64,000 bases of DNA from Chryseobacterium sp. OSA05B (GTDB taxonomy: Bacteria; Bacteroidota; Bacteroidia; Flavobacteriales; Weeksellaceae). The stretch spans positions 496,001-560,000 of the forward strand of contig NZ_JAHXYH010000001.1 of the NCBI RefSeq assembly GCF_019970065.1, read 5' to 3'. The notes beneath the pieces were generated by a model, which was not told the origin of the DNA, made no database searches, and saw nothing but the letters and a program-made list of their open reading frames with translations. A program made the position numbers and the translations under genes. Below, piece after piece: positions 1 through 64,000 of the stretch; position 1 is the first letter of the stretch, and each line of letters starts with the position of its first letter.

Positions 1-882
1 ATTACCCGGAACCGGAGCTTTTATAAACTTGTTGTCAGCTTTTAACGTTTCATAGATCATTTGGTTGCTGTTCGGAGAAACCAATACCTTTTCATTTTTG
101 AATGCACTTAGATAGTTGTAAAACTCTTCGTAAGGCATCATTTTCACAAAGGAATCATCCATCTGCTTTCTCGCAGGCACTTCTAGTTTTTCAAGATCAG
201 TGAATAATACGGCATCATTCTTTGTGATGACGATGTATCCTAAAAATACAGGGTTACTTTCTACATCACTTCCTCTTAAATTCGAGGTCCAGGCTACATC
301 GTCCAGACTTGAAATAACATGTACGGTCGCTTCCTGGTCTTCCATTTTCTGACGGATAGCTCCCAGTTTATCGGTCACCGATTTTCCGGCTCTCTCCACA
401 GGATGTACAAAAATTGGATTTTTTGAAGGCGTTCCTCTGTCTTTCCAGATTTCCTTCAATAGCGGAAGATCTGCTAAGCTTATATTTTTTGACTGCAGTT
501 TTTGAGAAAGCAGTTCCCAATTGGCATTTGATGTCGCAACAGCATTAACCGCTACTTTTCCACCCGCTGGAATTTCAGAAATGATCCAGTCGATATAGTT
601 GGGAGTTCCTTCAATTCCATCTTTAAAAAGATCAATTCCGGAACCGTCCAGTTCAAGAGCAGCCTGGGTAAAGTACCTACCATCTGTCCAAAGCCCTGCT
701 TTATCTTTTGTAATTACCACAAAACCTGCAGAACCCAAAAATCCGGAAAGCCAAGCTCTCTCCTGCCATTCTCCGGGCAGATACTCACTCATATGCGGAT
801 CTGCAGAATATACTATAAATGCATCAACATTATTTTTCTGCATTTCTTCACGAAGTGCAACAACTTTTTCCTTTGAAGTCAT
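1..882 (-). CDS. Xaa-Pro aminopeptidase (M24B), N-terminal part, cut by window edge
   Basis: This reverse-strand gene starts at 882 and stays open for 294 codons to the window edge, so only the N-terminal part is present. The protein begins MTSKEKVVALREEM and contains the creatinase N-terminal hallmarks AFIVYSADPHMSEYLP, RAWLSGFLGSAGFVVIT and LWTDGRYFTQA, followed by VAWTSNLRGSDVESNPVF (about residues 200-217). That pattern is typical of aminopeptidase P, which removes N-terminal residues preceding proline in the cytoplasm. The metal-binding catalytic domain (Asp, Asp, His, Glu, Glu) would lie beyond base 1 and cannot be checked. No signal peptide is visible. It is divergent from the gene at 1372, with nearly 500 bases between. 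The family assignment is firm; catalytic competence is unverified. Confidence 0.88.
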   Translation of the reverse strand, partial: MTSKEKVVALREEMQKNNVDAFIVYSADPHMSEYLPGEWQERAWLSGFLGSAGFVVITKDKAGLWTDGRYFTQAALELDGSGIDLFKDGIEGTPNYIDWIISEIPAGGKVAVNAVATSNANWELLSQKLQSKNISLADLPLLKEIWKDRGTPSKNPIFVHPVERAGKSVTDKLGAIRQKMEDQEATVHVISSLDDVAWTSNLRGSDVESNPVFLGYIVITKNDAVLFTDLEKLEVPARKQMDDSFVKMMPYEEFYNYLSAFKNEKVLVSPNSNQMIYETLKADNKFIKAPVPGN

Positions 883-1371
883 TTTTTTCTTTTTTAAACA
901 CCGAAAGTTACGAAAAAATTGAGGTTTAGAAATGAAATAAGCGACCTATTTTCGTTAATGATTTGTTATTTTTTTGTTTAAATAGGGATGTTTTTTGTTT
1001 AATGATTATGAATGCTTTTGAGAAGCTGTTGTTTTAAATTTTAAGCTCTTACTTATTTTGGAGATGGAGCTGATGTTTGAATTTTACTACATGTTTCTAA
1101 ACCTTATAGGTTTGTTGGTTACAAAGTTTTGTTGATTGTTTTTAAATACAAATGACACGAATGTTTAGCACAAATAATCACTAATCTGCACTTTCTTTGC
1201 CTATTCTTTATGATTTACAATTAATAATTTTAGTCAACAAAAATTTTTCAGCTTTATGATTAACCAAAAATAATTGGCAATATTGATTAAAATACCCATT
1301 TACATACCACAAAAACATCAATATTACTAAAGATATAAAGTTTTGGAAAGATTATTGCTACTATTCACCGT
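883..1371. other. AT-rich intergenic region, no gene seen
   Basis: This 489-base divergent spacer lies between the aminopeptidase and the DUF6526 gene. It is very AT-rich with many T runs. I found no convincing reading frame, hairpin terminator or exact TAnnTTTG promoter element. It presumably carries the promoters of both flanking genes. Confidence 0.5.
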
Positions 1372-1809
1372 ATGAGCGAGCAGAATTATAAAAATCACAG
1401 GAAATTTTATCCACCCCATCATTTCATTTATCTTCCGATATTGATCATACTTGAAATTTTTGGAATATATAAAATCTGGGACAATCCCGAAAATCAACTG
1501 ACCTGGATTTTGTTTTCGATTGTCATTTTTCTGCTTTTCTATCTGGCCTTTATGACCAGACAGCATTATGCACTGGGACTTCAAAACCGTATGGTGATGC
1601 TTGAATTTAAGCAACGTTATTTTGAAATTTTCGGACAAAGATCCGATGAAGTGGCTGATCAGTTAAAATTCAGTCAGATCGCTGCCCTAAGATTTGCTTA
1701 TGATGAGGAATTTAAAGAGCTTCTCAACAGAGCCCTTAAAGAAAATATCTCCGGGGATGAGATCAAGCGGTCTATCAAAAACTGGAGAGCCGACCACCAA
1801 AGAGTCTAA
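1372..1809 (+). CDS. DUF6526 family two-helix membrane protein
   Basis: A 145-residue protein with two predicted membrane helices (about residues 17-35 and 43-61) after the N-terminal sequence YKNHRKFYPPHHFIYLP. A charged cytoplasmic tail follows, with FAYDEEFKELLNRAL and the ending IKRSIKNWRADHQRV. The NH.RFYPPHHFIY start and the WxADxxRV end match what I remember of the Bacteroidetes DUF6526 family, whose function is unknown. It is the first of three closely spaced genes on this strand (22 bases to the next), ahead of a tiny lipoprotein and a topoisomerase IB. An operon is likely. No enzymatic motif is visible. Confidence 0.8.
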   Translation: MSEQNYKNHRKFYPPHHFIYLPILIILEIFGIYKIWDNPENQLTWILFSIVIFLLFYLAFMTRQHYALGLQNRMVMLEFKQRYFEIFGQRSDEVADQLKFSQIAALRFAYDEEFKELLNRALKENISGDEIKRSIKNWRADHQRV

Positions 1810-1830
1810 TAACATCAAAATATTTATATC

Positions 1831-1998
1831 ATGAGAAAGTTGACCTTATACAGTATAACTCTATTAACATTGCTTACGCTGACAAGCTGTGAAGCAATAG
1901 AAACTATTTTCAAAGCAGGAATGTGGTGGGGAATTATCCTGGTCGTTGCAGTTGTAGTCATCCTTTTTCTGATTTTTTCGAGGGGTAAAAACTCTTAA
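1831..1998 (+). CDS. 55-residue lipoprotein with one membrane helix
   Basis: A short gene starting at 1831 encodes MRKLTLYSITLLTLLTLTSC followed by EAIETIFKAGMWWG and a hydrophobic helix (about residues 31-49) ending FSRGKNS. The TLTSC sequence is a lipobox with the lipidated cysteine at residue 20. Similar Bacteroidetes peptides are, to my recollection, often named 'phosphatidate cytidylyltransferase' in databases; nothing in 55 residues supports that enzyme activity. It ends 9 bases before the topoisomerase start, so co-transcription is likely. The function is unknown; the combination of lipid anchor and membrane helix is what can be seen. Confidence 0.75.
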   Translation: MRKLTLYSITLLTLLTLTSCEAIETIFKAGMWWGIILVVAVVVILFLIFSRGKNS

Positions 1999-2007
1999 CC
2001 ATTTTTT

Positions 2008-3114
2008 ATGGAGAAGAATACGGATCTGGAGATTATTTCCCACCTGAAGCCTTCAAAGATTGTCAAAATCATGAAGGATCCCGAAGCTTCCGCAAAGGCG
2101 GTACATCTTGTATATACCACCGATGCGGAAACGGCCGGGATCACGCGTAAGAAAACAGGAAAAAAGTATTCGTATTACAAAGATGGCGAAAAGCTTAAAG
2201 ACAAAGAGGAAATCACCAGGATCAACAAGCTGGTCATCCCTCCTGCCTGGGAAAATGTCTGGATCTGCGCTTTGGACAACGGACATCTTCAGGCAACTGG
2301 TTTTGATGTAAAAAAAAGAAAGCAATACCGGTATCATCCGCTATGGAGTGCTTTAAGAAATCACACCAAGTTTTACAGAATGCTTCAGTTCGGGTATGCA
2401 TTGCCTGATATACGGCTTCATGTAGAGCAGGATCTTGCTTTGAGGAATTTTGAGAAAAGGAAAATACTCGCGCTCATCGTAAGTCTGATGCAGCGTACCA
2501 ATATCCGTATCGGGAATAATGCTTATGAAAAGCTGTATGGCTCATTCGGTTTAACAACTTTGAAAGATAAGCATGTAAAAATCAACGGTCAGAAAATGAC
2601 TTTCTCTTTTAAAGGAAAGAAAGGGATCATGCACAGTATCGATCTGAAAAGCAAGAGACTTTCAAGGCTTGTTCAGAAGTGTAAAGATATTCCGGGAAGA
2701 GAACTTTTTCAATATTTTGATGATGAAGGAAACCGCCATTCTATCGATTCGGGAATGGTGAATGACTATATCAAGGAAATAAGCGGAGAAGATTTTACGG
2801 CCAAAGATTTCAGAACATGGTCCGGAACCGTAAGTGCCCTGATCGCTTTTAAGGAAATAGGGTATGCTGAAAATGATTCTCAATACAAAAAGAAGGTGAA
2901 AGAGGCGTTGGAAATCGTCGCCGAACATCTCGGAAATACCAGTACGGTCTGCCGGAAATACTATGTTCATCCTCTGGTAATCAATCTTTACGAAAATAAT
3001 ACCATCAAAAAATATATTGATGAACTGGAAGACATTGAGGAAAATGATGGAAAAGCCAGTCTTACCCAGGAGGAAAAACTGGTACTAAAGATTCTGGAGA
3101 ACGAAAAAATGTAG
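2008..3114 (+). CDS. DNA topoisomerase IB (poxvirus/bacterial type)
   Basis: A 368-residue type IB topoisomerase, which relaxes supercoils by nicking one strand through a 3'-phosphotyrosine. Family landmarks in order are LVIPPAWENVWIC (75-87), DVKKRKQYRYHPLW (100-113), a catalytic-core arginine in NIRIGN (R167), the DFRTW segment (R269) and the C-terminal CRKYYVHP, where Y319 aligns with the nucleophile. The length is typical of bacterial members such as the Deinococcus enzyme. It follows two small membrane or lipoprotein genes at close spacing. Housekeeping relaxation is normally done by other topoisomerases, so this is an accessory enzyme; its physiological role is not deducible here. Confidence 0.93.
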   Translation: MEKNTDLEIISHLKPSKIVKIMKDPEASAKAVHLVYTTDAETAGITRKKTGKKYSYYKDGEKLKDKEEITRINKLVIPPAWENVWICALDNGHLQATGFDVKKRKQYRYHPLWSALRNHTKFYRMLQFGYALPDIRLHVEQDLALRNFEKRKILALIVSLMQRTNIRIGNNAYEKLYGSFGLTTLKDKHVKINGQKMTFSFKGKKGIMHSIDLKSKRLSRLVQKCKDIPGRELFQYFDDEGNRHSIDSGMVNDYIKEISGEDFTAKDFRTWSGTVSALIAFKEIGYAENDSQYKKKVKEALEIVAEHLGNTSTVCRKYYVHPLVINLYENNTIKKYIDELEDIEENDGKASLTQEEKLVLKILENEKM

Positions 3115-3118
3115 GAAG

Positions 3119-3186
3119 GATGGAAGATAGAAGTTGTTGAAATCACTCATATCAATTTTTCACCTTCAACTTCATTATCATCCATC
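3119..3186. repeat. Intergenic inverted-repeat element, GATGGAAG/CTTCCATC word family
   Basis: Immediately after the topoisomerase stop, a purine-rich arm (GATGGAAGATAGAAGTTG at 3119-3136) is answered by a pyrimidine-rich arm (CTTCAACTTC then ATCATCCATC, ending at 3186). The pairing is imperfect. The same words build elements at 48622-48724 and 57913-58009. It could fold as RNA, but there is no T run that would make it a standard terminator. Confidence 0.55.
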
Positions 3187-3201
3187 AAATAAAATTCAAA
3201 T

Positions 3202-3243
3202 CCCGAAACTCTCAAACCCTAAAACTCTCCCACTCTCAAACCC
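3202..3243. repeat. AAACTCTC/AAACCCT word repeat
   Basis: The words AAACTCTC, AAACCCT, AAACTCTCC and CACTCTCAAACCC are strung together here. Related words recur at about 19597-19635 and briefly at 36034-36050. The rest of the 3187-3573 spacer shows no gene; a 74-codon open frame across it is made of these repeats and has no protein-like character. Confidence 0.5.
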
Positions 3244-3524
3244 AGCCCCCTCAAACCCTCTTATTCACAAACTGCGTCCTGTATTCTTAAGACTTAATTC
3301 CTGCTATTTTGTTGATCATCCAATTGCTACACGTGTTTTGATGTTTTCATTTATATAAGTGTTCTAAACCGGTACACCTTCACAATAACTCTAAAAAATC
3401 AGGCTAATAAAATACTGAAACCTATCATTTTCTGTTGATTAAAAAAGCTATTTTTGAACTATACGCCTGTGACAAATTTCATTGTATAAAGACGTGTGAT
3501 TTTTTTTCTTTGCTTTAATTATTG

Positions 3525-3532
3525 TAAATTTG
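3525..3532 (+). promoter_or_regulatory. Promoter -7 element of pruA (TAAATTTG)
   Basis: An exact TAnnTTTG match lies 41 bases upstream of the chosen pruA start. At the expected -33 position there is only a T run (part of 3501-3507), so the upstream box is weak. It supports the start at 3574, because an upstream ATG at 3496 would precede the promoter. Confidence 0.5.
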
Positions 3533-3573
3533 TATACCAACATATTGATAATTTTAAAATAATACAACATAAT

Positions 3574-5199
3574 ATGTCAAAAGCAATTTCGCAAGTACCA
3601 TTTGCAGTAAACGAGCCGGTAAATTCTTATGTACCGGGATCTCCAGAAGTTAAAAGCCTTATCGCCACTTACAAAAAAATGTGGGCTGAGAAGATAGAAA
3701 TTCCAATGTTCATCAATGGAAAAGAAGTGAAAACAGACGAAAAAGTTCAGCTTCAGTCTCCTCAGGATCATGCTCATGATTTCGGGTTTTACTATAAAGG
3801 TACCATGCAGCATGTAGATGACGCCATCAACGCGGCATTGGCAGCTAAAAAAGAATGGAACGAACTGGGCTGGGAACAGCGTGCAGCTATTTTCTTAAAG
3901 GCAGCTGATCTTTTAGCAGGACCTTACAGAGACGTGATCAACGCTGCAACGATGATCGGGCAGTCTAAGAACGTACACCAGGCTGAAATTGATGCAGCGT
4001 GTGAGTTTATCGATTTCTTAAGATTCAACGTAGAATTCATGACCGAGATGTATTCTGAGCAGCCGGTTTCCGACAGCGGAATCTGGAACCGTGTAGAGTA
4101 CAGACCATTGGAAGGTTTCTGTTTTGCAGTAACGCCATTCAACTTTACAGCAATTTCAGGAAACTTACCTACGTGTATGGCTATGCTAGGAAATGTAGTG
4201 GTTTGGAAGCCTTCTGACAAGCAGGTTTATTCTGCAAAAGTGATCATGGATGTATTAATCGAAGCGGGCCTTCCTGCAGGGGTCATCAACATGGTTTTCA
4301 CAGATGGAAAAGAAACGGCTGAGAAAGTATTGGCTCATCCAGATTTTGCAGGTCTTCACTTCACAGGATCTACGAAAGTATTCCAGGGAATGTGGAAAAT
4401 GATCGGAGATAACATCCATAACTACAGAACCTATCCAAGAATCGTTGGAGAAACAGGTGGAAAAGATTTCGTGATCGCTCACCCGTCTTCTAACGTAGAA
4501 GCAGTAGCTACTGCTTTGGTAAGAGGTTCTTTTGAATATCAGGGACAGAAATGTTCTGCGGCTTCAAGAGCTTATGTACCTAAATCTCTTTGGGCTGATG
4601 TGAAAAAAGTAATGGAAACTCAGATCAACTCAATTAAAGTGGGTTCTCCTGAAGATCCGTCGAACTTCGTTAACGCAGTTATTGACAAAAATTCTTTCGA
4701 AAAATGTAAGGGATACATCGACAGAGCAACTGCTTCCGGTGAGGCTGAAATAGCAATCGGAGGAAAAGTTGACGATTCTAAAGGATGGTTTGTACACCCA
4801 ACGGTAATCGAAACTACGAATCCTCATTACGAAAGTATGGTAGAAGAGATCTTCGGACCTATCCTCTCTGTTTATGTATATGAAGATCAGGACTGGAAAG
4901 AAACATTAAAACTGGTAGATTCTACGTCTCCTTATTCACTGACAGGTTCTGTATTCGCACAAGACCGTTACGCAATCAACGAGGCTTTCAAAGCTTTGGA
5001 AAACGCTTCAGGAAACTTCTATATCAATGACAAGCCAACTGGTGCCGTTGTTGGACAGCAGCCTTTCGGTGGCGGTAGAGCTTCAGGTACCAATGATAAA
5101 GCAGGTTCTAAAATGAACTTACTGAGATGGACGTCTGTAAGAAGTATCAAAGAAACTTTCGTTTCTCCAAAAGACTACAAATACCCATACCTGGGATAA
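3574..5199 (+). CDS. pruA: L-glutamate gamma-semialdehyde (1-pyrroline-5-carboxylate) dehydrogenase
   Basis: A 541-residue NAD-dependent aldehyde dehydrogenase that oxidises glutamate semialdehyde to glutamate, the second step of proline catabolism. Visible landmarks are the N-terminal SKAISQVPFAVNEPVNSY typical of the P5CDH family, TPFNFTAISGNL (N190), the cofactor loop FTGST (263-267), the general base in GETGGKD (E293), the nucleophile in QGQKCSAASR (C327) and EEIFGPILSVYVY. It matches the stand-alone Bacteroidetes/eukaryotic-type enzyme, not the proline dehydrogenase fusion. The start at 3574 removes a 26-codon extension that lies in the promoter region. No proline dehydrogenase gene is adjacent. 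It is followed by an intrinsic terminator. Confidence 0.96.
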   Translation: MSKAISQVPFAVNEPVNSYVPGSPEVKSLIATYKKMWAEKIEIPMFINGKEVKTDEKVQLQSPQDHAHDFGFYYKGTMQHVDDAINAALAAKKEWNELGWEQRAAIFLKAADLLAGPYRDVINAATMIGQSKNVHQAEIDAACEFIDFLRFNVEFMTEMYSEQPVSDSGIWNRVEYRPLEGFCFAVTPFNFTAISGNLPTCMAMLGNVVVWKPSDKQVYSAKVIMDVLIEAGLPAGVINMVFTDGKETAEKVLAHPDFAGLHFTGSTKVFQGMWKMIGDNIHNYRTYPRIVGETGGKDFVIAHPSSNVEAVATALVRGSFEYQGQKCSAASRAYVPKSLWADVKKVMETQINSIKVGSPEDPSNFVNAVIDKNSFEKCKGYIDRATASGEAEIAIGGKVDDSKGWFVHPTVIETTNPHYESMVEEIFGPILSVYVYEDQDWKETLKLVDSTSPYSLTGSVFAQDRYAINEAFKALENASGNFYINDKPTGAVVGQQPFGGGRASGTNDKAGSKMNLLRWTSVRSIKETFVSPKDYKYPYLG

Positions 5200-5207
5200 G
5201 AGTTATA

Positions 5208-5353
5208 AGTTATGAATTGTGAGTTATGAATGATAAGTAATGAGCAATGATTAATAATAGGCCCTGGAGTTTTTCCGGGGCTTTTTTATGGGTAATGAGC
5301 AATAAGTAATGAGTAATAATATCGGAGTGATAAATAATTCAAAATTCATAACT
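5208..5353. repeat. Intergenic inverted-repeat element, AGTTATGAAT word family
   Basis: The left arm AGTTATGAATTGTGAGTT (5208-5225) and right arm AATTCAAAATTCATAACT (5336-5353) are inverted repeats matching at 16 of 18 positions. The interior contains tandem variants of TAAGTAATGAGCAATGA on both sides of the pruA terminator. No open frame is convincing. It is one of several such intergenic elements in the window. Confidence 0.6.
5261..5287 (+). terminator. Rho-independent terminator of pruA
   Basis: The stem GCCCTGGA/TCCGGGGC has a short T-rich loop and one wobble pair, followed by a run of six T. It lies 61 bases past the pruA stop. Confidence 0.8.
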
Positions 5354-5506
5354 CTCCTATTACCTTCAACCTGCTACCTATCATGTGCCACCTAAAACCT
5401 ACTCCTTCTAACACCTTTTAACAAACTTTATCTATGTTTTAATACTTTACCTTACCGCTTAGGAATAGTTATTGAACTTTAATGAGTACACTAAAAATAA
5501 AATATT

Positions 5507-5725
5507 ATGAAAAAGTTATTGTTAGCAGCCTTTGGTTTAGGAATAGTCGTTGTGAGCTGCGGAACCAAGGAATCTACCATGTCGACGAAGAATTCGGATT
5601 CGGCAGCAGTGAATACACAGACCATACAGCCGGCAGCAACGGATACGGCATCTTCAAAAAAGATGAATCCTGACCCTGCTACCACTAAGGTAGATTCAAC
5701 GGCAACAGTAGTTCCGGCAAAATAG
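5507..5725 (+). CDS. Small Ser/Thr/Ala-rich lipoprotein
   Basis: A 72-residue lipoprotein: MKKLLLAAFGLGIVVVSC is a signal sequence with the lipidated cysteine at residue 18. The mature part is low-complexity and hydrophilic (TKNSDSAAVNTQ, then PDPATTKVDSTATVV). It resembles the next gene (5895) in layout: short, lipidated, with repeated K/D/S/T/A residues and an ATDTA/AKDTA motif. No domain is recognised. It sits alone between a spacer and its own terminator. Confidence 0.75.
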   Translation: MKKLLLAAFGLGIVVVSCGTKESTMSTKNSDSAAVNTQTIQPAATDTASSKKMNPDPATTKVDSTATVVPAK

Positions 5726-5755
5726 ATACAACTCAAGTTTAATCTTAATATGGAA

Positions 5756-5788
5756 AATCCGCAGATGAAAGCTCTGCGGATTTTTTTT
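5756..5788 (+). terminator. Terminator with AATCCGCAGA/TCTGCGGATT stem
   Basis: A perfect 10-base stem with a seven-base loop (TGAAAGC), followed by eight or more T. The same stem sequence recurs at 6111-6135 and 9859-9890. Confidence 0.88.
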
Positions 5789-5894
5789 GCTTTTACAATC
5801 CCAAATAAATAGCAGATTTTTTTTATTTATTGTTCTCAGAAAGCTCTTAATATTTTTCTATATTTGATTGTATTAAACATCAAAATTAAGCATT

Positions 5895-6104
5895 ATGAAA
5901 AAATTATGGATAGGAGCTATTCTGGGGGTTATGTTTTTAGGAAGCTGCGCCCAGAACAAGGAAAAAAGAGAAGAGTTCAAGGACGAGCACAATAAAGATT
6001 CTCTGAGAAACAAAATGGGGGATTCCGCTGTTGCCAATTCTGAGCCAGCTCCGGTTGCTAAGGATACCGCCAAAGTGAAAACCGACAGTTTAAAGACTAA
6101 ATAA
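5895..6104 (+). CDS. Small charged lipoprotein
   Basis: A 69-residue lipoprotein with signal MKKLWIGAILGVMFLGSC (Cys18 is the lipidation site). The highly charged mature segment has KEKREEFKDEHNKDSLRNK and ends AKVKTDSLKTK. It has no membrane helix after the lipobox and no recognised domain. It probably forms a loose paralogous pair with the lipoprotein at 5507; both are monocistronic and end at near-identical hairpins. It could be a coiled or disordered periplasmic lipoprotein. Confidence 0.75.
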   Translation: MKKLWIGAILGVMFLGSCAQNKEKREEFKDEHNKDSLRNKMGDSAVANSEPAPVAKDTAKVKTDSLKTK

Positions 6105-6110
6105 AATAAC

Positions 6111-6135
6111 AAATCCGCAGCTATGCTGCGGATTT
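6111..6135. terminator. Hairpin AAATCCGCAGC/GCTGCGGATTT
   Basis: A perfect 11-base stem with a TAT loop directly after the lipoprotein. The T run that follows is short (the stem's own TTT), so termination may be weaker than at the sister hairpins at 5756 and 9859. Confidence 0.7.
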
Positions 6136-6198
6136 GCACTTAAAAAAACTTGACTGAAAAAAACCGGGCAATCAACCCCGATTGTATTATAAAATCTT

Positions 6199-6500
6199 TT
6201 ATCGCATTGGATTATTCACCCTGAATAAATAAAAGTATTTACCGTTTATTATGCCTATCACATTAATATCGACAAGACTTGAACAGGTACTTGTCATCGT
6301 ATTATTCCCGTGCTGGATTCCCAGTAGTTCTGCACCATTTTGTTCATAGCATCCTGTCTGCTGTGTACGGAAGACCCGTCGCAATATCCAGACTCGCAAT
6401 CGGAACAGCTGTACTGATTCGTATCTGCCCAAGAACAGCGTTACCGAATACAGATGCCAACACGACCGTTAAAGTTGTCCTTATTGTTTAATGTACCAGT
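6199..6500 (-). pseudogene. Possible decayed coding remnant
   Basis: The 6136-6762 region has no intact gene. On the minus strand one frame reads TGTLNNKDNFNGRVGICIR, stop, then RCSWADTNQYSCSDC and RQDAMNKMVQNYWESSTGII, stop. Another frame finishes TSTCSSLVDINVIGIING and FYLFRVNNPMR. The pieces look protein-like (cysteine-rich, then a helical segment) but are broken by stops and frame changes. They faintly recall the Cys-rich DUF5977-type repeats of Bacteroidetes surface proteins; that is a weak guess. Nothing else was seen between 6500 and 6762. Confidence 0.3.
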
Positions 6501-6762
6501 TAAAAAGTTTTCATGCTTTTTTTGTATAAAAAGTGAGGAGATATTTTATACCGCCTGGTAATTTTTAGTTTTAATATTTAGATTTTGGAGCGCTGTTCTG
6601 CTTTAATGGGAATAAGTAGATTAAAAAATGAGTGACAAAATGCAGTATTCTCATTCCCATAAAGCTGGCGCAAAGATATAGATGTGAAAGCCTTAGATAA
6701 AACAATAGGTTGTCTGTTTTCGCGAAAATGAAAAGACACAATTCATAAAAAGAGTCTGATTC

Positions 6763-8388
6763 TTAATTGTTTTCACGAATATGAACATTTTTATCTGACT
6801 GATTTTCAGCATCCAGATATTTTATATAAGACGATGGAGAAAAATCAGTTACCGCTTTAAATACAGACGCAAATTTACTGTGTGAAGAAAAGCCGCATTC
6901 ATCTGCGAGGATACTGATCTTATACTGTCTGTACTTTTCATCATTGATCAATTTATCAACGATATAGTTAATTCTCAGACGGTTGACATAGGTTTTCACA
7001 TCCGCATTCTTATGCTGATTGATCACATAAGAAAGATACTTCGTATTCGTATTGAGTTCAGCTGCCAGAAATGACAACGACATATTCTTGTTATTATACA
7101 GGTCCCCTTTTTCAAATTCTTCAAGAAGTTCAAGTAGTTTTGTCTCTGTTTCGGAGGTCATCAGGGACTCATTTCTTCTTTTGTCAGATCCTCCCACCCG
7201 ATCATCCACTTCTTCCACAGAAATATTGGAAAAATCGGAATTTTCCACTTTTAATGGAGTAGATTCACTGCGGGAACGGATCATTTGAAGCTGAGTTCTT
7301 ATAATATTCCTGAATTTTGAACGTTGTTTTTTCTGTTTGGTTTTAAAAAAAAAGATGATTCCAATCAGGGTAAGAAGCAATACTATAATCGCTGCGTTTT
7401 TTACAATGCTGATCTGTGCACTTTTTTTATTGGGTTTGCCTAAATTTTCGGGACCTTTAATAGCAACTTCCCGACTTCGTGCCGTAAGGCTGTCGAAAGC
7501 CCGTACATATTTTACGGCATATAGCGAGGCTTTGACATTGTCTCCCGTCCCTTCATAATAATCATTGATATTGGAATAAACTGCTTTTTTGAGCTTAAGA
7601 CTTCTGGAACTGTCTGCTATATTTTCAGCTTTTTTAAGGTAGTTTTCTGCATCTTTCCAATTTTTCTGTTTCAGACGTATCCCTCCGATTCCGTTATACA
7701 CCAGCCCGAGAATGCAGCATTTACTTTTCAGCATCGATTCTGCTTTCCGGTAACAGTTTTCAGAGAGCACATAATCTTTAAGCCTAAAATAAACATCTCC
7801 AAGAATCTGATAAGAGGCTGCCACTGCCCTTTCATTACCCTGTATATTATCTTTCGCAAAGGAGTTTAATGAAGTTTCAATGTATTTCACGGCACGGGAA
7901 TAGCTTCCCTGCTCCATTTCATAATACGCCATTTCCTGGTTCAGAAGCCCCAGTAATTCACCTCTTTGCTGAGTATCCTTTATGCGTTGGCCCATTTCCA
8001 GACCCTGCAGGGTGTATTTTTTTGATCTTTCGTGAAGCCCGACCAAGCGGTATTCTTTAGCCAAAAATTCATTCACACGCGAAGACCATTCCGCATCATC
8101 GATCTGATTTAAAAGTGAGTGGGCATTTTCGCCGTAACATATAGATTTTTTGAATTCCCCGGCGTAATGATACACTTCGGCAGAAAGCAGGAGGCTTTTC
8201 ACCTTATCCAAAGGCTTTTGTGCAGCCATGTATAAAGAATCTGCAGTTTTCAGGGCCTTCGGAATATCCTTTTGCACCATCTGAACAGACGTTCTTTCAC
8301 AGATCTGGTCAAAACCGTATTTTTTCTGTGCCCAGATGGGGACAGCAGTGATGAACAAAAACAAAAGTTTTAGCAGACTTTTAGGCAT
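6763..8388 (-). CDS. Membrane-tethered TPR/AraC-type transcriptional regulator
   Basis: A 541-residue one-component regulator. It has a signal sequence (MPKSLLKLLFLFITAVPIWA), a TPR-like helical region to about residue 310 (for example the NIQGNERAVAASYQILGDVYFRLKDY area), one membrane helix (about 327-346) and a cytoplasmic tail ending in an AraC-family DNA-binding domain (about 440-535). The tail contains LSFLAAELNTNTKYLSYVI and ISILADECGFSSHSKFASVF. The expected arrangement is a periplasmic TPR sensor and a cytoplasmic DNA binder. I chose the start at 8388 because it leads directly into the signal sequence; an ATG 48 bases upstream would add MKMMNYYKIQ residues. It is divergent from the thioredoxin-like gene. 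The target genes are unknown. Confidence 0.87.
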   Translation of the reverse strand: MPKSLLKLLFLFITAVPIWAQKKYGFDQICERTSVQMVQKDIPKALKTADSLYMAAQKPLDKVKSLLLSAEVYHYAGEFKKSICYGENAHSLLNQIDDAEWSSRVNEFLAKEYRLVGLHERSKKYTLQGLEMGQRIKDTQQRGELLGLLNQEMAYYEMEQGSYSRAVKYIETSLNSFAKDNIQGNERAVAASYQILGDVYFRLKDYVLSENCYRKAESMLKSKCCILGLVYNGIGGIRLKQKNWKDAENYLKKAENIADSSRSLKLKKAVYSNINDYYEGTGDNVKASLYAVKYVRAFDSLTARSREVAIKGPENLGKPNKKSAQISIVKNAAIIVLLLTLIGIIFFFKTKQKKQRSKFRNIIRTQLQMIRSRSESTPLKVENSDFSNISVEEVDDRVGGSDKRRNESLMTSETETKLLELLEEFEKGDLYNNKNMSLSFLAAELNTNTKYLSYVINQHKNADVKTYVNRLRINYIVDKLINDEKYRQYKISILADECGFSSHSKFASVFKAVTDFSPSSYIKYLDAENQSDKNVHIRENN

Positions 8389-8485
8389 AAAAAAATAAAT
8401 TATTATTTGGATTTTATAATAATTCATCATTTTCATGGGTGTCTTTTTGTTTTTACAAAGCTACTAATATTTTATTTTTTATTAA

Positions 8486-8531
8486 AATATTCTTCTATTA
8501 TTTAATTTTTTTAACTAAAAAGAAGAATATT
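8486..8531. promoter_or_regulatory. Perfect 11-bp inverted repeat in divergent spacer
   Basis: AATATTCTTCT (8486-8496) and AGAAGAATATT (8521-8531) are exact reverse complements 24 bases apart. They lie between the AraC-type regulator and the thioredoxin-like gene. An operator or an RNA hairpin is possible. Confidence 0.4.
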
Positions 8532-8650
8532 ATTTAATTTAATAACACACCGTTAACAATCTTCACATTAAATAGAATTATTATCTATTAAAAATAAAAT
8601 TCCTCGTAACTATTTTCAGTTTACAGCTACTTATATAATCGCATAATTAT

Positions 8651-8658
8651 TACATTTG
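8651..8658 (+). promoter_or_regulatory. Promoter -7 element (TACATTTG)
   Basis: An exact TAnnTTTG match 18 bases upstream of the thioredoxin-like gene start at 8677. No clear TTTG box is present at -33. Confidence 0.5.
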
Positions 8659-8676
8659 TAATCAATAAAAAGTTTT

Positions 8677-9837
8677 ATGAAAAAATTAGCAATATTTTCT
8701 TCTTTATTTATAGCAGCACTGGCATTCGCACAGGGTATTAAATTTGAAGACAGCAATTTCGCTGCTATTCTGGCGAAGGCAAAAAAAGAAAACAAACTTG
8801 TATTTGTGGACGCATACACGACCTGGTGCGGACCGTGTAAACTGATGTCAAAGAATATTTTTCCGCTTCAGGCTGTTGGAGATTTTTACAATTCCCACTT
8901 CGTGAATGCTAAGATAGACATGGAAAAAGGTGAAGGAATAGGTATTGCCAAAAAATACAATGTAAAAGCATTCCCTACTTATCTTTTCATCAACGGTGAC
9001 GGAGAAGAGATACACAGAACACTGGGATATGTGGAGGAAAAAGACTTTATCCAGTTTGCAAAGGATGCTGAAGATCCGAACAAAAGACTTACTGCATTAA
9101 AAAAGAAGTTTGAAAACGGAGAAAAAGATCCTGAATTTCTAAAAAACCTGGCCGGACTGACGATCTACAACGATTCTGAACTGGCTGGAAAGGTACTGGA
9201 CCGTTACTTCCAACAGAAAACGACACTTGATAAAGAAGATGTGCAGCTACTCCTTTCAGGAATACAGAGTACGGAAAGTCCTTTATACAAGATCTACCAG
9301 AGCAAAAAAGCAGATATCATCGTTATTTTTCCGGAAGATAAGTATGAAAAATTTGACAAAAATATAAAGCTGAACACCGCTGTTAAAAAATCGTACAACG
9401 CAGATACAAAAACATGGAATGACAGCTATTTTCTGACGGAAACTCAAAAATTCATGACGAAAGAGGAATCTGAAAAGTTCCTGAAAAAAGTGAAAGCCAG
9501 CAGAGCGTTGAAGGACAAAGATATTCCTACTTATGAGAAATTAACGATAGAATTGTATAAGGATTATTCTGCTGCAAGTTCTGAAGAATTAAACTCTTTA
9601 GCCTGGAATTTCTTTGAAAATGTAAGCAGTAAAGCTTCTCTGGAAAAAGCACTAGCATGGGCTCAGGAATCTGTAAAAAAAGACGAAAACTACGCAAATA
9701 CTGATACTTTAGCCAATCTTTACAACAAAATCGGGGATAAGAAAAATGCTAAGATCTGGGCTGAAAAGTCTGTCCAGCTTGCTAAAAGTACAGGACAGGA
9801 TTCTACGGATACAGAAAAGTTATTGAAAAGCCTTTAA
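8677..9837 (+). CDS. Exported thioredoxin-fold protein with helical C-terminal region
   Basis: A 386-residue exported protein. The signal peptide ends around AFAQ (residue 19). The thioredoxin fold carries the redox motif WCGPC (50-54) and the cis-proline loop KAFPTYLF (P100). The remaining ~260 residues are helical and end in a TPR-like stretch (ALAWAQESVKKDENYANTDT, then LYNKIGDKKNAKIWAEKS). Both motif cysteines are present, so a disulfide reductase or oxidase role in the periplasm is plausible; the substrate is unknown. The start is supported by the signal peptide and a TACATTTG promoter element just upstream. It is transcribed alone, with a strong terminator. Confidence 0.88.
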   Translation: MKKLAIFSSLFIAALAFAQGIKFEDSNFAAILAKAKKENKLVFVDAYTTWCGPCKLMSKNIFPLQAVGDFYNSHFVNAKIDMEKGEGIGIAKKYNVKAFPTYLFINGDGEEIHRTLGYVEEKDFIQFAKDAEDPNKRLTALKKKFENGEKDPEFLKNLAGLTIYNDSELAGKVLDRYFQQKTTLDKEDVQLLLSGIQSTESPLYKIYQSKKADIIVIFPEDKYEKFDKNIKLNTAVKKSYNADTKTWNDSYFLTETQKFMTKEESEKFLKKVKASRALKDKDIPTYEKLTIELYKDYSAASSEELNSLAWNFFENVSSKASLEKALAWAQESVKKDENYANTDTLANLYNKIGDKKNAKIWAEKSVQLAKSTGQDSTDTEKLLKSL

Positions 9838-9858
9838 GCAATACATTATAACAAAAGA

Positions 9859-9890
9859 AAATCCGCAGAGCAAAGCTCTGCGGATTTTTT
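9859..9890 (+). terminator. Terminator with AAATCCGCAGAGC/GCTCTGCGGATTT stem
   Basis: A perfect 13-base stem with an AAA loop and a T run. It ends the thioredoxin-like gene and probably also works for the convergent fabH-like gene. It shares its core with 5756-5788 and 6111-6135. Confidence 0.9.
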
Positions 9891-9955
9891 ATGTTTAAAA
9901 CCATCCATCAAATATCGATAGTGGTTTAATGATTTAGTCTTTTCCGTTAGTCCGA

Positions 9956-10978
9956 TTAATACTGAAACAGAACGCTTCCCCATGTAAACCCACTTCCAAA
10001 TGCTGAAAGCAGCACCAGGTCTCCTCTTTTGACCTTTCCTTCTTCAATAGCTTCACTTAAAGCGATTGGGATAGATGCAGCCGTTGTATTTCCGTATTTC
10101 TGAATATTATTATGGATCTTCTCATCGGGAAGTCCAAACTTCTGCTGTACAAACTGGGCAATTCTAAGATTGGCCTGGTGAGGAATGAACATATCAAGAT
10201 CTTCGATGGTTTTTCCTGCCTTGTCCAAAGCTTCCTGCATGGTTTCAGGGAATCTGGTCACCGCATGCTTGAAGACAAAATTTCCGTTCATGATCGGATA
10301 CACTTCCTTATCAGTTACATTTTCAGGTTCTTTTCTCATTCTGTCGCTCCATCCGAATTTAGAACCCGGGAACTGTGTACACAATTCGTCGGCATACTTC
10401 CCTTCAGAATGCATATTTACCGCTAAAATATCTCCCGCATTTTCATCTTCCGTTGCAGAAAGCACAATAGCTCCTGCCCCGTCTCCGAAGATCACAGAAA
10501 CCCCTCTTCCCTCATCAGAAAAATCAAGTCCGAAAGAATGGATCTCTGCCCCTACTACCAGAATATTTTTATAGGTTCCGGATTTAATGAAAGCATTAGC
10601 AACACTTACTGCATATACAAATCCTGAGCATTGGTTTCTTACATCCAAAGCACCAATCGTATCACATCCCAGCATATCCTGAAGCAAAACGCCACAACCA
10701 GGGAAATAATAATCCGGCGAAAGGGTCGCAAAAACAATATAATCTATATCCTGAGCGGTCATTCCTGCTTTTTCAAGCGCTTTTTCAGAAGCTTTAAATC
10801 CTAAATAGGCAGTGGTTTCCTGAGAGTCGTTTCTGTTTTGTCTGTGTCTTCTTTCTTTGATGCCCGTTCTTTCCGTAATCCATTCGTCATTGGTGGTCAT
10901 CAGTTTGGCTAAATCATCATTCGTAACAACATGATCCGGAACATGAAATCCTATTCCTTTTATTGTACTTTTAATCAT
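9956..10978 (-). CDS. 3-oxoacyl-ACP synthase III family protein (FabH-like)
   Basis: A 340-residue ketoacyl synthase III, a cytoplasmic enzyme class that condenses an acyl-CoA starter with malonyl-ACP. The full catalytic triad is visible: Cys117 in RNQCSGFVYA, His267 in PHQANLR and Asn297 in YGNTTAAS. The N-terminal WITERTGIKERR and the C-terminal GSGFTWGSVLFQ are also family signatures. Bacteroidetes often carry more than one FabH paralogue. No plsX, rpmF or acpP gene is adjacent, so I cannot say whether this is the housekeeping copy or one for a specialised lipid or pigment. It has its own promoter (10998-11032). Confidence 0.92.
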   Translation of the reverse strand: MIKSTIKGIGFHVPDHVVTNDDLAKLMTTNDEWITERTGIKERRHRQNRNDSQETTAYLGFKASEKALEKAGMTAQDIDYIVFATLSPDYYFPGCGVLLQDMLGCDTIGALDVRNQCSGFVYAVSVANAFIKSGTYKNILVVGAEIHSFGLDFSDEGRGVSVIFGDGAGAIVLSATEDENAGDILAVNMHSEGKYADELCTQFPGSKFGWSDRMRKEPENVTDKEVYPIMNGNFVFKHAVTRFPETMQEALDKAGKTIEDLDMFIPHQANLRIAQFVQQKFGLPDEKIHNNIQKYGNTTAASIPIALSEAIEEGKVKRGDLVLLSAFGSGFTWGSVLFQY

Positions 10979-10997
10979 ATAGTTTTTTTAATTTTGG

Positions 10998-11032
10998 CAA
11001 AGATAAAATTATTTAACACATAGTTTTTCAAA
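10998..11032 (-). promoter_or_regulatory. Promoter of fabH-like gene
   Basis: On the minus strand TATCTTTG (10998-11005) matches TAnnTTTG. A TTTG box (11029-11032) lies 23 bases further upstream, at the long end of the usual spacing. The gene starts 20 bases downstream of the -7 element. Confidence 0.55.
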
Positions 11033-11051
11033 ATATTAGTATTTTTATTAT

Positions 11052-11951
11052 ATGCCAATCGACACGATATACAGAGATTCCCAATGTGAATGGGTAGATG
11101 TAGAGGCTCCCACTGCGGAAGACCTGAAATTTCTTCACGAAAGATACGAGATCAACAATCTTCTGCTGGAAGATACGATGGATCCGAACCACCTTCCGAA
11201 ATACGAAGAAGATGGCAGTGTAAAATTCTTTCTCCTTCGCGAAAGCACCGAGCTGGAAAGAAAAAACCTCAATACCATAAGCGATATCAGTACGAAGATC
11301 GCCATCTTTCTGCTGGAAAATACCATCATCACCATCCACAGGATGAAAACGAAAAGTATTCTGGAGACGAAGAAACAGATTTCTGCCATCCAGACAGAAG
11401 TTCCCCCTTCAAAAATCGCTTTAATGATCGCACTTCTGATTATGAAGAGTTTCGATGATGAGTCTATCAGCCTGCTGGAAACAATGGACAATATCGAAAA
11501 CGAGATTTTCCTCAAAAATACGAATCATACCAACCAGATCAGAAGATTGTATAAACTGAAAAGAAAATCCGGTCTGAACTCCCGCGTACTGACGATTTCA
11601 ACCGATGCCGTGGACAAATTCAAACTTTTAAATCTTCAGGATTCCGAGATCGCTGATTTAAAGGATAAGCATAAAGATGTTGTCGCGGATTTTGATCACT
11701 TAAATATTCAGATTACCAACCTTATTTCGATGTTCCTTGCGCTTTCGGATCAGAAGGCGAACCAGGTCATGAAAGTTCTGGCCATTTATTCGGTGTATTT
11801 CTTACCGATCACTTTTATTGCCGGTCTTTATGGAATGAATTTCGAGAATATGCCTGAATTGCACCATAAATACGGATATTTTATCACCGTTGGTGTTATG
11901 GCTTTGGTTGTGATCTTCACCTTTATTTATGCAAGACGGAAACAGTGGTAA
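11052..11951 (+). CDS. CorA-type magnesium/divalent cation transporter
   Basis: A 299-residue CorA family channel. A large N-terminal cytoplasmic domain leads to the helix carrying VYFLPITFIAGLYGMNFE, whose YGMNF signature (260-264) defines the pore entrance, and a second membrane helix (about 276-294) ending in the basic ARRKQW tail. The topology and length are standard, and the Met-Asn of the GMN motif is intact, so Mg2+ uptake at the inner membrane is likely. It is divergent from the fabH-like gene, with about 70 bases between. Confidence 0.93.
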   Translation: MPIDTIYRDSQCEWVDVEAPTAEDLKFLHERYEINNLLLEDTMDPNHLPKYEEDGSVKFFLLRESTELERKNLNTISDISTKIAIFLLENTIITIHRMKTKSILETKKQISAIQTEVPPSKIALMIALLIMKSFDDESISLLETMDNIENEIFLKNTNHTNQIRRLYKLKRKSGLNSRVLTISTDAVDKFKLLNLQDSEIADLKDKHKDVVADFDHLNIQITNLISMFLALSDQKANQVMKVLAIYSVYFLPITFIAGLYGMNFENMPELHHKYGYFITVGVMALVVIFTFIYARRKQW

Positions 11952-12005
11952 AATAAAGGGTGAAAACACTGGAATGGCAATAAGGATTTGTTATTAACTT
12001 TAAAT

Positions 12006-12013
12006 TATATTTG
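12006..12013 (+). promoter_or_regulatory. Possible promoter -7 element (TATATTTG) of patatin gene
   Basis: An exact TAnnTTTG match about 100 bases before the patatin gene. A TTTG at 11987-11990 lies only 15 bases upstream, shorter than the usual spacing. If real, the transcript has a leader of about 95 bases. Confidence 0.35.
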
Positions 12014-12115
12014 AGATTGCTTCACCTAACGGTTCGCAATGGCATATGAGCTTTTGTTGGTTAATGCAAAGACAAAAATAAAGACCAAGTACAAATACCA
12101 AACACCCAATCACCC

Positions 12116-13702
12116 ATGAAAACTGAAATCTTAAACCAAATTCTTGAGGAAAATGTACTTTCCCGGGAATCTAAAGATAAGCTCGCTGCCCTGCATGAGC
12201 ATATTTCCACTAAGGAGTTTTCCGATCTGCTGGATGCACAGGGAAGCCAATATGTGGAGTTCGTTCAGGAAGGAGGCGGTGTCTGGGGAAGTGCTTTGGT
12301 GGGGTATCTTTATGGACTGGAAATTTTCGGTGTCCGGTTTTTAAAAGTGGCGGGAACCAGTGCAGGTGCGATCAACACGATGCTTATTGCGGCCTGCAAG
12401 ACCAAAGAGGAAGCAAAAAGCGAAGTGATCAAGGAGATTCTCTTCAGCTGGAATTTTGCAGATTTCATGGACGGAAAGACTTATGTAAAAACCACCATTC
12501 ATGCGATTCTGAACAATAAGGATTTCTTTAAGATCAATGCGATTATTTTAGCCGTCATTATGGTGATTCTCGTGATCATTCCTTTTGCATCCAGACCGGA
12601 AACAACGCTTAATGCCAAACTCCTTTTCCTGATTCCTTTAATTCCGGTGATTATCGCCTTTTTCTGTATTAAAAAGTTTTACAGTGATTTCAGGAAACAG
12701 AACAGCGGATTCAATCCCGGAAATACTTTTTTACAAACCATGCAAGGTGTTCTGGACGGCTTCGGGATCAAAACGGTAGCCGAGCTTAATGAAAAATTTA
12801 TTCAGAAAGAACAGGCCCTCAATCTTAATTACCGTTACGGAAATACACAGGAATATTACATCATCGCTCTAAAAAGCATTGAAGCCATCAAGAATAAAAA
12901 TCTGGAACATATCGATCAGACGCGCTACAGAATATTCTATGAAAGCGCCCTGAACAATGATTATTATAAAAACAATCCGTTTTACCAGCTTCGCTCGGAA
13001 TATATCGTTATCAGTACGGATATCAATGCAAAGATTAAAGTAGAGCTTCCTACGATGGCCAATTTATACTGGTCTGAAGAAGAGCTGAAACATGTCAGTC
13101 CGGCTGAATTTGTAAGAGCTTCCATGTCTGTTCCGTTCTTTTTTGAGCCTTTCCAAAAACGTATCGATAAAGATGACAGCTCGGTGAAATACGCCTGGAA
13201 ATTCTGGATGAATACAAAGCCTGAAGACATCTACCCTGCCGGACTTTTCATTGACGGCGGAAGTATTTCCAACTTCCCGATCGATATTTTTCATGCCAGC
13301 GATGTATTTTATCCGAGAATGCCGCTTTTCGGGGTGCAGCTTACCAGCGATTCGGATATTTTGTCTGAGAAGGGTAAAACGAGTGAAGAAATCCTCAAAA
13401 CCCCTTTTTCTTACGCAGGAAATATCATCAGTACATTAAAAGGATTTAATGACAAATCTTTTTTAACCAAACATAGTTTTTACCGTCTTTACAGCATTCA
13501 GACCGTTAATTGCGGAACGAGCAGCTGGTTGAATTTCTTTATGAAAAGAGAAGAAAAAGAGGATCTTTTCAACAGAGGTTTTCAGGCCGCTCTGGATTTC
13601 CTGAATCAGTTCGATTGGGAAAAATACAAATATGAAAGAATGATGCTTTCGATGAAGGAGAAAAAGATTCTGAAGGAGAAGGATACACCGACGGTGGGGT
13701 AA
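12116..13702 (+). CDS. Patatin-like phospholipase with internal membrane segments
   Basis: A 528-residue patatin-family protein. The oxyanion loop GGGVWGSA (53-60), the nucleophile elbow GTSAG (80-84, Ser82) and the catalytic Asp motif DGG (380-382, in FIDGGSISNFPID) are all present, giving a complete Ser-Asp dyad. Two hydrophobic segments (about 143-158 and 168-184) are inserted between the nucleophile and the Asp, so the enzyme is probably membrane-bound. There is no signal peptide. Lipid acyl hydrolase activity is predicted from the family; the substrate is unknown. A HEAT-repeat exported protein starts 37 bases downstream and may be co-transcribed. Confidence 0.9.
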   Translation: MKTEILNQILEENVLSRESKDKLAALHEHISTKEFSDLLDAQGSQYVEFVQEGGGVWGSALVGYLYGLEIFGVRFLKVAGTSAGAINTMLIAACKTKEEAKSEVIKEILFSWNFADFMDGKTYVKTTIHAILNNKDFFKINAIILAVIMVILVIIPFASRPETTLNAKLLFLIPLIPVIIAFFCIKKFYSDFRKQNSGFNPGNTFLQTMQGVLDGFGIKTVAELNEKFIQKEQALNLNYRYGNTQEYYIIALKSIEAIKNKNLEHIDQTRYRIFYESALNNDYYKNNPFYQLRSEYIVISTDINAKIKVELPTMANLYWSEEELKHVSPAEFVRASMSVPFFFEPFQKRIDKDDSSVKYAWKFWMNTKPEDIYPAGLFIDGGSISNFPIDIFHASDVFYPRMPLFGVQLTSDSDILSEKGKTSEEILKTPFSYAGNIISTLKGFNDKSFLTKHSFYRLYSIQTVNCGTSSWLNFFMKREEKEDLFNRGFQAALDFLNQFDWEKYKYERMMLSMKEKKILKEKDTPTVG

Positions 13703-13739
13703 GGAATTTTGAGTATTTTAGCTATTGTTACTAAGAAAA

Positions 13740-14990
13740 ATGAAAAAAATAATTACTATTACCTTTTTAATCGCTTGTATGTTTTTATCTGCCCAGGAAA
13801 AGACAATAAAAGAATTCAAAAAGGACTTTGAAAATATCATAAATACAGAAATTACTGAAGACCAGCTCAATGTTTTATTTCGGGATTACCCACTTATTTT
13901 AACGCCACACAGTGATACTACTCAATTATTTTCTGCGTTACAAGGAAATCATCCGAACGATTATTCTATGTTGGCTTTTAAAGAAGATAACCTATATAGA
14001 CAAAACATTGATCAACTACTCGGATCTGCCAACACAAACAAAAGAATTCTTGCTTATTTGCTGGTTGCATCAACTCAGGATCATTCAAAGGAACAAATCC
14101 TGTTGGAAAAAATTAAAACAGAAAACGATAAAGGGACTCTTCTCTGGTCCGGGATGGCTTTATTAAGTTTAAAGACAAACCGTACGGATGATCTGTTTGA
14201 TTTTCTGGTGAAAAATGAAAATTTTGGTGATGCTCATATGCTTCCCATGTATTTTAAACTGAATAAAGATTCTTTAAGAAATACTGCTTATAAAAAGATA
14301 GACAGCCATGATGAAAAATCAAAGATATTAGCTGTACAGCTTTTATCGGTAACAGAAAATAATGCTAAAACAGAGCAGCTGGTAAAAAATGCAGTAAAAA
14401 GCTGGGATATTAACCTGAAAGGATATGCAATTTATACATTGGGGGAACTTCAGATGCCTGATCTTATAAGCCTTCTCCAACCTTTTCTCAATAACGAAAA
14501 AACAAGAAAAATTTCTTTGAGGGCTTTAGCTAACAGTCCTACAAAAGCAGACCGGGAATATTTAGTTTCACAGGTGAATAACAGTAAAAAATTTGATAAA
14601 GACATCATGGATGCCCTTTTCAATTCTAAAAACCCTGAAAATCTCAATTTCTGGTTAACTACAATACAAAACAAAGAAATACCCGAAGACCATTATTTTT
14701 CTGTCCATGATCAGCCTTTACTGGCAAGAGATGAAATGTTGGATCCTTTACAGACAGCCCTTCAGAATACAAAAGATAAAAATGTTTTAGCCGAACTGGT
14801 AAGAGCTTTACAAAACAGGTCTGATGACAAAAGTGTTCATTTAATGTTATCACTTTTGAAAAATCCGAGTTCAACGGTTCGGTACTGGACAGCCGAAACT
14901 ATAAAAGAAAATCCTAATCCTCTGGTACAGTCTAAAGAAAATCAAAAACTGATAAAAAAAGGGTTGGAAGATGGTAATTCTGCTGATTAG
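13740..14990 (+). CDS. Exported HEAT-repeat-like protein
   Basis: A 416-residue protein with signal peptide MKKIITITFLIACMFLSAQ and a helical body. The repeats are HEAT-like in rhythm: RILAYLLVASTQDHSKEQ, KILAVQLLSVTENNAKTEQ, GYAIYTLGELQMPDLISLLQ, and near the end NRSDDKSVHLMLSLLKNPSS followed by VRYWTAETIKENPN. HEAT repeats usually mediate protein binding; no catalytic motif is seen. The start at 13740 gives a clean signal peptide, while an in-frame ATG five codons upstream would spoil it. It probably shares a transcript with the patatin gene. Confidence 0.75.
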   Translation: MKKIITITFLIACMFLSAQEKTIKEFKKDFENIINTEITEDQLNVLFRDYPLILTPHSDTTQLFSALQGNHPNDYSMLAFKEDNLYRQNIDQLLGSANTNKRILAYLLVASTQDHSKEQILLEKIKTENDKGTLLWSGMALLSLKTNRTDDLFDFLVKNENFGDAHMLPMYFKLNKDSLRNTAYKKIDSHDEKSKILAVQLLSVTENNAKTEQLVKNAVKSWDINLKGYAIYTLGELQMPDLISLLQPFLNNEKTRKISLRALANSPTKADREYLVSQVNNSKKFDKDIMDALFNSKNPENLNFWLTTIQNKEIPEDHYFSVHDQPLLARDEMLDPLQTALQNTKDKNVLAELVRALQNRSDDKSVHLMLSLLKNPSSTVRYWTAETIKENPNPLVQSKENQKLIKKGLEDGNSAD

Positions 14991-15047
14991 CAATCGGGAG
15001 TAATCTATTTTAATTATAGTAATAGTTTGATACAAGATATATATTAT

Positions 15048-15548
15048 ATGAAATACATCTGTGAATGCTGCGGAGAAGAAAAAGAAGAGTGGCCGGCCAT
15101 CGCTTATAATGCTCCTGTCTTTTACTACGATTTAAGCGAAAGAGAACTTGAAAATGCAGAATTGACATCAGATTTATGCATTATTGAAGATCTGGAATAT
15201 ACGCACCGTTTCATCCGTGCCGTCATGGTTCAGGAAGTAAAAGAAGACTGCCAGGACCTGGAATACGGAATCTGGGTTTCACTGAGTGAAAAAAGCTTTG
15301 ATGAATATGTCGAAAACTATGATAATAAGGAATTTGAAGCAAAATATTTCGGATGGTTGTCCAATTATCTTCCGGATTATAATTTTGAAGAAAGTATTCC
15401 AACCACAGTTGTCGTCAATAACAATGTGGGACGTCCTTTTGTCTTTCCTCACCAAAGTCACGATCATCCTTTCGTTCATGATTTTTATAATGGGATTTCA
15501 TTCGAGGAAGCTGAAAAAAGAATTAACAGAATTTTAAAACCTGAATAA
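15048..15548 (+). CDS. DUF2199 domain protein
   Basis: A 166-residue cytoplasmic protein starting MKYICECCGEEKEEWP. The CxxC/CG start (Cys5, Cys8), the DLCII segment, FIRAVMVQEVK, YGIWVSLSEKSFDEY and FGWLSNYLP are characteristic of DUF2199, a family of unknown function with a possible metal-binding knuckle at the N-terminus. Its stop overlaps the start of the next gene by one base (TAATG), so the two are translationally coupled. An upstream in-frame codon at 15027 is less likely because it adds residues before the conserved YxCxCC start. Confidence 0.8.
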   Translation: MKYICECCGEEKEEWPAIAYNAPVFYYDLSERELENAELTSDLCIIEDLEYTHRFIRAVMVQEVKEDCQDLEYGIWVSLSEKSFDEYVENYDNKEFEAKYFGWLSNYLPDYNFEESIPTTVVVNNNVGRPFVFPHQSHDHPFVHDFYNGISFEEAEKRINRILKPE

Positions 15549-16018
15549 TGGCCAGCTGTTTTATTGTATTTAAAGACGGAAGATGTTTCTCCAGAAGATG
15601 GACAGGCTATGATTATATCATACGGATTGCAATTCAGGAACTGGCTTTTATCGAAAACGGGAAGCCGTTGGCAGAATGGCTGGAACTTCAGATCCCTCCC
15701 GAAGATGAAGACGAAGATAAAAGAGCAGAAAGCGGCTACGGCTTTTACAGCGCACGCACCAATGAATGGATCAACCGGCATCTGGATACAAGAAGTCTGA
15801 CAGAGGAAAACCAAAAGCTGTTCTGGAAAGCTATTGAAAACGGAAGAATCAAGGTGCATGATCCGGAGCTACCGGATTACACCGATTTAAACCCTGAATA
15901 TTTTGATTTGTTTTATGAGATGTACAGGCTTTCTGAGGATGGAGCTCCACCACTGGAATATTCACATTGGGGCATTGTAACGGAGTGTCATGAAAAAGAC
16001 GGCCCGGGATGGGAGTAA
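15548..16018 (+). CDS. Unknown 156-residue acidic protein
   Basis: The start codon overlaps the DUF2199 stop (TAATG), so this is the second gene of a coupled pair. The protein begins MASCFIVFKDGRCFSRRW, has an acidic stretch (PPEDEDEDKRAES) and ends HWGIVTECHEKDGPGWE. It has no signal peptide, no membrane helix and no domain I recognise. The size, acidity and company of a DUF2199 gene are reminiscent of immunity-type proteins, but no toxin gene is nearby, so this is only a suggestion. Confidence 0.7.
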   Translation: MASCFIVFKDGRCFSRRWTGYDYIIRIAIQELAFIENGKPLAEWLELQIPPEDEDEDKRAESGYGFYSARTNEWINRHLDTRSLTEENQKLFWKAIENGRIKVHDPELPDYTDLNPEYFDLFYEMYRLSEDGAPPLEYSHWGIVTECHEKDGPGWE

Positions 16019-16047
16019 AAACAATTGAATAAATTAATGATCTGAAT

Positions 16048-16520
16048 ATGAACTGGGTGATAAGAAGCACAAAAATTGTAGAATTTCACACGAATCTTCA
16101 TGAAGTTTTAAAACCTATCTGGGAAAACCTTATTTATTATGATTGGATCTTGACAGATCTAGATTTCATGACAAATGATAAATTACCAATCACTTTTGAT
16201 CAAGATTATTTTATTTTAAACAGAGAGGAGTTTAATATAATTTATCAATCCCGGACTCAAATAATTTGGGGAATTATTTCTGCTGTTCCTAAAATATGCA
16301 AATGGATCTTAACCTCATTTCAAATTTATCTGCAGAAGATGAAAATGTATGGAAACCAAATCAACATTTGATTAAAGAATCCTATCTCGAAATCACAGCA
16401 TTTGACAGTGGATATACTATCGTTAAATTCAAAGATAAAAAGCTTTCAAATAAATTTAAAGCCTATTTCCAAGATCAAGCTATAGATTTAAATGAGTTTA
16501 ACAAAAAATATATGCTTTGA
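16048..16520 (+). pseudogene. Frameshifted small gene of unknown function
   Basis: Two overlapping frames read as one protein. The first gives MNWVIRSTKIVEFHTNLHEV through FNIIYQSRTQIIWGIISAVPK. The second continues NMQMDLNLISNLSAEDENVW to FNKKYML if one A is added to the AAAA run at 16291-16294, giving a protein of about 157 residues. Without that base the first frame ends after 107 residues in KMKMYGNQINI. The acidic C-terminal half looks intact, so the lesion is recent, a sequencing error, or a slippage site. The family is unknown; the start at 16048 follows the previous gene by 29 bases. Confidence 0.6.
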
Positions 16521-16756
16521 AATTAAGATCAATTGGTAAATACTTTTTCCTTTGCGGAATAGTGATGCTTCCCCTTTCTGTCATCATGTTTTTAATTGGG
16601 GCAGGAATGTTTACTGCCAAAGGAAACTTTTCACCAATAGTCAGAAGCTTAGCGGAGTTTTGTTTTATTTTTTGGCTGCCTTTTTGGGCATTGGGAATTA
16701 TTTTTTCACTGACTGGAATTATTATTTATTCAATCAAAAATAAATCAAAAGATTAA
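16517..16756 (+). CDS. Small two-helix membrane protein (TTG start)
   Basis: A 79-residue protein read from a TTG that overlaps the preceding TGA stop. It consists of two hydrophobic helices (about 8-30 and 46-70, FFLCGIVMLPLSVIMFLIG and FWLPFWALGIIFSL) joined by a short polar loop and followed by a basic tail, SIKNKSKD. The function is unknown. The TTG start and overlap suggest translational coupling with the frameshifted gene, which would tie its expression to whichever frame reaches 16520. Confidence 0.6.
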   Translation: MKLRSIGKYFFLCGIVMLPLSVIMFLIGAGMFTAKGNFSPIVRSLAEFCFIFWLPFWALGIIFSLTGIIIYSIKNKSKD

Positions 16757-16757
16757 A

Positions 16758-17288
16758 TTACAAACCTTCTAAAAACTTCAGATACATCGGTACACTGCTC
16801 TCAATCCATTCCTGTGAAGAATCATTTTCAATTCCATAGTATACAAAAGGCTCTTTATAATCTCCTTTGATATAGTCAAAAGTCAGTTCGTAGGGACGGA
16901 AAAGCTCATTCATGGTATATTTGTACTTTCCGGACTCGCTGTAGCCTTCTTCATCTATTCCCGCAGTAACGGCCAGTGACATCTTTTTCCCTCCAACTTT
17001 GTAACCGCTCTTACTTCCATAGGCCCAGCCGTAAAGAAGCACCTCATCAAACCATTTTTTCAAAAGCGGCGGACTGCTGAACCAGTAAAACGGAAACTGA
17101 AAGACAATTTTGTCATAAGACTCCATAAGCTGCTGTTCCTTTGCTACATCAATCTTTTCATCCGGATAAGCTTCGTACAGGAAGTGAATGGTATATTTTT
17201 CAGGATATTTTTTTAATTCTTCCATCCATCTTTTATTGATCACCGATTTTTCAATATCGGGGTGAATGACTATTACTAATGTTTTCAT
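16758..17288 (-). CDS. NAD(P)H-dependent oxidoreductase, flavodoxin-like fold
   Basis: A 176-residue flavoprotein of the NQO1/KefF/MdaB type. The N-terminal MKTLVIVIHPDIEKSVINK gives the flavin-phosphate strand-loop. QFPFYWFSSPPLLKKWFDEV, YGWAYG and GGKKMSLAVTAG are the recognisable core of the Flavodoxin_2 family. Such enzymes reduce quinones or electrophiles with NAD(P)H. It is divergently paired with an HxlR regulator across a 95-base spacer containing nested dyads (17329-17383), the usual layout for redox- or electrophile-induced oxidoreductases. Its 3' end almost touches the convergent small membrane gene. Confidence 0.88.
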   Translation of the reverse strand: MKTLVIVIHPDIEKSVINKRWMEELKKYPEKYTIHFLYEAYPDEKIDVAKEQQLMESYDKIVFQFPFYWFSSPPLLKKWFDEVLLYGWAYGSKSGYKVGGKKMSLAVTAGIDEEGYSESGKYKYTMNELFRPYELTFDYIKGDYKEPFVYYGIENDSSQEWIESSVPMYLKFLEGL

Positions 17289-17328
17289 TTTTCTGTTTGA
17301 ATTTTCTTCAGCAAAAATAATATACGTA

Positions 17329-17383
17329 ACTTACATATTAAATAGTAGTACCCAATTGTATGGTACTATAAAAAATGTAAGTA
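17329..17383. promoter_or_regulatory. Nested dyad, candidate HxlR operator
   Basis: The outer arms ACTTACAT (17329-17336) and ATGTAAGT (17376-17383) are exact reverse complements. The inner arms TAGTACC (17347-17353) and GGTACTA (17363-17369) are exact too. The outer right arm abuts the hxlR start codon, so a bound repressor would cover both divergent promoters. Confidence 0.6.
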
Positions 17384-17776
17384 ATGACTAAAATAAAGGA
17401 AACATCGACCAATTTTGCCAATAAAAAAGCCCTATCTGATGAGTGTCCGGAGATCTATGCTTCCAATACCATCGGCGGCCAGTGGGCGCTTGCCATCTGC
17501 TGCTACCTTATCAATGGAAAACTGAGATTCGGAGAGCTCAGAAAAAAGCTGAACAATATCACAGAACGTATGCTCACGCTACAACTCCGCAGACTTGAAG
17601 AGGATAAAATCATCACCAGAACCGTCTATGCTGAAGTTCCGCCCCGCGTGGAATATGAGCTAACAGAGATCGGATACAAGCTAAAACCTATCATCCTGGA
17701 ATTTGAAAAATGGGGTAAAGAGCATAAGGAGATTATGCGTGATAAAGAGGTCAATTCTGAGCCACAAAAGGTATAA
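17384..17776 (+). CDS. HxlR-family winged-helix transcriptional regulator
   Basis: A 130-residue HxlR/MarR-like regulator. The core reads GGQWALAICCYLINGKLRFG, ELRKKLNNITERMLTLQLRR and LEEDKIITRTVYAEVPPRVE YELT, the standard winged helix of the family. Cys23 (DECPEI) and Cys39-Cys40 (AICCYL) are present; some HxlR proteins sense electrophiles through such cysteines, but here it is only possible. It is divergent from an NAD(P)H oxidoreductase gene, its probable target, and may repress its own transcription through the nested dyads in the spacer. Confidence 0.9.
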   Translation: MTKIKETSTNFANKKALSDECPEIYASNTIGGQWALAICCYLINGKLRFGELRKKLNNITERMLTLQLRRLEEDKIITRTVYAEVPPRVEYELTEIGYKLKPIILEFEKWGKEHKEIMRDKEVNSEPQKV

Positions 17777-17782
17777 AAAGCG

Positions 17783-17858
17783 CTGAATTTAAGTTTGGGC
17801 TAAAGCCAATTGATTTTATTTTATTCATTGAACGGGCTAAAGCCCGTTCCTATTGATG
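17783..17858 (-). repeat. Double-hairpin element, AACGGGCTTTAGCCCGTT family (copy 1)
   Basis: Read on the minus strand: CAATAGG, then the palindrome AACGGGCTTTAGCCCGTT, a spacer containing AAAATAAAATCAA, the smaller palindrome GGCTTTAGCC, and AAACTTAAA..CAG. The second copy is on the opposite strand at 51845-51921. It is non-coding and lies after hxlR. Confidence 0.75.
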
Positions 17859-17930
17859 AAACAAGCTACCAATAGAATTTCACATTATTCAAAAACCTGT
17901 CATTTACATACTACAAAGCAAATCACGTTC

Positions 17931-18524
17931 ATGCATAAAACTTTAATATTCCTTTTTTTGTTTTTAAGTTCTGATGTTTTATTTTCACAGAATGTCAATA
18001 AGTATGACAAAATTTTAAACATAGAAAACCTGCCATTCAACAATCATGAAGTAAGAATTTACAGGAAACATGCTATTTCTACAGGATTAGATATGTTCAG
18101 ACTGTATCAGGATCATAACAATTGGGTTGGAGAATGGTATGAAACCGTAGCCACTCAAAATCAGAAAGTACAGGTCAAAAAATCTAGTTTACATCTTTCA
18201 AACAACCCAGAGCTTGTTTGGGTAAAAATTATTGACACCGATATTTTACATCTTCCTCATTGGGAAAGTATTCAGTATAAATTAGAAAAGAAAAATAAAG
18301 AATATTTTACGGAAGATGGCGAGAATATGGTTTCAAGATCTAAGTCTGTTGTAGTGGATGGGGTTTCTTATTATGTGAAAATAAAATCAGATAAAACGGA
18401 AAACGAATTTGAGTACTATAATCCAGAATCCTATTTAAAAATTTACCCTAATGTTGATGAGTTAATTTCCTTTAAAGAATTATTGGATGTATTAAGAAGT
18501 GAATTCAAATTTTTCGATAAATAA
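17931..18524 (+). CDS. Exported protein of unknown function
   Basis: A 197-residue protein with signal peptide MHKTLIFLFLFLSSDVLFSQ, followed by a mature domain that includes NHEVRIYRKHAISTG, RLYQDHNNWVGEWYET and LHLPHWESIQYKLEKK. It has no recognised family, lipobox or T9SS sorting domain. The start at 17931 is preferred because the frame upstream lies partly in the repeat element. A second unknown gene starts 11 bases after its stop, so an operon is likely. Confidence 0.72.
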   Translation: MHKTLIFLFLFLSSDVLFSQNVNKYDKILNIENLPFNNHEVRIYRKHAISTGLDMFRLYQDHNNWVGEWYETVATQNQKVQVKKSSLHLSNNPELVWVKIIDTDILHLPHWESIQYKLEKKNKEYFTEDGENMVSRSKSVVVDGVSYYVKIKSDKTENEFEYYNPESYLKIYPNVDELISFKELLDVLRSEFKFFDK

Positions 18525-18535
18525 TATAAAAACAG

Positions 18536-18982
18536 ATGGTTACATTAGATTTTTTAAAAGAGATTTTATCTGCTCATGCTTTGAGAAATAATCCCGGCGC
18601 CAATTATTTTTATGAATTTGATATCGTTGCATTTGATCATTCCATCAATGCTGTGGATTTCATGATAGCCCACTTTGCTTTAAAAGACAATAAGGAACTG
18701 ACTGTACAACCCATAACTGAATCTGAACTCAAAAAAACAATACATAAGTGGTTTTTTGGACGTGAAAGGTCAAAGAATATCAATCCGGACGGGACAGAAA
18801 ATTCAGAAAAAACAGAAAGCTTTTATCATTCCTTAAAATCGTTCACCAAAGAAAAGAGGATATTCCATTTTCAAAATGTTAATAAGGAAAGTTATGAATA
18901 TCAGTTGGGTATAGATTATGACTACTTATACATTGAAGGCGAAGAAAAGAATTTTCTCATTTATTTTAGTGCACAGGATTAA
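18536..18982 (+). CDS. Unknown 148-residue cytoplasmic protein
   Basis: A 148-residue protein starting MVTLDFLKEILSAHALRNN, without signal peptide or membrane helix. It contains NYFYEFDIVAFDHSINAVDF and the acidic ending YDYLYIEGEEKNFLIYFSAQD. No family is recognised. It follows an exported unknown protein by 11 bases and precedes another by 43. Together with 15048-16756 it belongs to a stretch dominated by small genes with no recognised role. Confidence 0.65.
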   Translation: MVTLDFLKEILSAHALRNNPGANYFYEFDIVAFDHSINAVDFMIAHFALKDNKELTVQPITESELKKTIHKWFFGRERSKNINPDGTENSEKTESFYHSLKSFTKEKRIFHFQNVNKESYEYQLGIDYDYLYIEGEEKNFLIYFSAQD

Positions 18983-19025
18983 TAATTCGTAAATTTAAGG
19001 TATTGTAAAACTTAAAAACGACACT

Positions 19026-19535
19026 ATGAAAAATCTGTTTTTTTTCCTCATTTTATCCCTCCCTTTACTCCTCGGAATCAATGTTAATGCACAGAAAATT
19101 TCTGATGGTCAGACTATAGAAGTCAACGGAATGAGCGTTACTTTTAATATTTTAAACAAAGAAAGTGTGGAAGCCGGCGGAAAACCCTACGACCGCTATA
19201 AGGTTTCAGCGACTGTAAAAAACGCCTCAGACAAAGGATACAATATAAGACTGACTTCTTACCCTCAGATCGTGAGCAACATCGGACTTGTAGAACTCGA
19301 CTGCATCAATGCAACCGGTGCTAAGCTGACCTCCAAAAAAATCGAACTGAAAATGAAAGCCCAAATGATCAACGTCTCTTATTCCGCTTACGATAAATCC
19401 GGAAAATTCGTGACTAATATGATTCCTGTCATAGGAAGTTATTATTTTGATCCGGGAGATGCCATCAGTGATAATGCTATTTTCATTGTTCCACAGGGTG
19501 AGAAACCGGATGTTTCGGTGAGAAATTTGAGATGA
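19026..19535 (+). CDS. Exported protein, beta-rich, unknown function
   Basis: A 169-residue protein with a signal peptide ending in NVNAQ (residue 23). The mature part alternates beta-type strands (TIEVNGMSVTFNILNK, YKVSATVKNASDKGYNIR, MINVSYSAYDKSGKFVTN), suggesting an immunoglobulin-like fold. No domain is named with confidence. It ends VPQGEKPDVSVRNLR and has no sorting domain, so a periplasmic location is most likely. Confidence 0.7.
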   Translation: MKNLFFFLILSLPLLLGINVNAQKISDGQTIEVNGMSVTFNILNKESVEAGGKPYDRYKVSATVKNASDKGYNIRLTSYPQIVSNIGLVELDCINATGAKLTSKKIELKMKAQMINVSYSAYDKSGKFVTNMIPVIGSYYFDPGDAISDNAIFIVPQGEKPDVSVRNLR

Positions 19536-19554
19536 TTTGTTGATGTGATAATGC

Positions 19555-19635
19555 GATGATTTGATGATTTGATGATTAAAAAAATACCATCTTTACTCAA
19601 ACTCTCCCACACTAAAACCCTCAAACTCTCAAACA
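19555..19635. repeat. GATGATTT tandem words followed by CTCAAACTCTC words
   Basis: GATGATTTGATGATTTGATGATT (19555-19577) is three tandem copies of a GATGATTT word. It is followed by pyrimidine-rich ACTCTCCCACACT and CCCTCAAACTCTCAAAC words like those at 3202-3243. It fills the convergent gap between the exported protein and tag. Confidence 0.5.
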
Positions 19636-19640
19636 CAAAT

Positions 19641-20189
19641 CTACTCCATCCAAAGCGGCTTCTGTTCCAGCACAGTCTTATAAACAGGGCACGTTTCTGC
19701 GTGGGCTCCTTTCAGATATCCCGTGCTCATTAAAAACTCATTCACGATTTCTCCACCGGTGAATTTAAAAGTCTTTTTGAACAGCTTCATCCATTCCTGA
19801 AGCGTTTTCGGGTGATGGTGTTCCAGCCACTTTTCAAAAGATCCGAATTCCTTTTGCAATTGTATAATGGTTTTTGCGTTTTCAATGGCTGCATTTATTT
19901 TCAGGCGGTTTCTGATGATTCCGCTGTCGTTCATGAGTCTTTCTCTGTCCTCTTCCGTATAGGCAGCGATCGTTTGGATATTGAAATTGTTGTATGCTTT
20001 TCTGAAACTTTCTTCTTTCTTTAAAACGGTTTCCCAGCTCAGTCCTGCCTGATTTATTTCCAGGATCAGCCTTCCGAACAGTTCATTGTCATCATGGATC
20101 GGAAATCCGTAATAATGATCGTGGTAGTTTTTATGCAGTTCTTTTCTGCTTTCGGGCTGCATTCCTTCTATGGCTAAACAATAACTCAT
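19641..20189 (-). CDS. tag: DNA-3-methyladenine glycosylase I
   Basis: A 182-residue Tag-family glycosylase that removes 3-methyladenine from alkylated DNA, starting base-excision repair. The zinc ligands of the family are visible: Cys4 (MSYC), His23 (NYHDHYYGFP), His163 and Cys167 (GAHAETCPVYK). The base-recognition segment ILEINQAGLSWETVLKK carries Glu44, equivalent to the conserved Glu of E. coli Tag. DSGIIRNRLKI is the helix-hairpin-like region. Its start overlaps the upstream MazG-like gene by one base (TAATG), so the two are translated together. Confidence 0.92.
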   Translation of the reverse strand: MSYCLAIEGMQPESRKELHKNYHDHYYGFPIHDDNELFGRLILEINQAGLSWETVLKKEESFRKAYNNFNIQTIAAYTEEDRERLMNDSGIIRNRLKINAAIENAKTIIQLQKEFGSFEKWLEHHHPKTLQEWMKLFKKTFKFTGGEIVNEFLMSTGYLKGAHAETCPVYKTVLEQKPLWME

Positions 20190-20506
20190 TAAAATAATTT
20201 TTCTGTTTTGGTTAAAAATTCGTCTAAAGCTTCTTTAATATCAATTCCTGTGCGATCGGCCAGAACAATCAGCCACCAGATATTTTCGCCCAATTTATGC
20301 TTTAATTCGGCATCGGAATCTTTTTTAAGCCATCTTTTCTGGTGAGACATGATATCTCTGCCCACCAATCCTGCATCGGTAAGATAAGCCAGAGTATCCT
20401 CTTCCAAAGTCCATTCTGTACCGTGGTGTTGGCGTTCCAGTTCATGATAGTTTTCTCTGATGTTAAGGGAGCGTTTAATGATTTCTTCTAGATTATTTTG
20501 ATCCAT
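20189..20506 (-). CDS. MazG-like nucleotide pyrophosphohydrolase family protein
   Basis: A 105-residue all-helical protein. ERQHHGTEWTLEEDTLAY, SHQKRWLKKDSDAELKHKL and GENIWWLIVLADRTGIDIKE resemble the MazG superfamily, where acidic residues in ExxE and ExxD arrangements bind Mg2+. Members hydrolyse NTPs or house-cleaning nucleotides. Coupling by a one-base overlap with the alkylation-repair gene tag would suit a nucleotide-sanitising role. The acidic motif is not clean, so the activity is inferred. Confidence 0.6.
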   Translation of the reverse strand: MDQNNLEEIIKRSLNIRENYHELERQHHGTEWTLEEDTLAYLTDAGLVGRDIMSHQKRWLKKDSDAELKHKLGENIWWLIVLADRTGIDIKEALDEFLTKTEKLF

Positions 20507-20628
20507 TATTTTTGCTTTAACTGGTTCTGACTCATTCGAACGATAAAGATAAGACAGGATAGTGACAACTGTTAGTCAGCAGCACTTTTATTTTTAAATT
20601 TTATGAGTTCGCATTCTAAAAAACATTA

Positions 20629-20636
20629 TACATTTG
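20629..20636 (+). promoter_or_regulatory. Promoter -7 element (TACATTTG)
   Basis: An exact TAnnTTTG match 18 bases before the hydrolase start at 20655. It overlaps an in-frame TTG at 20634, which therefore cannot be the start of this transcript's gene. Confidence 0.55.
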
Positions 20637-20654
20637 AAAATTCAAAAACAATCT

Positions 20655-21569
20655 ATGAAATCTTTTCTGTCTTTTCTTTTTGCCCTCGTTTATTTTTGTT
20701 TTAATGCTCAACAAATCTATTCTAAAGCTTATGGTAGCCCAAATGATACAACTGTTATTTTCATCCACGGCGGCCCCAGCGGAAATGCTACCCTGTTTGA
20801 AGGAACTACTGCACAAAAGCTTGCAGACAAAGGATTTTATGTGATTGTTTATGACAGACGCGGCGAAGGGAGATCTAAAGATGACCATGCAACCATGACT
20901 TTTAAAGAAAGCTTTGAAGATCTCAACCAGATCTATGCGACTTACCATCTTAAAAAAGCAAATATCCTTGCCCACAGCTTTGGAGGAATTATCGGTACCC
21001 TTTTCACCAAACAGTTTCCTGAAAAAGTAAGGTCACTGACATTGGCAGGTGCTTTATTTTCCCAGCAGGAAACTTATGATCATATTTTAAAACAGGCCAA
21101 AGAAAAATTTAAAAATGATCCTTCCCTGCTTCAGGAAATTGCGGAGATTGAAAATTTAAGCAAAAACTCCGCAGCTTATAGAAAAAGATGCTATGAAATT
21201 GCCAGCAAAATGAATTTCTTCACCATGCCCTCCCCGACTCCGGAAAGTAAGCAATTGAGACAGGAATATGAAGCCGGTGAATTTTACACCACCAATTTCA
21301 GAAATCAGGAATCACCACTGAAGTTCTATAAAAATGAATCCCAGAACAACCTTGATAATACATCTGTTCTGAACGAAATTAAAAAAAGCGGAATTCCAAT
21401 TTTCGCCGTTTATGGGAAAAACGATGGAATATTTTCTACGAAACAGCTCAATGACATTAAAACCATCGTTGGCAAAAATCATTTTAAAGCCATCGATAAC
21501 TGTTCCCACTATCTCTTTGTTGATCAGCAGGATGAATTTTTACAATTCATGGGTGAAAATCTAAAATAA
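20655..21569 (+). CDS. Exported alpha/beta hydrolase
   Basis: A 304-residue alpha/beta-fold hydrolase with signal peptide MKSFLSFLFALVYFCFNAQ. The oxyanion motif HGGPSG (38-43), the nucleophile elbow AHSFGG (Ser108), the acid in VYGKNDGIF and the histidine in DNCSHYLFV complete the catalytic triad. HGGPSG plus YDRRGEGRS resembles the proline iminopeptidase/epoxide hydrolase branch. The periplasmic substrate is unknown. A TACATTTG promoter element ends 18 bases before the start. A small gene follows 38 bases downstream. Confidence 0.85.
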   Translation: MKSFLSFLFALVYFCFNAQQIYSKAYGSPNDTTVIFIHGGPSGNATLFEGTTAQKLADKGFYVIVYDRRGEGRSKDDHATMTFKESFEDLNQIYATYHLKKANILAHSFGGIIGTLFTKQFPEKVRSLTLAGALFSQQETYDHILKQAKEKFKNDPSLLQEIAEIENLSKNSAAYRKRCYEIASKMNFFTMPSPTPESKQLRQEYEAGEFYTTNFRNQESPLKFYKNESQNNLDNTSVLNEIKKSGIPIFAVYGKNDGIFSTKQLNDIKTIVGKNHFKAIDNCSHYLFVDQQDEFLQFMGENLK

Positions 21570-21607
21570 AATGTAGTTTTGTAAACATGCGAACCACAGG
21601 CACTCCT

Positions 21608-21967
21608 ATGAAAAACTATAAAGCACTCATCATGATGCTTATATTGGTGTTTTCATTATCGCCATGCTCCGTAAAAAGAGATCTTCTGAGTATTTTTGAC
21701 ATTCAGTATATCAGTGGTTTAAACAAAGTAAAAATTACAGATTCCGTTCAATCCTATGCCTGTGACAGTGTAACGGAACGTTCTTCAAGCCAAGTTTCTG
21801 CTTCAAAAAGCATCTTAAAATCTAAGGAACACAAGTACTTTACAGATACCGTTCCATCTCCGGAAGAAGGGAAAATCCGTTTTCAAAACAAATATTCCGG
21901 AACAACTACCGGAAACAGCCCGCCGAAATATATCCTGTTTAAAAGGCTGAAATTACATGTGGTTTAG
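21608..21967 (+). CDS. Small exported or lipidated protein upstream of DoxDA
   Basis: A 119-residue protein with a hydrophobic N-terminus (MKNYKALIMMLILVFSLSPC) and possible lipidation at Cys20. The mature part is IFDIQYISGLNKVKITDS, a Ser-rich segment, and the ending GNSPPKYILFKRLKLHVV. No domain is recognised. It lies between the alpha/beta hydrolase and a DoxD-DoxA fusion on the same strand (55 bases before the latter), which suggests an accessory role. The start at 21608 rather than 21587 gives a normal export signal. Confidence 0.65.
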   Translation: MKNYKALIMMLILVFSLSPCSVKRDLLSIFDIQYISGLNKVKITDSVQSYACDSVTERSSSQVSASKSILKSKEHKYFTDTVPSPEEGKIRFQNKYSGTTTGNSPPKYILFKRLKLHVV

Positions 21968-22022
21968 ATTCTTATCTGAATCCAATTTTCTATAAACAGT
22001 CTTTTAATACAATACAATTTCA

Positions 22023-23039
22023 ATGAAACATACTTCAGACAGCCGATCTTATGATCTGGCCGGACTTTATACTTTATCACTCCGTCTCGTGATCGGATGG
22101 ACCTATTTTTCAGCGTTCTGGCGCAGACTCGTCCTCGAAAACAAACTTATTCCGGATGAAGCCGGATACATCGGTGAAAAATTCAATCATTTTCTGCCTA
22201 ATGCCTTAGGAATAAAACCCCTTATAGAATATCTGGTTACTCATCCTGATGCCTTGCATACTTCCATGGTTACTTTTACCATTATTGAAGGCATTGTAGG
22301 TCTGTTCATTATTTTAGGCTTATTTACAAGATTAATGAGCATCGGAATTTTCGGTCTTGCCATGGGAATACTTCTCGGTTCCGGCTGGATCGGAACGACC
22401 TGTCTGGATGAATGGCAGATCGGTGTTTTAGGAATCGCGGGTGGGTTTGTTTTATTCCTTACCGGAAGCGGCTCTTTCTCACTGGATCATTATTTCATTA
22501 AAAAGAATAAGGCATTCACTCACAAAAAATGGTTTCTGTGGCTGGGCTCAGGTGTGCTTCCTTTATCGAAACCGAAAACGCTTGTCCTGGCGGGATCTGT
22601 TTTTATTTTCGGACTCACGCTGTATACCAACCAATATTTCCATGGCGGAGTTTGGGGAACGCTTCATAATAAATCGGTAAAACCTAAGATCGAAATTTCC
22701 AACGTTTCCCTGACTGCTTCGGAGGTGACGTTTGAAGTGTACAGAACGCAAGGGGCCGATGTGTACGGTTCTTTTCTGATCGGAATTCAGCTTCTGGATA
22801 AAAACGGAACTGTTTTAAAGGCATTAGACCTCAAGGATCTCTCAAAGTTTCCTAAAGAACATATTAAAAATCATTATGTAGCGAAAGTAAAACCCGGGAA
22901 ACACAGTCTGATTATTCCACTGGGCTCAAAGGCTGATCTGACGGTAAATATCAATGATATTTCTGTAAAACATGAAGAGATTCATACGGTAAAGCTGATT
23001 GATATCAGCGGAATTGAATGGACTGCGGACATAAAGTAA
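22023..23039 (+). CDS. DoxD-DoxA fusion (TQO small-subunit family)
   Basis: A 338-residue membrane protein. The N-terminal half is a DoxX/DoxD four-helix domain (LRLVIGWTYFSAFWRR, VGLFIILGLFTRLMSIGIF, GIAGGFVLFLTGSGSFSLD). After a helix at about 188-203 comes a beta-rich domain resembling DoxA (KIEISNVSLTASEVTFEVY, KVKPGKHSLIIPLGS). In Acidianus, DoxD and DoxA form the membrane thiosulfate:quinone oxidoreductase; Bacteroidetes carry such fusions. Cys128 in WIGTTCLDEW is notable. No sulfur-metabolism gene is nearby, so thiosulfate as substrate is not shown. It probably follows the two upstream genes in one transcript. Confidence 0.8.
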   Translation: MKHTSDSRSYDLAGLYTLSLRLVIGWTYFSAFWRRLVLENKLIPDEAGYIGEKFNHFLPNALGIKPLIEYLVTHPDALHTSMVTFTIIEGIVGLFIILGLFTRLMSIGIFGLAMGILLGSGWIGTTCLDEWQIGVLGIAGGFVLFLTGSGSFSLDHYFIKKNKAFTHKKWFLWLGSGVLPLSKPKTLVLAGSVFIFGLTLYTNQYFHGGVWGTLHNKSVKPKIEISNVSLTASEVTFEVYRTQGADVYGSFLIGIQLLDKNGTVLKALDLKDLSKFPKEHIKNHYVAKVKPGKHSLIIPLGSKADLTVNINDISVKHEEIHTVKLIDISGIEWTADIK

Positions 23040-23108
23040 GAAACTTAAAATTGAACCATTAAGATTCTTTAAGTTATTAAGAATATTAAGTTTAAATGCT
23101 TCGGCTAC

Positions 23109-23162
23109 GCTCAACATGACAACGTTTAAAAATCAGTCAGTATTAGAAATGTCATGCTGAGC
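23109..23162. repeat. TGTCATGCTGAGC-type inverted repeat
   Basis: GCTCAACATGACA (23109-23121) and TGTCATGCTGAGC (23150-23162) are inverted repeats with one mismatch. Related words extend both ways (GCTTCGGCTACGC on the left; CCGAAG and GAAGCATCTTC on the right, to about 23203). TGTCATGCTGAGC..GAAGCATCTC-like sequences are, to my recollection, widespread in Bacteroidetes spacers. Confidence 0.6.
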
Positions 23163-23224
23163 ATAAACAGAATGTTTACAACCGAAGTTCAAGAAGCATC
23201 TTCTTTCAATAAAAAATTCCATAA

Positions 23225-23252
23225 AAAAACCTCCGGAAATTCCGGAGGTTTT
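23225..23252. terminator. Bidirectional terminator, ACCTCCGGAA/TTCCGGAGGT stem
   Basis: A perfect stem flanked by A and T runs, placed between the convergent DoxDA gene and emrB. Confidence 0.88.
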
Positions 23253-23266
23253 GTGTTGAGTATGAT

Positions 23267-24844
23267 TTAGTGCATGGCTTCACTTAAATCTATTTTTTCT
23301 TTGCTTTTTCGTTCTTTTACGAGTAAGATAAACGGAATACAAATTAAGAAGGCAATTCCTAAATAAAGGAAAACATCCATATAAGATAATACTGTTGCCT
23401 GTTTGGTGACCGTCATATCCATCATTTTATAAGCGGCGTTCATGGCTCCATCGGGAGTCATCCCTTTTGCCATAAAGCTTGCTTTTAAACCATTCAATCT
23501 CTGCTGGACATCAAAGTCATTGGAATCTAAATGAGAAATCAGATTCACCCTGTACTTCTGGCTGGCATTGGCTATAAATGTTGTGATAGCCGCGATCCCG
23601 AAAGATCCTCCCAACTGTCTCATCATCCCCGTAAATGCGGCTCCCTGACCAATTTCCTGACCTTTCAATGTACTTAATGATAATGAAGTGATCGGAATAA
23701 ATAATAATCCTAATCCGGCTCCTCTTACCATCAACATCCAGAAGAATGCGTCTTTACCGGTGTCCGGCGTTAGAATTTTATACCCCCAGAAACTATAAAC
23801 GAAAAAGGTAAATAATCCTAAAGATACCAGGATCTGCTGTTTTACCCCTTTTGAAAGTAACTTACCAATAATAGGCATCATGAAAGCGGTTGTTAATGCC
23901 GCAGGAATCATTAATGCTCCGGATTCTAAGGCTGTCCATCCGAGGATACTCTGAGTATATAAAGGAACAATAAACGTAGAACCATATAAACCAAATCCTA
24001 ATACAAAGGACATCACGGTTCCAATCCTTAAATTACTGTTTTTCAAAACTCTTAGCTCTACAATCGGATACTTGAAAGTAAGCTCTCTCCAGAGGAATAA
24101 TATAAATCCTAAAACTGCTGATACTGTAAATAATACAATCCATTCACTCGCAAACCAGTCTTCTTCATGTCCTCTTTCCAAGATATACTGTAATGAACCT
24201 ACTGTAACTGCCAGTAAAGCGATTCCTAACCAGTCTACATCTGAAGCTTTACGTTTCTCGGCATATTTCGGACTCTTTATAAACTGTAAGGTCATTAAAG
24301 TGGCCGCAATCCCAATAGGAATATTAATATAGAAAATATATGGCCAGCTGAAATTATCTACAATATATCCTCCCAATGGCGGGCCCAATGTAGGACCGAT
24401 AATTACTCCCAAACCATAAATAGCCTGAGCCATACTTCTTTTTTCAACAGGGTACGATTCCGTAATGATGGTCTGTGAGGTTACCAGTAAGGCTCCTCCT
24501 CCAATCCCCTGACAGAGTCTGAAAAATACCAGTTCCCAGATATTATCTGCATTACCGCATAAAAAAGAGAATACGGTAAAAATGATAATAGAGGCTGCAA
24601 AGTAATTTCGTCGTCCGAACTGTTGGGAAAGCCAGCTTGTCATGGGTACGATAATCACGTTACCGATGGCATAAGCCGTAATCACCCAGCCCACTTCGGA
24701 AAGTGTAGAGCCCAGGTTACCCTTCATCTCGTTCAGAGCAACGTTCACAATCGTGGAATCCACAATTTCCAGCAAAGCACAAAGAATAGCTGTGATCGTA
24801 ATGATCACTCTTCGGGCTCCGTATTCTACTAATGAATCTTGCAT
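23267..24844 (-). CDS. DHA2-family MFS drug exporter (EmrB-like)
   Basis: A 525-residue, 14-helix major facilitator of the DHA2 class, an inner-membrane proton/drug antiporter. The first helix carries LEIVDSTIVNVALNEM, the DHA2 signature, followed by GWVITAYAIGNVIIVPM. QFGRRNYF corresponds to the motif A loop, and the antiporter motif C is YGLGVIIGPTLGPPLGGYI. It is the last gene of the tetR-tolC-emrA-emrB operon and pairs with the adaptor EmrA (24979) and the outer-membrane channel (26098) to build a three-part efflux pump. The spacer before it holds an inverted-repeat element. Confidence 0.94.
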   Translation of the reverse strand: MQDSLVEYGARRVIITITAILCALLEIVDSTIVNVALNEMKGNLGSTLSEVGWVITAYAIGNVIIVPMTSWLSQQFGRRNYFAASIIIFTVFSFLCGNADNIWELVFFRLCQGIGGGALLVTSQTIITESYPVEKRSMAQAIYGLGVIIGPTLGPPLGGYIVDNFSWPYIFYINIPIGIAATLMTLQFIKSPKYAEKRKASDVDWLGIALLAVTVGSLQYILERGHEEDWFASEWIVLFTVSAVLGFILFLWRELTFKYPIVELRVLKNSNLRIGTVMSFVLGFGLYGSTFIVPLYTQSILGWTALESGALMIPAALTTAFMMPIIGKLLSKGVKQQILVSLGLFTFFVYSFWGYKILTPDTGKDAFFWMLMVRGAGLGLLFIPITSLSLSTLKGQEIGQGAAFTGMMRQLGGSFGIAAITTFIANASQKYRVNLISHLDSNDFDVQQRLNGLKASFMAKGMTPDGAMNAAYKMMDMTVTKQATVLSYMDVFLYLGIAFLICIPFILLVKERKSKEKIDLSEAMH

Positions 24845-24865
24845 AGTTTTTTACGATGTAAAAAG

Positions 24866-24959
24866 GTGAATTGCCAATGGTAAATCAACTTCGTTTGTCA
24901 ATTTTCAATCTCATGTTATCCTCAGCAATTGACTTGCATCAGCAAAATTGACAATTCAC
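24866..24959. repeat. Intra-operonic inverted-repeat element, GTGAATTG/CAATTCAC family
   Basis: GTGAATTGCCAAT (24866-24878) and ATTGACAATTCAC (24947-24959) are inverted repeats with one mismatch enclosing about 68 bases. It fills almost the entire emrA-emrB spacer. A second element of the same words is at 45416-45605. Confidence 0.65.
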
Positions 24960-24978
24960 TTATTTCACAGTTTTAATA

Positions 24979-26082
24979 TTATTTAAGCGAAACTTCTGCT
25001 TTCACGTTCATTCCCGTTCTTAGCTTTTTAGCAATATTCGGGTCCAGTTTTACGAAGTCTATCTTTACAGGAAGTCTTTGTACTACTTTCACGAAGTTAC
25101 CACTCGCATTATCCGGAGGAAGAATAGAGAAGGTAGAACCTGTAGCCGGAGAGAATGAACTTACCACTCCGTCAAATTCTGTATCCGGGAAAGCATCGAT
25201 CTCGATTTTCACTTTCTGACCTTCCACCATTTTATCCACCTGAGTTTCTTTAAAGTTGGCCACTACCCATTTCTGGTCGTTTTTCACTAAGCTGAACAAC
25301 TGAGATCCCGCCTGTAAATACTGTCCTGCCTGGATTGGAACTTTTCCTACAAATCCGTCTTCCGGAGCAAGGATAATGGTGTAAGAAAGATTCAGTCTTG
25401 CGTTTTCCACATCTACTTCTCTCTGCTTGGCCACTGAACCTGCCACGCTGATCTGCTGAGAACTTGCAGCAGTCTGAGAAGACGCTACGTTCGTTTGCTG
25501 AGCGATCTGATTTCTCTGATCTACCAAAACCTGCAACTGTCTGTCTGCAGACTGTTTTGCTGCCAAAGCCTGCTCATATTGCTGTTCCGTAATAGAATGG
25601 TCTTTTACCAGAACCGAATATCTTTTCAGATCCTGATTGGTTTTCCAAACGTTGACCTTCGCTGCTTCTATCTGAGCATTGGCGGTTGTTACAGCTGCTT
25701 CTGAAGTATTGATGCTTTTAGACGTTGCTGTTGTCGTAGCCTGTGCGTTTGAAATATTGCTTTTTGCAGTCGTTAATGCTGCTTCAGCCTGTACCAAAGC
25801 CATTTTCTGATCTCTGTTGTCCAGGATCACCAAAGTATCTCCTTTCTTTACAAACTGATTATCTTTTACTTTTACCTGCGTCACATAGCCTGAAACTTTA
25901 GAAATGACAGGGCTCATGTTGGAAGCAATCTGGGCATCATCCGTTTCTTCGTGAATTTGTCCGTAAGAATATGTTCTGTACCCGTAAATCCCTCCTACCA
26001 CAACGACAACCGCTAAAATGATCGGGAAAACTAAACTTTTTTTCTTTTTAGGTTCAATTACTGGTGTATTATTATTTTCCAT
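24979..26082 (-). CDS. HlyD/EmrA-type membrane-fusion adaptor
   Basis: A 367-residue periplasmic adaptor. One N-terminal membrane helix (VFPIILAVVVVVGGIYGY) is followed by the first half of the biotinyl-lipoyl domain (PVISKVSGYVTQVKVKDNQF), a long Gln/Ala-rich coiled coil (LVQAEAALTTAKSNISNAQ onward, to about residue 220), the second lipoyl half (LAPEDGFVGKVPIQAGQYL) and a beta-barrel domain. It links the inner-membrane exporter EmrB to the outer-membrane TolC-like channel. It lies 15 bases after tolC in the operon. The whole family pattern is intact. Confidence 0.93.
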   Translation of the reverse strand: MENNNTPVIEPKKKKSLVFPIILAVVVVVGGIYGYRTYSYGQIHEETDDAQIASNMSPVISKVSGYVTQVKVKDNQFVKKGDTLVILDNRDQKMALVQAEAALTTAKSNISNAQATTTATSKSINTSEAAVTTANAQIEAAKVNVWKTNQDLKRYSVLVKDHSITEQQYEQALAAKQSADRQLQVLVDQRNQIAQQTNVASSQTAASSQQISVAGSVAKQREVDVENARLNLSYTIILAPEDGFVGKVPIQAGQYLQAGSQLFSLVKNDQKWVVANFKETQVDKMVEGQKVKIEIDAFPDTEFDGVVSSFSPATGSTFSILPPDNASGNFVKVVQRLPVKIDFVKLDPNIAKKLRTGMNVKAEVSLK

Positions 26083-26097
26083 TTTTGGTCTTAATCT

Positions 26098-27417
26098 TTA
26101 TTTAAATGTTAAAGTTCCTGTAGTTTGTAATAGTTTTCTGTAAGCCAGTGCTGCATCTGCTTTTGCATTGATAACTCCTACATTTGATGCAATCTGAGCT
26201 GCATCGGCATCCAAAAGTTCGGTCATGGTTGCCAAACCGTTGTCATATTTATTTTTTGTGATTCTGTAGTTTTCATTAGCCTGCTCAGCTGCTTTTTCAT
26301 ACACTGATATTCTCTTTTTGGAGTAATCTGTATTCTGATATTCTCTGTTCACATCAAGCTTAATATTGTCATTCAATAACTCATCCGTTGCAGCCAACTG
26401 CTTTTCTCTTGCCTGAGACTGTCTCAGTGAAGAGTTTTCTTTCCAGATATTGGATAAATTGTAAGAAATTCCTATCCCAACATTCACTGCATTGTATACG
26501 GTAAGCACTTTCGGAACGTCTGCCGCTACATACCCTCCGGTAAATGCTATTGAAGGAAGGTTTTCAGCTTTTGCCGATTTTGAACCCAGTTCTGCTGCTT
26601 TTCTCTGCTGAGCCAAAGCCTGTAAATCTTTACGGTTTTCTCTGGCTTCATTGACATAGTAATCAACGGCTTTTACTTCTGAACCTTCATCTATATAATT
26701 CTGATCTACTTCAATTTCTGTAGTTTCAGGAATACCTAGCAACAGATCCATATTGATGTTGGCAATATTGTAGTTGTTTTTGGCTTCCAGTAATTGCAGC
26801 TCGATATTTGAAGTCTGAAGGTTTGCTTTTAAACGGTCGTTTCTTGCAATTACCCCGTTGTTTTCCAGTTTAAGAAAAGTTTCATCCCTCTTTTGAGAAG
26901 CGGTAAGGTTTTCTTCTAAAACTTTAATGGACTGATTGGCTTTAAATAAGTTGTTATAAGCCTGAGCTACGTTGTAAGCAATTGCTATTTTATCATTCTC
27001 AGTGCTCAGTTTTGAAGCTTCTACCAGATATTTTGCAGATTGGATCCCGTATTTAATTCTTCCGCCACTGTAGATCGGAACACTTAAATTAACAGTTCCG
27101 TAAGCCACCTGATGTACATCCGGACTTGCCCCTGCTGCCCCTGAACCCCCGCCAATTTTTAGATCAAGATTGGGTTTGATAGGAAGATACATATAACTTC
27201 CTGACACTTTCAATTCCGGAAGCTGTCTGTTTTTGGCTTCCAAAAGATCTGCCGTAGCTTCTTCGATCTTGGCGGCATCGATCTTAAGGTTTTTACTGTT
27301 CTGGATTCCCAGCTGCACGGCTTCGTCGAGAGTGAGCTGTTTTTTCTCCTGAGCATTAATGGCTGCAATTCCCATAAACAGAGATAATGCGAACACCGAG
27401 TTATTTATTCTCTTCAT
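26098..27417 (-). CDS. TolC-family outer-membrane efflux channel
   Basis: A 439-residue outer-membrane factor with signal peptide MKRINNSVFALSLFMGIAAINAQ. It shows the two homologous helical halves of the family: LDEAVQLGIQNSKNLKIDAAK at the start of the first and VDYYVNEARENRKDLQALAQQ in the second, with RITKNKYDNGLATMTELLDA near the end. It provides the trimeric exit duct for the EmrAB-like pump encoded downstream. Its start lies 17 bases inside the tetR gene, so the two are translationally coupled. Confidence 0.94.
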   Translation of the reverse strand: MKRINNSVFALSLFMGIAAINAQEKKQLTLDEAVQLGIQNSKNLKIDAAKIEEATADLLEAKNRQLPELKVSGSYMYLPIKPNLDLKIGGGSGAAGASPDVHQVAYGTVNLSVPIYSGGRIKYGIQSAKYLVEASKLSTENDKIAIAYNVAQAYNNLFKANQSIKVLEENLTASQKRDETFLKLENNGVIARNDRLKANLQTSNIELQLLEAKNNYNIANINMDLLLGIPETTEIEVDQNYIDEGSEVKAVDYYVNEARENRKDLQALAQQRKAAELGSKSAKAENLPSIAFTGGYVAADVPKVLTVYNAVNVGIGISYNLSNIWKENSSLRQSQAREKQLAATDELLNDNIKLDVNREYQNTDYSKKRISVYEKAAEQANENYRITKNKYDNGLATMTELLDADAAQIASNVGVINAKADAALAYRKLLQTTGTLTFK

Positions 27418-28033
27418 AACCTAAAAGGTCTTTTAGTAAATATTTTATATGTTTATTAAGTTCTGTGTAATATTTTTCTTCAAATACTTCATCATCGTCG
27501 GTATCGTTCAGGAACTCTTTGTACATTTCCTTGGCATTGGATGCGTAAAATAAAGTTCCGCTTACCGTGGCATGAAGTAAATAGATAGGAGGATTTTTAG
27601 TGAAAATTCCTTTTTTAAGTCCGCTTTCCAAAACCTGAGAATACATGGAGATAAAGCCCATCTTGGTCTGCTTAAGAAATTCCACAATCTGCGGATTTTG
27701 CGTATAAAGCTGCTCCCGTTGCATAATTCTGTAAAAGCATTTGTGATGTCTTACCCTTCCGGAAAACTGATCCACGACTTTCTCAATCTTCTGCCAATCG
27801 TTGATATCCGTTCTTTCCAGAATATCCTTCGCAAAGAACTGCCCCTCATTCATTCTGTATTCCACCAATTTCTCGTACAGTTTTTCTTTGGATCCGAAAT
27901 AGTAAGAAATCATAGAGATATTTACATTCGCTGCCTTGGAGATCTCTCTTGTGGAAGTCCCCTCAAAACCTTTTTCAGCAAAAAGCTTTTCAGCAGCAAA
28001 TAATATATTTTCTTCTTTTGAAACCATAGTCAT
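27401..28033 (-). CDS. TetR/AcrR-family repressor of the efflux operon
   Basis: A 210-residue TetR-type regulator. The DNA-binding helix-turn-helix is STREISKAANVNISMISYYF, followed by GSKEKLYEKLVEYRM; the remainder is a helical ligand domain. I start it at 28033 (MTMVSKEENIL; an alternative ATG is at 28027). An ATG at 28060 is excluded because it would overlap the -7 promoter element. It is the first gene of tetR-tolC-emrA-emrB and overlaps tolC by 17 bases. A perfect AATCAA/TTGATT dyad overlaps the promoter, so autorepression released by a drug or lipid ligand is expected. Confidence 0.92.
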   Translation of the reverse strand: MTMVSKEENILFAAEKLFAEKGFEGTSTREISKAANVNISMISYYFGSKEKLYEKLVEYRMNEGQFFAKDILERTDINDWQKIEKVVDQFSGRVRHHKCFYRIMQREQLYTQNPQIVEFLKQTKMGFISMYSQVLESGLKKGIFTKNPPIYLLHATVSGTLFYASNAKEMYKEFLNDTDDDEVFEEKYYTELNKHIKYLLKDLLGYEENK

Positions 28034-28049
28034 TCTATTTTTCAGGGTG

Positions 28050-28089
28050 CAAATGTACACAAGATTTTCAAAAAATCAAACGATTGATT
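28050..28089 (-). promoter_or_regulatory. Consensus promoter and overlapping TetR operator
   Basis: On the minus strand TTTG (28077-28080), exactly 19 bases, then TACATTTG (28050-28057) is a textbook Bacteroidetes promoter. AATCAAACGATTGATT (28074-28089) is a dyad with perfect six-base arms covering the -33 box. A start point near 28043 would leave a leader of only about 10-15 bases. Confidence 0.8.
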
Positions 28090-28270
28090 GGTTTTTTAAT
28101 GTTCTTTTAATATTAGCCAACATAATCAACTGAGAATTAATAAGATTAGATGCCCATATAATCTGACTTCCGCCAAGAAAGTATATCTACCATTTCAATA
28201 ATGAATGTATTTTGGTATCTTATCTTACCCGAAAACAGAAGAAGAATACTAATCCTTCAGCCCACTCCAC

Positions 28271-28297
28271 AAAAAAATCCGGCTATCATGCCGGATC
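28271..28297 (-). terminator. Terminator of the S74 gene
   Basis: The stem ATCCGGC/GCCGGAT with a six-base loop, and on the minus strand a seven-T run after it. It lies about 25 bases past the S74 gene stop. Confidence 0.82.
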
Positions 28298-28319
28298 TTC
28301 TGTTATGAAAACAGGATCT

Positions 28320-29573
28320 TTATTGGGTAACAATCATTTTTTTTGAATCAATTAATTTTCCGTCAGCCTGTAGATTATAGATATACGTTCCGGGCGTGAG
28401 CGTTCGGGCTGAAATAGTAATCTGCTTTTCGCCTCTTTTTACAGGAATAGATTGCAGCTGTCTCCCACCCATATCAAAAACCGCGATGGATACATTTTCT
28501 CCGGCAGCATTAAAACGGATGACAGTCTCCTGATTAAATGGATTGGGAACGTTCTGTTCCAATGAAAACGACGATAAAGAAGCCGGTTGATCTGCTACCG
28601 TTTTCTTTGTTTCAGAAACTCCGTTGATCTTCGCTTCCAGTGCAGCCATTCTTTCTTTCAGGTCTTTGATTTCGCTTTTCTGCTCTTTAAGTTCGTTCAG
28701 TAGCAGCGGAATAAATTCAATATAATTAAGGGCATAATTTCCTTTCTCATCTATAGTAACCAGATTCGGGAATTCTTTTTCTACTTCCTGGGCGATAAAA
28801 CCGAAGTGCAGTTTATCATTATCAGCTCTTTTGTCTGTATTTCCTTCCTTAGACTTAAAAGTATAAGAGTAAGGCTTGATATTAAGCAACCTGGAAGAAA
28901 GATCTTTTAAAGGCATAATATTATCCTTTAATTTTTTATCTGAACTTAAAACAAATGCCTGCGCTCTGACTGATCCATAAAAAACATCCACGTCATAAGT
29001 AGATGATGCATCAACCCCTACACCCAATCTAGCGATATAAATTCCATTGGCACCGCCTGAAACTGTACCAAACCCGGAGGCACTGCCGTTACCACCATTC
29101 AGAAAGCTTAAATAGGCTACCCCTCGTATAGAGTTAATACTGGTCCCATTTCCAAATGTAGGACTTGAATACATGGTAAGATTTGAAGATTTCAGGTTAC
29201 CCAGATTGTCATTATACATCATCCTGCTTTCATTGGCTGTATTTGAAAGAGACCGAAGTCCAAAAACACCTCCATAGCTCAGCCAGTTAATCATCACCGG
29301 ATCTACGGGTGGAATTATATTTCCAACCTGATTGTATATTTCTACAATATTGGGCGTGTTAGTCCCAAACATTTTATATACATGATTTATTTTCAAAGCG
29401 GATATTGCGGAGCCACTGTTTATATCCAATCTGGCAAGGGGTGATGCATTTCCAATTCCGACATTTCCTGTAGTGGTGGTAGGTGTCGAAGTTCCTGTCC
29501 ATACATTTTGGGCAGAAACTGATAGCGCGGCTGTTGACAATAACAGACCTAAAAGGAGTCTTGATCTTTTCAT
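28320..29573 (-). CDS. T9SS-exported protein with S74 (tail-fibre chaperone) domain
   Basis: A 417-residue secreted protein. The signal peptide MKRSRLLLGLLLSTAALSVSA is followed by a low-complexity/beta region that opens TSTPTTTTGNVGIGNASPLA. An S74-type intramolecular chaperone domain follows (about 212-330: SSDKKLKDNIMPL, HFGFIAQEVEKEFPNLV, YIEFIPLLLNELKEQ), with a coiled coil (KDLKERMAALEAKI). The C-terminus is a type A T9SS sorting domain (LEQNVPNPFNQETVIRF, then TPGTYIYNLQADGKLIDSKK). In phages S74 domains trimerise and then release themselves; here it is fused to a surface-export tag. The mature role is unknown, and export would depend on the PorU/PorV system encoded about 11 kb away. 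Confidence 0.9.
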   Translation of the reverse strand: MKRSRLLLGLLLSTAALSVSAQNVWTGTSTPTTTTGNVGIGNASPLARLDINSGSAISALKINHVYKMFGTNTPNIVEIYNQVGNIIPPVDPVMINWLSYGGVFGLRSLSNTANESRMMYNDNLGNLKSSNLTMYSSPTFGNGTSINSIRGVAYLSFLNGGNGSASGFGTVSGGANGIYIARLGVGVDASSTYDVDVFYGSVRAQAFVLSSDKKLKDNIMPLKDLSSRLLNIKPYSYTFKSKEGNTDKRADNDKLHFGFIAQEVEKEFPNLVTIDEKGNYALNYIEFIPLLLNELKEQKSEIKDLKERMAALEAKINGVSETKKTVADQPASLSSFSLEQNVPNPFNQETVIRFNAAGENVSIAVFDMGGRQLQSIPVKRGEKQITISARTLTPGTYIYNLQADGKLIDSKKMIVTQ

Positions 29574-29771
29574 AATATATCTTGTTTTATGGTTTCAGTT
29601 TGATTCACGGAACTTTTTAATGATTCTATGAAGCTATTAAAACAAAATATATCCCTGTATTATGAATAAATAAGTGTAGCTGTTTTCTTAGTAAGTGCCA
29701 TTATTTGGGAAGCAAGTGTAACAGATGCTGAAAGGAGTATTGAGAATAGTCAATTTTGCTCGCAAGTGAAT

Positions 29772-29880
29772 GTGAATTTTTGAGAGCCAAGATTTAAGAT
29801 GTCAGATTCCAGACACCAGATATCAGACGAGAATTCATTTAATTAATTATCAGTAACTCAGAACCCTCAACTAATCAACC
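29772..29880. repeat. AAGAT..CAGA..CATCAGAC word element (copy 1)
   Basis: Words AAGATTTAAGATGTCAGATT, CCAGACACCAGA and TATCAGACGAGAATTCATT, then TTAATTATCAGTAACTCAG and CAACTAATCAAC. The same series, in diverged form, is at 31090-31262 (opposite strand) and 35921-36056. The rest of the 29574-29901 spacer shows no gene. Confidence 0.6.
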
Positions 29881-29901
29881 CGGAACATAATTCAGGTTAA
29901 G

Positions 29902-31020
29902 CTAAGAATTTTTGTGAATGTAACGCGATAATTTGATCCCCAGATCTGTCCAGACAATTTTAGGATTACCGTTTCGGGTCAGGTGAAGATCCGCTGTATT
30001 GATTTCTTCTAAAATACTTTCAATATTGGCCCCGCTTATAAATTTAGAGAATCCGGCCCAGTTGAAGCCGTCTGCATCTATCTTTTTATAGACTAGATTT
30101 TCAGACTGGTAGTTCTGAAGAAGGGCAAGTCTGAAGATTTCAGAGCAGTAGTTCAGGAAGTTTTTCTGTTTTTCCCTGTTCCACCCTGCGATTTCTCTCG
30201 CCCAGAAAATGATACTTTTAAGGAATTGCGGTTTCTTTTTCACCATAAATGCATCACGCACCCACTGGATAAAAAGCTTTTCAAATTCATCGCTTTTGTG
30301 TCCGGAATTTAAAATTTTCAGAGCATCATTAAGGTCTCCCTGCGCTTCGTGAACGATCTCTCTTATCTTTTCAGCAGAAACTGAAGCATTCTTTTTAAGG
30401 TAGTTTTCAAGGTCCTCATCGTTAAGCCTCGGAACTTCCACGATCTGTGTTCTGGAAAGAATGGTCGGAAGAATATCGTTCGCAGTTTCGGCGGTGAGAA
30501 GAATAAGGGTCTTTGCAGGCGGTTCTTCTAAAAATTTCAGAAATTTATTGGCTGCAGCAACATTCATTTTATCGGCCCTCCAGACGATCAGAATTTTGGT
30601 TCCACCCTCAAAACTTTTCAGGGCAAACTTCTGGTTCTGATCATCAATTTCATCGGCGGAAATAAAAAGCTGCTTATTTTCAGATTCCAGGAAAGCCGTC
30701 CAGTCATCGTAGCTCGCATACGGAGAAGCCATGATCATTTCCCTGAAATCTTCGAATTTATTTTTGCTTAACGAATTTTTGTTATCGGTAAAAACAGGGA
30801 AACTGAAATGCAGATCCAAGTGGTTCAAATGTTCCACTTTTGCGGCCGCGTGCTCATTTTCTCTGCTAAAAATCTCCTTAGCGTAGGCCAAAACCATAGG
30901 GAAAGTTCCATACCCTTCTTTTCCTAAAAAAAGCTGTGCATGGCTTACTCTGTTTTCGGTGATGCTTTCCTGAAGAAGTTTTTTCAGATTTTCCTGTCCG
31001 GCGATGTTCTCCCAATTCAT
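29902..31020 (-). CDS. holB: DNA polymerase III delta' subunit-like protein
   Basis: A 372-residue clamp-loader subunit of the AAA+ fold. The N-terminus MNWENIAGQENLKKLLQESI, RVSHAQLFLGKEGYGTF, then KSFEGGTKILIVWRADKMNV and KFLKFLEEPPAKTLILLTAE (with the sensor sequence ILSRTQIVEVPRL) identify delta'. The Walker A loop reads GKEGYGTFP, without the GK[ST] needed for ATP binding, as in known non-hydrolysing delta' subunits. The zinc-finger cysteines of the E. coli protein are also absent. It holds the clamp loader together for beta-clamp loading. It is monocistronic and flanked on both sides by copies of one repeat family. Confidence 0.88.
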   Translation of the reverse strand: MNWENIAGQENLKKLLQESITENRVSHAQLFLGKEGYGTFPMVLAYAKEIFSRENEHAAAKVEHLNHLDLHFSFPVFTDNKNSLSKNKFEDFREMIMASPYASYDDWTAFLESENKQLFISADEIDDQNQKFALKSFEGGTKILIVWRADKMNVAAANKFLKFLEEPPAKTLILLTAETANDILPTILSRTQIVEVPRLNDEDLENYLKKNASVSAEKIREIVHEAQGDLNDALKILNSGHKSDEFEKLFIQWVRDAFMVKKKPQFLKSIIFWAREIAGWNREKQKNFLNYCSEIFRLALLQNYQSENLVYKKIDADGFNWAGFSKFISGANIESILEEINTADLHLTRNGNPKIVWTDLGIKLSRYIHKNS

Positions 31021-31089
31021 GTCCCAAAGATAAAAAATCTTATCTCAATTGCGAAGATTAAGTCAATTTAATGTTGCGGGGTTGAGATA

Positions 31090-31262
31090 GAATAGTGATG
31101 AGTTATAAGTTTCGGGATGCAGGCGTATTTTGGTTGATGGTTGATGGTTGGTGAGTTGCTAGTTATCAGTTATAGTAAATTAAGTTAACGAATTATCGTC
31201 TGATGTATCTGAAATCTGATGTCTAAAATCTTGACTCTGGATCTTGATTCTTGCTTCTAAAA
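31090..31262 (-). repeat. AAGAT..CAGA..CATCAGAC word element (copy 2)
   Basis: On the minus strand it reads CAAGAATCAAGATCC, GACATCAGATTTCAGATAC, ATCAGACGATAATTCGTTAA, CTTAATT, GATAACTAGCAACT and CAACCATCAACCATCAACC. It aligns with copy 3 (35921-36056) through CATCAGACGATAA.TC.TTAACTTAATT and ACTAGCAACT. The 31021-31414 spacer otherwise contains only the aldehyde dehydrogenase upstream region. Confidence 0.65.
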
Positions 31263-31414
31263 TTCCCAATAGGAAACATCAATCATTCAATTAGACTAAA
31301 TCAGATTTTAAATCGCACACAATATAATTTTTGGCAATACATTTGACCTATCAATTTTTAATTAACTTACTGATACCATTTCAGTACACATTTCAATCAT
31401 TAAATAATAATAAA

Positions 31415-32734
31415 ATGAATAAAGAATCGGAACAGAAAATAAGAGATGTATTCGAGCAACAGAAGGCTTTTTTCAAAACCAATCAGACTAAAGATATTGA
31501 ATTCAGAAAAGCACATTTACGAAAATTCCGTGACGTGTTTTCCGCTCATACGGATTCACTCTGTGAGGCTTTGGATATCGATTTAGGAAAAAGCAGAAAG
31601 GAAGCGGAATATGTAGAAATTCAAATTGTCCTGGGTGAACTCGATTATTTGCTTGACCATATAGACGAATGGGCAAAACCCACTCCGGTAGAATCAAAAC
31701 CACATCCATCCGGAGCGGAAGTAGTGAGTAAAATTATATATGAGCCTTATGGCGTGAATTATATCATAGGCCCTTTCAATTATCCGGTTCAGCTGACCTT
31801 CAGCCCGCTTATAGGCGCTTTGATTGCAGGAAATACAGCGATCATTAAACCCTCTGAAAATACACCACACGTAGCCAAAGTTCTGGAAGATATTGTAAAG
31901 GCATCCTTTGAAGAATCTTATGTTGCCGTAGTTCAGGGAGCTATTGAAGAGAACACCTTATTACTCAGCCTTCCTTTCGATTATATTTTCTTTACGGGAA
32001 GTCCGAATGTTGGGAAAATTGTCATGAAAGCAGCTGCTGAACAGCTTATTCCTTTAACGCTGGAACTTGGAGGAAAATCACCTACCATTGTTCATCACGA
32101 TGCAGATCTGGATAAAGCGGTGGCAAGAATTTCTTATGGAAAATGGATCAATTGCGGCCAAACCTGTGTTGCTCCGGATTATATCTACATTCATGAGTCT
32201 GTGAAGGATCTCTTTATTGAAAAATTCAAAGCGTATCTAAATGCGACTTACACAGATGGATCATTGGGTAAAATAGGAAAAATTGTCAGCCAGAATCAGA
32301 TCAAACATCTTGCGGGTTATCTGGAAGCTGCTCCTGAAAAAGTAATCTACGGTGGAAACTACGACCTTGAAACCCGTCATTTTGAAGCCACTATTATGGA
32401 TCAGGTAACATGGAATGATCAGGTGATGCAGCAGGAGATTTTTGGCCCTATCCTGCCGATATTAACGTATACCGATATTAATGAAGCTCTTGAAGAAATA
32501 AACAGCAGACCTAAACCATTAGCTTTATATGTTTTTACAGAAAGCCAGGAATTTGCAGATGATATTCTGAACCGTACCACAAGTGGTGATGCAGAAATCA
32601 ACAGTACGATTATTCATGTCGGCTCTCATTATTTACCATTTGGAGGTGTGGGAACTTCCGGAATGGGAAAATACCACGGAAAGTTCAGTTTTGAAAATTT
32701 CAGCCACAGCAGATCTGTACTTCAGGTAAAATAA
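31415..32734 (+). CDS. Aldehyde dehydrogenase, class 3-like
   Basis: A 439-residue NAD(P)-dependent aldehyde dehydrogenase that oxidises aldehydes to acids. Landmarks are YGVNYIIGPFNYPVQL (N122), FFTGSPNVGK (193-201), LELGGKSPTIV (E217), CGQTCVAPDYI (C251, the nucleophile) and EIFGPILPILTY. The short length and the C-terminal LPFGGVGTSGMGKYHGK with FENFSHSRSVL are typical of the class 3 (fatty or aromatic aldehyde) branch. The start at 31415 is preferred over an upstream in-frame start because the added residues are hydrophobic and non-conserved. It is transcribed alone and followed by a terminator. Confidence 0.93.
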   Translation: MNKESEQKIRDVFEQQKAFFKTNQTKDIEFRKAHLRKFRDVFSAHTDSLCEALDIDLGKSRKEAEYVEIQIVLGELDYLLDHIDEWAKPTPVESKPHPSGAEVVSKIIYEPYGVNYIIGPFNYPVQLTFSPLIGALIAGNTAIIKPSENTPHVAKVLEDIVKASFEESYVAVVQGAIEENTLLLSLPFDYIFFTGSPNVGKIVMKAAAEQLIPLTLELGGKSPTIVHHDADLDKAVARISYGKWINCGQTCVAPDYIYIHESVKDLFIEKFKAYLNATYTDGSLGKIGKIVSQNQIKHLAGYLEAAPEKVIYGGNYDLETRHFEATIMDQVTWNDQVMQQEIFGPILPILTYTDINEALEEINSRPKPLALYVFTESQEFADDILNRTTSGDAEINSTIIHVGSHYLPFGGVGTSGMGKYHGKFSFENFSHSRSVLQVK

Positions 32735-32752
32735 TTGACAGATTTAAGACTT

Positions 32753-32787
32753 AAAAAGGACCATTCACCGCATATGAATGGTCTTTT
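32753..32787 (+). terminator. Terminator of aldehyde dehydrogenase gene
   Basis: The stem GACCATTC/GAATGGTC with a nine-base loop, an A run before and TTTT after it. Confidence 0.8.
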
Positions 32788-32928
32788 CCGTATAATAGAA
32801 TTTTTATTTTTATTCGTGAAAAATTGCATTTTTCTTTTAAAGACAGGCCCTTAACAAACTTTAACCACATATAATTTTTACAATTCATTAATATTTAAGA
32901 TATTTGCGCATTGTTTTAAAAATAAAGA

Positions 32929-34251
32929 ATGAAAAAAATCTTTGCGGTATCATTCATATCAGTTGGATACTTCCTAAATGCACAGAGTATAAGTAACTCT
33001 CCGTATGCAACTTATGGAATTGGAGATGTAAAATATGATAATACTATTGAAACTGCCTCTATGGGTGGTATATCTACTGCTTATATCAGTGATTTCACAA
33101 GCAGCTTCAATTTCGCAAACCCTGCGAATAACTCTAATTTCGAGCTTACAAGTATCAGACTGGAAGCTACCAACGAAAACAATTACTTCAAAACTAATTA
33201 CAACGATACGAAGTCTACCAAACATTCAACGTATCTTTCTAATATTGCAATAGCTTTTCCTTTGTCGCCAAAGGTGAAAATGGGACTTTCCTATCAGCCG
33301 TACAGTTCTAAAAGTTATGATATTGTACACTCTACCAACTACGATACTACAGACCCTAACTATTCTGAGGGAGGATATTACACCAATCGTTTTAAAGGAA
33401 GCGGAACGCTAAACACAGCACAGGCAGCCGTTTCTTATAAAATCGACCAGAATTTTGCTGTAGGTTTGAGAGCCAATTTATACTTTGGAAATCTTTACGA
33501 CCTGAATGAGCTTAGATCTTATGATAAAAACGGTGTTGCAAATACTGAATACATCAACGGTTACGAAACCAAAAACAGCATTAAAAACTTTAACTTCACC
33601 CTGGGTGGAAGTTACCAGAGTCTGAATACGCGTACTGACAGAAAATTAACCATCGGGGCAACGGCTACGTTTGGAAATACCAGTAATATGACTACTGATT
33701 ATACCAACAGTACGTACAGATATTCTGATGCTGCAGAAAGTGTAAAAGCTCTGGAAACTGTTATAGAAAAGAAAAGTACAAGTTCTAAAAACCTTCTTCC
33801 ATTACAGGCATCCTTAGGGGTAGGTTACGGAAGTGAAAACCAGTGGTTTGTATCAGGACAGCTTGATTATAAAAAAGGAGAGGATATTTCTTATTTTGGG
33901 AAGACTTTTGACTTCCAGGATACGTACAGAATCTCAGCCGGAGGGTGGTACCTGCCCAACTACAACAACTTCAGAAATTATTTTTCAAGAGTAATCTACA
34001 GATACGGAGCGTTCTATGAAAGAGGAAACCTTAAGATAGATGGTAACAGCATCAATAAATTTGGAATCTCTGCCGGGGTAATGCTTCCATTCAAAACAAG
34101 CAGCATCACCAGAATGAGCGGTCTTGAAGTAGGCGTAGAACTAGGAAAAAGAGGAACTCTAAAAAACAATCTGATCAATCAGAATTTTATCAACCTGAGA
34201 ATCGGTTTCAACTTTGCTGACAGATGGTTCAGAAAGACTCTTTACAACTAA
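32929..34251 (+). CDS. Outer-membrane beta-barrel protein
   Basis: A 440-residue protein with signal peptide MKKIFAVSFISVGYFLNAQ, followed by SNSPYATYGIGDVKYDNTIE and repeated amphipathic strands. SFNFANPANNSNFELTSIR is reminiscent of the FadL/PorV-like outer-membrane proteins, and the terminal INLRIGFNFADRWFRKTLYN is a typical aromatic-ended barrel strand. The function is unknown. lptC begins one base after its stop, so they are in one operon; an envelope-assembly connection is plausible but unproven. Confidence 0.82.
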   Translation: MKKIFAVSFISVGYFLNAQSISNSPYATYGIGDVKYDNTIETASMGGISTAYISDFTSSFNFANPANNSNFELTSIRLEATNENNYFKTNYNDTKSTKHSTYLSNIAIAFPLSPKVKMGLSYQPYSSKSYDIVHSTNYDTTDPNYSEGGYYTNRFKGSGTLNTAQAAVSYKIDQNFAVGLRANLYFGNLYDLNELRSYDKNGVANTEYINGYETKNSIKNFNFTLGGSYQSLNTRTDRKLTIGATATFGNTSNMTTDYTNSTYRYSDAAESVKALETVIEKKSTSSKNLLPLQASLGVGYGSENQWFVSGQLDYKKGEDISYFGKTFDFQDTYRISAGGWYLPNYNNFRNYFSRVIYRYGAFYERGNLKIDGNSINKFGISAGVMLPFKTSSITRMSGLEVGVELGKRGTLKNNLINQNFINLRIGFNFADRWFRKTLYN

Positions 34252-34252
34252 A

Positions 34253-34849
34253 ATGAATTTTTCAAAAAAAATATCATATAAAAATATAGCATGCCTTTTT
34301 AGTTGTGCTATATTTTTTATACTGACATCCTGCGAGGAGGACCTTACCAAGGCCAATGGAAGTAAAAGCAAGAACTTCCCTTCACAGATCATCAATAATG
34401 CCAATATTATCCAGAGGGATTCAGGTTTTATCTCATTAAAAGCCAAAGCTCCGATCATTGAAAAATATGAATTGATCGACAGTCCTTATGTAGTGGCCAG
34501 AAAAGGAATCAATATCGAGTTTTTCGATAAAAAGAAACCTAAAGTACCCGGTAAAATTACAGCCAAATATGCCCGTATTTTTGAATATAAAAAATTCTAT
34601 GAAGCAAAAGGTGATGTAAGAATTACTACCAATGAAGGACAGCGTTTTGCGATGCAAAGTATTTACTGGGATCAGAGAAAAAACAGGATCTACACCAAAG
34701 ACACCGTATACGTTACCATGGAAGACGGCTCTACCCTTGTAGGCGCCAATGGAATGACAGCTAAAGATGATTTCTCGGAATATACCTTCTTCAATAATTC
34801 CGGAGATTTCAGTACAAAAAGACTCGAAGAAAAGAAAACACCACAGTAA
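34253..34849 (+). CDS. lptC: LptC-family LPS transport lipoprotein
   Basis: A 198-residue protein. Unlike E. coli LptC it has a lipoprotein signal (CLFSCAIFFILTSCEED, Cys27 lipidated) instead of a membrane anchor, as is usual in Bacteroidetes. The mature part shows the LptC jellyroll pattern: GINIEFFDKKKPKVPGKIT AKYA, KFYEAKGDVRITTNEGQRF, IYWDQRKNRIYTKDTVYVT and STLVGANGMTAKDDFSEYTF, strands that relay LPS from LptBFG to LptA. It starts one base after the outer-membrane barrel gene stop and ends one base before anmK, so it sits in a tight operon. The start at 34253 gives the lipoprotein signal directly. Confidence 0.85.
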   Translation: MNFSKKISYKNIACLFSCAIFFILTSCEEDLTKANGSKSKNFPSQIINNANIIQRDSGFISLKAKAPIIEKYELIDSPYVVARKGINIEFFDKKKPKVPGKITAKYARIFEYKKFYEAKGDVRITTNEGQRFAMQSIYWDQRKNRIYTKDTVYVTMEDGSTLVGANGMTAKDDFSEYTFFNNSGDFSTKRLEEKKTPQ

Positions 34850-34850
34850 C

Positions 34851-35897
34851 ATGAGATTTCAGGCTATTGGGCTCATGTCCGGCACCAGTCTGGACGGTCT
34901 GGATATATGTTTTGCCGCTTTTGAGAAACAGAACAACGGCTGGAATTTTCAGATCCTTAAGGCAGAAACCCTTCCCTATCCCAAAAACTGGGAAGAAAAG
35001 CTCAGCAACTCTATCCATTTATCTTCGGAAGAACTCCTGGAACTTCATTCGGAATATGGTTTTTATCTTGGCGAAAAAGTCAGAGAATTTATTGACAGCA
35101 ACCGCCTTGAGCATATCGATCTGATCGCATCTCATGGGCATACGGTTTTTCATCAGCCTCAAAAAAAGTTTACTTTACAGATCGGAGACGGAAGAGCGAT
35201 AAAAATCGCAACAGGTCTTCGCGTAATTTACGATTTCAGAAGTCAGGATGTACTGATGGGCGGAAACGGAGCACCTTTAGTTCCTATCGGAGATGAATTG
35301 CTCTTTTCTGAATATGATGCATGCCTCAATTTGGGTGGATTTTCCAATATCTCTTTAAAACAGAATGATAAAAGAATAGCATTTGATATTGCTCCGGTGA
35401 ATATTGTCCTGAACAGACTTGCTCAGAAATTCAATAAAAATTTTGACGAAAATGGAGACCTGGCGAGAAAAGGGACGATTGATGAAGATCTTTTAATAAT
35501 GCTTAATTCTATTGAGTTCTACAGCCTGCCACACCCCAAATCATTAGGCATTGAATGGTGCTGTGAACATATTTTTCCTCTGTTGGAAAACACTGAGACA
35601 TCAGATATCATGGCTACCATTACTGAACATGTAGCGCAACAGATTTCAGAGATTATTAATAAAAACAATTTACAAAATATTCTCTTTACCGGCGGAGGTA
35701 CCTATAATACTTTCCTGATCGAAAAAATCAGAGAAAAAACGGAATATGCGATCATTATTCCGGAAAAGGAGATCATTGATTATAAAGAAGCACTGATCTT
35801 CGCCTTTATGGGTGTTCTAAGGTTGAATAATGAAATTAATGTCCTTGCTTCTGCTACAGGAAGTACAACGGATCACAGTTCGGGATTAATCTGTTGA
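34851..35897 (+). CDS. anmK: Anhydro-N-acetylmuramic acid kinase
   Basis: A 348-residue AnmK, which phosphorylates and opens 1,6-anhydro-MurNAc to MurNAc-6-phosphate during peptidoglycan recycling. The start MRFQAIGLMSGTSLDGLDIC holds the phosphate loop (GTSLDG). HGHTVFHQPQKKFTLQIGDG, GNGAPLVPIGDELLF, NLGGFSNIS and the C-terminal LFTGGGTYN are all conserved. It is a little shorter than the E. coli enzyme, as in other Bacteroidetes. It begins one base after the lptC stop; the start at 34851 is fixed by the conserved N-terminus. Confidence 0.94.
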   Translation: MRFQAIGLMSGTSLDGLDICFAAFEKQNNGWNFQILKAETLPYPKNWEEKLSNSIHLSSEELLELHSEYGFYLGEKVREFIDSNRLEHIDLIASHGHTVFHQPQKKFTLQIGDGRAIKIATGLRVIYDFRSQDVLMGGNGAPLVPIGDELLFSEYDACLNLGGFSNISLKQNDKRIAFDIAPVNIVLNRLAQKFNKNFDENGDLARKGTIDEDLLIMLNSIEFYSLPHPKSLGIEWCCEHIFPLLENTETSDIMATITEHVAQQISEIINKNNLQNILFTGGGTYNTFLIEKIREKTEYAIIIPEKEIIDYKEALIFAFMGVLRLNNEINVLASATGSTTDHSSGLIC

Positions 35898-35920
35898 TTT
35901 CGGGAGACAATGTCAATGGT

Positions 35921-36056
35921 GAATTTTTGGGAATCAAGATCCAAGAATCAAGACTTCAGACACGAGACATCAGACGATAACTCATTAACTTAATTACGAC
36001 GAACTAGCAACTAATAAACTATCAAATAAATCACGAAACTCTAAAACCTGTACAGC
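35921..36056. repeat. AAGAT..CAGA..CATCAGAC word element (copy 3)
   Basis: Words AATCAAGATCCAAGAATC, AAGACTTCAGACACGAGAC, ATCAGACGATAACTCATTAA, CTTAATT, ACTAGCAACT and CACGAAACTCTAAAACCTG. It fills the convergent gap between anmK and the SRPBCC gene. Confidence 0.62.
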
Positions 36057-36058
36057 AA

Positions 36059-36084
36059 TAAAAAAGTCCTGAAAATTCAGGACT
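36059..36084 (-). terminator. Terminator of the SRPBCC gene
   Basis: The stem AGTCCTGAA/TTCAGGACT, with an A run on the plus strand that becomes a T run when read from the minus-strand gene. Confidence 0.82.
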
Positions 36085-36088
36085 CCTA

Positions 36089-36478
36089 TTATTTGTAAAC
36101 TTCGATCTTATCGGTGAGTGTATTGATAAAGTTCTGAAGCGGTTTTTCTACCATCATTTTGATAAAAGGGTTGAACTTCCCTTCAAAAAGCATCTGAACT
36201 TCAGTCTGAGTATCGTTAACAGGGTTTAAAGCGGCTGTTAATGTAAAATCCAGACTTGAGCTTGCTGACTTCAAAACAGCTTTCTGCTCGTTCACCTCAT
36301 CTATTTTCAAAGCAATTTCAGGCATTCCCTGAAGACCGAATTTGAATCCGTTGTCTCTTGTTTCGAATTTCTGAAGACCGTCCGGCATAAAATCTTTATA
36401 GTTTTCAGGCGATTTCAATATTTCAGACAATTCTTTAGATGATTTATTGACAATAATCTTTCGTCCTTCTAAATTCAT
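36089..36478 (-). CDS. SRPBCC (START-like) family protein
   Basis: A 129-residue lipid/ligand-binding fold protein: MNLEGRKIIVNKSSKELSEI, LKSPENYKDFMPDGLQKFE, then alternating strands and a C-terminal helix MVEKPLQNFINTLTDKIEV. The pattern of strand, two short helices, antiparallel strands and long helix is that of the polyketide cyclase/START-like superfamily. Ligand and role are unknown. It is divergent from the Nudix gene with only 40 bases between the start codons. Confidence 0.78.
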   Translation of the reverse strand: MNLEGRKIIVNKSSKELSEILKSPENYKDFMPDGLQKFETRDNGFKFGLQGMPEIALKIDEVNEQKAVLKSASSSLDFTLTAALNPVNDTQTEVQMLFEGKFNPFIKMMVEKPLQNFINTLTDKIEVYK

Positions 36479-36484
36479 TTTTTA

Positions 36485-36517
36485 TTTTTGTATTTAAATT
36501 CTTAATTCTTACAAATA
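36485..36517. promoter_or_regulatory. Symmetric divergent promoter region
   Basis: TTTTTGTA (36485-36492) and TACAAATA (36510-36517) form an 8-base inverted repeat with one mismatch, 17 bases apart, in a 40-base divergent spacer. Each strand has TTTG, 19 bases, then TA, so both genes could be read as almost leaderless transcripts. Confidence 0.35.
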
Positions 36518-36518
36518 T

Positions 36519-37130
36519 ATGTATAAAGTTTTTGTGAACGAAAAAAAATTATTGGTGTCTAAGCATCCCGAGCATCTTGAAAAAGAACTTAGGTACGAAA
36601 GTTTCACAACTTTAGAGATTGCATTGGATATTTTGGAAAACACTTCCGTAAAAGAACTGAATGTTTTCGGTGAGAATATTGAAGAGATCTGGAAAGAGTT
36701 TGAAAACCTTTTCAGAATCATAGAAGCTGCGGGAGGCCTTGTGAGCAATCCTAAGGGAGAGCTTCTTTTTATCAAACGTTTAGGCAAATGGGATCTTCCG
36801 AAAGGTAAGATGGAAAAAGGGGAATCCCGCGAGGAATCTGCCGTAAGAGAGATTGAAGAAGAAACCGGTCTCAAAGATGTAGAGCTGGTACAATTCATCA
36901 ATACGACGTATCATATCTATATCGAAAGAAACGGTGAAAAGATCCTTAAATGTACGCATTGGTTTGAAATGAACTTCGACGGTGAAGATACGTCCAAACC
37001 ACAAATCGAGGAAGGCATCACTGAAGTAGCCTGGAAAAACACCGCCCAGATCGAGGATGAAGTTTTCCCAAGCACTTTCCAGAACATCAAACTGATTGTA
37101 AAAGATTTCTGGAATCTGAAGCTTAAATAA
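36519..37130 (+). CDS. Nudix hydrolase
   Basis: A 203-residue Nudix protein with an exact box: G96, E102 and REIEEETGL (110-118), that is Gx5Ex7REUxEExGU. An N-terminal extension of about 70 residues (MYKVFVNEKKLLVSKHPEHL) precedes the catalytic domain. KGELLFIKRLGKWDLPKGKM and WKNTAQIEDEVFPSTFQN fit the MutT-like branch that hydrolyses nucleoside diphosphates linked to another moiety. The substrate is unknown. It overlaps the convergent murF gene by 8 bases at the 3' end. Confidence 0.9.
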   Translation: MYKVFVNEKKLLVSKHPEHLEKELRYESFTTLEIALDILENTSVKELNVFGENIEEIWKEFENLFRIIEAAGGLVSNPKGELLFIKRLGKWDLPKGKMEKGESREESAVREIEEETGLKDVELVQFINTTYHIYIERNGEKILKCTHWFEMNFDGEDTSKPQIEEGITEVAWKNTAQIEDEVFPSTFQNIKLIVKDFWNLKLK

Positions 37131-38394
37131 AGTCTATCGATTTTTCAAGAGCAATTCCTCTTGACCCTTTTAACAGGATATTTTCAGACTTAATTGTATT
37201 CTGCTTAAGGTATTCTATCAGTTCTGCAGTATTGTCAAAAGACAATGCTGAAGGATTGACGGTTTTAAAATGTTTTCCTACAGTAATAATCTGGTCAAAA
37301 GCCAATTCCTTAGCAAGTTTTAAAATGCTCTGATGTTCTTTCTCGCTTTCCGCCCCCAATTCAAGCATATCTCCTATAATGATGGTCTTACTGCCTTCGA
37401 ACGTGACAAAGTTATGCAGAGAAGCCGTCATAGAGCTTGGATTGGCATTGTAAGTATCGAGCACCAATGTTCTCCCTTCTTTTTTCACCACCTGCGAACG
37501 CATATTGGTTGGCGTATAGTTTTCAACGGCATGCTTTATTTTTTCAAAGCTGATACCGAAATGAAGGCCGAGGCTGGCTGCCGCACACAGATTGGTGAAA
37601 TTATATTCTCCCGTCAGTTTTGATACAGCTTTGGCTCCCTGAAATTCCAGTCCTACAAAATGTTCTTCTGAAAAAAGTCCGAACTGATAATCCGAATGCT
37701 CTTTTCCGAAGGTAATCTTGGGGCTATAGTTTTGAGTTTTCTCTGCCTGAACGGGATCATTTTCATTCACAACAATAGTTTTGTTATGACTTTTCAGATA
37801 ATCATACAATTCAGATTTACCTTTTATCACGCCTTCAAATCCGCCGAAGCCTTCCAGATGAGCTTTCCCAAAATTGGTAATATAGCCGAAATCCGGCTGG
37901 GAGATGGTACATAAAAGTTCTATTTCCTTCTGATGATTGGCACCCATTTCAATGACAGCCATTTCATGTTCAGGCTTAATAGAAAGAATTGTCAGCGGAA
38001 CTCCGATGTGATTATTTAAATTTCCGTAGGTATACTGTACATTGAATTTCTCCGAAAGGACCGCATGGATGATCTCTTTAGTAGTAGTCTTTCCATTGCT
38101 TCCGGTAAGCCCAATGATGGGAATATTGAGCTGATTTTTGTGGTAAACGGCAAGCTGCTGCAGAAATTCAAGGGTAGACGGAACATAGAAAATGTTTCGG
38201 TCTTTATTTTCAAATTCCGGCTGCTCTACGATCGAGGCCAGAGCACCATCGTCAGCGGCTTTTTCTGCTAAGGTTGCAGCATTGAAATTATCACCTGAAA
38301 AGGCAAAGAAAATATCATTCTTCCCGACTTTTCTGCTGTCGATCGTTACTTTATCTGACTTTAAAAATAAAGGATAAAACTGTTCTATATTCAT
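37123..38394 (-). CDS. murF: UDP-N-acetylmuramoyl-tripeptide--D-alanyl-D-alanine ligase
   Basis: A 423-residue Mur ligase adding D-Ala-D-Ala to UDP-MurNAc-tripeptide, the last cytoplasmic step of the pentapeptide precursor. The N-terminal domain carries VTIDSRKVGKNDIFFAFSG. The ATP loop is GLTGSNGKTTTKEI. LNNHIGVPLTILS, MAVIEMGANHQKEIELLC and VLDTYNANPSSM are conserved Mur family positions. It lies on the same strand as gldJ and downstream of it, separated by a strong terminator, so the two are probably separate units. Genes of the rest of the Mur cluster are not in the window. Confidence 0.94.
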   Translation of the reverse strand: MNIEQFYPLFLKSDKVTIDSRKVGKNDIFFAFSGDNFNAATLAEKAADDGALASIVEQPEFENKDRNIFYVPSTLEFLQQLAVYHKNQLNIPIIGLTGSNGKTTTKEIIHAVLSEKFNVQYTYGNLNNHIGVPLTILSIKPEHEMAVIEMGANHQKEIELLCTISQPDFGYITNFGKAHLEGFGGFEGVIKGKSELYDYLKSHNKTIVVNENDPVQAEKTQNYSPKITFGKEHSDYQFGLFSEEHFVGLEFQGAKAVSKLTGEYNFTNLCAAASLGLHFGISFEKIKHAVENYTPTNMRSQVVKKEGRTLVLDTYNANPSSMTASLHNFVTFEGSKTIIIGDMLELGAESEKEHQSILKLAKELAFDQIITVGKHFKTVNPSALSFDNTAELIEYLKQNTIKSENILLKGSRGIALEKSIDFI

Positions 38395-38405
38395 AGTTCA
38401 AAAAT

Positions 38406-38440
38406 AAAAAAACCTTCCGGAAATCCGGAAGGTTTTTTAT
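38406..38440. terminator. Terminator of gldJ, AACCTTCCGGA/TCCGGAAGGTT stem
   Basis: A perfect 11-base stem with an AA loop and an A run and a T run on either side. It lies between gldJ and murF. Confidence 0.87.
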
Positions 38441-38456
38441 AAGTATTTTGATAATA

Positions 38457-40058
38457 TTATCTTCTAGTTCTGCTCTTGTCGCTAGCTCTAGCATCCTGTG
38501 CAACACGGAAGCCGATCCATCCGTAAGCTTTGCCCTGGTTTTTGTATCTTCTTTGTCCCGGATCCAACCAATAGGCTGTATCCTGCCAAGAACCACCTTT
38601 TACAACTCTTACATCGTTAGACATTGCTGAAGTTCTGTCTTTACTATCTTTCATCATTTTCACTCTACCTCCTGCATCTACTACAAATCTCTTCTGAGGA
38701 GAGTTGTACATATCATATGCAGCAGCTGAGTCTGAAGCTCTGTAGTATTCTAAAGAAGACTGTCTGTCTCCGTCTCTGTAGTTTCTGTAGTCAGCGATAG
38801 TTTGTCTTTCAAACTGTCCCGGAAGTCCTCTGTATACTAATCTTCCGTCGGCTAGCGTATCATACTTGATAGTTCCTTCGTCGATCATTTTGTAAGTTCC
38901 GTCACCGTTTCTTACAACAGCCTGAGGCATGTTTCCTCTGTAGTAGTTGAAATCACTGAAATCTTCATCGATGATAGGTCTGTAAACGTCAGCCGTCCAT
39001 TCAGAAACGTTTCCGTACATACCGTAGATTCCAAGGTCGTTAGATGGGTATTGTCTTACATCTGCAGTTTGAGCAGATCCGTCGTTTTTCCATCCTGCGA
39101 TACCTGAATAATCACCTGTACCCATTTTGAAGTTTTCAAGGAACATTCCTTTGTCTCTTCCTTTGGTACCTCTTAATCTTTCGATTTCAGGTTTTTTACC
39201 TTTGTATTGGTTATATTCTCTGTTTTTAGCCATACCAAGAGCTGCATATTCCCATTCTACTTCGGTAGGAAGTCTGAACTTCTGAACCATTGAAGAGTTT
39301 GGAGCTCTGTTTGCAGAAAGAAGTCTCTGGTTGGTTGTTTTCATACCAGATTTTTGCTGCATTCTTTTCTCGTTGATATATCCCTGCATTTCCGGATCAT
39401 TCGCTTTGAATTTATCCATGTTGAATGCTGTTCCTCCCTGGTTATTGGATTCGTTGATATACAAATCTTTAGCAATAACTCCGGCCTGCATCAAAGCTTT
39501 TTCATTTGCTCTGTCTGTAAGCCATTCACAATATCTGTTTGCCTGAGTCCAGGAAACTCCTACTACCGGGTAGTAATCGAATTCTGGTGAGCGCAGATAT
39601 GTTTCATTATAATCGTTTCTAGCGAGTTTATTATCCCATAAAAGAGTATCTGGCAAAGCGCCGTTATAGATCTCCTTGAAGCTAGGATCACTAGGTGGAA
39701 ATACGTACTTCAACCATGTAAGGTATTCGCGGTATTCGTAGTTAGTAATTTCTGTTTCTCCGATAAAGAATGAACTCACCTGCATTCTGCGCGGCGTGTT
39801 ATTCCAATCATGCATAACATCATCTTTCACTAATCCCATTGTAAAAGTTCCACCTTCTACATATACCATTCCTGGCCACCCCTTCTGTTTTTGTTGCTTT
39901 CCTGCAAAAAACCAACCTTGTTTTTCGTTTGGTTTCCAACCCGTCTTGCTGACAAATTTTTTAGTACCGCCTCCTTTGCTGGTCCCGGATCCGCCACAGC
40001 TGGTTAATGCAAGTGTAGAACTTAATGCTATTAATGAAAACAACTTTAGTTTTTTCAT
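38457..40058 (-). CDS. gldJ: Gliding motility lipoprotein GldJ
   Basis: A 533-residue lipoprotein: signal MKKLKLFSLIALSSTLALTS with Cys21, then a sulfatase-modifying (FGE-sulfatase) fold domain. Recognisable pieces are WPGMVYVEGGTFTMGLVKDD, RMQVSSFFIGETEITNYEYR, YPVVGVSWTQANRYCEWL, FRLPTEVEWEYAALG, YGMYGNVSEWTADVY and the C-terminal YGWIGFRVAQDAR. GldJ is essential for gliding and the type IX secretion system in Flavobacterium, where it stabilises the GldK-N complex. The start at 40058 gives the lipoprotein signal; an upstream in-frame ATG adds a hydrophobic extension in the promoter zone. It is divergent from porU. Confidence 0.95.
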   Translation of the reverse strand: MKKLKLFSLIALSSTLALTSCGGSGTSKGGGTKKFVSKTGWKPNEKQGWFFAGKQQKQKGWPGMVYVEGGTFTMGLVKDDVMHDWNNTPRRMQVSSFFIGETEITNYEYREYLTWLKYVFPPSDPSFKEIYNGALPDTLLWDNKLARNDYNETYLRSPEFDYYPVVGVSWTQANRYCEWLTDRANEKALMQAGVIAKDLYINESNNQGGTAFNMDKFKANDPEMQGYINEKRMQQKSGMKTTNQRLLSANRAPNSSMVQKFRLPTEVEWEYAALGMAKNREYNQYKGKKPEIERLRGTKGRDKGMFLENFKMGTGDYSGIAGWKNDGSAQTADVRQYPSNDLGIYGMYGNVSEWTADVYRPIIDEDFSDFNYYRGNMPQAVVRNGDGTYKMIDEGTIKYDTLADGRLVYRGLPGQFERQTIADYRNYRDGDRQSSLEYYRASDSAAAYDMYNSPQKRFVVDAGGRVKMMKDSKDRTSAMSNDVRVVKGGSWQDTAYWLDPGQRRYKNQGKAYGWIGFRVAQDARASDKSRTRR

Positions 40059-40222
40059 AGTCGATATAAATATTTTCAAAGTACAAAGAAAAAATAAATT
40101 ATTCAATAAATCAAGTAAACATTTGATTTTTTTGAAAAACGTTAACAAATTAATTTTATTGTATCACAATTTAATTCTAAAATTTTCATTTTATTTGTAA
40201 TTCGGAAATTTCAATAATAAAC

Positions 40223-43200
40223 ATGAAACAAAAAATCACCTTTTTATTACTATTCTCTTTTGTATCAACACTTTGGGCCCAGAGAAAAGCCATAGAATGG
40301 GAAGGCTCTAAAATCCTGGATTTTGGTGATACAAAATTAAATCTTCCAAATTTCAAAAATGAAGGTTTTTCGTTCAGCCAAAATAACGTTTTTATCATCA
40401 CCAAACAAAAAATAGGAGAAAAGCAACTGAAAGTTTCTGATCTCGCCTGGGAAAGTGTTTCGAATAAAGATCTCTATGATCTTGACAAAGGAAGACTGCC
40501 TGAATTTGAAGTGGCAGATGTTGCGTATTATACGCTGGAGGGAGAAAGATATGCGAGCATCAGCGTCTCTTTATTTAAAAATGTAAAAGGACGTGTCCTG
40601 AGACTTTCTTCATTTAATATTTCTGAAACCTCTGCTCCCAACAATTTCAGATCTGGAAATGGAAACAAAGTGGGAACTACCAACAACCCTCTTTCGAGCG
40701 GCGGTTTTTATAAAATAAAAGTAGACAGATCCGGTATATTTAAAATTACGGCACAGTTTTTAAAAGATAACGGGATCAACCCTGCTTCTGTAAATCCGAA
40801 AAACTTCAGAATCTACGGAAATGGCGGTGTCATGCTTCCTGAACACAATCAGGATACAAAATACAGCGCCCTTCAGGAAAATGCAATCCAGGTCGTGGGT
40901 GAAGAGGACAATGTGTGGAATGACGGAGACTATGCTCTGTTTTATGCACAGGGGCCCAACGGATACAACCTTTACGATCAATCCAACGGAAGCGGTTATA
41001 AAAGAACCGATACCAGAACCGACACAAGTAATAATCTCAAAAATATTTATGAAGATTTTTCATACTACTTTATCAATTTCGACAAAGGTCCCGGTAAAAG
41101 AGTACAGCCCGTAGACGCCAATCTTCCGGCCGGAAATCTAATTACCAGGTATGATAATTACCAGGTGATCAACAATGACCAGAAAAATCTTTTAAAAGTA
41201 GGAAGAATCTGGGTGGAAGACGCACCGTTTACAACGGATAAAGCAGTAACCTTTACAACCAACTCACCTATTCAGGCCGGTGATGTCATCAGGTACAGAA
41301 CTCAGGTGGTGGGCTACAGAGCCCAGCAGAACACCATGGAGTTTAAGATCAATAACCTGAACCCGACACCTCCGTTGGCTGTTCCTTCCAATACATCAAC
41401 CTATGTCTATGATTTCTACCAGCTGAAATACGACGGTACGATATCTAATCTGAACGGAAATCAGATCACCATTAACTACAAACCTAATATTTCTACAAAC
41501 CCTAACGGAGCTTTTTACTTCGATTACGCTGAAGTGCAGTACAAGGAAAACTTAGCTTTCAACGGGTCTCAGATGAGCTTCAGGGATTTCTCTATTGCCA
41601 GCGGATCCAATACGAATTACGGATTTGGTGTTTCCAATGCAACCAACCTTGAACAGGTATGGGATGTGACTGACATTACCAATGCCAACAGAAGAATAAA
41701 TAAAGCAGGTGCCGGAAGTTTTAATTTCGGTTATATCGCTGCGGATCCTAGCTTTAATAATGAGTTCGTCGCTTTCCGGGCTGATGCGGCTTACAATCCT
41801 CAGTTTGTAGAAAGAATTGCCAACCAGAATCTTTCTGCTCTTCAGAATGTAGATTATCTGATTCTTACCGTTCCTGAAATGATGGGACAGGCACAGAGAC
41901 TGGCAAGTTATCACCAGACGAAAAACAATTATACAGTAGAAATCGTAGATCCAACTAAAATTTACAATGAATTCGGAAGCGGAAGCAGAGATCTTACTGC
42001 CATCAGAGATTTTGTAACCAAACTCAACACCAGCGGAAGACTTAAATATGTATTTATTCTGGGAGATGCTTCATTTGATTATAAAAACAGAATCTCCGGG
42101 AATACTAATATTGTCACCAGCTACCAAAGTGAGCAGTCTGCCGACTTTGTAGGATCTTATGTAACGGATGACTATATTGTAATGACGCAGCCTCAGACTA
42201 CGGCTTTCATTGAAAACAACCTTCCGGATATTCCCGTGGGAAGAATTCCGGCGGCTAATGTGACGGAAGCGGGAGATATGATGAACAAAACACTGGCCTA
42301 TTATAATGCTCTTCCAGGACAATCCTCCCCCTTCGGAGAATGGCGTATGAAAGTAGACTTTGTAGTGGATGATGATCAGGACGGAGGAAGTCCTTTCCAC
42401 ACTGTGATGAATGCTACCCTTGCGAGTATTTTCGAACAGCCGGGACAACTTGACCTGAAGGAATACAACGTAAGAAAATTATATCTGGATGCTTTCCCTG
42501 CTCAGAGTACTGCAGCGGGACAGAGATATCCACAGGTGACTCAGGCCATTTCCAACGATATAGGAAACAGTCTTTATCTTTTCTATTTCGGACATGGAGG
42601 AATCAACGGATGGGCCCAGGAAAGAGTACTAACGAGTACAGAAATCCAAAACTCCAACAACTTCTCCAATGTATACAGCAGATTTCCATTTGTATCTACT
42701 ATTACCTGTGAATTTACATTATGGGATGAGCCGGGTACTTCTTCTGCAGGAGAACAGTTCATTAAGCTAAAACAGGGAGGCGCTGCTGCCATGATTACAT
42801 CCAGCCGTGCCATTGGGGTAGATTACGGACGTGTCTTTACAGATACCTTTACAAAGAGTATTTTCAAACTGACCAACGATGATTTTGAAACGTTAGGATA
42901 TGCTCATTTAATTGCTAAAAAACAAAAGGGAGCCAATATTGACCACCTGAAAGTAAATTTCCTCGGAGATCCGGCGATGAAACTGAGCAGACCTCAAAGA
43001 AATCTTGTGATCGATGGTATTGAATCTCCGGTTCCGGGGCTGATCAGAGGATTGGACTTTATTAAAGTAAAAGGACACATCAACAATCCTAACGGAACGG
43101 TGAATACTACTTTCAACGGAAGAGTTTCCATTCACATTTTTGATAAAAGATTAAATAAAAAGACGCTGAATAACGACGGAACATTAGTTCCTGCTACCAT

Positions 43201-44128
43201 GGATTATACGGAAGAAGGGAGTGCTATCGTTAAAGCTTCCGGAACCGCAGTAAACGGGGTATTTACCGTAGAATTCTATGTTCCCAAGGATATCAACTAC
43301 GCCGTAGGACAGGGAAGAATCCTTGGATATGCCGACAACAAAGGATCGGATGTATTTAATAATCAGCCTGTACAGGTGGGAGACATCAACCCTAACGGAA
43401 TCAATGACAACGAACCTCCAAAAGTAAAACTGTATATGAACAATACAAACTTTGCAGATGGTGGAATCACTAATCAAAACCCAATGCTTCTGGCATGTAT
43501 TACAGATGATACCGGGATCAACTCTACAGGATCCGGTGTAGGTCACGATATTACCGTCTATCTGGACGGGCAGATCATCAATACCGTTGTTCTGAATGAC
43601 TTCTTTGCTTCAGGCGAAGGAAACGGATGTCTGAATCCAAGCCTTGCCGACTACCAGAAAGGAAATGTAACGTATCCTTTCAGAAACCTGGCCATAGGAC
43701 AACATCAATTAACATTTAAAGTTTGGGATATAAACAATAATTCGACAAGTGCTACGTTAAACTTTGAAGTTAAGGATGAAGCTGATCAGCACCTTATCAT
43801 CAACAGACCGCTGAACTGGCCGAATCCGTTTACCAATAAAACGTACGTGCAGTTTGAACATAATTGTGATGATATTTTGGATGTTAACGTTCAAATCTAT
43901 ACAATAACAGGAAAATTAGTAAGAACATTATCTCAGCCGGTTGTCGCAGAACCGTTCCTACAGGGCTTTAGAACGCCACGTCAGGCAATAGAATGGGACG
44001 GAAGAGACGATTTTGGGGCAACTGTTGCAAAAGGTACGTATATTTTTAAGATATTTGCAAAAAGTCAAAATCAAGAAAAATGCAAAGGAAGTGCTACAGC
44101 TGTAGAAAAAATGGTACTTTTGAAATAA
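40223..44128 (+). CDS. porU: Type IX secretion system sortase PorU
   Basis: A 1301-residue secreted C25-family (gingipain-like) cysteine protease, the T9SS sortase that removes sorting domains and attaches cargo to the cell surface. The signal peptide ends SFVSTLWAQ. The catalytic His791 is in YFGHGGINGW and Cys829 in STITCEFTLWDEPG. The C-terminal 100 residues (NRPLNWPNPFTNKTYVQFE, then WDGRDDFGATVAKGTYIFK) resemble a T9SS C-terminal domain, which PorU is known to retain. It is followed by porV after about 60 bases and is divergent from gldJ, the standard flavobacterial arrangement. Confidence 0.96.
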   Translation: MKQKITFLLLFSFVSTLWAQRKAIEWEGSKILDFGDTKLNLPNFKNEGFSFSQNNVFIITKQKIGEKQLKVSDLAWESVSNKDLYDLDKGRLPEFEVADVAYYTLEGERYASISVSLFKNVKGRVLRLSSFNISETSAPNNFRSGNGNKVGTTNNPLSSGGFYKIKVDRSGIFKITAQFLKDNGINPASVNPKNFRIYGNGGVMLPEHNQDTKYSALQENAIQVVGEEDNVWNDGDYALFYAQGPNGYNLYDQSNGSGYKRTDTRTDTSNNLKNIYEDFSYYFINFDKGPGKRVQPVDANLPAGNLITRYDNYQVINNDQKNLLKVGRIWVEDAPFTTDKAVTFTTNSPIQAGDVIRYRTQVVGYRAQQNTMEFKINNLNPTPPLAVPSNTSTYVYDFYQLKYDGTISNLNGNQITINYKPNISTNPNGAFYFDYAEVQYKENLAFNGSQMSFRDFSIASGSNTNYGFGVSNATNLEQVWDVTDITNANRRINKAGAGSFNFGYIAADPSFNNEFVAFRADAAYNPQFVERIANQNLSALQNVDYLILTVPEMMGQAQRLASYHQTKNNYTVEIVDPTKIYNEFGSGSRDLTAIRDFVTKLNTSGRLKYVFILGDASFDYKNRISGNTNIVTSYQSEQSADFVGSYVTDDYIVMTQPQTTAFIENNLPDIPVGRIPAANVTEAGDMMNKTLAYYNALPGQSSPFGEWRMKVDFVVDDDQDGGSPFHTVMNATLASIFEQPGQLDLKEYNVRKLYLDAFPAQSTAAGQRYPQVTQAISNDIGNSLYLFYFGHGGINGWAQERVLTSTEIQNSNNFSNVYSRFPFVSTITCEFTLWDEPGTSSAGEQFIKLKQGGAAAMITSSRAIGVDYGRVFTDTFTKSIFKLTNDDFETLGYAHLIAKKQKGANIDHLKVNFLGDPAMKLSRPQRNLVIDGIESPVPGLIRGLDFIKVKGHINNPNGTVNTTFNGRVSIHIFDKRLNKKTLNNDGTLVPATMDYTEEGSAIVKASGTAVNGVFTVEFYVPKDINYAVGQGRILGYADNKGSDVFNNQPVQVGDINPNGINDNEPPKVKLYMNNTNFADGGITNQNPMLLACITDDTGINSTGSGVGHDITVYLDGQIINTVVLNDFFASGEGNGCLNPSLADYQKGNVTYPFRNLAIGQHQLTFKVWDINNNSTSATLNFEVKDEADQHLIINRPLNWPNPFTNKTYVQFEHNCDDILDVNVQIYTITGKLVRTLSQPVVAEPFLQGFRTPRQAIEWDGRDDFGATVAKGTYIFKIFAKSQNQEKCKGSATAVEKMVLLK

Positions 44129-44187
44129 TTAAATAATACATAGATAATAATATTTATAAAAAACTGATAATATATAAAAGACAACAT

Positions 44188-45351
44188 ATGAATTTAACTA
44201 CTAAACTGCTTTTGGGATTTGGTTTAAGTGCTGGTTTTTTAGGCTATTCGCAAGATTTAAGTAAGATAAATCCAGTATTGACCGGAGCTCCTTTTCTAAG
44301 AATTGCACCAGATGCAAGATCTGGAGGTATGGGAGACCAAGGGGTGGTAACTTCACCGGATGCATTTTCACAATTCTGGAATGCGGCAAAATATCCTTTT
44401 AGCAGAACAAGTTCTTCCGTAGGTCTTAACTATACACCGTATATGGGGAAACTTACCAATGATGTATTTTTACTATATGGTGCATTCCATAAATTCTTGG
44501 GACAGGAAGAAAGATCTACCATCTCTGCCAGTATCTATTATTTCAACATGGGTGAAGTAGATCTTACTCAGTTAGTAGGTTCAGAGGTAACCTCTATGGG
44601 TACATCAAAACCTAATGAATTCTCTATTGACGTTGCATACGGTCTGAAACTTTCTGATTCTTACTCCATGGCCGTTACCGGTAGATTCATCCGTTCAGAT
44701 TTAGCCGGAGGTTTCAATACAGATACTACACTTAAAGCTGCGAACTCTTTTGCAGTAGACGTTTCAGGATACTATACTTCTCCAAAATTCTCAAGTTTCG
44801 GAGGATATGACGGAAAAGTGAACGCTGGTTTTGCAGTTCAGAACTTAGGTCCGAAATTAGACTATACCGGAAATGAAGAATCCAGATCTTACCTGCCTAC
44901 TATGGCAAGATTAGGACTTGGGTACGATATGTATTTAGATGATATGAACAAGATCGGTATTAGCTTTGAAGGTTCTAAGATTTTGGTTCCAGGAGCTGAA
45001 TATGTAGGTATAGATCCTAACACAAGACAGCCAAGATATGAAATCCCTAACGTAGGGCCTATTGCCGGGATCGGAAAATCTTTCAAAAACAAAAACTCTA
45101 TCATGATGAGTGGTGCTTTGGAATATTCTTACGACAATGCATTTGCAGTAAGAACAGGTTACTTCCATGAAAGCGAAGAGCAGGGAGCAAGACAGTTCGC
45201 TACAGCAGGTATCGGATTGAAATACCGTTCTTTCGGACTTGATATTTCTTATCTGATCAATATGTCAAAAATCAATACTGCTTTGGATAACACGATTCGT
45301 TTCGGTCTTACCTGGAACATCGGTGATGAAACATCTAACGTAGATTATTAA
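44188..45351 (+). CDS. porV: Type IX secretion system outer-membrane protein PorV
   Basis: A 387-residue outer-membrane barrel of the FadL-like PorV (LptO) family, the shuttle that carries T9SS cargo from the SprA translocon to PorU. The signal peptide ends in GYSQ. The mature N-terminus has the conserved block GAPFLRIAPDARSGGMGD, followed by SQFWNAAKYPF. NAGFAVQNLGPKLDYTGNE and SYDNAFAVRTGYFHESEEQG are also family segments. It sits directly after porU with a terminator beyond it, so porU-porV is one transcript. Confidence 0.95.
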   Translation: MNLTTKLLLGFGLSAGFLGYSQDLSKINPVLTGAPFLRIAPDARSGGMGDQGVVTSPDAFSQFWNAAKYPFSRTSSSVGLNYTPYMGKLTNDVFLLYGAFHKFLGQEERSTISASIYYFNMGEVDLTQLVGSEVTSMGTSKPNEFSIDVAYGLKLSDSYSMAVTGRFIRSDLAGGFNTDTTLKAANSFAVDVSGYYTSPKFSSFGGYDGKVNAGFAVQNLGPKLDYTGNEESRSYLPTMARLGLGYDMYLDDMNKIGISFEGSKILVPGAEYVGIDPNTRQPRYEIPNVGPIAGIGKSFKNKNSIMMSGALEYSYDNAFAVRTGYFHESEEQGARQFATAGIGLKYRSFGLDISYLINMSKINTALDNTIRFGLTWNIGDETSNVDY

Positions 45352-45371
45352 GATATTCAATTCTTCAAATC

Positions 45372-45402
45372 AAAAGCCTCATTTTTATGGGGCTTTTTTT
45401 TG
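45372..45402 (+). terminator. Terminator of porU-porV
   Basis: The stem AAAAGCCTCAT/ATGGGGCTTTT with a TTTT loop and one wobble pair, then a T run. It begins about 20 bases after the porV stop. Confidence 0.85.
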
Positions 45403-45415
45403 TAAAATATTAGCG

Positions 45416-45605
45416 GTCAATTGTCAATTAGCTGCGCTGTCAATTGGCTTCGCCGTGAATTTATAACCCGTTTTACAATTACCCCTATCTTCAGATTCAC
45501 CATTCACTTGCAAAGCAAAATTCACTATTCACAGTCTTACGCCAAATAATGTAATTCGTCATATCCAATTCGTCATAAACACAGCCATCCAAATTGCCAA
45601 TTGAC
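45416..45605. repeat. Intergenic inverted-repeat element, GTCAATTG word family
   Basis: GTCAATTGTCAATT (45416-45429) and AATTGCCAATTGAC (45592-45605) are inverted repeats matching at 13 of 14 positions. The interior holds further variants (GTCAATTGG, CCATTCACTTGCAAAGC, TTCACTATTCAC). It shares words with 24866-24959. The 45352-45691 spacer otherwise holds only the porV terminator and the upstream region of the FUSC gene. Confidence 0.65.
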
Positions 45606-45691
45606 AAATGATTACAGAAATATAATATATAAGTTTGCAAAAGTCTCATTTTTATAAGGCTTTTCTTGTTTTCAATAATTAATTTTGTACC

Positions 45692-47956
45692 ATGAACTAT
45701 TCAGCAGAACTCAAAAAATTCGTTACCAGCCAATATGTATATTCTGCCATCAGAATTACGCTGGCAACTGTTCTGCCCTGTTTAGTCCTCGCCCACTTCG
45801 GAATTCTCAAAGAATACTTCCTCTTCCCTCTCGGAACCAGCTTTGTAGCACTTTGTGATCAGCCCGGTCCTTTTATCAGAAGAAGAAATGCGCTGACATT
45901 CGCGATTTTCTGTTTTGTCTTTGTGGCGCTTATTGCCAGTATGGTCATGAATTTTAAAGTACTGGTCATCCTGGAGATCATTGTATTCGGGATGTTTTTC
46001 TCCCTCATCGGAGTCTACGGACAAAGGCTTGCCGCGGTGGGATCATTATCTCTGGTTGTGCTGGCAATCTTTATCGACGGGCATCTTACAGGAGCCAATA
46101 TTTTCAAAAGCCTTCTGATTTTCGCATCCGGATGTATCTGGTTTTTATTGATTTTCCTAGTGGTTACTACCATCCAACCTTATAAGCTCGCGGGACAGAT
46201 GATCGGTGAAAATTATCTCCAGCTTGCAGAATTTCTGAAGATTAAAGCGAATTATTACCAGAAAAATCCTGACTTCGACAAACTGACCACTCAGGTTATC
46301 GCCAAACAGGTGGGAATTAAAAACCTTCAGGAAGAAACCAGAGAAACCGTTTTCAAGACCAGAACCATTGTTAACGAATCTACGACCACAAGCCGACTCT
46401 TAATGCTGATGTTCCTGAATTCTATGGACCTTCATGAAAAACTGATGACCTCGGAAAGCGATTATCAGAAACTGCAACAGAGTTTTGAAGACAGCATGAT
46501 TCTGGTAAATATCCATGATTATTTAAACCTTCTTGCTGAAGAAATCACCAATATCGGAATCTCGCTTCAGATCGGAACAAGGGCAAAACCTATGTTTGAT
46601 CTCGATCTTGAGCTGAAAAACCTTAACTATCATTATTTCGAACTCCGCAATAAGCAGATGAATCCCGGTAATCTGGAGAATTTCATGATCCTCCGCCAGA
46701 TCCTTATGCGCATCAACGAGATCACTAAGGAGATTAATGAGATCTATAAAGTATTTTCCCAGGATGTCAAACTGGCGAAAAGTCTTTCCACTGGTTTGGA
46801 TTTAAAAAAATTCATGCCTAATGAGGAGAAACTTAACTTCAAAGTGTTAAGGAATAATATTTCGTTTTCATCCTCTCATTTCAGACATGCGATAAGAATC
46901 ACCACAGCACTGCTGGTGGGATATATTTTCTCTATGTTTGATCTCTTGGGGCTGGGACATACCTATTGGATCCTGATCACGATTGTAGCGATATTGAAAC
47001 CCGCCTACTCCATTACAAAAAAAAGAAACCTTCTTCGTTTGTATGGGACCATTGCAGGCGCAGTCATAGCGTATACGATCCTTCATTTTATTCATTTCAA
47101 TGGTATTTTATTTACCATCCTTTTATTGAGTATGATCATGTGTTTCAGTTTTCTGAAGGGCCGTTATTTTTGGGCGGTTCTGTTTATGACGATCTATATA
47201 TTTCTGAGTTTTAATTTTTTAAATCCGGGAAATGTAAACGTGATCTTCAAAGACAGAATCATTGATACATTCATCGCCGGAGTGATTGCTTTTGCGGTAT
47301 CTTATATTGTCCTGCCGGTATGGGAACATACTCAGAACCTCGATTTGATGAAAAAATCTGCGGCAGACAACCTCATCTATTTCGAAAGCGTGATTTCAAA
47401 ATTTCTGGAAGGAGCATTTGACATTGAAGATTATAAAGTGAAGAGAAAAAACGCAATCATTTCACTGGCCAACCTGTCCGATAATTTCCAGAGAATGATC
47501 TCCGAACCGAAAAACCAGCAGAAGAAACTGGAAGTTGTGCATCAGTTTGTAGCCACCTCGCATCTGATCACAGCGTATACCGCCTCGCTTTCCCAATACT
47601 CTAAAAACGATGAAAAGTATCCTGAAATAGATGCTGAAAGCTGGAGCAGAAAGATAGAAGCGGAAATGCAGCAGACCTCTGTTTTGTTAAACGGAGATGA
47701 AATCAATGAAGCCTTAAGAATGGAAAGCCGTCTGGAACCGGAAGATTCCTCCATTGAAAATATGCTTTCAAAAAGAAAAACTGAGATTGAGGAAAATGAC
47801 CTCATCGACCGCAGAGATCCTGATAAAATATCACATTTAACAGAGCTTAAGAATATCCATGATATCCTGGAGCTGATCTACGACGTCGCTAAAGAACAGA
47901 GAAAAGTCATTGAAAAATACAAAAGCGAAGAAGGTCCTATTCCTCCACAATCGTAA
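45692..47956 (+). CDS. FUSC-family membrane protein (YccS/YhfK type)
   Basis: A 754-residue protein with the layout of YccS-like transporters: about six N-terminal membrane helices (from YVYSAIRITLATVLPCLVL to CIWFLLIFLVVTTIQ), a helical cytoplasmic domain, a second block of about six helices (HAIRITTALLVGYIFSMFDL, LRLYGTIAGAVIAYTILHF, FIAGVIAFAVSYIVLPVWE) and a C-terminal helical tail rich in E/K. RRNALTF and GHTYWILITIVAILKPAY are typical. The family is linked to export of aromatic acids and other small molecules; the substrate here is unknown. Its end overlaps the convergent phosphopantetheinyl transferase gene by 20 bases. Confidence 0.88.
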   Translation: MNYSAELKKFVTSQYVYSAIRITLATVLPCLVLAHFGILKEYFLFPLGTSFVALCDQPGPFIRRRNALTFAIFCFVFVALIASMVMNFKVLVILEIIVFGMFFSLIGVYGQRLAAVGSLSLVVLAIFIDGHLTGANIFKSLLIFASGCIWFLLIFLVVTTIQPYKLAGQMIGENYLQLAEFLKIKANYYQKNPDFDKLTTQVIAKQVGIKNLQEETRETVFKTRTIVNESTTTSRLLMLMFLNSMDLHEKLMTSESDYQKLQQSFEDSMILVNIHDYLNLLAEEITNIGISLQIGTRAKPMFDLDLELKNLNYHYFELRNKQMNPGNLENFMILRQILMRINEITKEINEIYKVFSQDVKLAKSLSTGLDLKKFMPNEEKLNFKVLRNNISFSSSHFRHAIRITTALLVGYIFSMFDLLGLGHTYWILITIVAILKPAYSITKKRNLLRLYGTIAGAVIAYTILHFIHFNGILFTILLLSMIMCFSFLKGRYFWAVLFMTIYIFLSFNFLNPGNVNVIFKDRIIDTFIAGVIAFAVSYIVLPVWEHTQNLDLMKKSAADNLIYFESVISKFLEGAFDIEDYKVKRKNAIISLANLSDNFQRMISEPKNQQKKLEVVHQFVATSHLITAYTASLSQYSKNDEKYPEIDAESWSRKIEAEMQQTSVLLNGDEINEALRMESRLEPEDSSIENMLSKRKTEIEENDLIDRRDPDKISHLTELKNIHDILELIYDVAKEQRKVIEKYKSEEGPIPPQS

Positions 47957-48551
47957 AACAGTAGTCATCAAAAAACTCCACTCTCGCCTTGAACTCGTCG
48001 GAAAACTGCTCATCATATACCCTGCAGCTTATTTTATAAAGATGTTTAAGCTCGAACGGCTTCACCTCATAATTCTTTTTCAGAGACCAGTATTTCGAAT
48101 GATGGATCTTGTACATGCTTTCCTTTACACTCCATATAATAGTATAGAAGGTTGCCTCATTATCCTTAGGAATGAATCCTCTTTCGTTTTCGTACGTGAA
48201 TTTATCGATAACCCTTAAGATCTTTGGGTTGAATTTCTCAATATCAATCCCTATTTTATTTTTGGAAACGGCAATGGCAGCAAAAGGAAATGAATGGGTG
48301 ATGGAAATTTCAGCATCTTTGGGTGAAAGGAAAGGCTCCCTTTCTTTGTATAAAATTTTGGAATGCGGTTTTAAACTTTTCAGAAGTTTGCGTACCATCA
48401 ATACCTCCTGCAGTTTTTTCGGATGATAGTCTTTTACCTTTTCGGCATTTTCCGGCTCCAGAAGCTCGTGGATATCAAGTTCTTCGCTTTCATCATATTT
48501 CCATACAAGAATGGTGGCAGTATCATCTGAAAAATCGCGGTAAAGAGGCAT
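47937..48551 (-). CDS. 4'-phosphopantetheinyl transferase (Sfp/AcpT type)
   Basis: A 204-residue transferase that moves phosphopantetheine from CoA onto carrier-protein serines. The signature GIDIEKF (Asp103 and Glu105, magnesium ligands) and WSVKESMYK (140-148, with Glu144 and Lys148) are intact. EISITHSFPFAAIAVSKNK precedes them. It is closer to the ~200-residue Sfp-like class than to the ~120-residue AcpS. A carrier protein is not encoded nearby. It is probably co-directional with hugZ (48755), with a repeat element in the spacer. Its 3' end overlaps the FUSC gene. Confidence 0.9.
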   Translation of the reverse strand: MPLYRDFSDDTATILVWKYDESEELDIHELLEPENAEKVKDYHPKKLQEVLMVRKLLKSLKPHSKILYKEREPFLSPKDAEISITHSFPFAAIAVSKNKIGIDIEKFNPKILRVIDKFTYENERGFIPKDNEATFYTIIWSVKESMYKIHHSKYWSLKKNYEVKPFELKHLYKISCRVYDEQFSDEFKARVEFFDDYCFTIVEE

Positions 48552-48621
48552 TATTATTTTATTCGATAAAAGTAGTAAAAAGATGTGGAAGATGAAAGAG
48601 AATGAGAGAAGGAAGCATGGA

Positions 48622-48724
48622 GATGGAAGTTAGTATTCGTTTGCCTATTAACTTTTAAAGTTTTGATTACAAAGAAATCTATAAAAAAAGATTCTTCTTT
48701 ACTTAACAGTTATAAACTTCCATC
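48622..48724. repeat. Intergenic inverted-repeat element, GATGGAAGTT family
   Basis: GATGGAAGTT (48622-48631) and AACTTCCATC (48715-48724) are perfect 10-base inverted repeats. They are flanked by further GAGAAGGAAGCATGG and CTCCCATTC words. The element occupies the spacer between the HugZ-like gene and the transferase gene, so it would lie within any joint transcript. Confidence 0.6.
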
Positions 48725-48754
48725 TTCGCAATTCCCTCTCCCATTCTTACTATA

Positions 48755-49285
48755 TTACTTCGACTGATGATTCACATCATTTCTGTGCTCAAGGATTTCA
48801 AGATTTTCATCTACAAAGTAAGCACTTCCAAAACCGTTTACATAAGAACCTTTTACCGGCTGTAAAGCAATCAGAATGAAATCCTGCATTTCAGCAATAA
48901 CATCCACTACTTTTCCGTGTGTTTCTTTTAATTTGGTGACCACAGTGTTCCAGATTTCTGAATCTCTTTCAATCTGTGAAGTTGCTGCTTCGATCGTTAA
49001 ACGTTCACGGGCGTAGATCTGTTTCGTAGCAGATTCATCTTCAATGAACATCACTGAGGTTTTTCTTCCGTCAGCAAGGTTTTTGGTATGTTTTGCCATA
49101 AAAGAAACCAGGATATATAAGGTATTGTCTACCTGTACAAAAGGTGCATAGCTGGAATTAGGTGTTCCTTCCGCATCTACCGTAGCCAAAATCACACTTT
49201 TGGTACGTTCTATCAGTTCTCTTACTTTTGGAGCTACCGGTTTTGCTTTTCTGTTCGCCTCTTCTTGGGTATTTGTATGATTCAT
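48755..49285 (-). CDS. HugZ/HutZ-like pyridoxamine-phosphate-oxidase-fold protein
   Basis: A 176-residue split-barrel protein of the heme-utilisation HugZ/HutZ branch. KVRELIERTKSVILATVDAE, GTPNSSYAPFVQVDNTLYIL and SFMAKHTKNLADGRKTSVMF form the flavin/heme-binding barrel. YARERLTIEAATSQIERDSE and VYNGFGSAYFVDE-like ends (SYVNGFGSAYFVDENLEIL) are characteristic. HugZ proteins degrade or store heme; the C-terminal loop often supplies a heme-binding His, and His167 (EHRND) or His172 (VNHQSK) is a candidate. It is divergent from ahcY. No heme-uptake gene is adjacent, so the role is inferred from family. Confidence 0.85.
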   Translation of the reverse strand: MNHTNTQEEANRKAKPVAPKVRELIERTKSVILATVDAEGTPNSSYAPFVQVDNTLYILVSFMAKHTKNLADGRKTSVMFIEDESATKQIYARERLTIEAATSQIERDSEIWNTVVTKLKETHGKVVDVIAEMQDFILIALQPVKGSYVNGFGSAYFVDENLEILEHRNDVNHQSK

Positions 49286-49405
49286 AGTATAAAAATTTTA
49301 TCCCACAAAAATAGTTATTTAGATTAAGACTAAATAATTTTTATCTATGTATAATCTCATAAACCTCGACTTGATGTGCCGTTTTTTTATCTAAATTATT
49401 AATTG

Positions 49406-49413
49406 TAATTTTG
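49406..49413 (+). promoter_or_regulatory. Promoter -7 element of ahcY (TAATTTTG)
   Basis: An exact TAnnTTTG match 39 bases upstream of ahcY, with a T run at the expected -33 position (49382-49388). Confidence 0.5.
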
Positions 49414-49452
49414 CGTTTCGTTATCAACTGAATTTAAATTTATTCATTACAT

Positions 49453-50766
49453 ATGAGTACTACAACACAATACGTTCCTTACAAAGTGAAGGACATATCC
49501 CTAGCAGAATGGGGAAGAAAAGAAATTACCCTTGCAGAAGCAGAAATGCCCGGTTTGATGTCTATCCGTGAAGAATACGGACCGTCTCAGCCACTAAAAG
49601 GAGCAAGAATTGCCGGATGTCTTCACATGACGATCCAGACGGCTGTACTTATCGAGACATTGGTAGCTTTGGGAGCTGAAGTTACATGGTCTTCTTGTAA
49701 TATTTTCTCTACACAGGATCACGCTGCTGCTGCTATTGCTGCTGCAGGAATTCCGGTTTATGCCTGGAAAGGTCTGAATGAAGAAGAATTCGACTGGTGT
49801 ATTGAGCAAACTTTATTCTTTGGTGAAGACAGAAAACCATTGAACATGATCCTTGATGATGGTGGAGATCTGACGAACATGGTTTTCGACAGATACCCTG
49901 AATTCACAAAAGATATCAAAGGACTTTCTGAAGAAACCACTACAGGCGTACACAGATTGTACGAAAGAATGAAGAACGGAACTTTGGTAATGCCTGCTAT
50001 CAACGTAAACGATTCTGTAACTAAATCTAAGTTCGACAACAAATACGGATGTAAGGAATCTGCAGTAGATGCTGTAAGAAGAGCTACAGACCTTATGCTT
50101 GCCGGAAAAAGAGTGGTAGTTTGCGGATACGGAGACGTAGGTAAAGGTACTGCTGCATCTTTCAGAGGAGCGGGTTCTATCGTTACAGTTACTGAAATTG
50201 ACCCGATCTGTGCGCTTCAGGCTGCAATGGACGGTTATGAAGTAAAAAGATTGGATACTGTTGTAGACAACGCTGATATCGTGATCACGACTACCGGTAA
50301 CTTCAACATCGTAAGAGGAGAACACTTCCTTAAAATGAAAGATAAAGCGGTTGTTTGTAACATCGGTCACTTCGATAACGAAATCGATATGGCTTGGTTG
50401 AACGAAAACTACGGTTCTACAAAATCTGAAGTGAAGCCACAGGTAGACATCTACACCATCGAAGGTAAGGAAGTAATCATCCTTGCTGAAGGTAGATTGG
50501 TAAACCTTGGATGTGCTACAGGACACCCAAGTTTTGTAATGTCTAACTCTTTCTCTAACCAAACTTTGGCTCAGATCGAACTTTGGACAAACTCTGCTGC
50601 TTACGGAAACGAAGTATATATGCTTCCTAAGCATTTAGATGAAAAAGTAGCTGCTTTACACCTTAAAAAATTAAGCGTTGAGCTGGAAACTCTTTCTCCG
50701 GAACAAGCTGAATATATCGGTGTAGATGTAAAAGGCCCATTCAAGCCTGAGTACTACAGATACTAA
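49453..50766 (+). CDS. ahcY: Adenosylhomocysteinase
   Basis: A 437-residue S-adenosylhomocysteine hydrolase that converts SAH to adenosine and homocysteine, relieving product inhibition of methyltransferases. Landmarks are [35 protein letters not shown], the [15 protein letters not shown] segment, catalytic [13 protein letters not shown] (184-196), the NAD+ loop [10 protein letters not shown] (223-232), [10 protein letters not shown] and [12 protein letters not shown]. The C-terminal KPEYYRY supplies the tyrosine that completes the neighbouring subunit's NAD site. The length is standard. It is transcribed alone, from a TAATTTTG promoter, with its own terminator. Confidence 0.97.
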
Positions 50767-50787
50767 GAGATCAATACCATATGATAT

Positions 50788-50821
50788 TATCCCACTATTT
50801 CAAGATAGTGGGATTTTTTTA
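50788..50821 (+). terminator. Terminator of ahcY
   Basis: The stem ATCCCACTAT/ATAGTGGGAT with a short loop, followed by seven T. Confidence 0.9.
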
Positions 50822-50843
50822 TGCAAAGAGATCGCGCATTTCG

Positions 50844-50851
50844 TATTTTTG
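50844..50851 (+). promoter_or_regulatory. Promoter -7 element (TATTTTTG)
   Basis: An exact TAnnTTTG match 17 bases before the lipoprotein start at 50869. Confidence 0.5.
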
Positions 50852-50868
50852 CCCGGTAAAAAAATAGC

Positions 50869-51666
50869 ATGAAAAAGTACTTATTTCTGGGACTGATGAG
50901 CTCTGTTGCATTCTTTAACAGCTGCAGCAGCAATGATGATAATGATGGAATCAATACCCCTTCCGAGCCAAAGGTATTGTTAAGTAAAATCACTATCGTT
51001 TACTATGACAACCCGTCCCAGCCACAGACCAGCACACAAACCCTGGAATACAACAATCAGGGTGAACTTATAAAAACATTGTCTGCATCAGGAACTTCTA
51101 CGTTTGAATACAGTAACGGGAAACCTGTAAAAATAAACTATTACAATACCAATCAGACACTGGAATACTATTCTGTTCTTAATTATAACGGAGATCAGCT
51201 GTTAAATGTTAAAGCAATCTACGCTAACCCGGATTACAACAGAACGATTACCTATAATTATAATAATAACGGACAGGTTATTTCTTCCACCCTTTGCCAA
51301 TCACAGGACTGTTCCAATCCTATTGTCGATACTTATGCCTATAATGGAAACAATATTTCATCAGAATCTTCAGAGCAAGGATCCTCTTTCAATACTAAAA
51401 CTGTTTTCTCTTATGATGATAAGCTGAACCCGTACACCAATATCAACAAATATCTGAGAATCACGATGAGAGGAGCTTATGTTTTAAGCAAAAACAATTA
51501 TCTGACAGAAAAGATAAGCTTCAAAAACAATGGTGTCTGGGAACAAACACAAACCAGAACTTCCACCATACTGTACAACAGCTCCGGTTTACCTGTTCAG
51601 GTGATCTCAAAAGAAGCTAACGGAAGTCTTTCCGCCCAGTATAATTACGAATACATTACTCAATAA
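50869..51666 (+). CDS. Tyr/Asn-rich lipoprotein with YD-like strand repeats
   Basis: A 265-residue lipoprotein (signal MKKYLFLGLMSSVAFFNSC, Cys19 lipidated, then an acidic SSNDDNDG linker). The mature part has repeated short motifs of the form xYNNxGxL/V: LEYNNQGELIKTL, FEYSNGKPVKINYYN, TYNYNNNGQVISSTL, AYNGNNISSES, LYNSSGLPVQVISK. This is the beta-strand pattern of YD/RHS-like repeats found in many Bacteroidetes surface lipoproteins. Function is unknown. It follows ahcY but has its own promoter element and terminator. Confidence 0.8.
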   Translation: MKKYLFLGLMSSVAFFNSCSSNDDNDGINTPSEPKVLLSKITIVYYDNPSQPQTSTQTLEYNNQGELIKTLSASGTSTFEYSNGKPVKINYYNTNQTLEYYSVLNYNGDQLLNVKAIYANPDYNRTITYNYNNNGQVISSTLCQSQDCSNPIVDTYAYNGNNISSESSEQGSSFNTKTVFSYDDKLNPYTNINKYLRITMRGAYVLSKNNYLTEKISFKNNGVWEQTQTRTSTILYNSSGLPVQVISKEANGSLSAQYNYEYITQ

Positions 51667-51673
51667 TAGTAAG

Positions 51674-51697
51674 CTCTCCAATTCGGGGAGTTTTTTT
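51674..51697 (+). terminator. Terminator of the Tyr/Asn-rich lipoprotein gene
   Basis: The stem CTCTCC/GGGGAG (one wobble pair) with a five-base loop and a seven-T run. Confidence 0.75.
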
Positions 51698-51844
51698 ATG
51701 AGCTGTTTCCCGCTATCCGCTCATACTCCTCGCCCCAAAGCCTGACCACTCCTGCTGTGGGGTAACCGCTTCTATCGGGGCTAAGAGATATGGAATTTTG
51801 AATGATGGATTATGAGCTATGTTTTGGATTATCATCCTTACAGG

Positions 51845-51921
51845 CATTCAATAGGAACGGACTTTAATCCGTTTTTATCTTAAAATAAAATCAACCGGCT
51901 TTAGCCAAAACTTAAAGTCAG
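51845..51921 (+). repeat. Double-hairpin element, AACGGGCTTTAGCCCGTT family (copy 2)
   Basis: It reads CAATAGG, the hairpin AACGGACTTTAATCCGTT, a spacer with AAAATAAAATCAA, the palindrome GGCTTTAGCC and AAACTTAAAGTCAG. It aligns over its whole length with copy 1 at 17783-17858 in the opposite orientation. The rest of the 51667-52021 spacer shows a terminator and no gene. Confidence 0.75.
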
Positions 51922-52021
51922 ATAAGATATCTGTTCCGTGTTTTTCCCATATTTCCCTTTTGGCAGATCTATATTTATAAAAAATGAATATATTAGCCCT
52001 CTTAAATAAAACAAAAAATAC

Positions 52022-52414
52022 ATGAAAAAACAAAGAGTATCGAATGCATTCGTAGCCGCGTCTTGGGTAGCATTGGGAGCAGGAATGATAGGTTTCATTG
52101 TAGGTCTTGCCAGAGCTGAAATGCTGTTGAATGAAAAAGGATATTATTTTACCATTCTTTTGTATGGCCTTTTTGCCGTAGTCTCTCTGCAGAAAGCAGT
52201 TCGTGACAGATTAGAAAACATCCCGGTTACAGATATCTATTATGGGATCTGTTGGTTTGCAACACTTTCTTCTATTGTATTATTGGCCATCGGACTTTGG
52301 AATGCCACTATACTTCCGAGTGAAAAAGGATTTTATGCATTTGCATTTCTCCTCGCTCTTTTCGGAGCTATTTCCGTACAGAAAAATACAAGGGACAATA
52401 TGGCCCAGGAATAG
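52022..52414 (+). CDS. YiaA/YiaB-family inner-membrane protein
   Basis: A 130-residue protein built of two repeats of a two-helix unit: VAASWVALGAGMIGFIVGL with YYFTILLYGLFAVVSLQKAV, and GICWFATLSSIVLLAIGLW with GFYAFAFLLALFGAISVQK. This is the YiaAB two-helix domain duplicated. The function of the family is unknown. The units end with similar sequences (SLQKAVRDR and SVQKNTRDN), a clear internal duplication. It is followed by a long perfect hairpin. Confidence 0.83.
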   Translation: MKKQRVSNAFVAASWVALGAGMIGFIVGLARAEMLLNEKGYYFTILLYGLFAVVSLQKAVRDRLENIPVTDIYYGICWFATLSSIVLLAIGLWNATILPSEKGFYAFAFLLALFGAISVQKNTRDNMAQE

Positions 52415-52440
52415 AATTTAAAATAAAAACATTAGTTAAT

Positions 52441-52473
52441 AGCTGCGGCCTCATCTTCGATGAGGCCGCAGCT
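52441..52473. terminator. Long perfect GC-rich hairpin between convergent genes
   Basis: AGCTGCGGCCTCATC and GATGAGGCCGCAGCT are exact reverse complements around a TTC loop (15-base stem). No T run follows in either direction, so it is not a classical intrinsic terminator, but it would insulate the convergent yiaA-like and M36 protease genes. Confidence 0.6.
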
Positions 52474-52543
52474 TCTAATAAACTTCCAAAAAATATTTAT
52501 ACTTGGCGTATAAATCTCATATATGGTTAAACATTTTACGGTT

Positions 52544-55219
52544 CTATTTTCTTACAATAATCTTTTCCGTAAGATTAATTCCCAAACCTTCTACCTTTAC
52601 TACATAAACGCCATCTGCAAGATTTGATATATTCACACCCGATTTTTCGGATAAACTTACTTTATCTTCTTTCACTAACTTTCCGGAAACGTCATATATC
52701 TTAACAAATCCTGAGCCTTTAGCATTAGCTTCAATGAAAATTTCATTTTTAGCAGGATTCGGATATATGGACACATTATTCTTTGAGCTCGTTCCATTCT
52801 CTGTCAAAGCAGATTTGGCAGCGGTATCACATTCAGCAGGAACCGTGAAGTCTTCTACCTGATCATTAAGATCCGGAGCGGGATGGTCAGCTCCAGACCA
52901 TTGTCCTTTTAATTTTCCAGGTACTGCATTTACTCCCAAACCTCGTTTAGCGAAAGCTTTCCATATCATACATTTATCAGCCCCTCCGGTTTTTGCCTGA
53001 TCAGCTGCCAAAATAGCGTTTCTTCCCTGCACAAAAGTAGGATTACACGGCTGCAGTTTCAAAGCATCCATTACCAGCTGTAACACTTTGGATGATCCAC
53101 TACTTGTATTACTCATGTCATTACTGAAGCCATATTTCTCCACATATTTCCAATGAAGATCCCATAACATCGTAGCCCATACAAATCCTATGGCATGTAC
53201 ATTTGCTTTTGTTATAGGATTTTGAAATGCATCCTCAGTATTATACTTCATTCCATTGGTTTTTCCGTAAGTATAATTATTGATAGAAAAATCGGGTGAG
53301 TATTTAGCCGGTCTTATCCCTTTACCCGCTGCTTCCTGTCCTGAAGCAAATGCTCCCACCCCTCTTGAAATGGTTGCATTATCCGTAGGCTTCATAGTAA
53401 CCATTAAAGCAAAAAAATCAGACCAGCCTTCTCCCATTTGTTCATTATCAGTTTCAGATGACAGACATGATGAACCTGTCCCGGTAAGCCTGTTACTGAT
53501 CCCATGCGCATACTCATGGGCAATAATCCCGTTATCCAGTGATGCATCCATATGAATAAAAGTAGACGGATCACGTTTTAAGGTAATGTTGACATTAACA
53601 TTCTGATCAAGCTTGTCTTTAAGAATTACACCATCACCGTTCTGAATAAGAACCGAAGGTACAGTTACTGAAGCATCTGCGGCTCCGAATCCTGCAAAAC
53701 TCGGAGAAGTTGGTGCATTATACAATACAACCGCTTTCGCTCCTGCTGTCTGCGCATTCTTTATTTTAGTAGTAAAATCGCAGGTTCCTCTTTGCACCAG
53801 GGCAATTTTCCCAGAAAGATTAGTATTGGTTAATGCTGTACATCCATCTAGCGGACTGGCAACTTTTAGATCCCCAGTCAGGCCTGTCGCTGACAACTGA
53901 GGCCCCAATCCTGTCTCAGCATAACGGGTATTAGGTTTTAATGTAGCTAAATCTGAAGGAGCACTGATGTTAAGTCCGTTGACTACTTTAGGATCCCAAA
54001 GAAACATCTGCATTCTTGGAGCCTTTCCTTCTACAGCAGGATTGAAATTGGCATTATTAAAAGAAGGCTTGGAAGCTTCACTTGCGTCACGCGCTTCAGC
54101 CAGCACTGCATCATTACCAGATCCACCCTTTCCGAAATTATTAACCTGAAAGTTTCTCGCAGATTCAGTAAAGCCATATTTATAAAAAATATCATGCATC
54201 ATATTGCTCGCGTAGAACAAATTGGTGACAGCGGCTGAAGTATAAGTAGTATGTCTCTGATTAATATCCAAAGGAAAATCAAAATTTCTCGTACTGCCAC
54301 CGTTTGCTGTCGTTCCTACCGAATTGGTGCCATTCACGTCAGTATAAGCATATACATTATTACCTCTTGAAATAGTATAAGAAGTAGTGCCATTAGAATG
54401 CCAGCCCTGAGGCGAAGCTGTAAGATCCCATGGATTTGAAACTATAGATCTGGCTCCGAATAATGGCGCCTCTACCGGCAATGCAAAAACGTTGTAACTG
54501 GCATTGGTCGGAGGTAGCAATACCAAATTTTGTTGTTTGGGCAGCATAGGATATGCTACTGTTTTCTGTCCGTTCTCTGCCTCATCCTGATTTTCGAACA
54601 TGTCATGATGAAACGTTTCCGAGATCGTCTTATTTTCTACGTGTAAAACCGCTGCAGTATGAGCATCAACAATAACTTCCATCATATTGGAAGTTTCCGC
54701 CTCATCAAAAACAAACTGGTACGCCAAATGCATTTGATCTTCCGATAAAAAATAAAACAATTTGGAATGTACCGGCCTTCCCTCCGAATCTTCTTTCCGG
54801 TCTGCACCTTCCAATTGATAAATCTCAGGACTTTTCAGCTTTGAGGATTCAGCAAAAGATTGAAATGCCTTCTCAGGGCTCAAGCTCACTTTATTATCAG
54901 GCATTCCCGAAATCTTCAACTGATTGGCAAATCCCATAGAAGCATAAGTAATCTTACTATCTTTAATAAGAAGTGTAGATACCTTATTGTACACAGGTAC
55001 TCCATTAATTTTCTGCTGCACCACTACCACATCCCCTTTAAGGGAAGCAGATGGATCAACATTGAGAATTTCAAAATCTTTCAGCTCATTAGCCATAGAT
55101 TTTAGACTCATCTCATCATTCAGGTATTTTTTTATCGTTTCCTCATGATTCTGAGCCAGAGACAGGGCAAACCCACAGCTTGCTACTACCGTTAATAATC
55201 TTTGTAATTTTTTGTTCAT
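52544..55219 (-). CDS. T9SS-dependent M36 (fungalysin) metallopeptidase
   Basis: An 891-residue secreted protease. Order: signal peptide (ending LSLAQ), FTP-type inhibitory propeptide (VYNKVSTLLIKDSKITYAS, then FDEAETSNMMEVIVDAHTAA), the M36 catalytic domain with the zinc motif HEYAHG (His568, Glu569, His572) and the downstream GEGWSDFF, a PA domain (CDFTTKIKNAQTAGAKAVVL) inserted before the zinc motif, and a C-terminal type A T9SS sorting domain (VSIYPNPAKNEIFIEAN to LTEKIIVRK). The zinc ligands are intact. It would be exported by the Por system encoded in the window, probably as a broad-specificity surface protease. Confidence 0.95.
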   Translation of the reverse strand: MNKKLQRLLTVVASCGFALSLAQNHEETIKKYLNDEMSLKSMANELKDFEILNVDPSASLKGDVVVVQQKINGVPVYNKVSTLLIKDSKITYASMGFANQLKISGMPDNKVSLSPEKAFQSFAESSKLKSPEIYQLEGADRKEDSEGRPVHSKLFYFLSEDQMHLAYQFVFDEAETSNMMEVIVDAHTAAVLHVENKTISETFHHDMFENQDEAENGQKTVAYPMLPKQQNLVLLPPTNASYNVFALPVEAPLFGARSIVSNPWDLTASPQGWHSNGTTSYTISRGNNVYAYTDVNGTNSVGTTANGGSTRNFDFPLDINQRHTTYTSAAVTNLFYASNMMHDIFYKYGFTESARNFQVNNFGKGGSGNDAVLAEARDASEASKPSFNNANFNPAVEGKAPRMQMFLWDPKVVNGLNISAPSDLATLKPNTRYAETGLGPQLSATGLTGDLKVASPLDGCTALTNTNLSGKIALVQRGTCDFTTKIKNAQTAGAKAVVLYNAPTSPSFAGFGAADASVTVPSVLIQNGDGVILKDKLDQNVNVNITLKRDPSTFIHMDASLDNGIIAHEYAHGISNRLTGTGSSCLSSETDNEQMGEGWSDFFALMVTMKPTDNATISRGVGAFASGQEAAGKGIRPAKYSPDFSINNYTYGKTNGMKYNTEDAFQNPITKANVHAIGFVWATMLWDLHWKYVEKYGFSNDMSNTSSGSSKVLQLVMDALKLQPCNPTFVQGRNAILAADQAKTGGADKCMIWKAFAKRGLGVNAVPGKLKGQWSGADHPAPDLNDQVEDFTVPAECDTAAKSALTENGTSSKNNVSIYPNPAKNEIFIEANAKGSGFVKIYDVSGKLVKEDKVSLSEKSGVNISNLADGVYVVKVEGLGINLTEKIIVRK

Positions 55220-55407
55220 CTTTTTTATATTTTTTTAAATATTAACGAGATAAAGATAAAAAAATATTGAAAAGATTATTGTATTTGCAATAAAAACAAT
55301 ATATTATTGAACAATTAATTAAATTTAACAGTGTAACTCAAGAAAAACACAAAAAAAAATTAAAAAAAATAATCAAATACTGATAAAAAACTAAAATAAT
55401 AAACAGA
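55220..55407. other. AT-rich spacer between purE and the M36 gene
   Basis: A very AT-rich spacer dominated by A/T runs. The M36 promoter should be here; I could not find an exact TAnnTTTG match in the correct orientation. No repeat element was recognised. Confidence 0.4.
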
Positions 55408-55917
55408 CTATTTATCGTAATGATTTGGGTGATGATTTTTGATGTCATCTACGGTCCCCAGCACCTTATCTTTCAAAGAATCCTGGTATTTTTGAAGGTT
55501 TTCTGCTACTGCGCCATCTGAACTTCCCAGGATCTTTACAGCTAAAATCCCCGCATTAAGTGCTCCGTTTAAAGCAACCGTTGCTACAGGAATTCCGCCC
55601 GGCATCTGAAGAATAGACAGTACAGAATCCCAACCGTCAATAGAATTGCTGGATAAAATCGGAACTCCGATCACCGGCAAAGTCGTGCAGCTCGCTACCA
55701 TTCCGGGAAGGTGTGCCGCTCCTCCGGCTCCTGCGATAATCACTTTCAAACCTCTTTCTTTCGCGGTTTTAGCATAGTCAAACATCCTTTCCGGTGTTCT
55801 ATGCGCCGAAACTACCGTCAGTTCGTACGGAATATCCAGGCTTTTCAAAAAATTAGCAGCCTGTTCCATGATCGGCAGATCGCTCTGGCTGCCCATAATA
55901 ATTCCTACCATCTTCAA
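55408..55917 (-). CDS. purE: N5-carboxyaminoimidazole ribonucleotide mutase
   Basis: A 169-residue PurE, converting N5-CAIR to CAIR in purine synthesis. The start VGIIMGSQSDLPIMEQA, the VSAHRTPERMFDYAKTA segment containing the catalytic His, IIAGAGGAAHLPGMVAS, LPVIGVPI and the SILQMPGGIPVATVALN segment are hallmarks of class I PurE. No purK is adjacent. It lies 55 bases downstream of an AraC regulator on the same strand; the AraC gene is unrelated in function, so this is probably coincidence of order. Confidence 0.95.
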   Translation of the reverse strand: MKMVGIIMGSQSDLPIMEQAANFLKSLDIPYELTVVSAHRTPERMFDYAKTAKERGLKVIIAGAGGAAHLPGMVASCTTLPVIGVPILSSNSIDGWDSVLSILQMPGGIPVATVALNGALNAGILAVKILGSSDGAVAENLQKYQDSLKDKVLGTVDDIKNHHPNHYDK

Positions 55918-55972
55918 TTTTTATTAGATCTTCAAAGATAAAGAATAAAAGTCTTTTTTTAAAATCACAACT

Positions 55973-56803
55973 TTATTCATTCCTGAACGCGGACGGCGAC
56001 ACTCCTTTCAGCTTTTTGAAAAAGCGGTTCAGATGGCTTTTGTCTGTAAATCCAAATTCATCGGCTATTTCACTGATGCGCATATCACTGTATTTTAAAC
56101 GGTTTTCAATAAGGTCCATCTTATATTGGGCGGCATATTCATTTAACGTTTTTCCCGTGTTATTTTTAAAATAACGTCCCACATACGTTTTGGAAATCCC
56201 AAACAGACTGCTGATATGTTCTCCGGTCAGTTTTGTAGGATCATAAATATTTCCATGCACATACTGAATGATAGCTGCAGCTTTATGGTCGGTCATTTCA
56301 TTAACTTCTACGATATCTTCCTTCATCAGGTTCTGTGCAACCCCCGTAAGAACAGCCTGCACCAACAGCTGAATCATTTCACCCCTGTACAGATTCTTAC
56401 TTTTCATTTCAGTCATCAGGTTTTCCATCAGATTCTTAATCACCTTTTCATTATCCTTCCCTTTGATCACAGGTCCCTGAAAAGTATGATTGGAGAACGT
56501 CTGTTCAAGCCGTTTCAGAAAAGTAGCCGTCATATGATGGGTCTGAAGAAATACTTTGTTAAATCTTATAAAAAACAGCTGGGTCTTTGTTTTAAAAGTA
56601 AAACGATGTGCATCTTCCGGAACAAGCAGAAACAGATTTCCTTCGCGGTAAGGAAACTCATTCCCGTTAATCTCCTGTATTCCCGTTCCTGAAACAATAT
56701 AGACAAGTTCAAAAAAACTGACACTGTGTCCGCCTCTGGGACAGACATCCACCGGTTCTTTTAAATCCAGTTCAAATGGTTGATGAATAAAATCTTTTTT
56801 CAT
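55973..56803 (-). CDS. AraC-family transcriptional regulator
   Basis: A 276-residue regulator with an N-terminal cupin sensor (FELVYIVSGTGIQEINGNEF, then GNLFLLVPEDAHRFTFKTK) and a C-terminal pair of helix-turn-helix motifs (LTGEHISSLFGISKTYVGRY and MRISEIADEFGFTDKSHLNR FFKKLKG). The start at 56803 (MKKDFIHQPFELDLK) is preferred, because the longer frame would add a hydrophobic, non-conserved stretch across the divergent promoter. It is divergent from an MDR-type oxidoreductase gene, the likely target. Confidence 0.9.
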   Translation of the reverse strand: MKKDFIHQPFELDLKEPVDVCPRGGHSVSFFELVYIVSGTGIQEINGNEFPYREGNLFLLVPEDAHRFTFKTKTQLFFIRFNKVFLQTHHMTATFLKRLEQTFSNHTFQGPVIKGKDNEKVIKNLMENLMTEMKSKNLYRGEMIQLLVQAVLTGVAQNLMKEDIVEVNEMTDHKAAAIIQYVHGNIYDPTKLTGEHISSLFGISKTYVGRYFKNNTGKTLNEYAAQYKMDLIENRLKYSDMRISEIADEFGFTDKSHLNRFFKKLKGVSPSAFRNE

Positions 56804-56918
56804 GACAATATTATACCCTTTTATGATGTAAAAATACAACATTTCAAAACTCCAAAGTACAGAACTTTGTCTGATTAAAAAAAAGAAAATAATGAATTCA
56901 GACCTCAACAACAAAACA

Positions 56919-57899
56919 ATGAAAGCACTTATAACAGAAGAGTTCGGAAAACCTTTTGTCATGAAAGATATTGATCAGCCCATACCCAAAGACCACCAGG
57001 TTCTCATTAAAATAAAAGCTGCCGGACTGAATCCTTTAGACCTGAAAATAAAAAACGGTCAGGCTGCCCATGCTCAAGTCAATCTACCTGCAGTACCGGG
57101 GATTGATATGTCAGGAATCGTTGTAGAAACAGGAAAAAACGTCCGTGATTTTAAAGCAGGTGACGAGGTTTTTGGCATGGTAGGCGGTATCGGTGGACAT
57201 CAGGGAACTTTGGCAGAATACATTACAGCTGATGCTGACCATATCAGTTTAAAACCAAAAAACATCTCATTTCAGGAAGCTGCTGCAATACCTTTGATTT
57301 TTATTACGGCCTGGGAAGCACTTACAGATCAAATCAACATCCAACCAGGTCAGACTGTATTGATTCATGGAGGAAACGGAGGTGTAGGTCACATAGCAAT
57401 ACAAATCGCTGTGGCAAAAGGAGCAAAAGTATATACAACGGTACAACCAGACCATTCAGATCAGATCAGAAAATATGGCGCTGAACCTATTAATTACACT
57501 ACTTTATCCGTTGATCAGTATGTACAGCATTATACCAACGGATTGGGCTTCGATGCTGTTGTTGACACGGTTGGAGGCAGCGTTTTAGATGATTCTTTTC
57601 GTGCTGTAAAACAATATACGGGACATGTCGTAAGTATTCTCGGATGGGGTACACACAGCCTCGCTCCTCTCTCTTTCCGAAATGCAAAATATTCCGGAGT
57701 TTTCACCCTCTATCCTCTTTTGTCAGGCGAAAGAAAAAAACACCACGGTGATATTTTAAAAGAAGCAGCCCATCTTCTGGAAACCGGACAAGTAAAGGTT
57801 TTACTTCATCCTCAATCCTATTCATTGGACCAGGCAGATGACGCCTATTCATTGCTTGAAAGCGGAAAAGCAACCGGAAAAGTGGTGATCTGTTGTTAA
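56919..57899 (+). CDS. NADP-dependent quinone-oxidoreductase-like (MDR) enzyme
   Basis: A 326-residue zinc-less medium-chain dehydrogenase/reductase. MKALITEEFGKPFVMKDIDQ, AAGLNPLDLKIKNGQAAH, PGIDMSGIVVETGKNVRDFK and the nucleotide loop LIHGGNGGVGHIAIQIAVAK place it with NADPH:quinone reductases. No structural zinc cysteines are present. An upstream in-frame ATG (56892) would add nine residues; I prefer 56919 because conserved sequence starts there. It is divergent from an AraC regulator, an arrangement expected for inducible detoxification enzymes. The substrate is unknown. Confidence 0.88.
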   Translation: MKALITEEFGKPFVMKDIDQPIPKDHQVLIKIKAAGLNPLDLKIKNGQAAHAQVNLPAVPGIDMSGIVVETGKNVRDFKAGDEVFGMVGGIGGHQGTLAEYITADADHISLKPKNISFQEAAAIPLIFITAWEALTDQINIQPGQTVLIHGGNGGVGHIAIQIAVAKGAKVYTTVQPDHSDQIRKYGAEPINYTTLSVDQYVQHYTNGLGFDAVVDTVGGSVLDDSFRAVKQYTGHVVSILGWGTHSLAPLSFRNAKYSGVFTLYPLLSGERKKHHGDILKEAAHLLETGQVKVLLHPQSYSLDQADDAYSLLESGKATGKVVICC

Positions 57900-57912
57900 A
57901 AGAAAGGAAGAA

Positions 57913-58009
57913 GGAGGCTGGAAGATGGAAGTTAAGTTTAGCCCTATTTTATTTAATTACTTTATAAAAACTGCAGTTATCAAAAGACCCATAGTAACTT
58001 CCAGCCTCC
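57913..58009. repeat. Intergenic inverted-repeat element, GGAGGCTGGAAG family
   Basis: GGAGGCTGGAAG (57913-57924), extended by ATGGAAGTTA, faces CTTCCAGCCTCC (57998-58009), a perfect 12-base inverted repeat. CTCTTCCATCTCCCATCC follows. It lies directly after the MDR gene and shares words with 3119-3186 and 48622-48724. Confidence 0.68.
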
Positions 58010-58091
58010 CTCTTCCATCTCCCATCCTATTCCCCATCTGTATCAGCTAAAATCACCCAAACTGTACCCATAAGATTCATTTCAGAACAGG

Positions 58092-58099
58092 TATATTTG
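58092..58099 (+). promoter_or_regulatory. Promoter -7 element (TATATTTG)
   Basis: An exact TAnnTTTG match 22 bases before the TTG start of the DMT transporter. Confidence 0.5.
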
Positions 58100-58121
58100 T
58101 CTGTTATACGATACATTCACC

Positions 58122-59036
58122 TTGAAAGATTACAAACTTCTTTTTGCCGTTCTCACCGTTGCCATGGTCTGGGGAACTACATTTTTGGCGATACGCGTTG
58201 CCGTGGAAACTATTCCAGCATGGTTTGTAGCGGGAATCCGTCAGTTTTTGGCAGCAATTATAATGCTTGTCGTTCTTCTTTCAAGAAAGGAGTTCAAATG
58301 GATAGGCTGGAAAAATTTAGGCTATCAGATTGTTTTCGCTTCTCTGATGTTGATTGTAGCGAATGGAATGACCACAGTAGCTGAGGAAACCGTATCCAGC
58401 AGTCTGGCTTCGTTGATCAGTGCCTGTTCTCCAATTCTGGTATTCCTGGGAAGCTTGGCGGTCGGTCTGCAGAAATTCAGTTTCAGAGCACTGGCCGGTG
58501 TTCTGCTTTGTTTCAGCGGGATTCTTTTTATTTTCTGGGACGGTATTCAGGATCTTGCCAATCCGGAGTACAGAATGGGAATGATTTTTCTTTTCTGTGC
58601 GATTGCAGGATGGGCTTCAGGAACTATTTTCACCAAGAAACTCAATATACAAAGCGGCAATATCACCCTGAATCTTTTTTATCAGTTCCTCTTTGCGGGC
58701 GTTGTACAGGTTATTTTCGCCTTTCTTTTTTCAGAAAACTATAACTTCGAAAACTGGTCTTTAAAAAGTATTTCAGCGATGATTTATCTGTCCGTTTTCG
58801 GCTCTGTTGCAGCATTTTTTGCGTTCCATTATGCTTTAACCAAAATCTCTCCGGTACAGGTTTCCATACTTGCCTACGTCAATACCATTATTGCCATATT
58901 TTTGGGCTGGCTGATTATGGATGAAAAAATTTCCTTTAAATTTATTCTGGCCGCGGTCATGATTATCTGCGGTGTTTTTATTATTAATTATAAACCGGAA
59001 ATGTTTAGAAGACAGAAAGTGGAATACGAGAAATAA
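58122..59036 (+). CDS. EamA/DMT-family transporter (TTG start)
   Basis: A 304-residue, ten-helix exporter with two EamA repeats: VAMVWGTTFLAIRVAVETI through GVLLCFSGILFIFWDG, and GMIFLFCAIAGWASGTIF through FILAAVMIICGVFIINY. The family exports amino acids and metabolites; the substrate is unknown. No ATG fits the expected N-terminus, so translation is read from TTG at 58122, close behind a TATATTTG promoter element. The short basic tail FRRQKVEYEK follows the last helix. Confidence 0.88.
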   Translation: MKDYKLLFAVLTVAMVWGTTFLAIRVAVETIPAWFVAGIRQFLAAIIMLVVLLSRKEFKWIGWKNLGYQIVFASLMLIVANGMTTVAEETVSSSLASLISACSPILVFLGSLAVGLQKFSFRALAGVLLCFSGILFIFWDGIQDLANPEYRMGMIFLFCAIAGWASGTIFTKKLNIQSGNITLNLFYQFLFAGVVQVIFAFLFSENYNFENWSLKSISAMIYLSVFGSVAAFFAFHYALTKISPVQVSILAYVNTIIAIFLGWLIMDEKISFKFILAAVMIICGVFIINYKPEMFRRQKVEYEK

Positions 59037-59305
59037 AACTCGGTATATACCGATAATTTTTAACCAAAAAAGACACAAAAGTTTTTTTTAACATTAGTTA
59101 ATTGAAGCTGACAAAAAACTGCATAAAAGAACACTTAAGCTTTCTAAAAATCCAAGATTTTTTACATGCACAAAGCAGCAGAAAATATCCTCAAACATCT
59201 TTGATCTTCTGTGAAATCAGTGGTCAATAAATAATCATCACAAAAGCTTTTAAACAATTTAGTTTGCTTTATATTCCCTATCTTGGTTCCACCAACACTG
59301 ATCAC

Positions 59306-60004
59306 ATGCTAAAACAATTATTTACCATTTCATTACTATTGTCACCACTGTTTTATTTTGCACAGCAGACTGAACTCAGGGAAAATGTAAAACTGAAAAA
59401 TTTTAATTACGACATCTATCTCCAGAACAAAAAAGATCAGTCGATATCCAAAGAACTGTATGTGATTCCGAATAAAGGGGATACTATCAAGGAAAATGCA
59501 TTGGTGAAAAATGCCTCCAGTGAAGAAACTCACCGGGGATTTTACAGAATGAATGATACCGAGATTCATTTTATAGTTATCGACCTTAAATCCAATAAGA
59601 TCAATCAAAAAATATATAGCCCGAACAAAAAAGGAAGTCTTAAACTCATCAAAGAAAACCTTGATCTGAGCGCTTACCCGAACGACCTTCCGCCCAAGTT
59701 TAAAGACAACAAGCCTCCGCATCCGGAATTTGAAGGTGGAGAAACCTCGTTGTATCAATGGGTAGAAAAAAATATCTATCCTGTTTTGGATCAGAAATAT
59801 AAAAAGAAAGACAGTGGAAATGCTGTTATGGTCCTGGATATAGATCCTAAAGGGTCTGCTTCTTTTGTAGAAATCAGAAACCTCAGTGTGACAGAAAATA
59901 TAAAAACTAAACTTATCGAAATCATTAAAAAATCGCCGGCGTGGAAAACGAAGGTCAATGGTTTTGAGGTGTCCGGAATGGTTTTTATCCCTATTGAATA
60001 CTAA
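59306..60004 (+). CDS. Exported protein with TonB-C-like C-terminus
   Basis: A 232-residue protein with signal peptide MLKQLFTISLLLSPLFYFAQ and a C-terminal segment FEGGETSLYQWVEKNIYPVL, VMVLDIDPKGSASFVEIRNL, KTLKLIEIIKKSPAWK-like order and GFEVSGMVFIPIEY. This matches the TonB C-terminal fold, but there is no membrane anchor, which suggests a stand-alone periplasmic protein. The middle is a mobile region (NKGDTIKENALVKNASSEE). Function is unknown. The preceding spacer shows no gene. Confidence 0.72.
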   Translation: MLKQLFTISLLLSPLFYFAQQTELRENVKLKNFNYDIYLQNKKDQSISKELYVIPNKGDTIKENALVKNASSEETHRGFYRMNDTEIHFIVIDLKSNKINQKIYSPNKKGSLKLIKENLDLSAYPNDLPPKFKDNKPPHPEFEGGETSLYQWVEKNIYPVLDQKYKKKDSGNAVMVLDIDPKGSASFVEIRNLSVTENIKTKLIEIIKKSPAWKTKVNGFEVSGMVFIPIEY

Positions 60005-60104
60005 TAATTCCAGTGCAAATTTTTCTGTATTGAAGCCAATATAGACCTTTGGATTTTATATTTTCCGTATTTTTTCTTATATTGTTTACACCAACATCTA
60101 CAAT

Positions 60105-60671
60105 ATGCTAAAAAACACATTTTTCATCCTTTTTGTCGGTTCTTTTCTAATGATCAGCTGTGATTATAAGGAAAAAGAAAAAAGCCTGACAGAAAGAGAA
60201 AAGCAATTACTTGAAAAAGAAAAAATATTCGCTAAAAAAGAATCCGAATACCAGGCCCTCATCAAAATGAGAGACAGTATTTTTGCAAAGAAAGATTCTG
60301 TAGTGATTGCCGCATGGCCTGCGGATATTTCAGGACCATGGAACGGAAAGGTGATCTGCACGGAATCCAACTGCAGCGATTATGCGGTAGGCGACCAGCG
60401 AACCGATACCTGGGAATTTGACAGCGACTCTACCCAACTGGTTACCAAGATCGTTAATAATAACAATCTCGTAAGACTGTACTCTGGAAAGTATGAGAAT
60501 AATGAAATCAGACTTTCATTCAAAACCGATTCCACCGCTAAAAAAAGTGTAGAGATGAATGTCCTTCTGAATGACATCTCTGCCAATAAAATAAAAGGGA
60601 CCAGAACCGTGACGGCCGACAATGGCTGTACCGCCAGATTTTCTGTCGAATTAGTACGTTCCACCAAATAA
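60105..60671 (+). CDS. Coiled-coil lipoprotein of unknown function
   Basis: A 188-residue lipoprotein (signal MLKNTFFILFVGSFLMISC, Cys19). A charged helix follows (EKSLTEREKQLLEKEKIF AKK) that would form a coiled coil of about 40 residues. The C-terminal beta domain has DISGPWNGKVICTESNCSDY, the strands FDSDSTQLVTKIVNNNN and NEIRLSFKTDSTAKKSVEM, and a Cys pair (CTESNC) plus a later Cys (NGCTAR). No family is recognised. It ends 8 bases before the CPA2 antiporter gene, so the two are probably co-transcribed. Confidence 0.75.
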   Translation: MLKNTFFILFVGSFLMISCDYKEKEKSLTEREKQLLEKEKIFAKKESEYQALIKMRDSIFAKKDSVVIAAWPADISGPWNGKVICTESNCSDYAVGDQRTDTWEFDSDSTQLVTKIVNNNNLVRLYSGKYENNEIRLSFKTDSTAKKSVEMNVLLNDISANKIKGTRTVTADNGCTARFSVELVRSTK

Positions 60672-60679
60672 AAACACCT

Positions 60680-62803
60680 ATGATTTTATTGAGTATACAT
60701 AATCTGAGTTTTCCTATAGAAGATCCGGTATTAAAATTCCTGTTGGTATTGGTCATCATCCTTGCCGCTCCTCTTCTTTTAAACAAAATTAAAGTGCCGC
60801 ATCTTCTTGGGCTGATCATTGCCGGTGCCGTGATAGGTCCGAACGGATTCAATGTACTGGCCAGAGACAGCAGCATTGTAGTTACGGGAACTACAGGACT
60901 TCTCTACATCATGTTTTTGGCCGGATTAGAGATTGATATGGGCGATTTCAAAAAGAATAAATGGAAGAGTCTCACTTTCGGAATTTACACATTCGCTGTA
61001 CCATTCGTTCTGGGTTATCTTGGAGGGTATTACCTCCTTCATTTTTCCATATTAACGTCTATTCTGTTTGCCAGTCTTTTTTCTTCGCATACCCTCATCG
61101 CCTATCCTTTGGTGAGTAAATTGGGCATTGCAAAAAATAAAGCGGTTAACATTACAGTCGGTGGAACAATGATCACTGATATTCTCGCGCTTTTGGTACT
61201 TGCCGTAATCGTGGGAATGTCACAAGGCGATGTAGGGACAGAATTCTGGGTTAAACTTTCCGTTTCCTTTATTGTATTTGCCCTCATTGTACTGATCTTA
61301 TTTCCCATTATCGGAAGGTGGTTCTTCAAAAGGGTGGATGATAAAATTTCACAGTATATTTTTGTCCTGGTGATGATTTATCTGGCCGCTATGCTGGCTG
61401 AACTTGCCGGTGTAGAAGCCATTATCGGAGCATTTTTTGCCGGACTGGCTTTAAACAGACTCATTCCGCATACCTCCTCTCTTATGAACCGGGTAGAATT
61501 TGTAGGAAATGCGATCTTTATTCCGTTCTTCCTGATCAGTGTAGGAATGCTGATCGATTTTAAGGTTTTCTTTAAAAGCTGGGAAACACTTGAAGTAGCA
61601 GGAATTATGCTCGTTGCCTCCATCGGAGGGAAATATATTTCTGCGGTCATGACGCAAAAGACCTTCAGACTTTCCAAAGAGGAAGGAAAACTGATTTTCG
61701 GGTTGAGTTCCGCTTCTGCAGCTGCAACATTAGCATCGGTTATGGTAGGATACAACATCATCCTCTCCGAAACTGAAACAGGCGAACCGGTAAGATTATT
61801 GAATGAACACGTCCTGAACGGAAGTATTCTGCTGATCCTTATTTCCTGTACGATTTCTTCCTTCATCTCAATGGCAAGTGCCCAAAAGATTGCGGAAAGC
61901 GACAATGAAGACACGGTTTCCGGCAACAGCCATGAAGAGGAAAACATCCTGCTGGCCATCAATCACGAGGAAACAGTAGACAGAATGGTGAATCTGGGAA
62001 TCCTGATCAAGGCCCATTCAAATACGGAAAATCTGTTTGCATTAAATGTCATTAATGAAGATAAAAATGAATCTTCGGTAAAAAATGCGGAAAAGCTTCT
62101 TCATCAGGCCGCAGATGCCGCTTCAGCAGCAGATGTGAAGATGCAGACGCTTAAGAGATATGACAACGATGTCATCAACGGGGTTAAAAATGTAATTAAA
62201 GAACAGAATATCACCGATCTTATCATCGGACTTGAGGATGAAAAAGGCTTCTCTCCTTCTTTTGTATATAATCTGTACAACGGATATCTGCAGAATGATG
62301 ATGTGAATGTACTCGTTTATCATGCAGCGCAACCACTTTCCACGATTAAGAAATACGCAGTGATGATCCCTGAAAATGCTCAGAAGGAAGCAGGGTTTTT
62401 CCATGCCCTCCTGAGAGTATGGAATGTAGCCAGAAATTCTGGCGCTACAGTCGTTTTTTATGCTCCGGAAAACATTCTGGATATTCTTCAGAAGATCGTG
62501 AAAAAGGCCAATATAGAAGCGGAATTCATCATTATGAGTACGTGGCAGGATGGTGAAAAAACCGCTGCAAAACTTAAAGAAGATGAAGCACTCATTGTTC
62601 TGATGGCTAAACGGGGTATGCAGTCCTATATTCCAAGGATGAGACTTATTCCTGAATTGCTGAACAGATATCTAAGTGATAACAATTATCTCCTGATCTT
62701 CCCGTTCTCAGAATTTGACGAAAACAGCCCGGAAATCCGCTCTGTAGGGAATCATGGTGATTTTATGGAAATCGGAAATGTGATTCAGAAGATTTTTAAG
62801 TAG
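60680..62803 (+). CDS. CPA2-type cation:proton antiporter with C-terminal USP-like domain
   Basis: A 707-residue monovalent-cation/proton antiporter. The first ~390 residues are about 12 membrane helices with the family sequences LLNKIKVPHLLGLIIAGAVI, GPNGFNVLARDS, LYIMFLAGLEIDM and SLFSSHTLIAYPLVSKLGI, and the ion site TMITDILALLVL. The remaining ~290 residues are cytoplasmic and resemble tandem universal stress protein domains (NILLAINHEETVDRMVNLG, NAEKLLHQAADAASAADV, ITDLIIGLEDEKGFSPSF). Such tails bind nucleotides in relatives. The ions carried are not determined. It follows a coiled-coil lipoprotein gene by 8 bases. Confidence 0.88.
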   Translation: MILLSIHNLSFPIEDPVLKFLLVLVIILAAPLLLNKIKVPHLLGLIIAGAVIGPNGFNVLARDSSIVVTGTTGLLYIMFLAGLEIDMGDFKKNKWKSLTFGIYTFAVPFVLGYLGGYYLLHFSILTSILFASLFSSHTLIAYPLVSKLGIAKNKAVNITVGGTMITDILALLVLAVIVGMSQGDVGTEFWVKLSVSFIVFALIVLILFPIIGRWFFKRVDDKISQYIFVLVMIYLAAMLAELAGVEAIIGAFFAGLALNRLIPHTSSLMNRVEFVGNAIFIPFFLISVGMLIDFKVFFKSWETLEVAGIMLVASIGGKYISAVMTQKTFRLSKEEGKLIFGLSSASAAATLASVMVGYNIILSETETGEPVRLLNEHVLNGSILLILISCTISSFISMASAQKIAESDNEDTVSGNSHEEENILLAINHEETVDRMVNLGILIKAHSNTENLFALNVINEDKNESSVKNAEKLLHQAADAASAADVKMQTLKRYDNDVINGVKNVIKEQNITDLIIGLEDEKGFSPSFVYNLYNGYLQNDDVNVLVYHAAQPLSTIKKYAVMIPENAQKEAGFFHALLRVWNVARNSGATVVFYAPENILDILQKIVKKANIEAEFIIMSTWQDGEKTAAKLKEDEALIVLMAKRGMQSYIPRMRLIPELLNRYLSDNNYLLIFPFSEFDENSPEIRSVGNHGDFMEIGNVIQKIFK

Positions 62804-62881
62804 TAAGGAAGTCGAAGCTCGGAAAGGTAATAAAGTTTAAGTGTACAACTTCCAATATACCCATATTAAACTAAAACAACA

Positions 62882-63592
62882 TTGAAAACAAATAAAATAA
62901 TCCTGCTGGCTGCCATTTTAGGCTTTCAATTTTCATGGGCTCAATTTGCAAAAATCGTTGACAAAGACGGTTATGTGAATTTGAGGAAAGAGGCAGATGG
63001 AAAAAGCGATATTGTAGGAAAGATCAATTCGGATGAGATCCTTTATATATTCAGTCCCGAAGATCATAAGAACTGGCTTAATGCTGATTACACCGATAAA
63101 AATGGAAAAACCCTATCAGGATACATTCACAGTTCAAGAATTAAATATATAGAATCCTATCAATCGGTTCCCGCAGTTTCTATTAATGAAAATAAAGCGG
63201 TTCTTAATTCAAAAAACATCACCGTTACTATTGTATCTGAACCTTTTAATTACAAGGAGAACAAAAAGTACTTTTCAACCACTAACCATAACGGTTATAA
63301 AGTAGAGGATCAATTTAAAGGACAGCCAATATGGGGAACGGATGGTACTATTCCGCAGACTCATTACAAATCAATTTCCGTGAAAATGGATGGGAAAACA
63401 CTTCAGATTCCTCCAAAAGAGATTGAAAATCTTTTTAATATCAATACTGAATCTGCAGCATGTTATTTTGATTCAGAACATGAAACTTTGTACATCAATA
63501 TGGTGAACTCAGATGGAGCCGGAGGATATGCCGTTCTTTTTACAATAGAAAAAGGAGTTTTTAAAGGAAAAACACTCATTATGCCTTTCTAA
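62882..63592 (+). CDS. Exported SH3-like domain protein (TTG start)
   Basis: A 236-residue exported protein read from TTG at 62882: MKTNKIILLAAILGFQFSWA, then a bacterial SH3 domain (IVDKDGYVNLRKEADGKSDI, VGKINSDEILYIFS, SGYIHSSRIKYIE). The C-terminal ~130 residues (VNMVNSDGAGGYAVLF-like ending, with TLYINMVNSDGAGGYAVLFT) form a second, unrecognised domain. SH3b domains often bind peptidoglycan or peptides. No catalytic motif was seen. It precedes another exported gene by 22 bases. Confidence 0.75.
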   Translation: MKTNKIILLAAILGFQFSWAQFAKIVDKDGYVNLRKEADGKSDIVGKINSDEILYIFSPEDHKNWLNADYTDKNGKTLSGYIHSSRIKYIESYQSVPAVSINENKAVLNSKNITVTIVSEPFNYKENKKYFSTTNHNGYKVEDQFKGQPIWGTDGTIPQTHYKSISVKMDGKTLQIPPKEIENLFNINTESAACYFDSEHETLYINMVNSDGAGGYAVLFTIEKGVFKGKTLIMPF

Positions 63593-63614
63593 CAAGAATA
63601 TCAAAAAAACATCC

Positions 63615-64000
63615 ATGAAAATCAACTCATTACTCATCCCGTTAATTGCTTTCGCTTTAGTTTCCTGCAAAAAGAAAAAAGAAACCGTCACAGCTGAAGT
63701 TTCAAAACCCGCAATGGCAGACACTGTTGTAGCAATGCCTCCGGAAGAGCTAAAAATCGATACAGCCACTGGAAATGAATCCGAAAATATAAAAACCGAA
63801 GAACCGGGCGCAGAACCTGAAATGATCACTGACGATTTTGCCTTTAATAAATTTCCGTCTGCGAATTATAAGTTCGTCAAAAAAGCAAAGCTTGATTTTT
63901 CCAGTGATGAAGGTGCTCACAATTTCAGAACAAGAATCAAGGATGCCTACGAATCGGGTACTCCTAATTTTGCCAGTTATTATATCACCGTTATTTTCGG
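63615..64000 (+). CDS. Lipoprotein, 5' part, cut by window edge
   Basis: A lipoprotein with signal MKINSLLIPLIAFALVSC (Cys18), a K/E-rich linker (KKKKETVTAEVSKPAMADT and ESENIKTEEPGAEPEM) and the start of a domain, FAFNKFPSANYKFVKKAKLD, GAHNFRTRIKDAYESGTPNFASYY. The frame is open to the last base, so the 3' end is missing. Proteins containing NFAxYYIxxxxxCG-like runs are common in Bacteroidetes; the sequence stops just before that could be checked. It is probably in one transcript with the SH3 gene. Confidence 0.75.
   Translation, partial: MKINSLLIPLIAFALVSCKKKKETVTAEVSKPAMADTVVAMPPEELKIDTATGNESENIKTEEPGAEPEMITDDFAFNKFPSANYKFVKKAKLDFSSDEGAHNFRTRIKDAYESGTPNFASYYITVIF

Follow-up and report, generated by a model that had tools for sequence, protein, structure and literature searches.

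A predicted two-hairpin DNA element dispersed in Chryseobacterium, likely spread by a Y1 (HUH) transposase that it brackets in related genomes

The window (the whole stretch of 64,000 nucleotides analysed here, from Chryseobacterium sp. OSA05B) contains two copies of a two-hairpin element facing in opposite directions. Copy 1 (17783-17858, minus strand) is intergenic. It lies a few bases past an HxlR-type gene (17384-17776), and a likely ATG lies downstream at 17931. Copy 2 (51845-51921, plus strand) lies in the intergenic space between an ORF (50869-51666) and a YiaAB-domain gene (52022-52414). The foot TCAATAGG (17849-17856 on the minus strand in copy 1, 51848-51855 on the plus strand in copy 2) is followed by the first hairpin, which reads AACGGGC-TTTA-GCCCGTT in copy 1 (17831-17848, minus strand, loop at 17838-17841) and AACGGAC-TTTA-ATCCGTT in copy 2 (51856-51873, plus strand). 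The second hairpin, GGCTTTAGCC (17798-17807, minus strand; 51897-51906, plus strand), has the same orientation as the first. Foot, first hairpin, the segment AAAATAAAATCAA, second hairpin and tail are common to both copies. Just before copy 2, at 51702-51786 on the minus strand, there is a match to Flavo-1 RNA (RF01705, 42.2 bits, cut-off 42). This stretch matches scattered places across many genomes of the genus, so that Flavo-1, too, has the look of a repeat dispersed in many copies.

The positions, orientation and reading of the two copies, which had been predicted from the DNA sequence, were confirmed in the sequence and with a covariance model. Searched with the model built from copies of this genome, the window gave E-values of 1.9e-17 and 2.5e-16 for the two copies, values that are in part a matter of construction since the model contains both; the next best match had an E-value of 0.13. 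A 24-base pattern around the first hairpin (up to 3 mismatches) occurs twice in the window, and its mean number in 100 dinucleotide-preserving shuffles was 0. A looser 12-base core alone is a weaker indicator, its two matches in the window being equalled in 6 of the 100 shuffles. This last result would fit a chance resemblance between unrelated palindromes, but such an origin is refuted by the 24-base pattern and by the 45 repeat matches in the genome.

The original prediction had drawn attention to a G:C pair replaced by A:T on both sides of the hairpin. The change is real: G17843:C17836 of copy 1 (minus strand) has A51861:T51868 as its counterpart in copy 2. The loss of a neighbouring pair in copy 2 was also read correctly (C51862:A51867). 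In three relatives (L153, L162 and L163) the same site has the fully paired version AACGGACTTTAGTCCGTT, with this pair intact. Because the relatives keep the intact version at the same site, the lost pair looks like a young change in the lineage of this genome. Two copies alone were insufficient to separate the alternatives that had been offered, a functional RNA or DNA fold or a mobile element recognised by shape, though the compensatory change is genuine.

The repeat is not confined to these copies, and paired changes recur elsewhere, so that neither of the two conditions named in the original prediction as making a structural role unlikely applies. BLAST with copy 1 found 41 places in the genome (E<=10), and the covariance-model search suggested in the original prediction found 45 (E<=0.01). 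The model (R1) was built from 27 of the 30 copies fetched from this genome, L019, L029 and L030 being left out. Matches were present in 96 of 98 genomes of the genus, this one included (E<=0.001; up to 47 candidates scored per genome), and at the family level in 118 of 197 genomes, the genus included, and in 12 of 33 genera. The unit is about 80 bases long and consists of the foot, the first hairpin, about 25 AT-rich bases, the second hairpin GGCTTTAGCC and a tail, for example AAAACTTAA or AAAACCTAA. Its consensus can be written as ATTCAATAGG-AACGGGC-TTTA-GCCCGTT-T-(about 25 AT-rich bases)-GGCTTTAGCC-AAAACnTAAA. The letters CTTTAG occur in both hairpins on one strand, and the unit is polar. 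At one locus of a relative (L162, G022) the element and its flank are present three times in tandem, with a unit of about 200 bp. The open-licence full-text literature yielded no report of this repeat.

Most copies are intergenic: 29 of 30 lie outside the ORFs called by a simple script. Eight were found between converging, 17 between co-directional and four between diverging genes, and one inside a script-called ORF. Gene context, which the original prediction had proposed to examine with regard to gene 3' ends, displayed no clear preference (n=30). At the 17 co-directional sites the strand of the element was that of the genes in eight cases and the opposite in nine, which argues against a transcribed element. 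An Rfam search returned no family matching the repeat itself, only the nearby Flavo-1.

When the covariation test was carried out on the 27 copies of this genome, the first hairpin was paired in 94.7% of the cells, and five of its seven pairs changed on both sides. The two hairpins together had 16 double-change cells, compared with a mean of 4.1 in shuffles (equalled in 0 of 500) and 0 to 4 in slid controls. The count of further pair types was less telling, 25 of 500 shuffles reaching the observed value. The test was also run on 28 copies at the corresponding place upstream of a transposase gene in relatives (see below), which were picked by position and not by score (rows L114 and L119, without the element, were left out). 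Here pairing in the first hairpin was 98.5%, three of seven pairs changed on both sides, and seven double-change cells were counted versus 1.3 in shuffles; the pair-type count was not above shuffles (390 of 500 reached it), and the second hairpin had no double change among these 28 copies. The loop was TTTA in 27/27 and 27/28 copies of the two sets. The foot is not invariant: it was exactly CAATAGG in 19/27 and 20/28 copies, and inspection by eye showed different letters in other Bacteroidota. Among the 27 copies the second hairpin was exactly GGCTTTAGCC in 16, and an outer CCTA opposed TAGG in seven.

In a comparison of two species (16 site pairs) identity was 91% in the stems, 98% in the loop and 97% in the foot, as against 78% in the spacer and 79-84% in the flanks. 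Hairpin conservation was rejected as proof of selection, since the copies had been chosen by similarity in one genome and about half of the difference is expected anyway; only the foot and the loop stay clearly above the conservation expected without selection. Pair changes between the two species were few, with 2 double, 9 one-sided but paired, 14 unpaired in one species and 108 unchanged, a count that includes the misplaced hairpins of L016 and L029 and in which 3 of 22 pairs were unaligned.

Among 31 loci with a Y1_Tnp gene (two from this genome, 29 from a search of the genus), two, L060 and L061, sit between inverted copies of the element. Their protein of 142 aa defines a clade whose members are about 70% identical or more, compared with about 32-43% for most of the other matches listed. 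The 98 genomes of the genus fall into 39 with an open and nearly full-length gene, 8 with a broken or split gene and 51, including this one, without it. When 59 Y1_Tnp loci were searched with R1 (E<=0.01), all 108 matches fell in the 30 loci of the clade and none in the 29 others. The element was present upstream of the clade gene in 28 of 30 loci, downstream in 27 of 30, and on both sides in inverted orientation and at a fixed distance in 26 of 30. The order is forward element, about 25 bases, gene, and reversed element at the stop codon, often with extra copies outside the inner pair. In 43 of 80 fetched loci the gene lies between Sua5-like and DinB-like genes, its setting in Chryseobacterium and close relatives. 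At one locus (L101, G086) the gene and its elements are tandemly duplicated.

The clade enzyme matches PF01797, resembles IS608 TnpA in sequence (E 2.2e-6) and the TnpA proteins of ISDra2, IS608 and IS200 in fold. The HUH motif and the tyrosine are conserved; across 43 clade sequences Y114, Q118 and H122 are invariant, H121 is conserved in at least 90%, and the HUH box of the consensus is DHCH. The enzyme scored above the cut-off of the IS200-type model (NF033573, 56.3 bits, cut-off 55) and below that of the REP-associated tyrosine transposase model (NF047646, 29.4 bits, cut-off 80).

Relatives of the enzyme 68-100% identical to it (the best 80 of 283) occur in Chryseobacterium, Kaistella, Halpernia, Epilithonimonas, Flavobacterium, Algoriphagus and Lacihabitans, and also in MAGs of Chitinophagaceae and Bacteroidales. 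The outer stems beside these genes are often quite different (CTCCAGA, CAACATC, CAATAGC, CACGCCT), with the loop kept. Within 220 bp of the 80 genes, 132 of 149 perfect hairpins (stem of 7 or more, loop of 4) had the loop TTTA/TAAA, with 24 different stems, and 13 had TTCA/TGAA, compared with 2 TTTA/TAAA loops among 15 perfect hairpins in a distant control of double length. At least one TTTA/TAAA-loop hairpin was found in 71 of the 80 loci; the loci include near-duplicates, a few of the 24 stems are second hairpins, and palindromes were counted beside the gene only.

The orientation of the copies was compared with the direction of replication in three complete genomes, whose arms were delimited solely by GC skew in 20-kb samples. 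In sequence the G-rich strand equals the lagging-strand template. The forward strand of the element coincided with the G-rich strand for 144 of 177 copies: 60/73 in G020, 46/60 in G086 and 38/44 in G069, which has no clade gene. With clusters collapsed the counts were 54/64, 43/53 and 37/43 (p between 2e-8 and 6e-6). Among ORFs of at least 200 aa, 238/458, 113/227 and 146/225 lay on the G-rich strand, the last genome having a moderate bias of its own. Element orientation flips where the GC skew flips. In the OSA05B genome 24 of 28 copies follow the bias on contigs C77 (15/18 minus) and C88 (9/10 plus), the two covered by this count; C99, C110 and C121 were left out because their skew was mixed or came from one sample. 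Of the three C77 copies that run against the bias, one is copy 2 of the window, and C121 also has one such copy. Orientation follows replication and not the genes, as expected of single-strand insertion of the IS200/IS605 type. According to passages of two sources, IS200/IS605 enzymes act on the lagging-strand template (PMC5371812, PMC6006769) and the orientation of these elements recapitulates replication (PMC5371812).

The clade gene was not found in the assembly of this genome (165 contigs). At the syntenic slot (C77, about 733.2-734.0 kb) both sides match the locus of C. herbae (93% and 88%), and about 615 other bases, still bordered by element copies, take the place of the gene. An ORF of 195 aa in the slot (L016, 1583-2170, minus strand) matched no Pfam family and is membrane-protein-like by eye. 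The replaced state is shared with G048. A remnant of the transposase was sought at the slot by tblastn in the 165-contig assembly, and none was detected. In a close relative (G062), 21 of 22 examined element sites of this genome (26 were located) are also filled, which suggests that the copies are old and that movement is rare or slow. Of the 30 orthologous loci fetched for each of the two window sites, this genome's own locus included, 10 and 18 respectively contained a match to the element. Clean empty sites were not obtained there, the relatives being too diverged (nearest compared locus 84% identical), and the genome comparisons revealed no insertion or excision event. The median number of copies was 45 in genomes with the intact gene, 32.5 with a broken and 27 with an absent gene (intact versus none, p 0.004, where up to 47 candidates were scored per genome and the p value ignores the kinship of species). 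Copies persist in 49 of the 51 genomes that lack the gene, so the relationship in trans is a loose one. With a syntenic site lacking the transposase, the window copies are likely old, inherited and immobile.

These results lead us to regard the repeat, with a probability of about 0.84, as a dispersed DNA element of two predicted hairpins that was spread by the Y1 (HUH) transposase which it brackets in relatives, an enzyme not found in the present genome. Of the two possibilities originally offered, the mobile element recognised by shape is backed by the association with the transposase, by a covarying stem with a fixed loop and by the replication-strand bias; the functional RNA is not supported, given the Rfam result and the even split of strands at co-directional sites. 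We infer that the enzyme would bind the hairpins on the lagging-strand template exposed at replication forks, recognising loop, foot and shape and not the sequence of the stem, and would cut and, acting in trans, insert a copied unit at another place. The transposase gene itself would stay at one chromosomal site, next to the Sua5-like and DinB-like genes, and in this genome, where that site has no transposase, the window copies would be relics unable to move.

A structure selected at the RNA level, either a functional RNA or a transcription terminator or mRNA-end structure, with the association with the transposase only secondary, would account for the covarying stem in both alignments, for the eight of 30 copies between converging genes and for a similarity between two species that is higher in the hairpins than in the spacer. 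However, the extra stem conservation can largely stem from the picking of copies recognisable in this genome, the strand follows replication (144/177) and not gene direction (eight copies with the genes, nine against them), and the copies bracket one transposase clade only; together with the lack of an Rfam match to the repeat this makes such an explanation improbable. It is quite improbable, too, that another enzyme, for example another Y1 transposase of this genome, spread the copies and that the clade merely gained them at its ends. Such a history would agree with the persistence of copies in 49 of the 51 (of 98) genus genomes that lack the clade, and two other Y1_Tnp genes do exist in this genome (L031 and L032). 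These were rejected as mobilisers: they are enclosed by inverted repeats of 24 and 28 nt with different palindromes (GTCCCGAAGGGAC and GCTCCGTAGGAGC), and no element lies within the fetched 1.5 kb. Another enzyme is also disfavoured by the fixed-distance bracketing in 26 of 30 clade loci and by its recurrence in further groups of Bacteroidota, where relatives of the gene are bracketed by hairpins that differ in the stem but keep the loop.

Mobilisation by the bracketed transposase being the preferred reading, the system can be compared with known ones. By analogy it works like REP/RAYT, the enzyme being of IS200 type and the two-hairpin unit having polarity. The resemblance to REP and TnpA_REP of E. 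coli, Pseudomonas and Haemophilus lies in dispersed intergenic hairpins in many copies and, as in a REPtron, in a Y1 transposase gene of low copy number with these hairpins on its flanks, here in relatives (26/30) and not in the genome itself. The first hairpin strikingly resembles the H. influenzae REP GTAGGGTGGGCTTTAGCCCACC as given in a passage of PMC2817692. We do not file it as REP/RAYT because the GT[AG]G foot of canonical REPs is absent (CAATAGG being in its place), the unit consists of two hairpins in the same orientation, and the enzyme, of IS200 and not REP type by its scores, resembles TnpA_Y1 subclass 1.2. In IS608 the ends likewise have two hairpins in one orientation, and with the IS200/IS605 family (IS608, ISDra2) the system shares transposase fold and sequence and the replication orientation bias. 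Unlike in that family, the gene is enclosed by two complete inverted units rather than by the hairpins of a single one, and instead of moving with its end hairpins it mostly keeps one conserved chromosomal site (same neighbours in 43/80).

Passages of Quentin et al. (2018, PMC6006769) describe subclass 1.2 as generally lacking typical terminal IS200 structures, and tabulate these as 'no'. By its Y---Q--HH motif, the WQ, its size (142 versus 148 aa), its few copies and its occurrence in Bacteroidota, the clade enzyme resembles that subclass as characterised there; it differs in the terminal structures and dispersed copies found here and in the HUH box (DHCH versus DH[IV]H). REPINs, as described in part of PMC3116915, are also composites of two hairpins, but inverted ones, whereas here both read CTTTAG on one strand. 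The GTAG- and CGTC-tagged palindromes in passages of PMC3733652 are similarly short, dispersed and tagged at one end, and CGTC repeats are reported there from Bacteroidetes among other phyla; these are said to have no dedicated transposase, while the present repeat has the tag CAATAGG and a candidate transposase.

The spread of REP-type repeats was called a central but unresolved issue in a 2011 passage (PMC3116915). A repeat family and a candidate substrate, characterised by the TTTA loop, the CAATAGG foot and a covarying stem, are now tied to a transposase type described as generally without such structures, and natural genomes with the enzyme intact, broken or absent are available for direct comparison. 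Canonical REPINs are nearly symmetric, so the strand of insertion is hard to read from them, whereas the polar unit records a replication-strand bias. We lean slightly towards a broader proposal, in which a Bacteroidota-wide IS200-type lineage no longer moves itself and copies, in trans, a separate unit of two hairpins, which it inserts in the lagging-strand template and recognises chiefly by the TTTA loop and the foot. If so, stems would drift freely and every host lineage would get its own palindrome, the system would stand, still living, midway between insertion sequences and REP systems, and element orientation would be a readable record of the insertion strand.

Some minor observations concern Y1 genes and their surroundings. 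Several other Y1 loci have yet other flanking palindromes, so every lineage of Y1 genes may possess a hairpin of its own. One genome (G012, L033) has fifteen Y1_Tnp matches, among them two groups of six that scored identically, a pattern that looks like a recently active IS200-type element. A passage of PMC11194056 mentions a RayT gene that lies no more than 10 kb from abeS in clinical Chryseobacterium. At the clade loci L092-L121 a strongly conserved TATTTTTG was seen about 20-30 bp before the transposase start, similar to the Bacteroidota -7 promoter box, whose consensus is TAnnTTTG.
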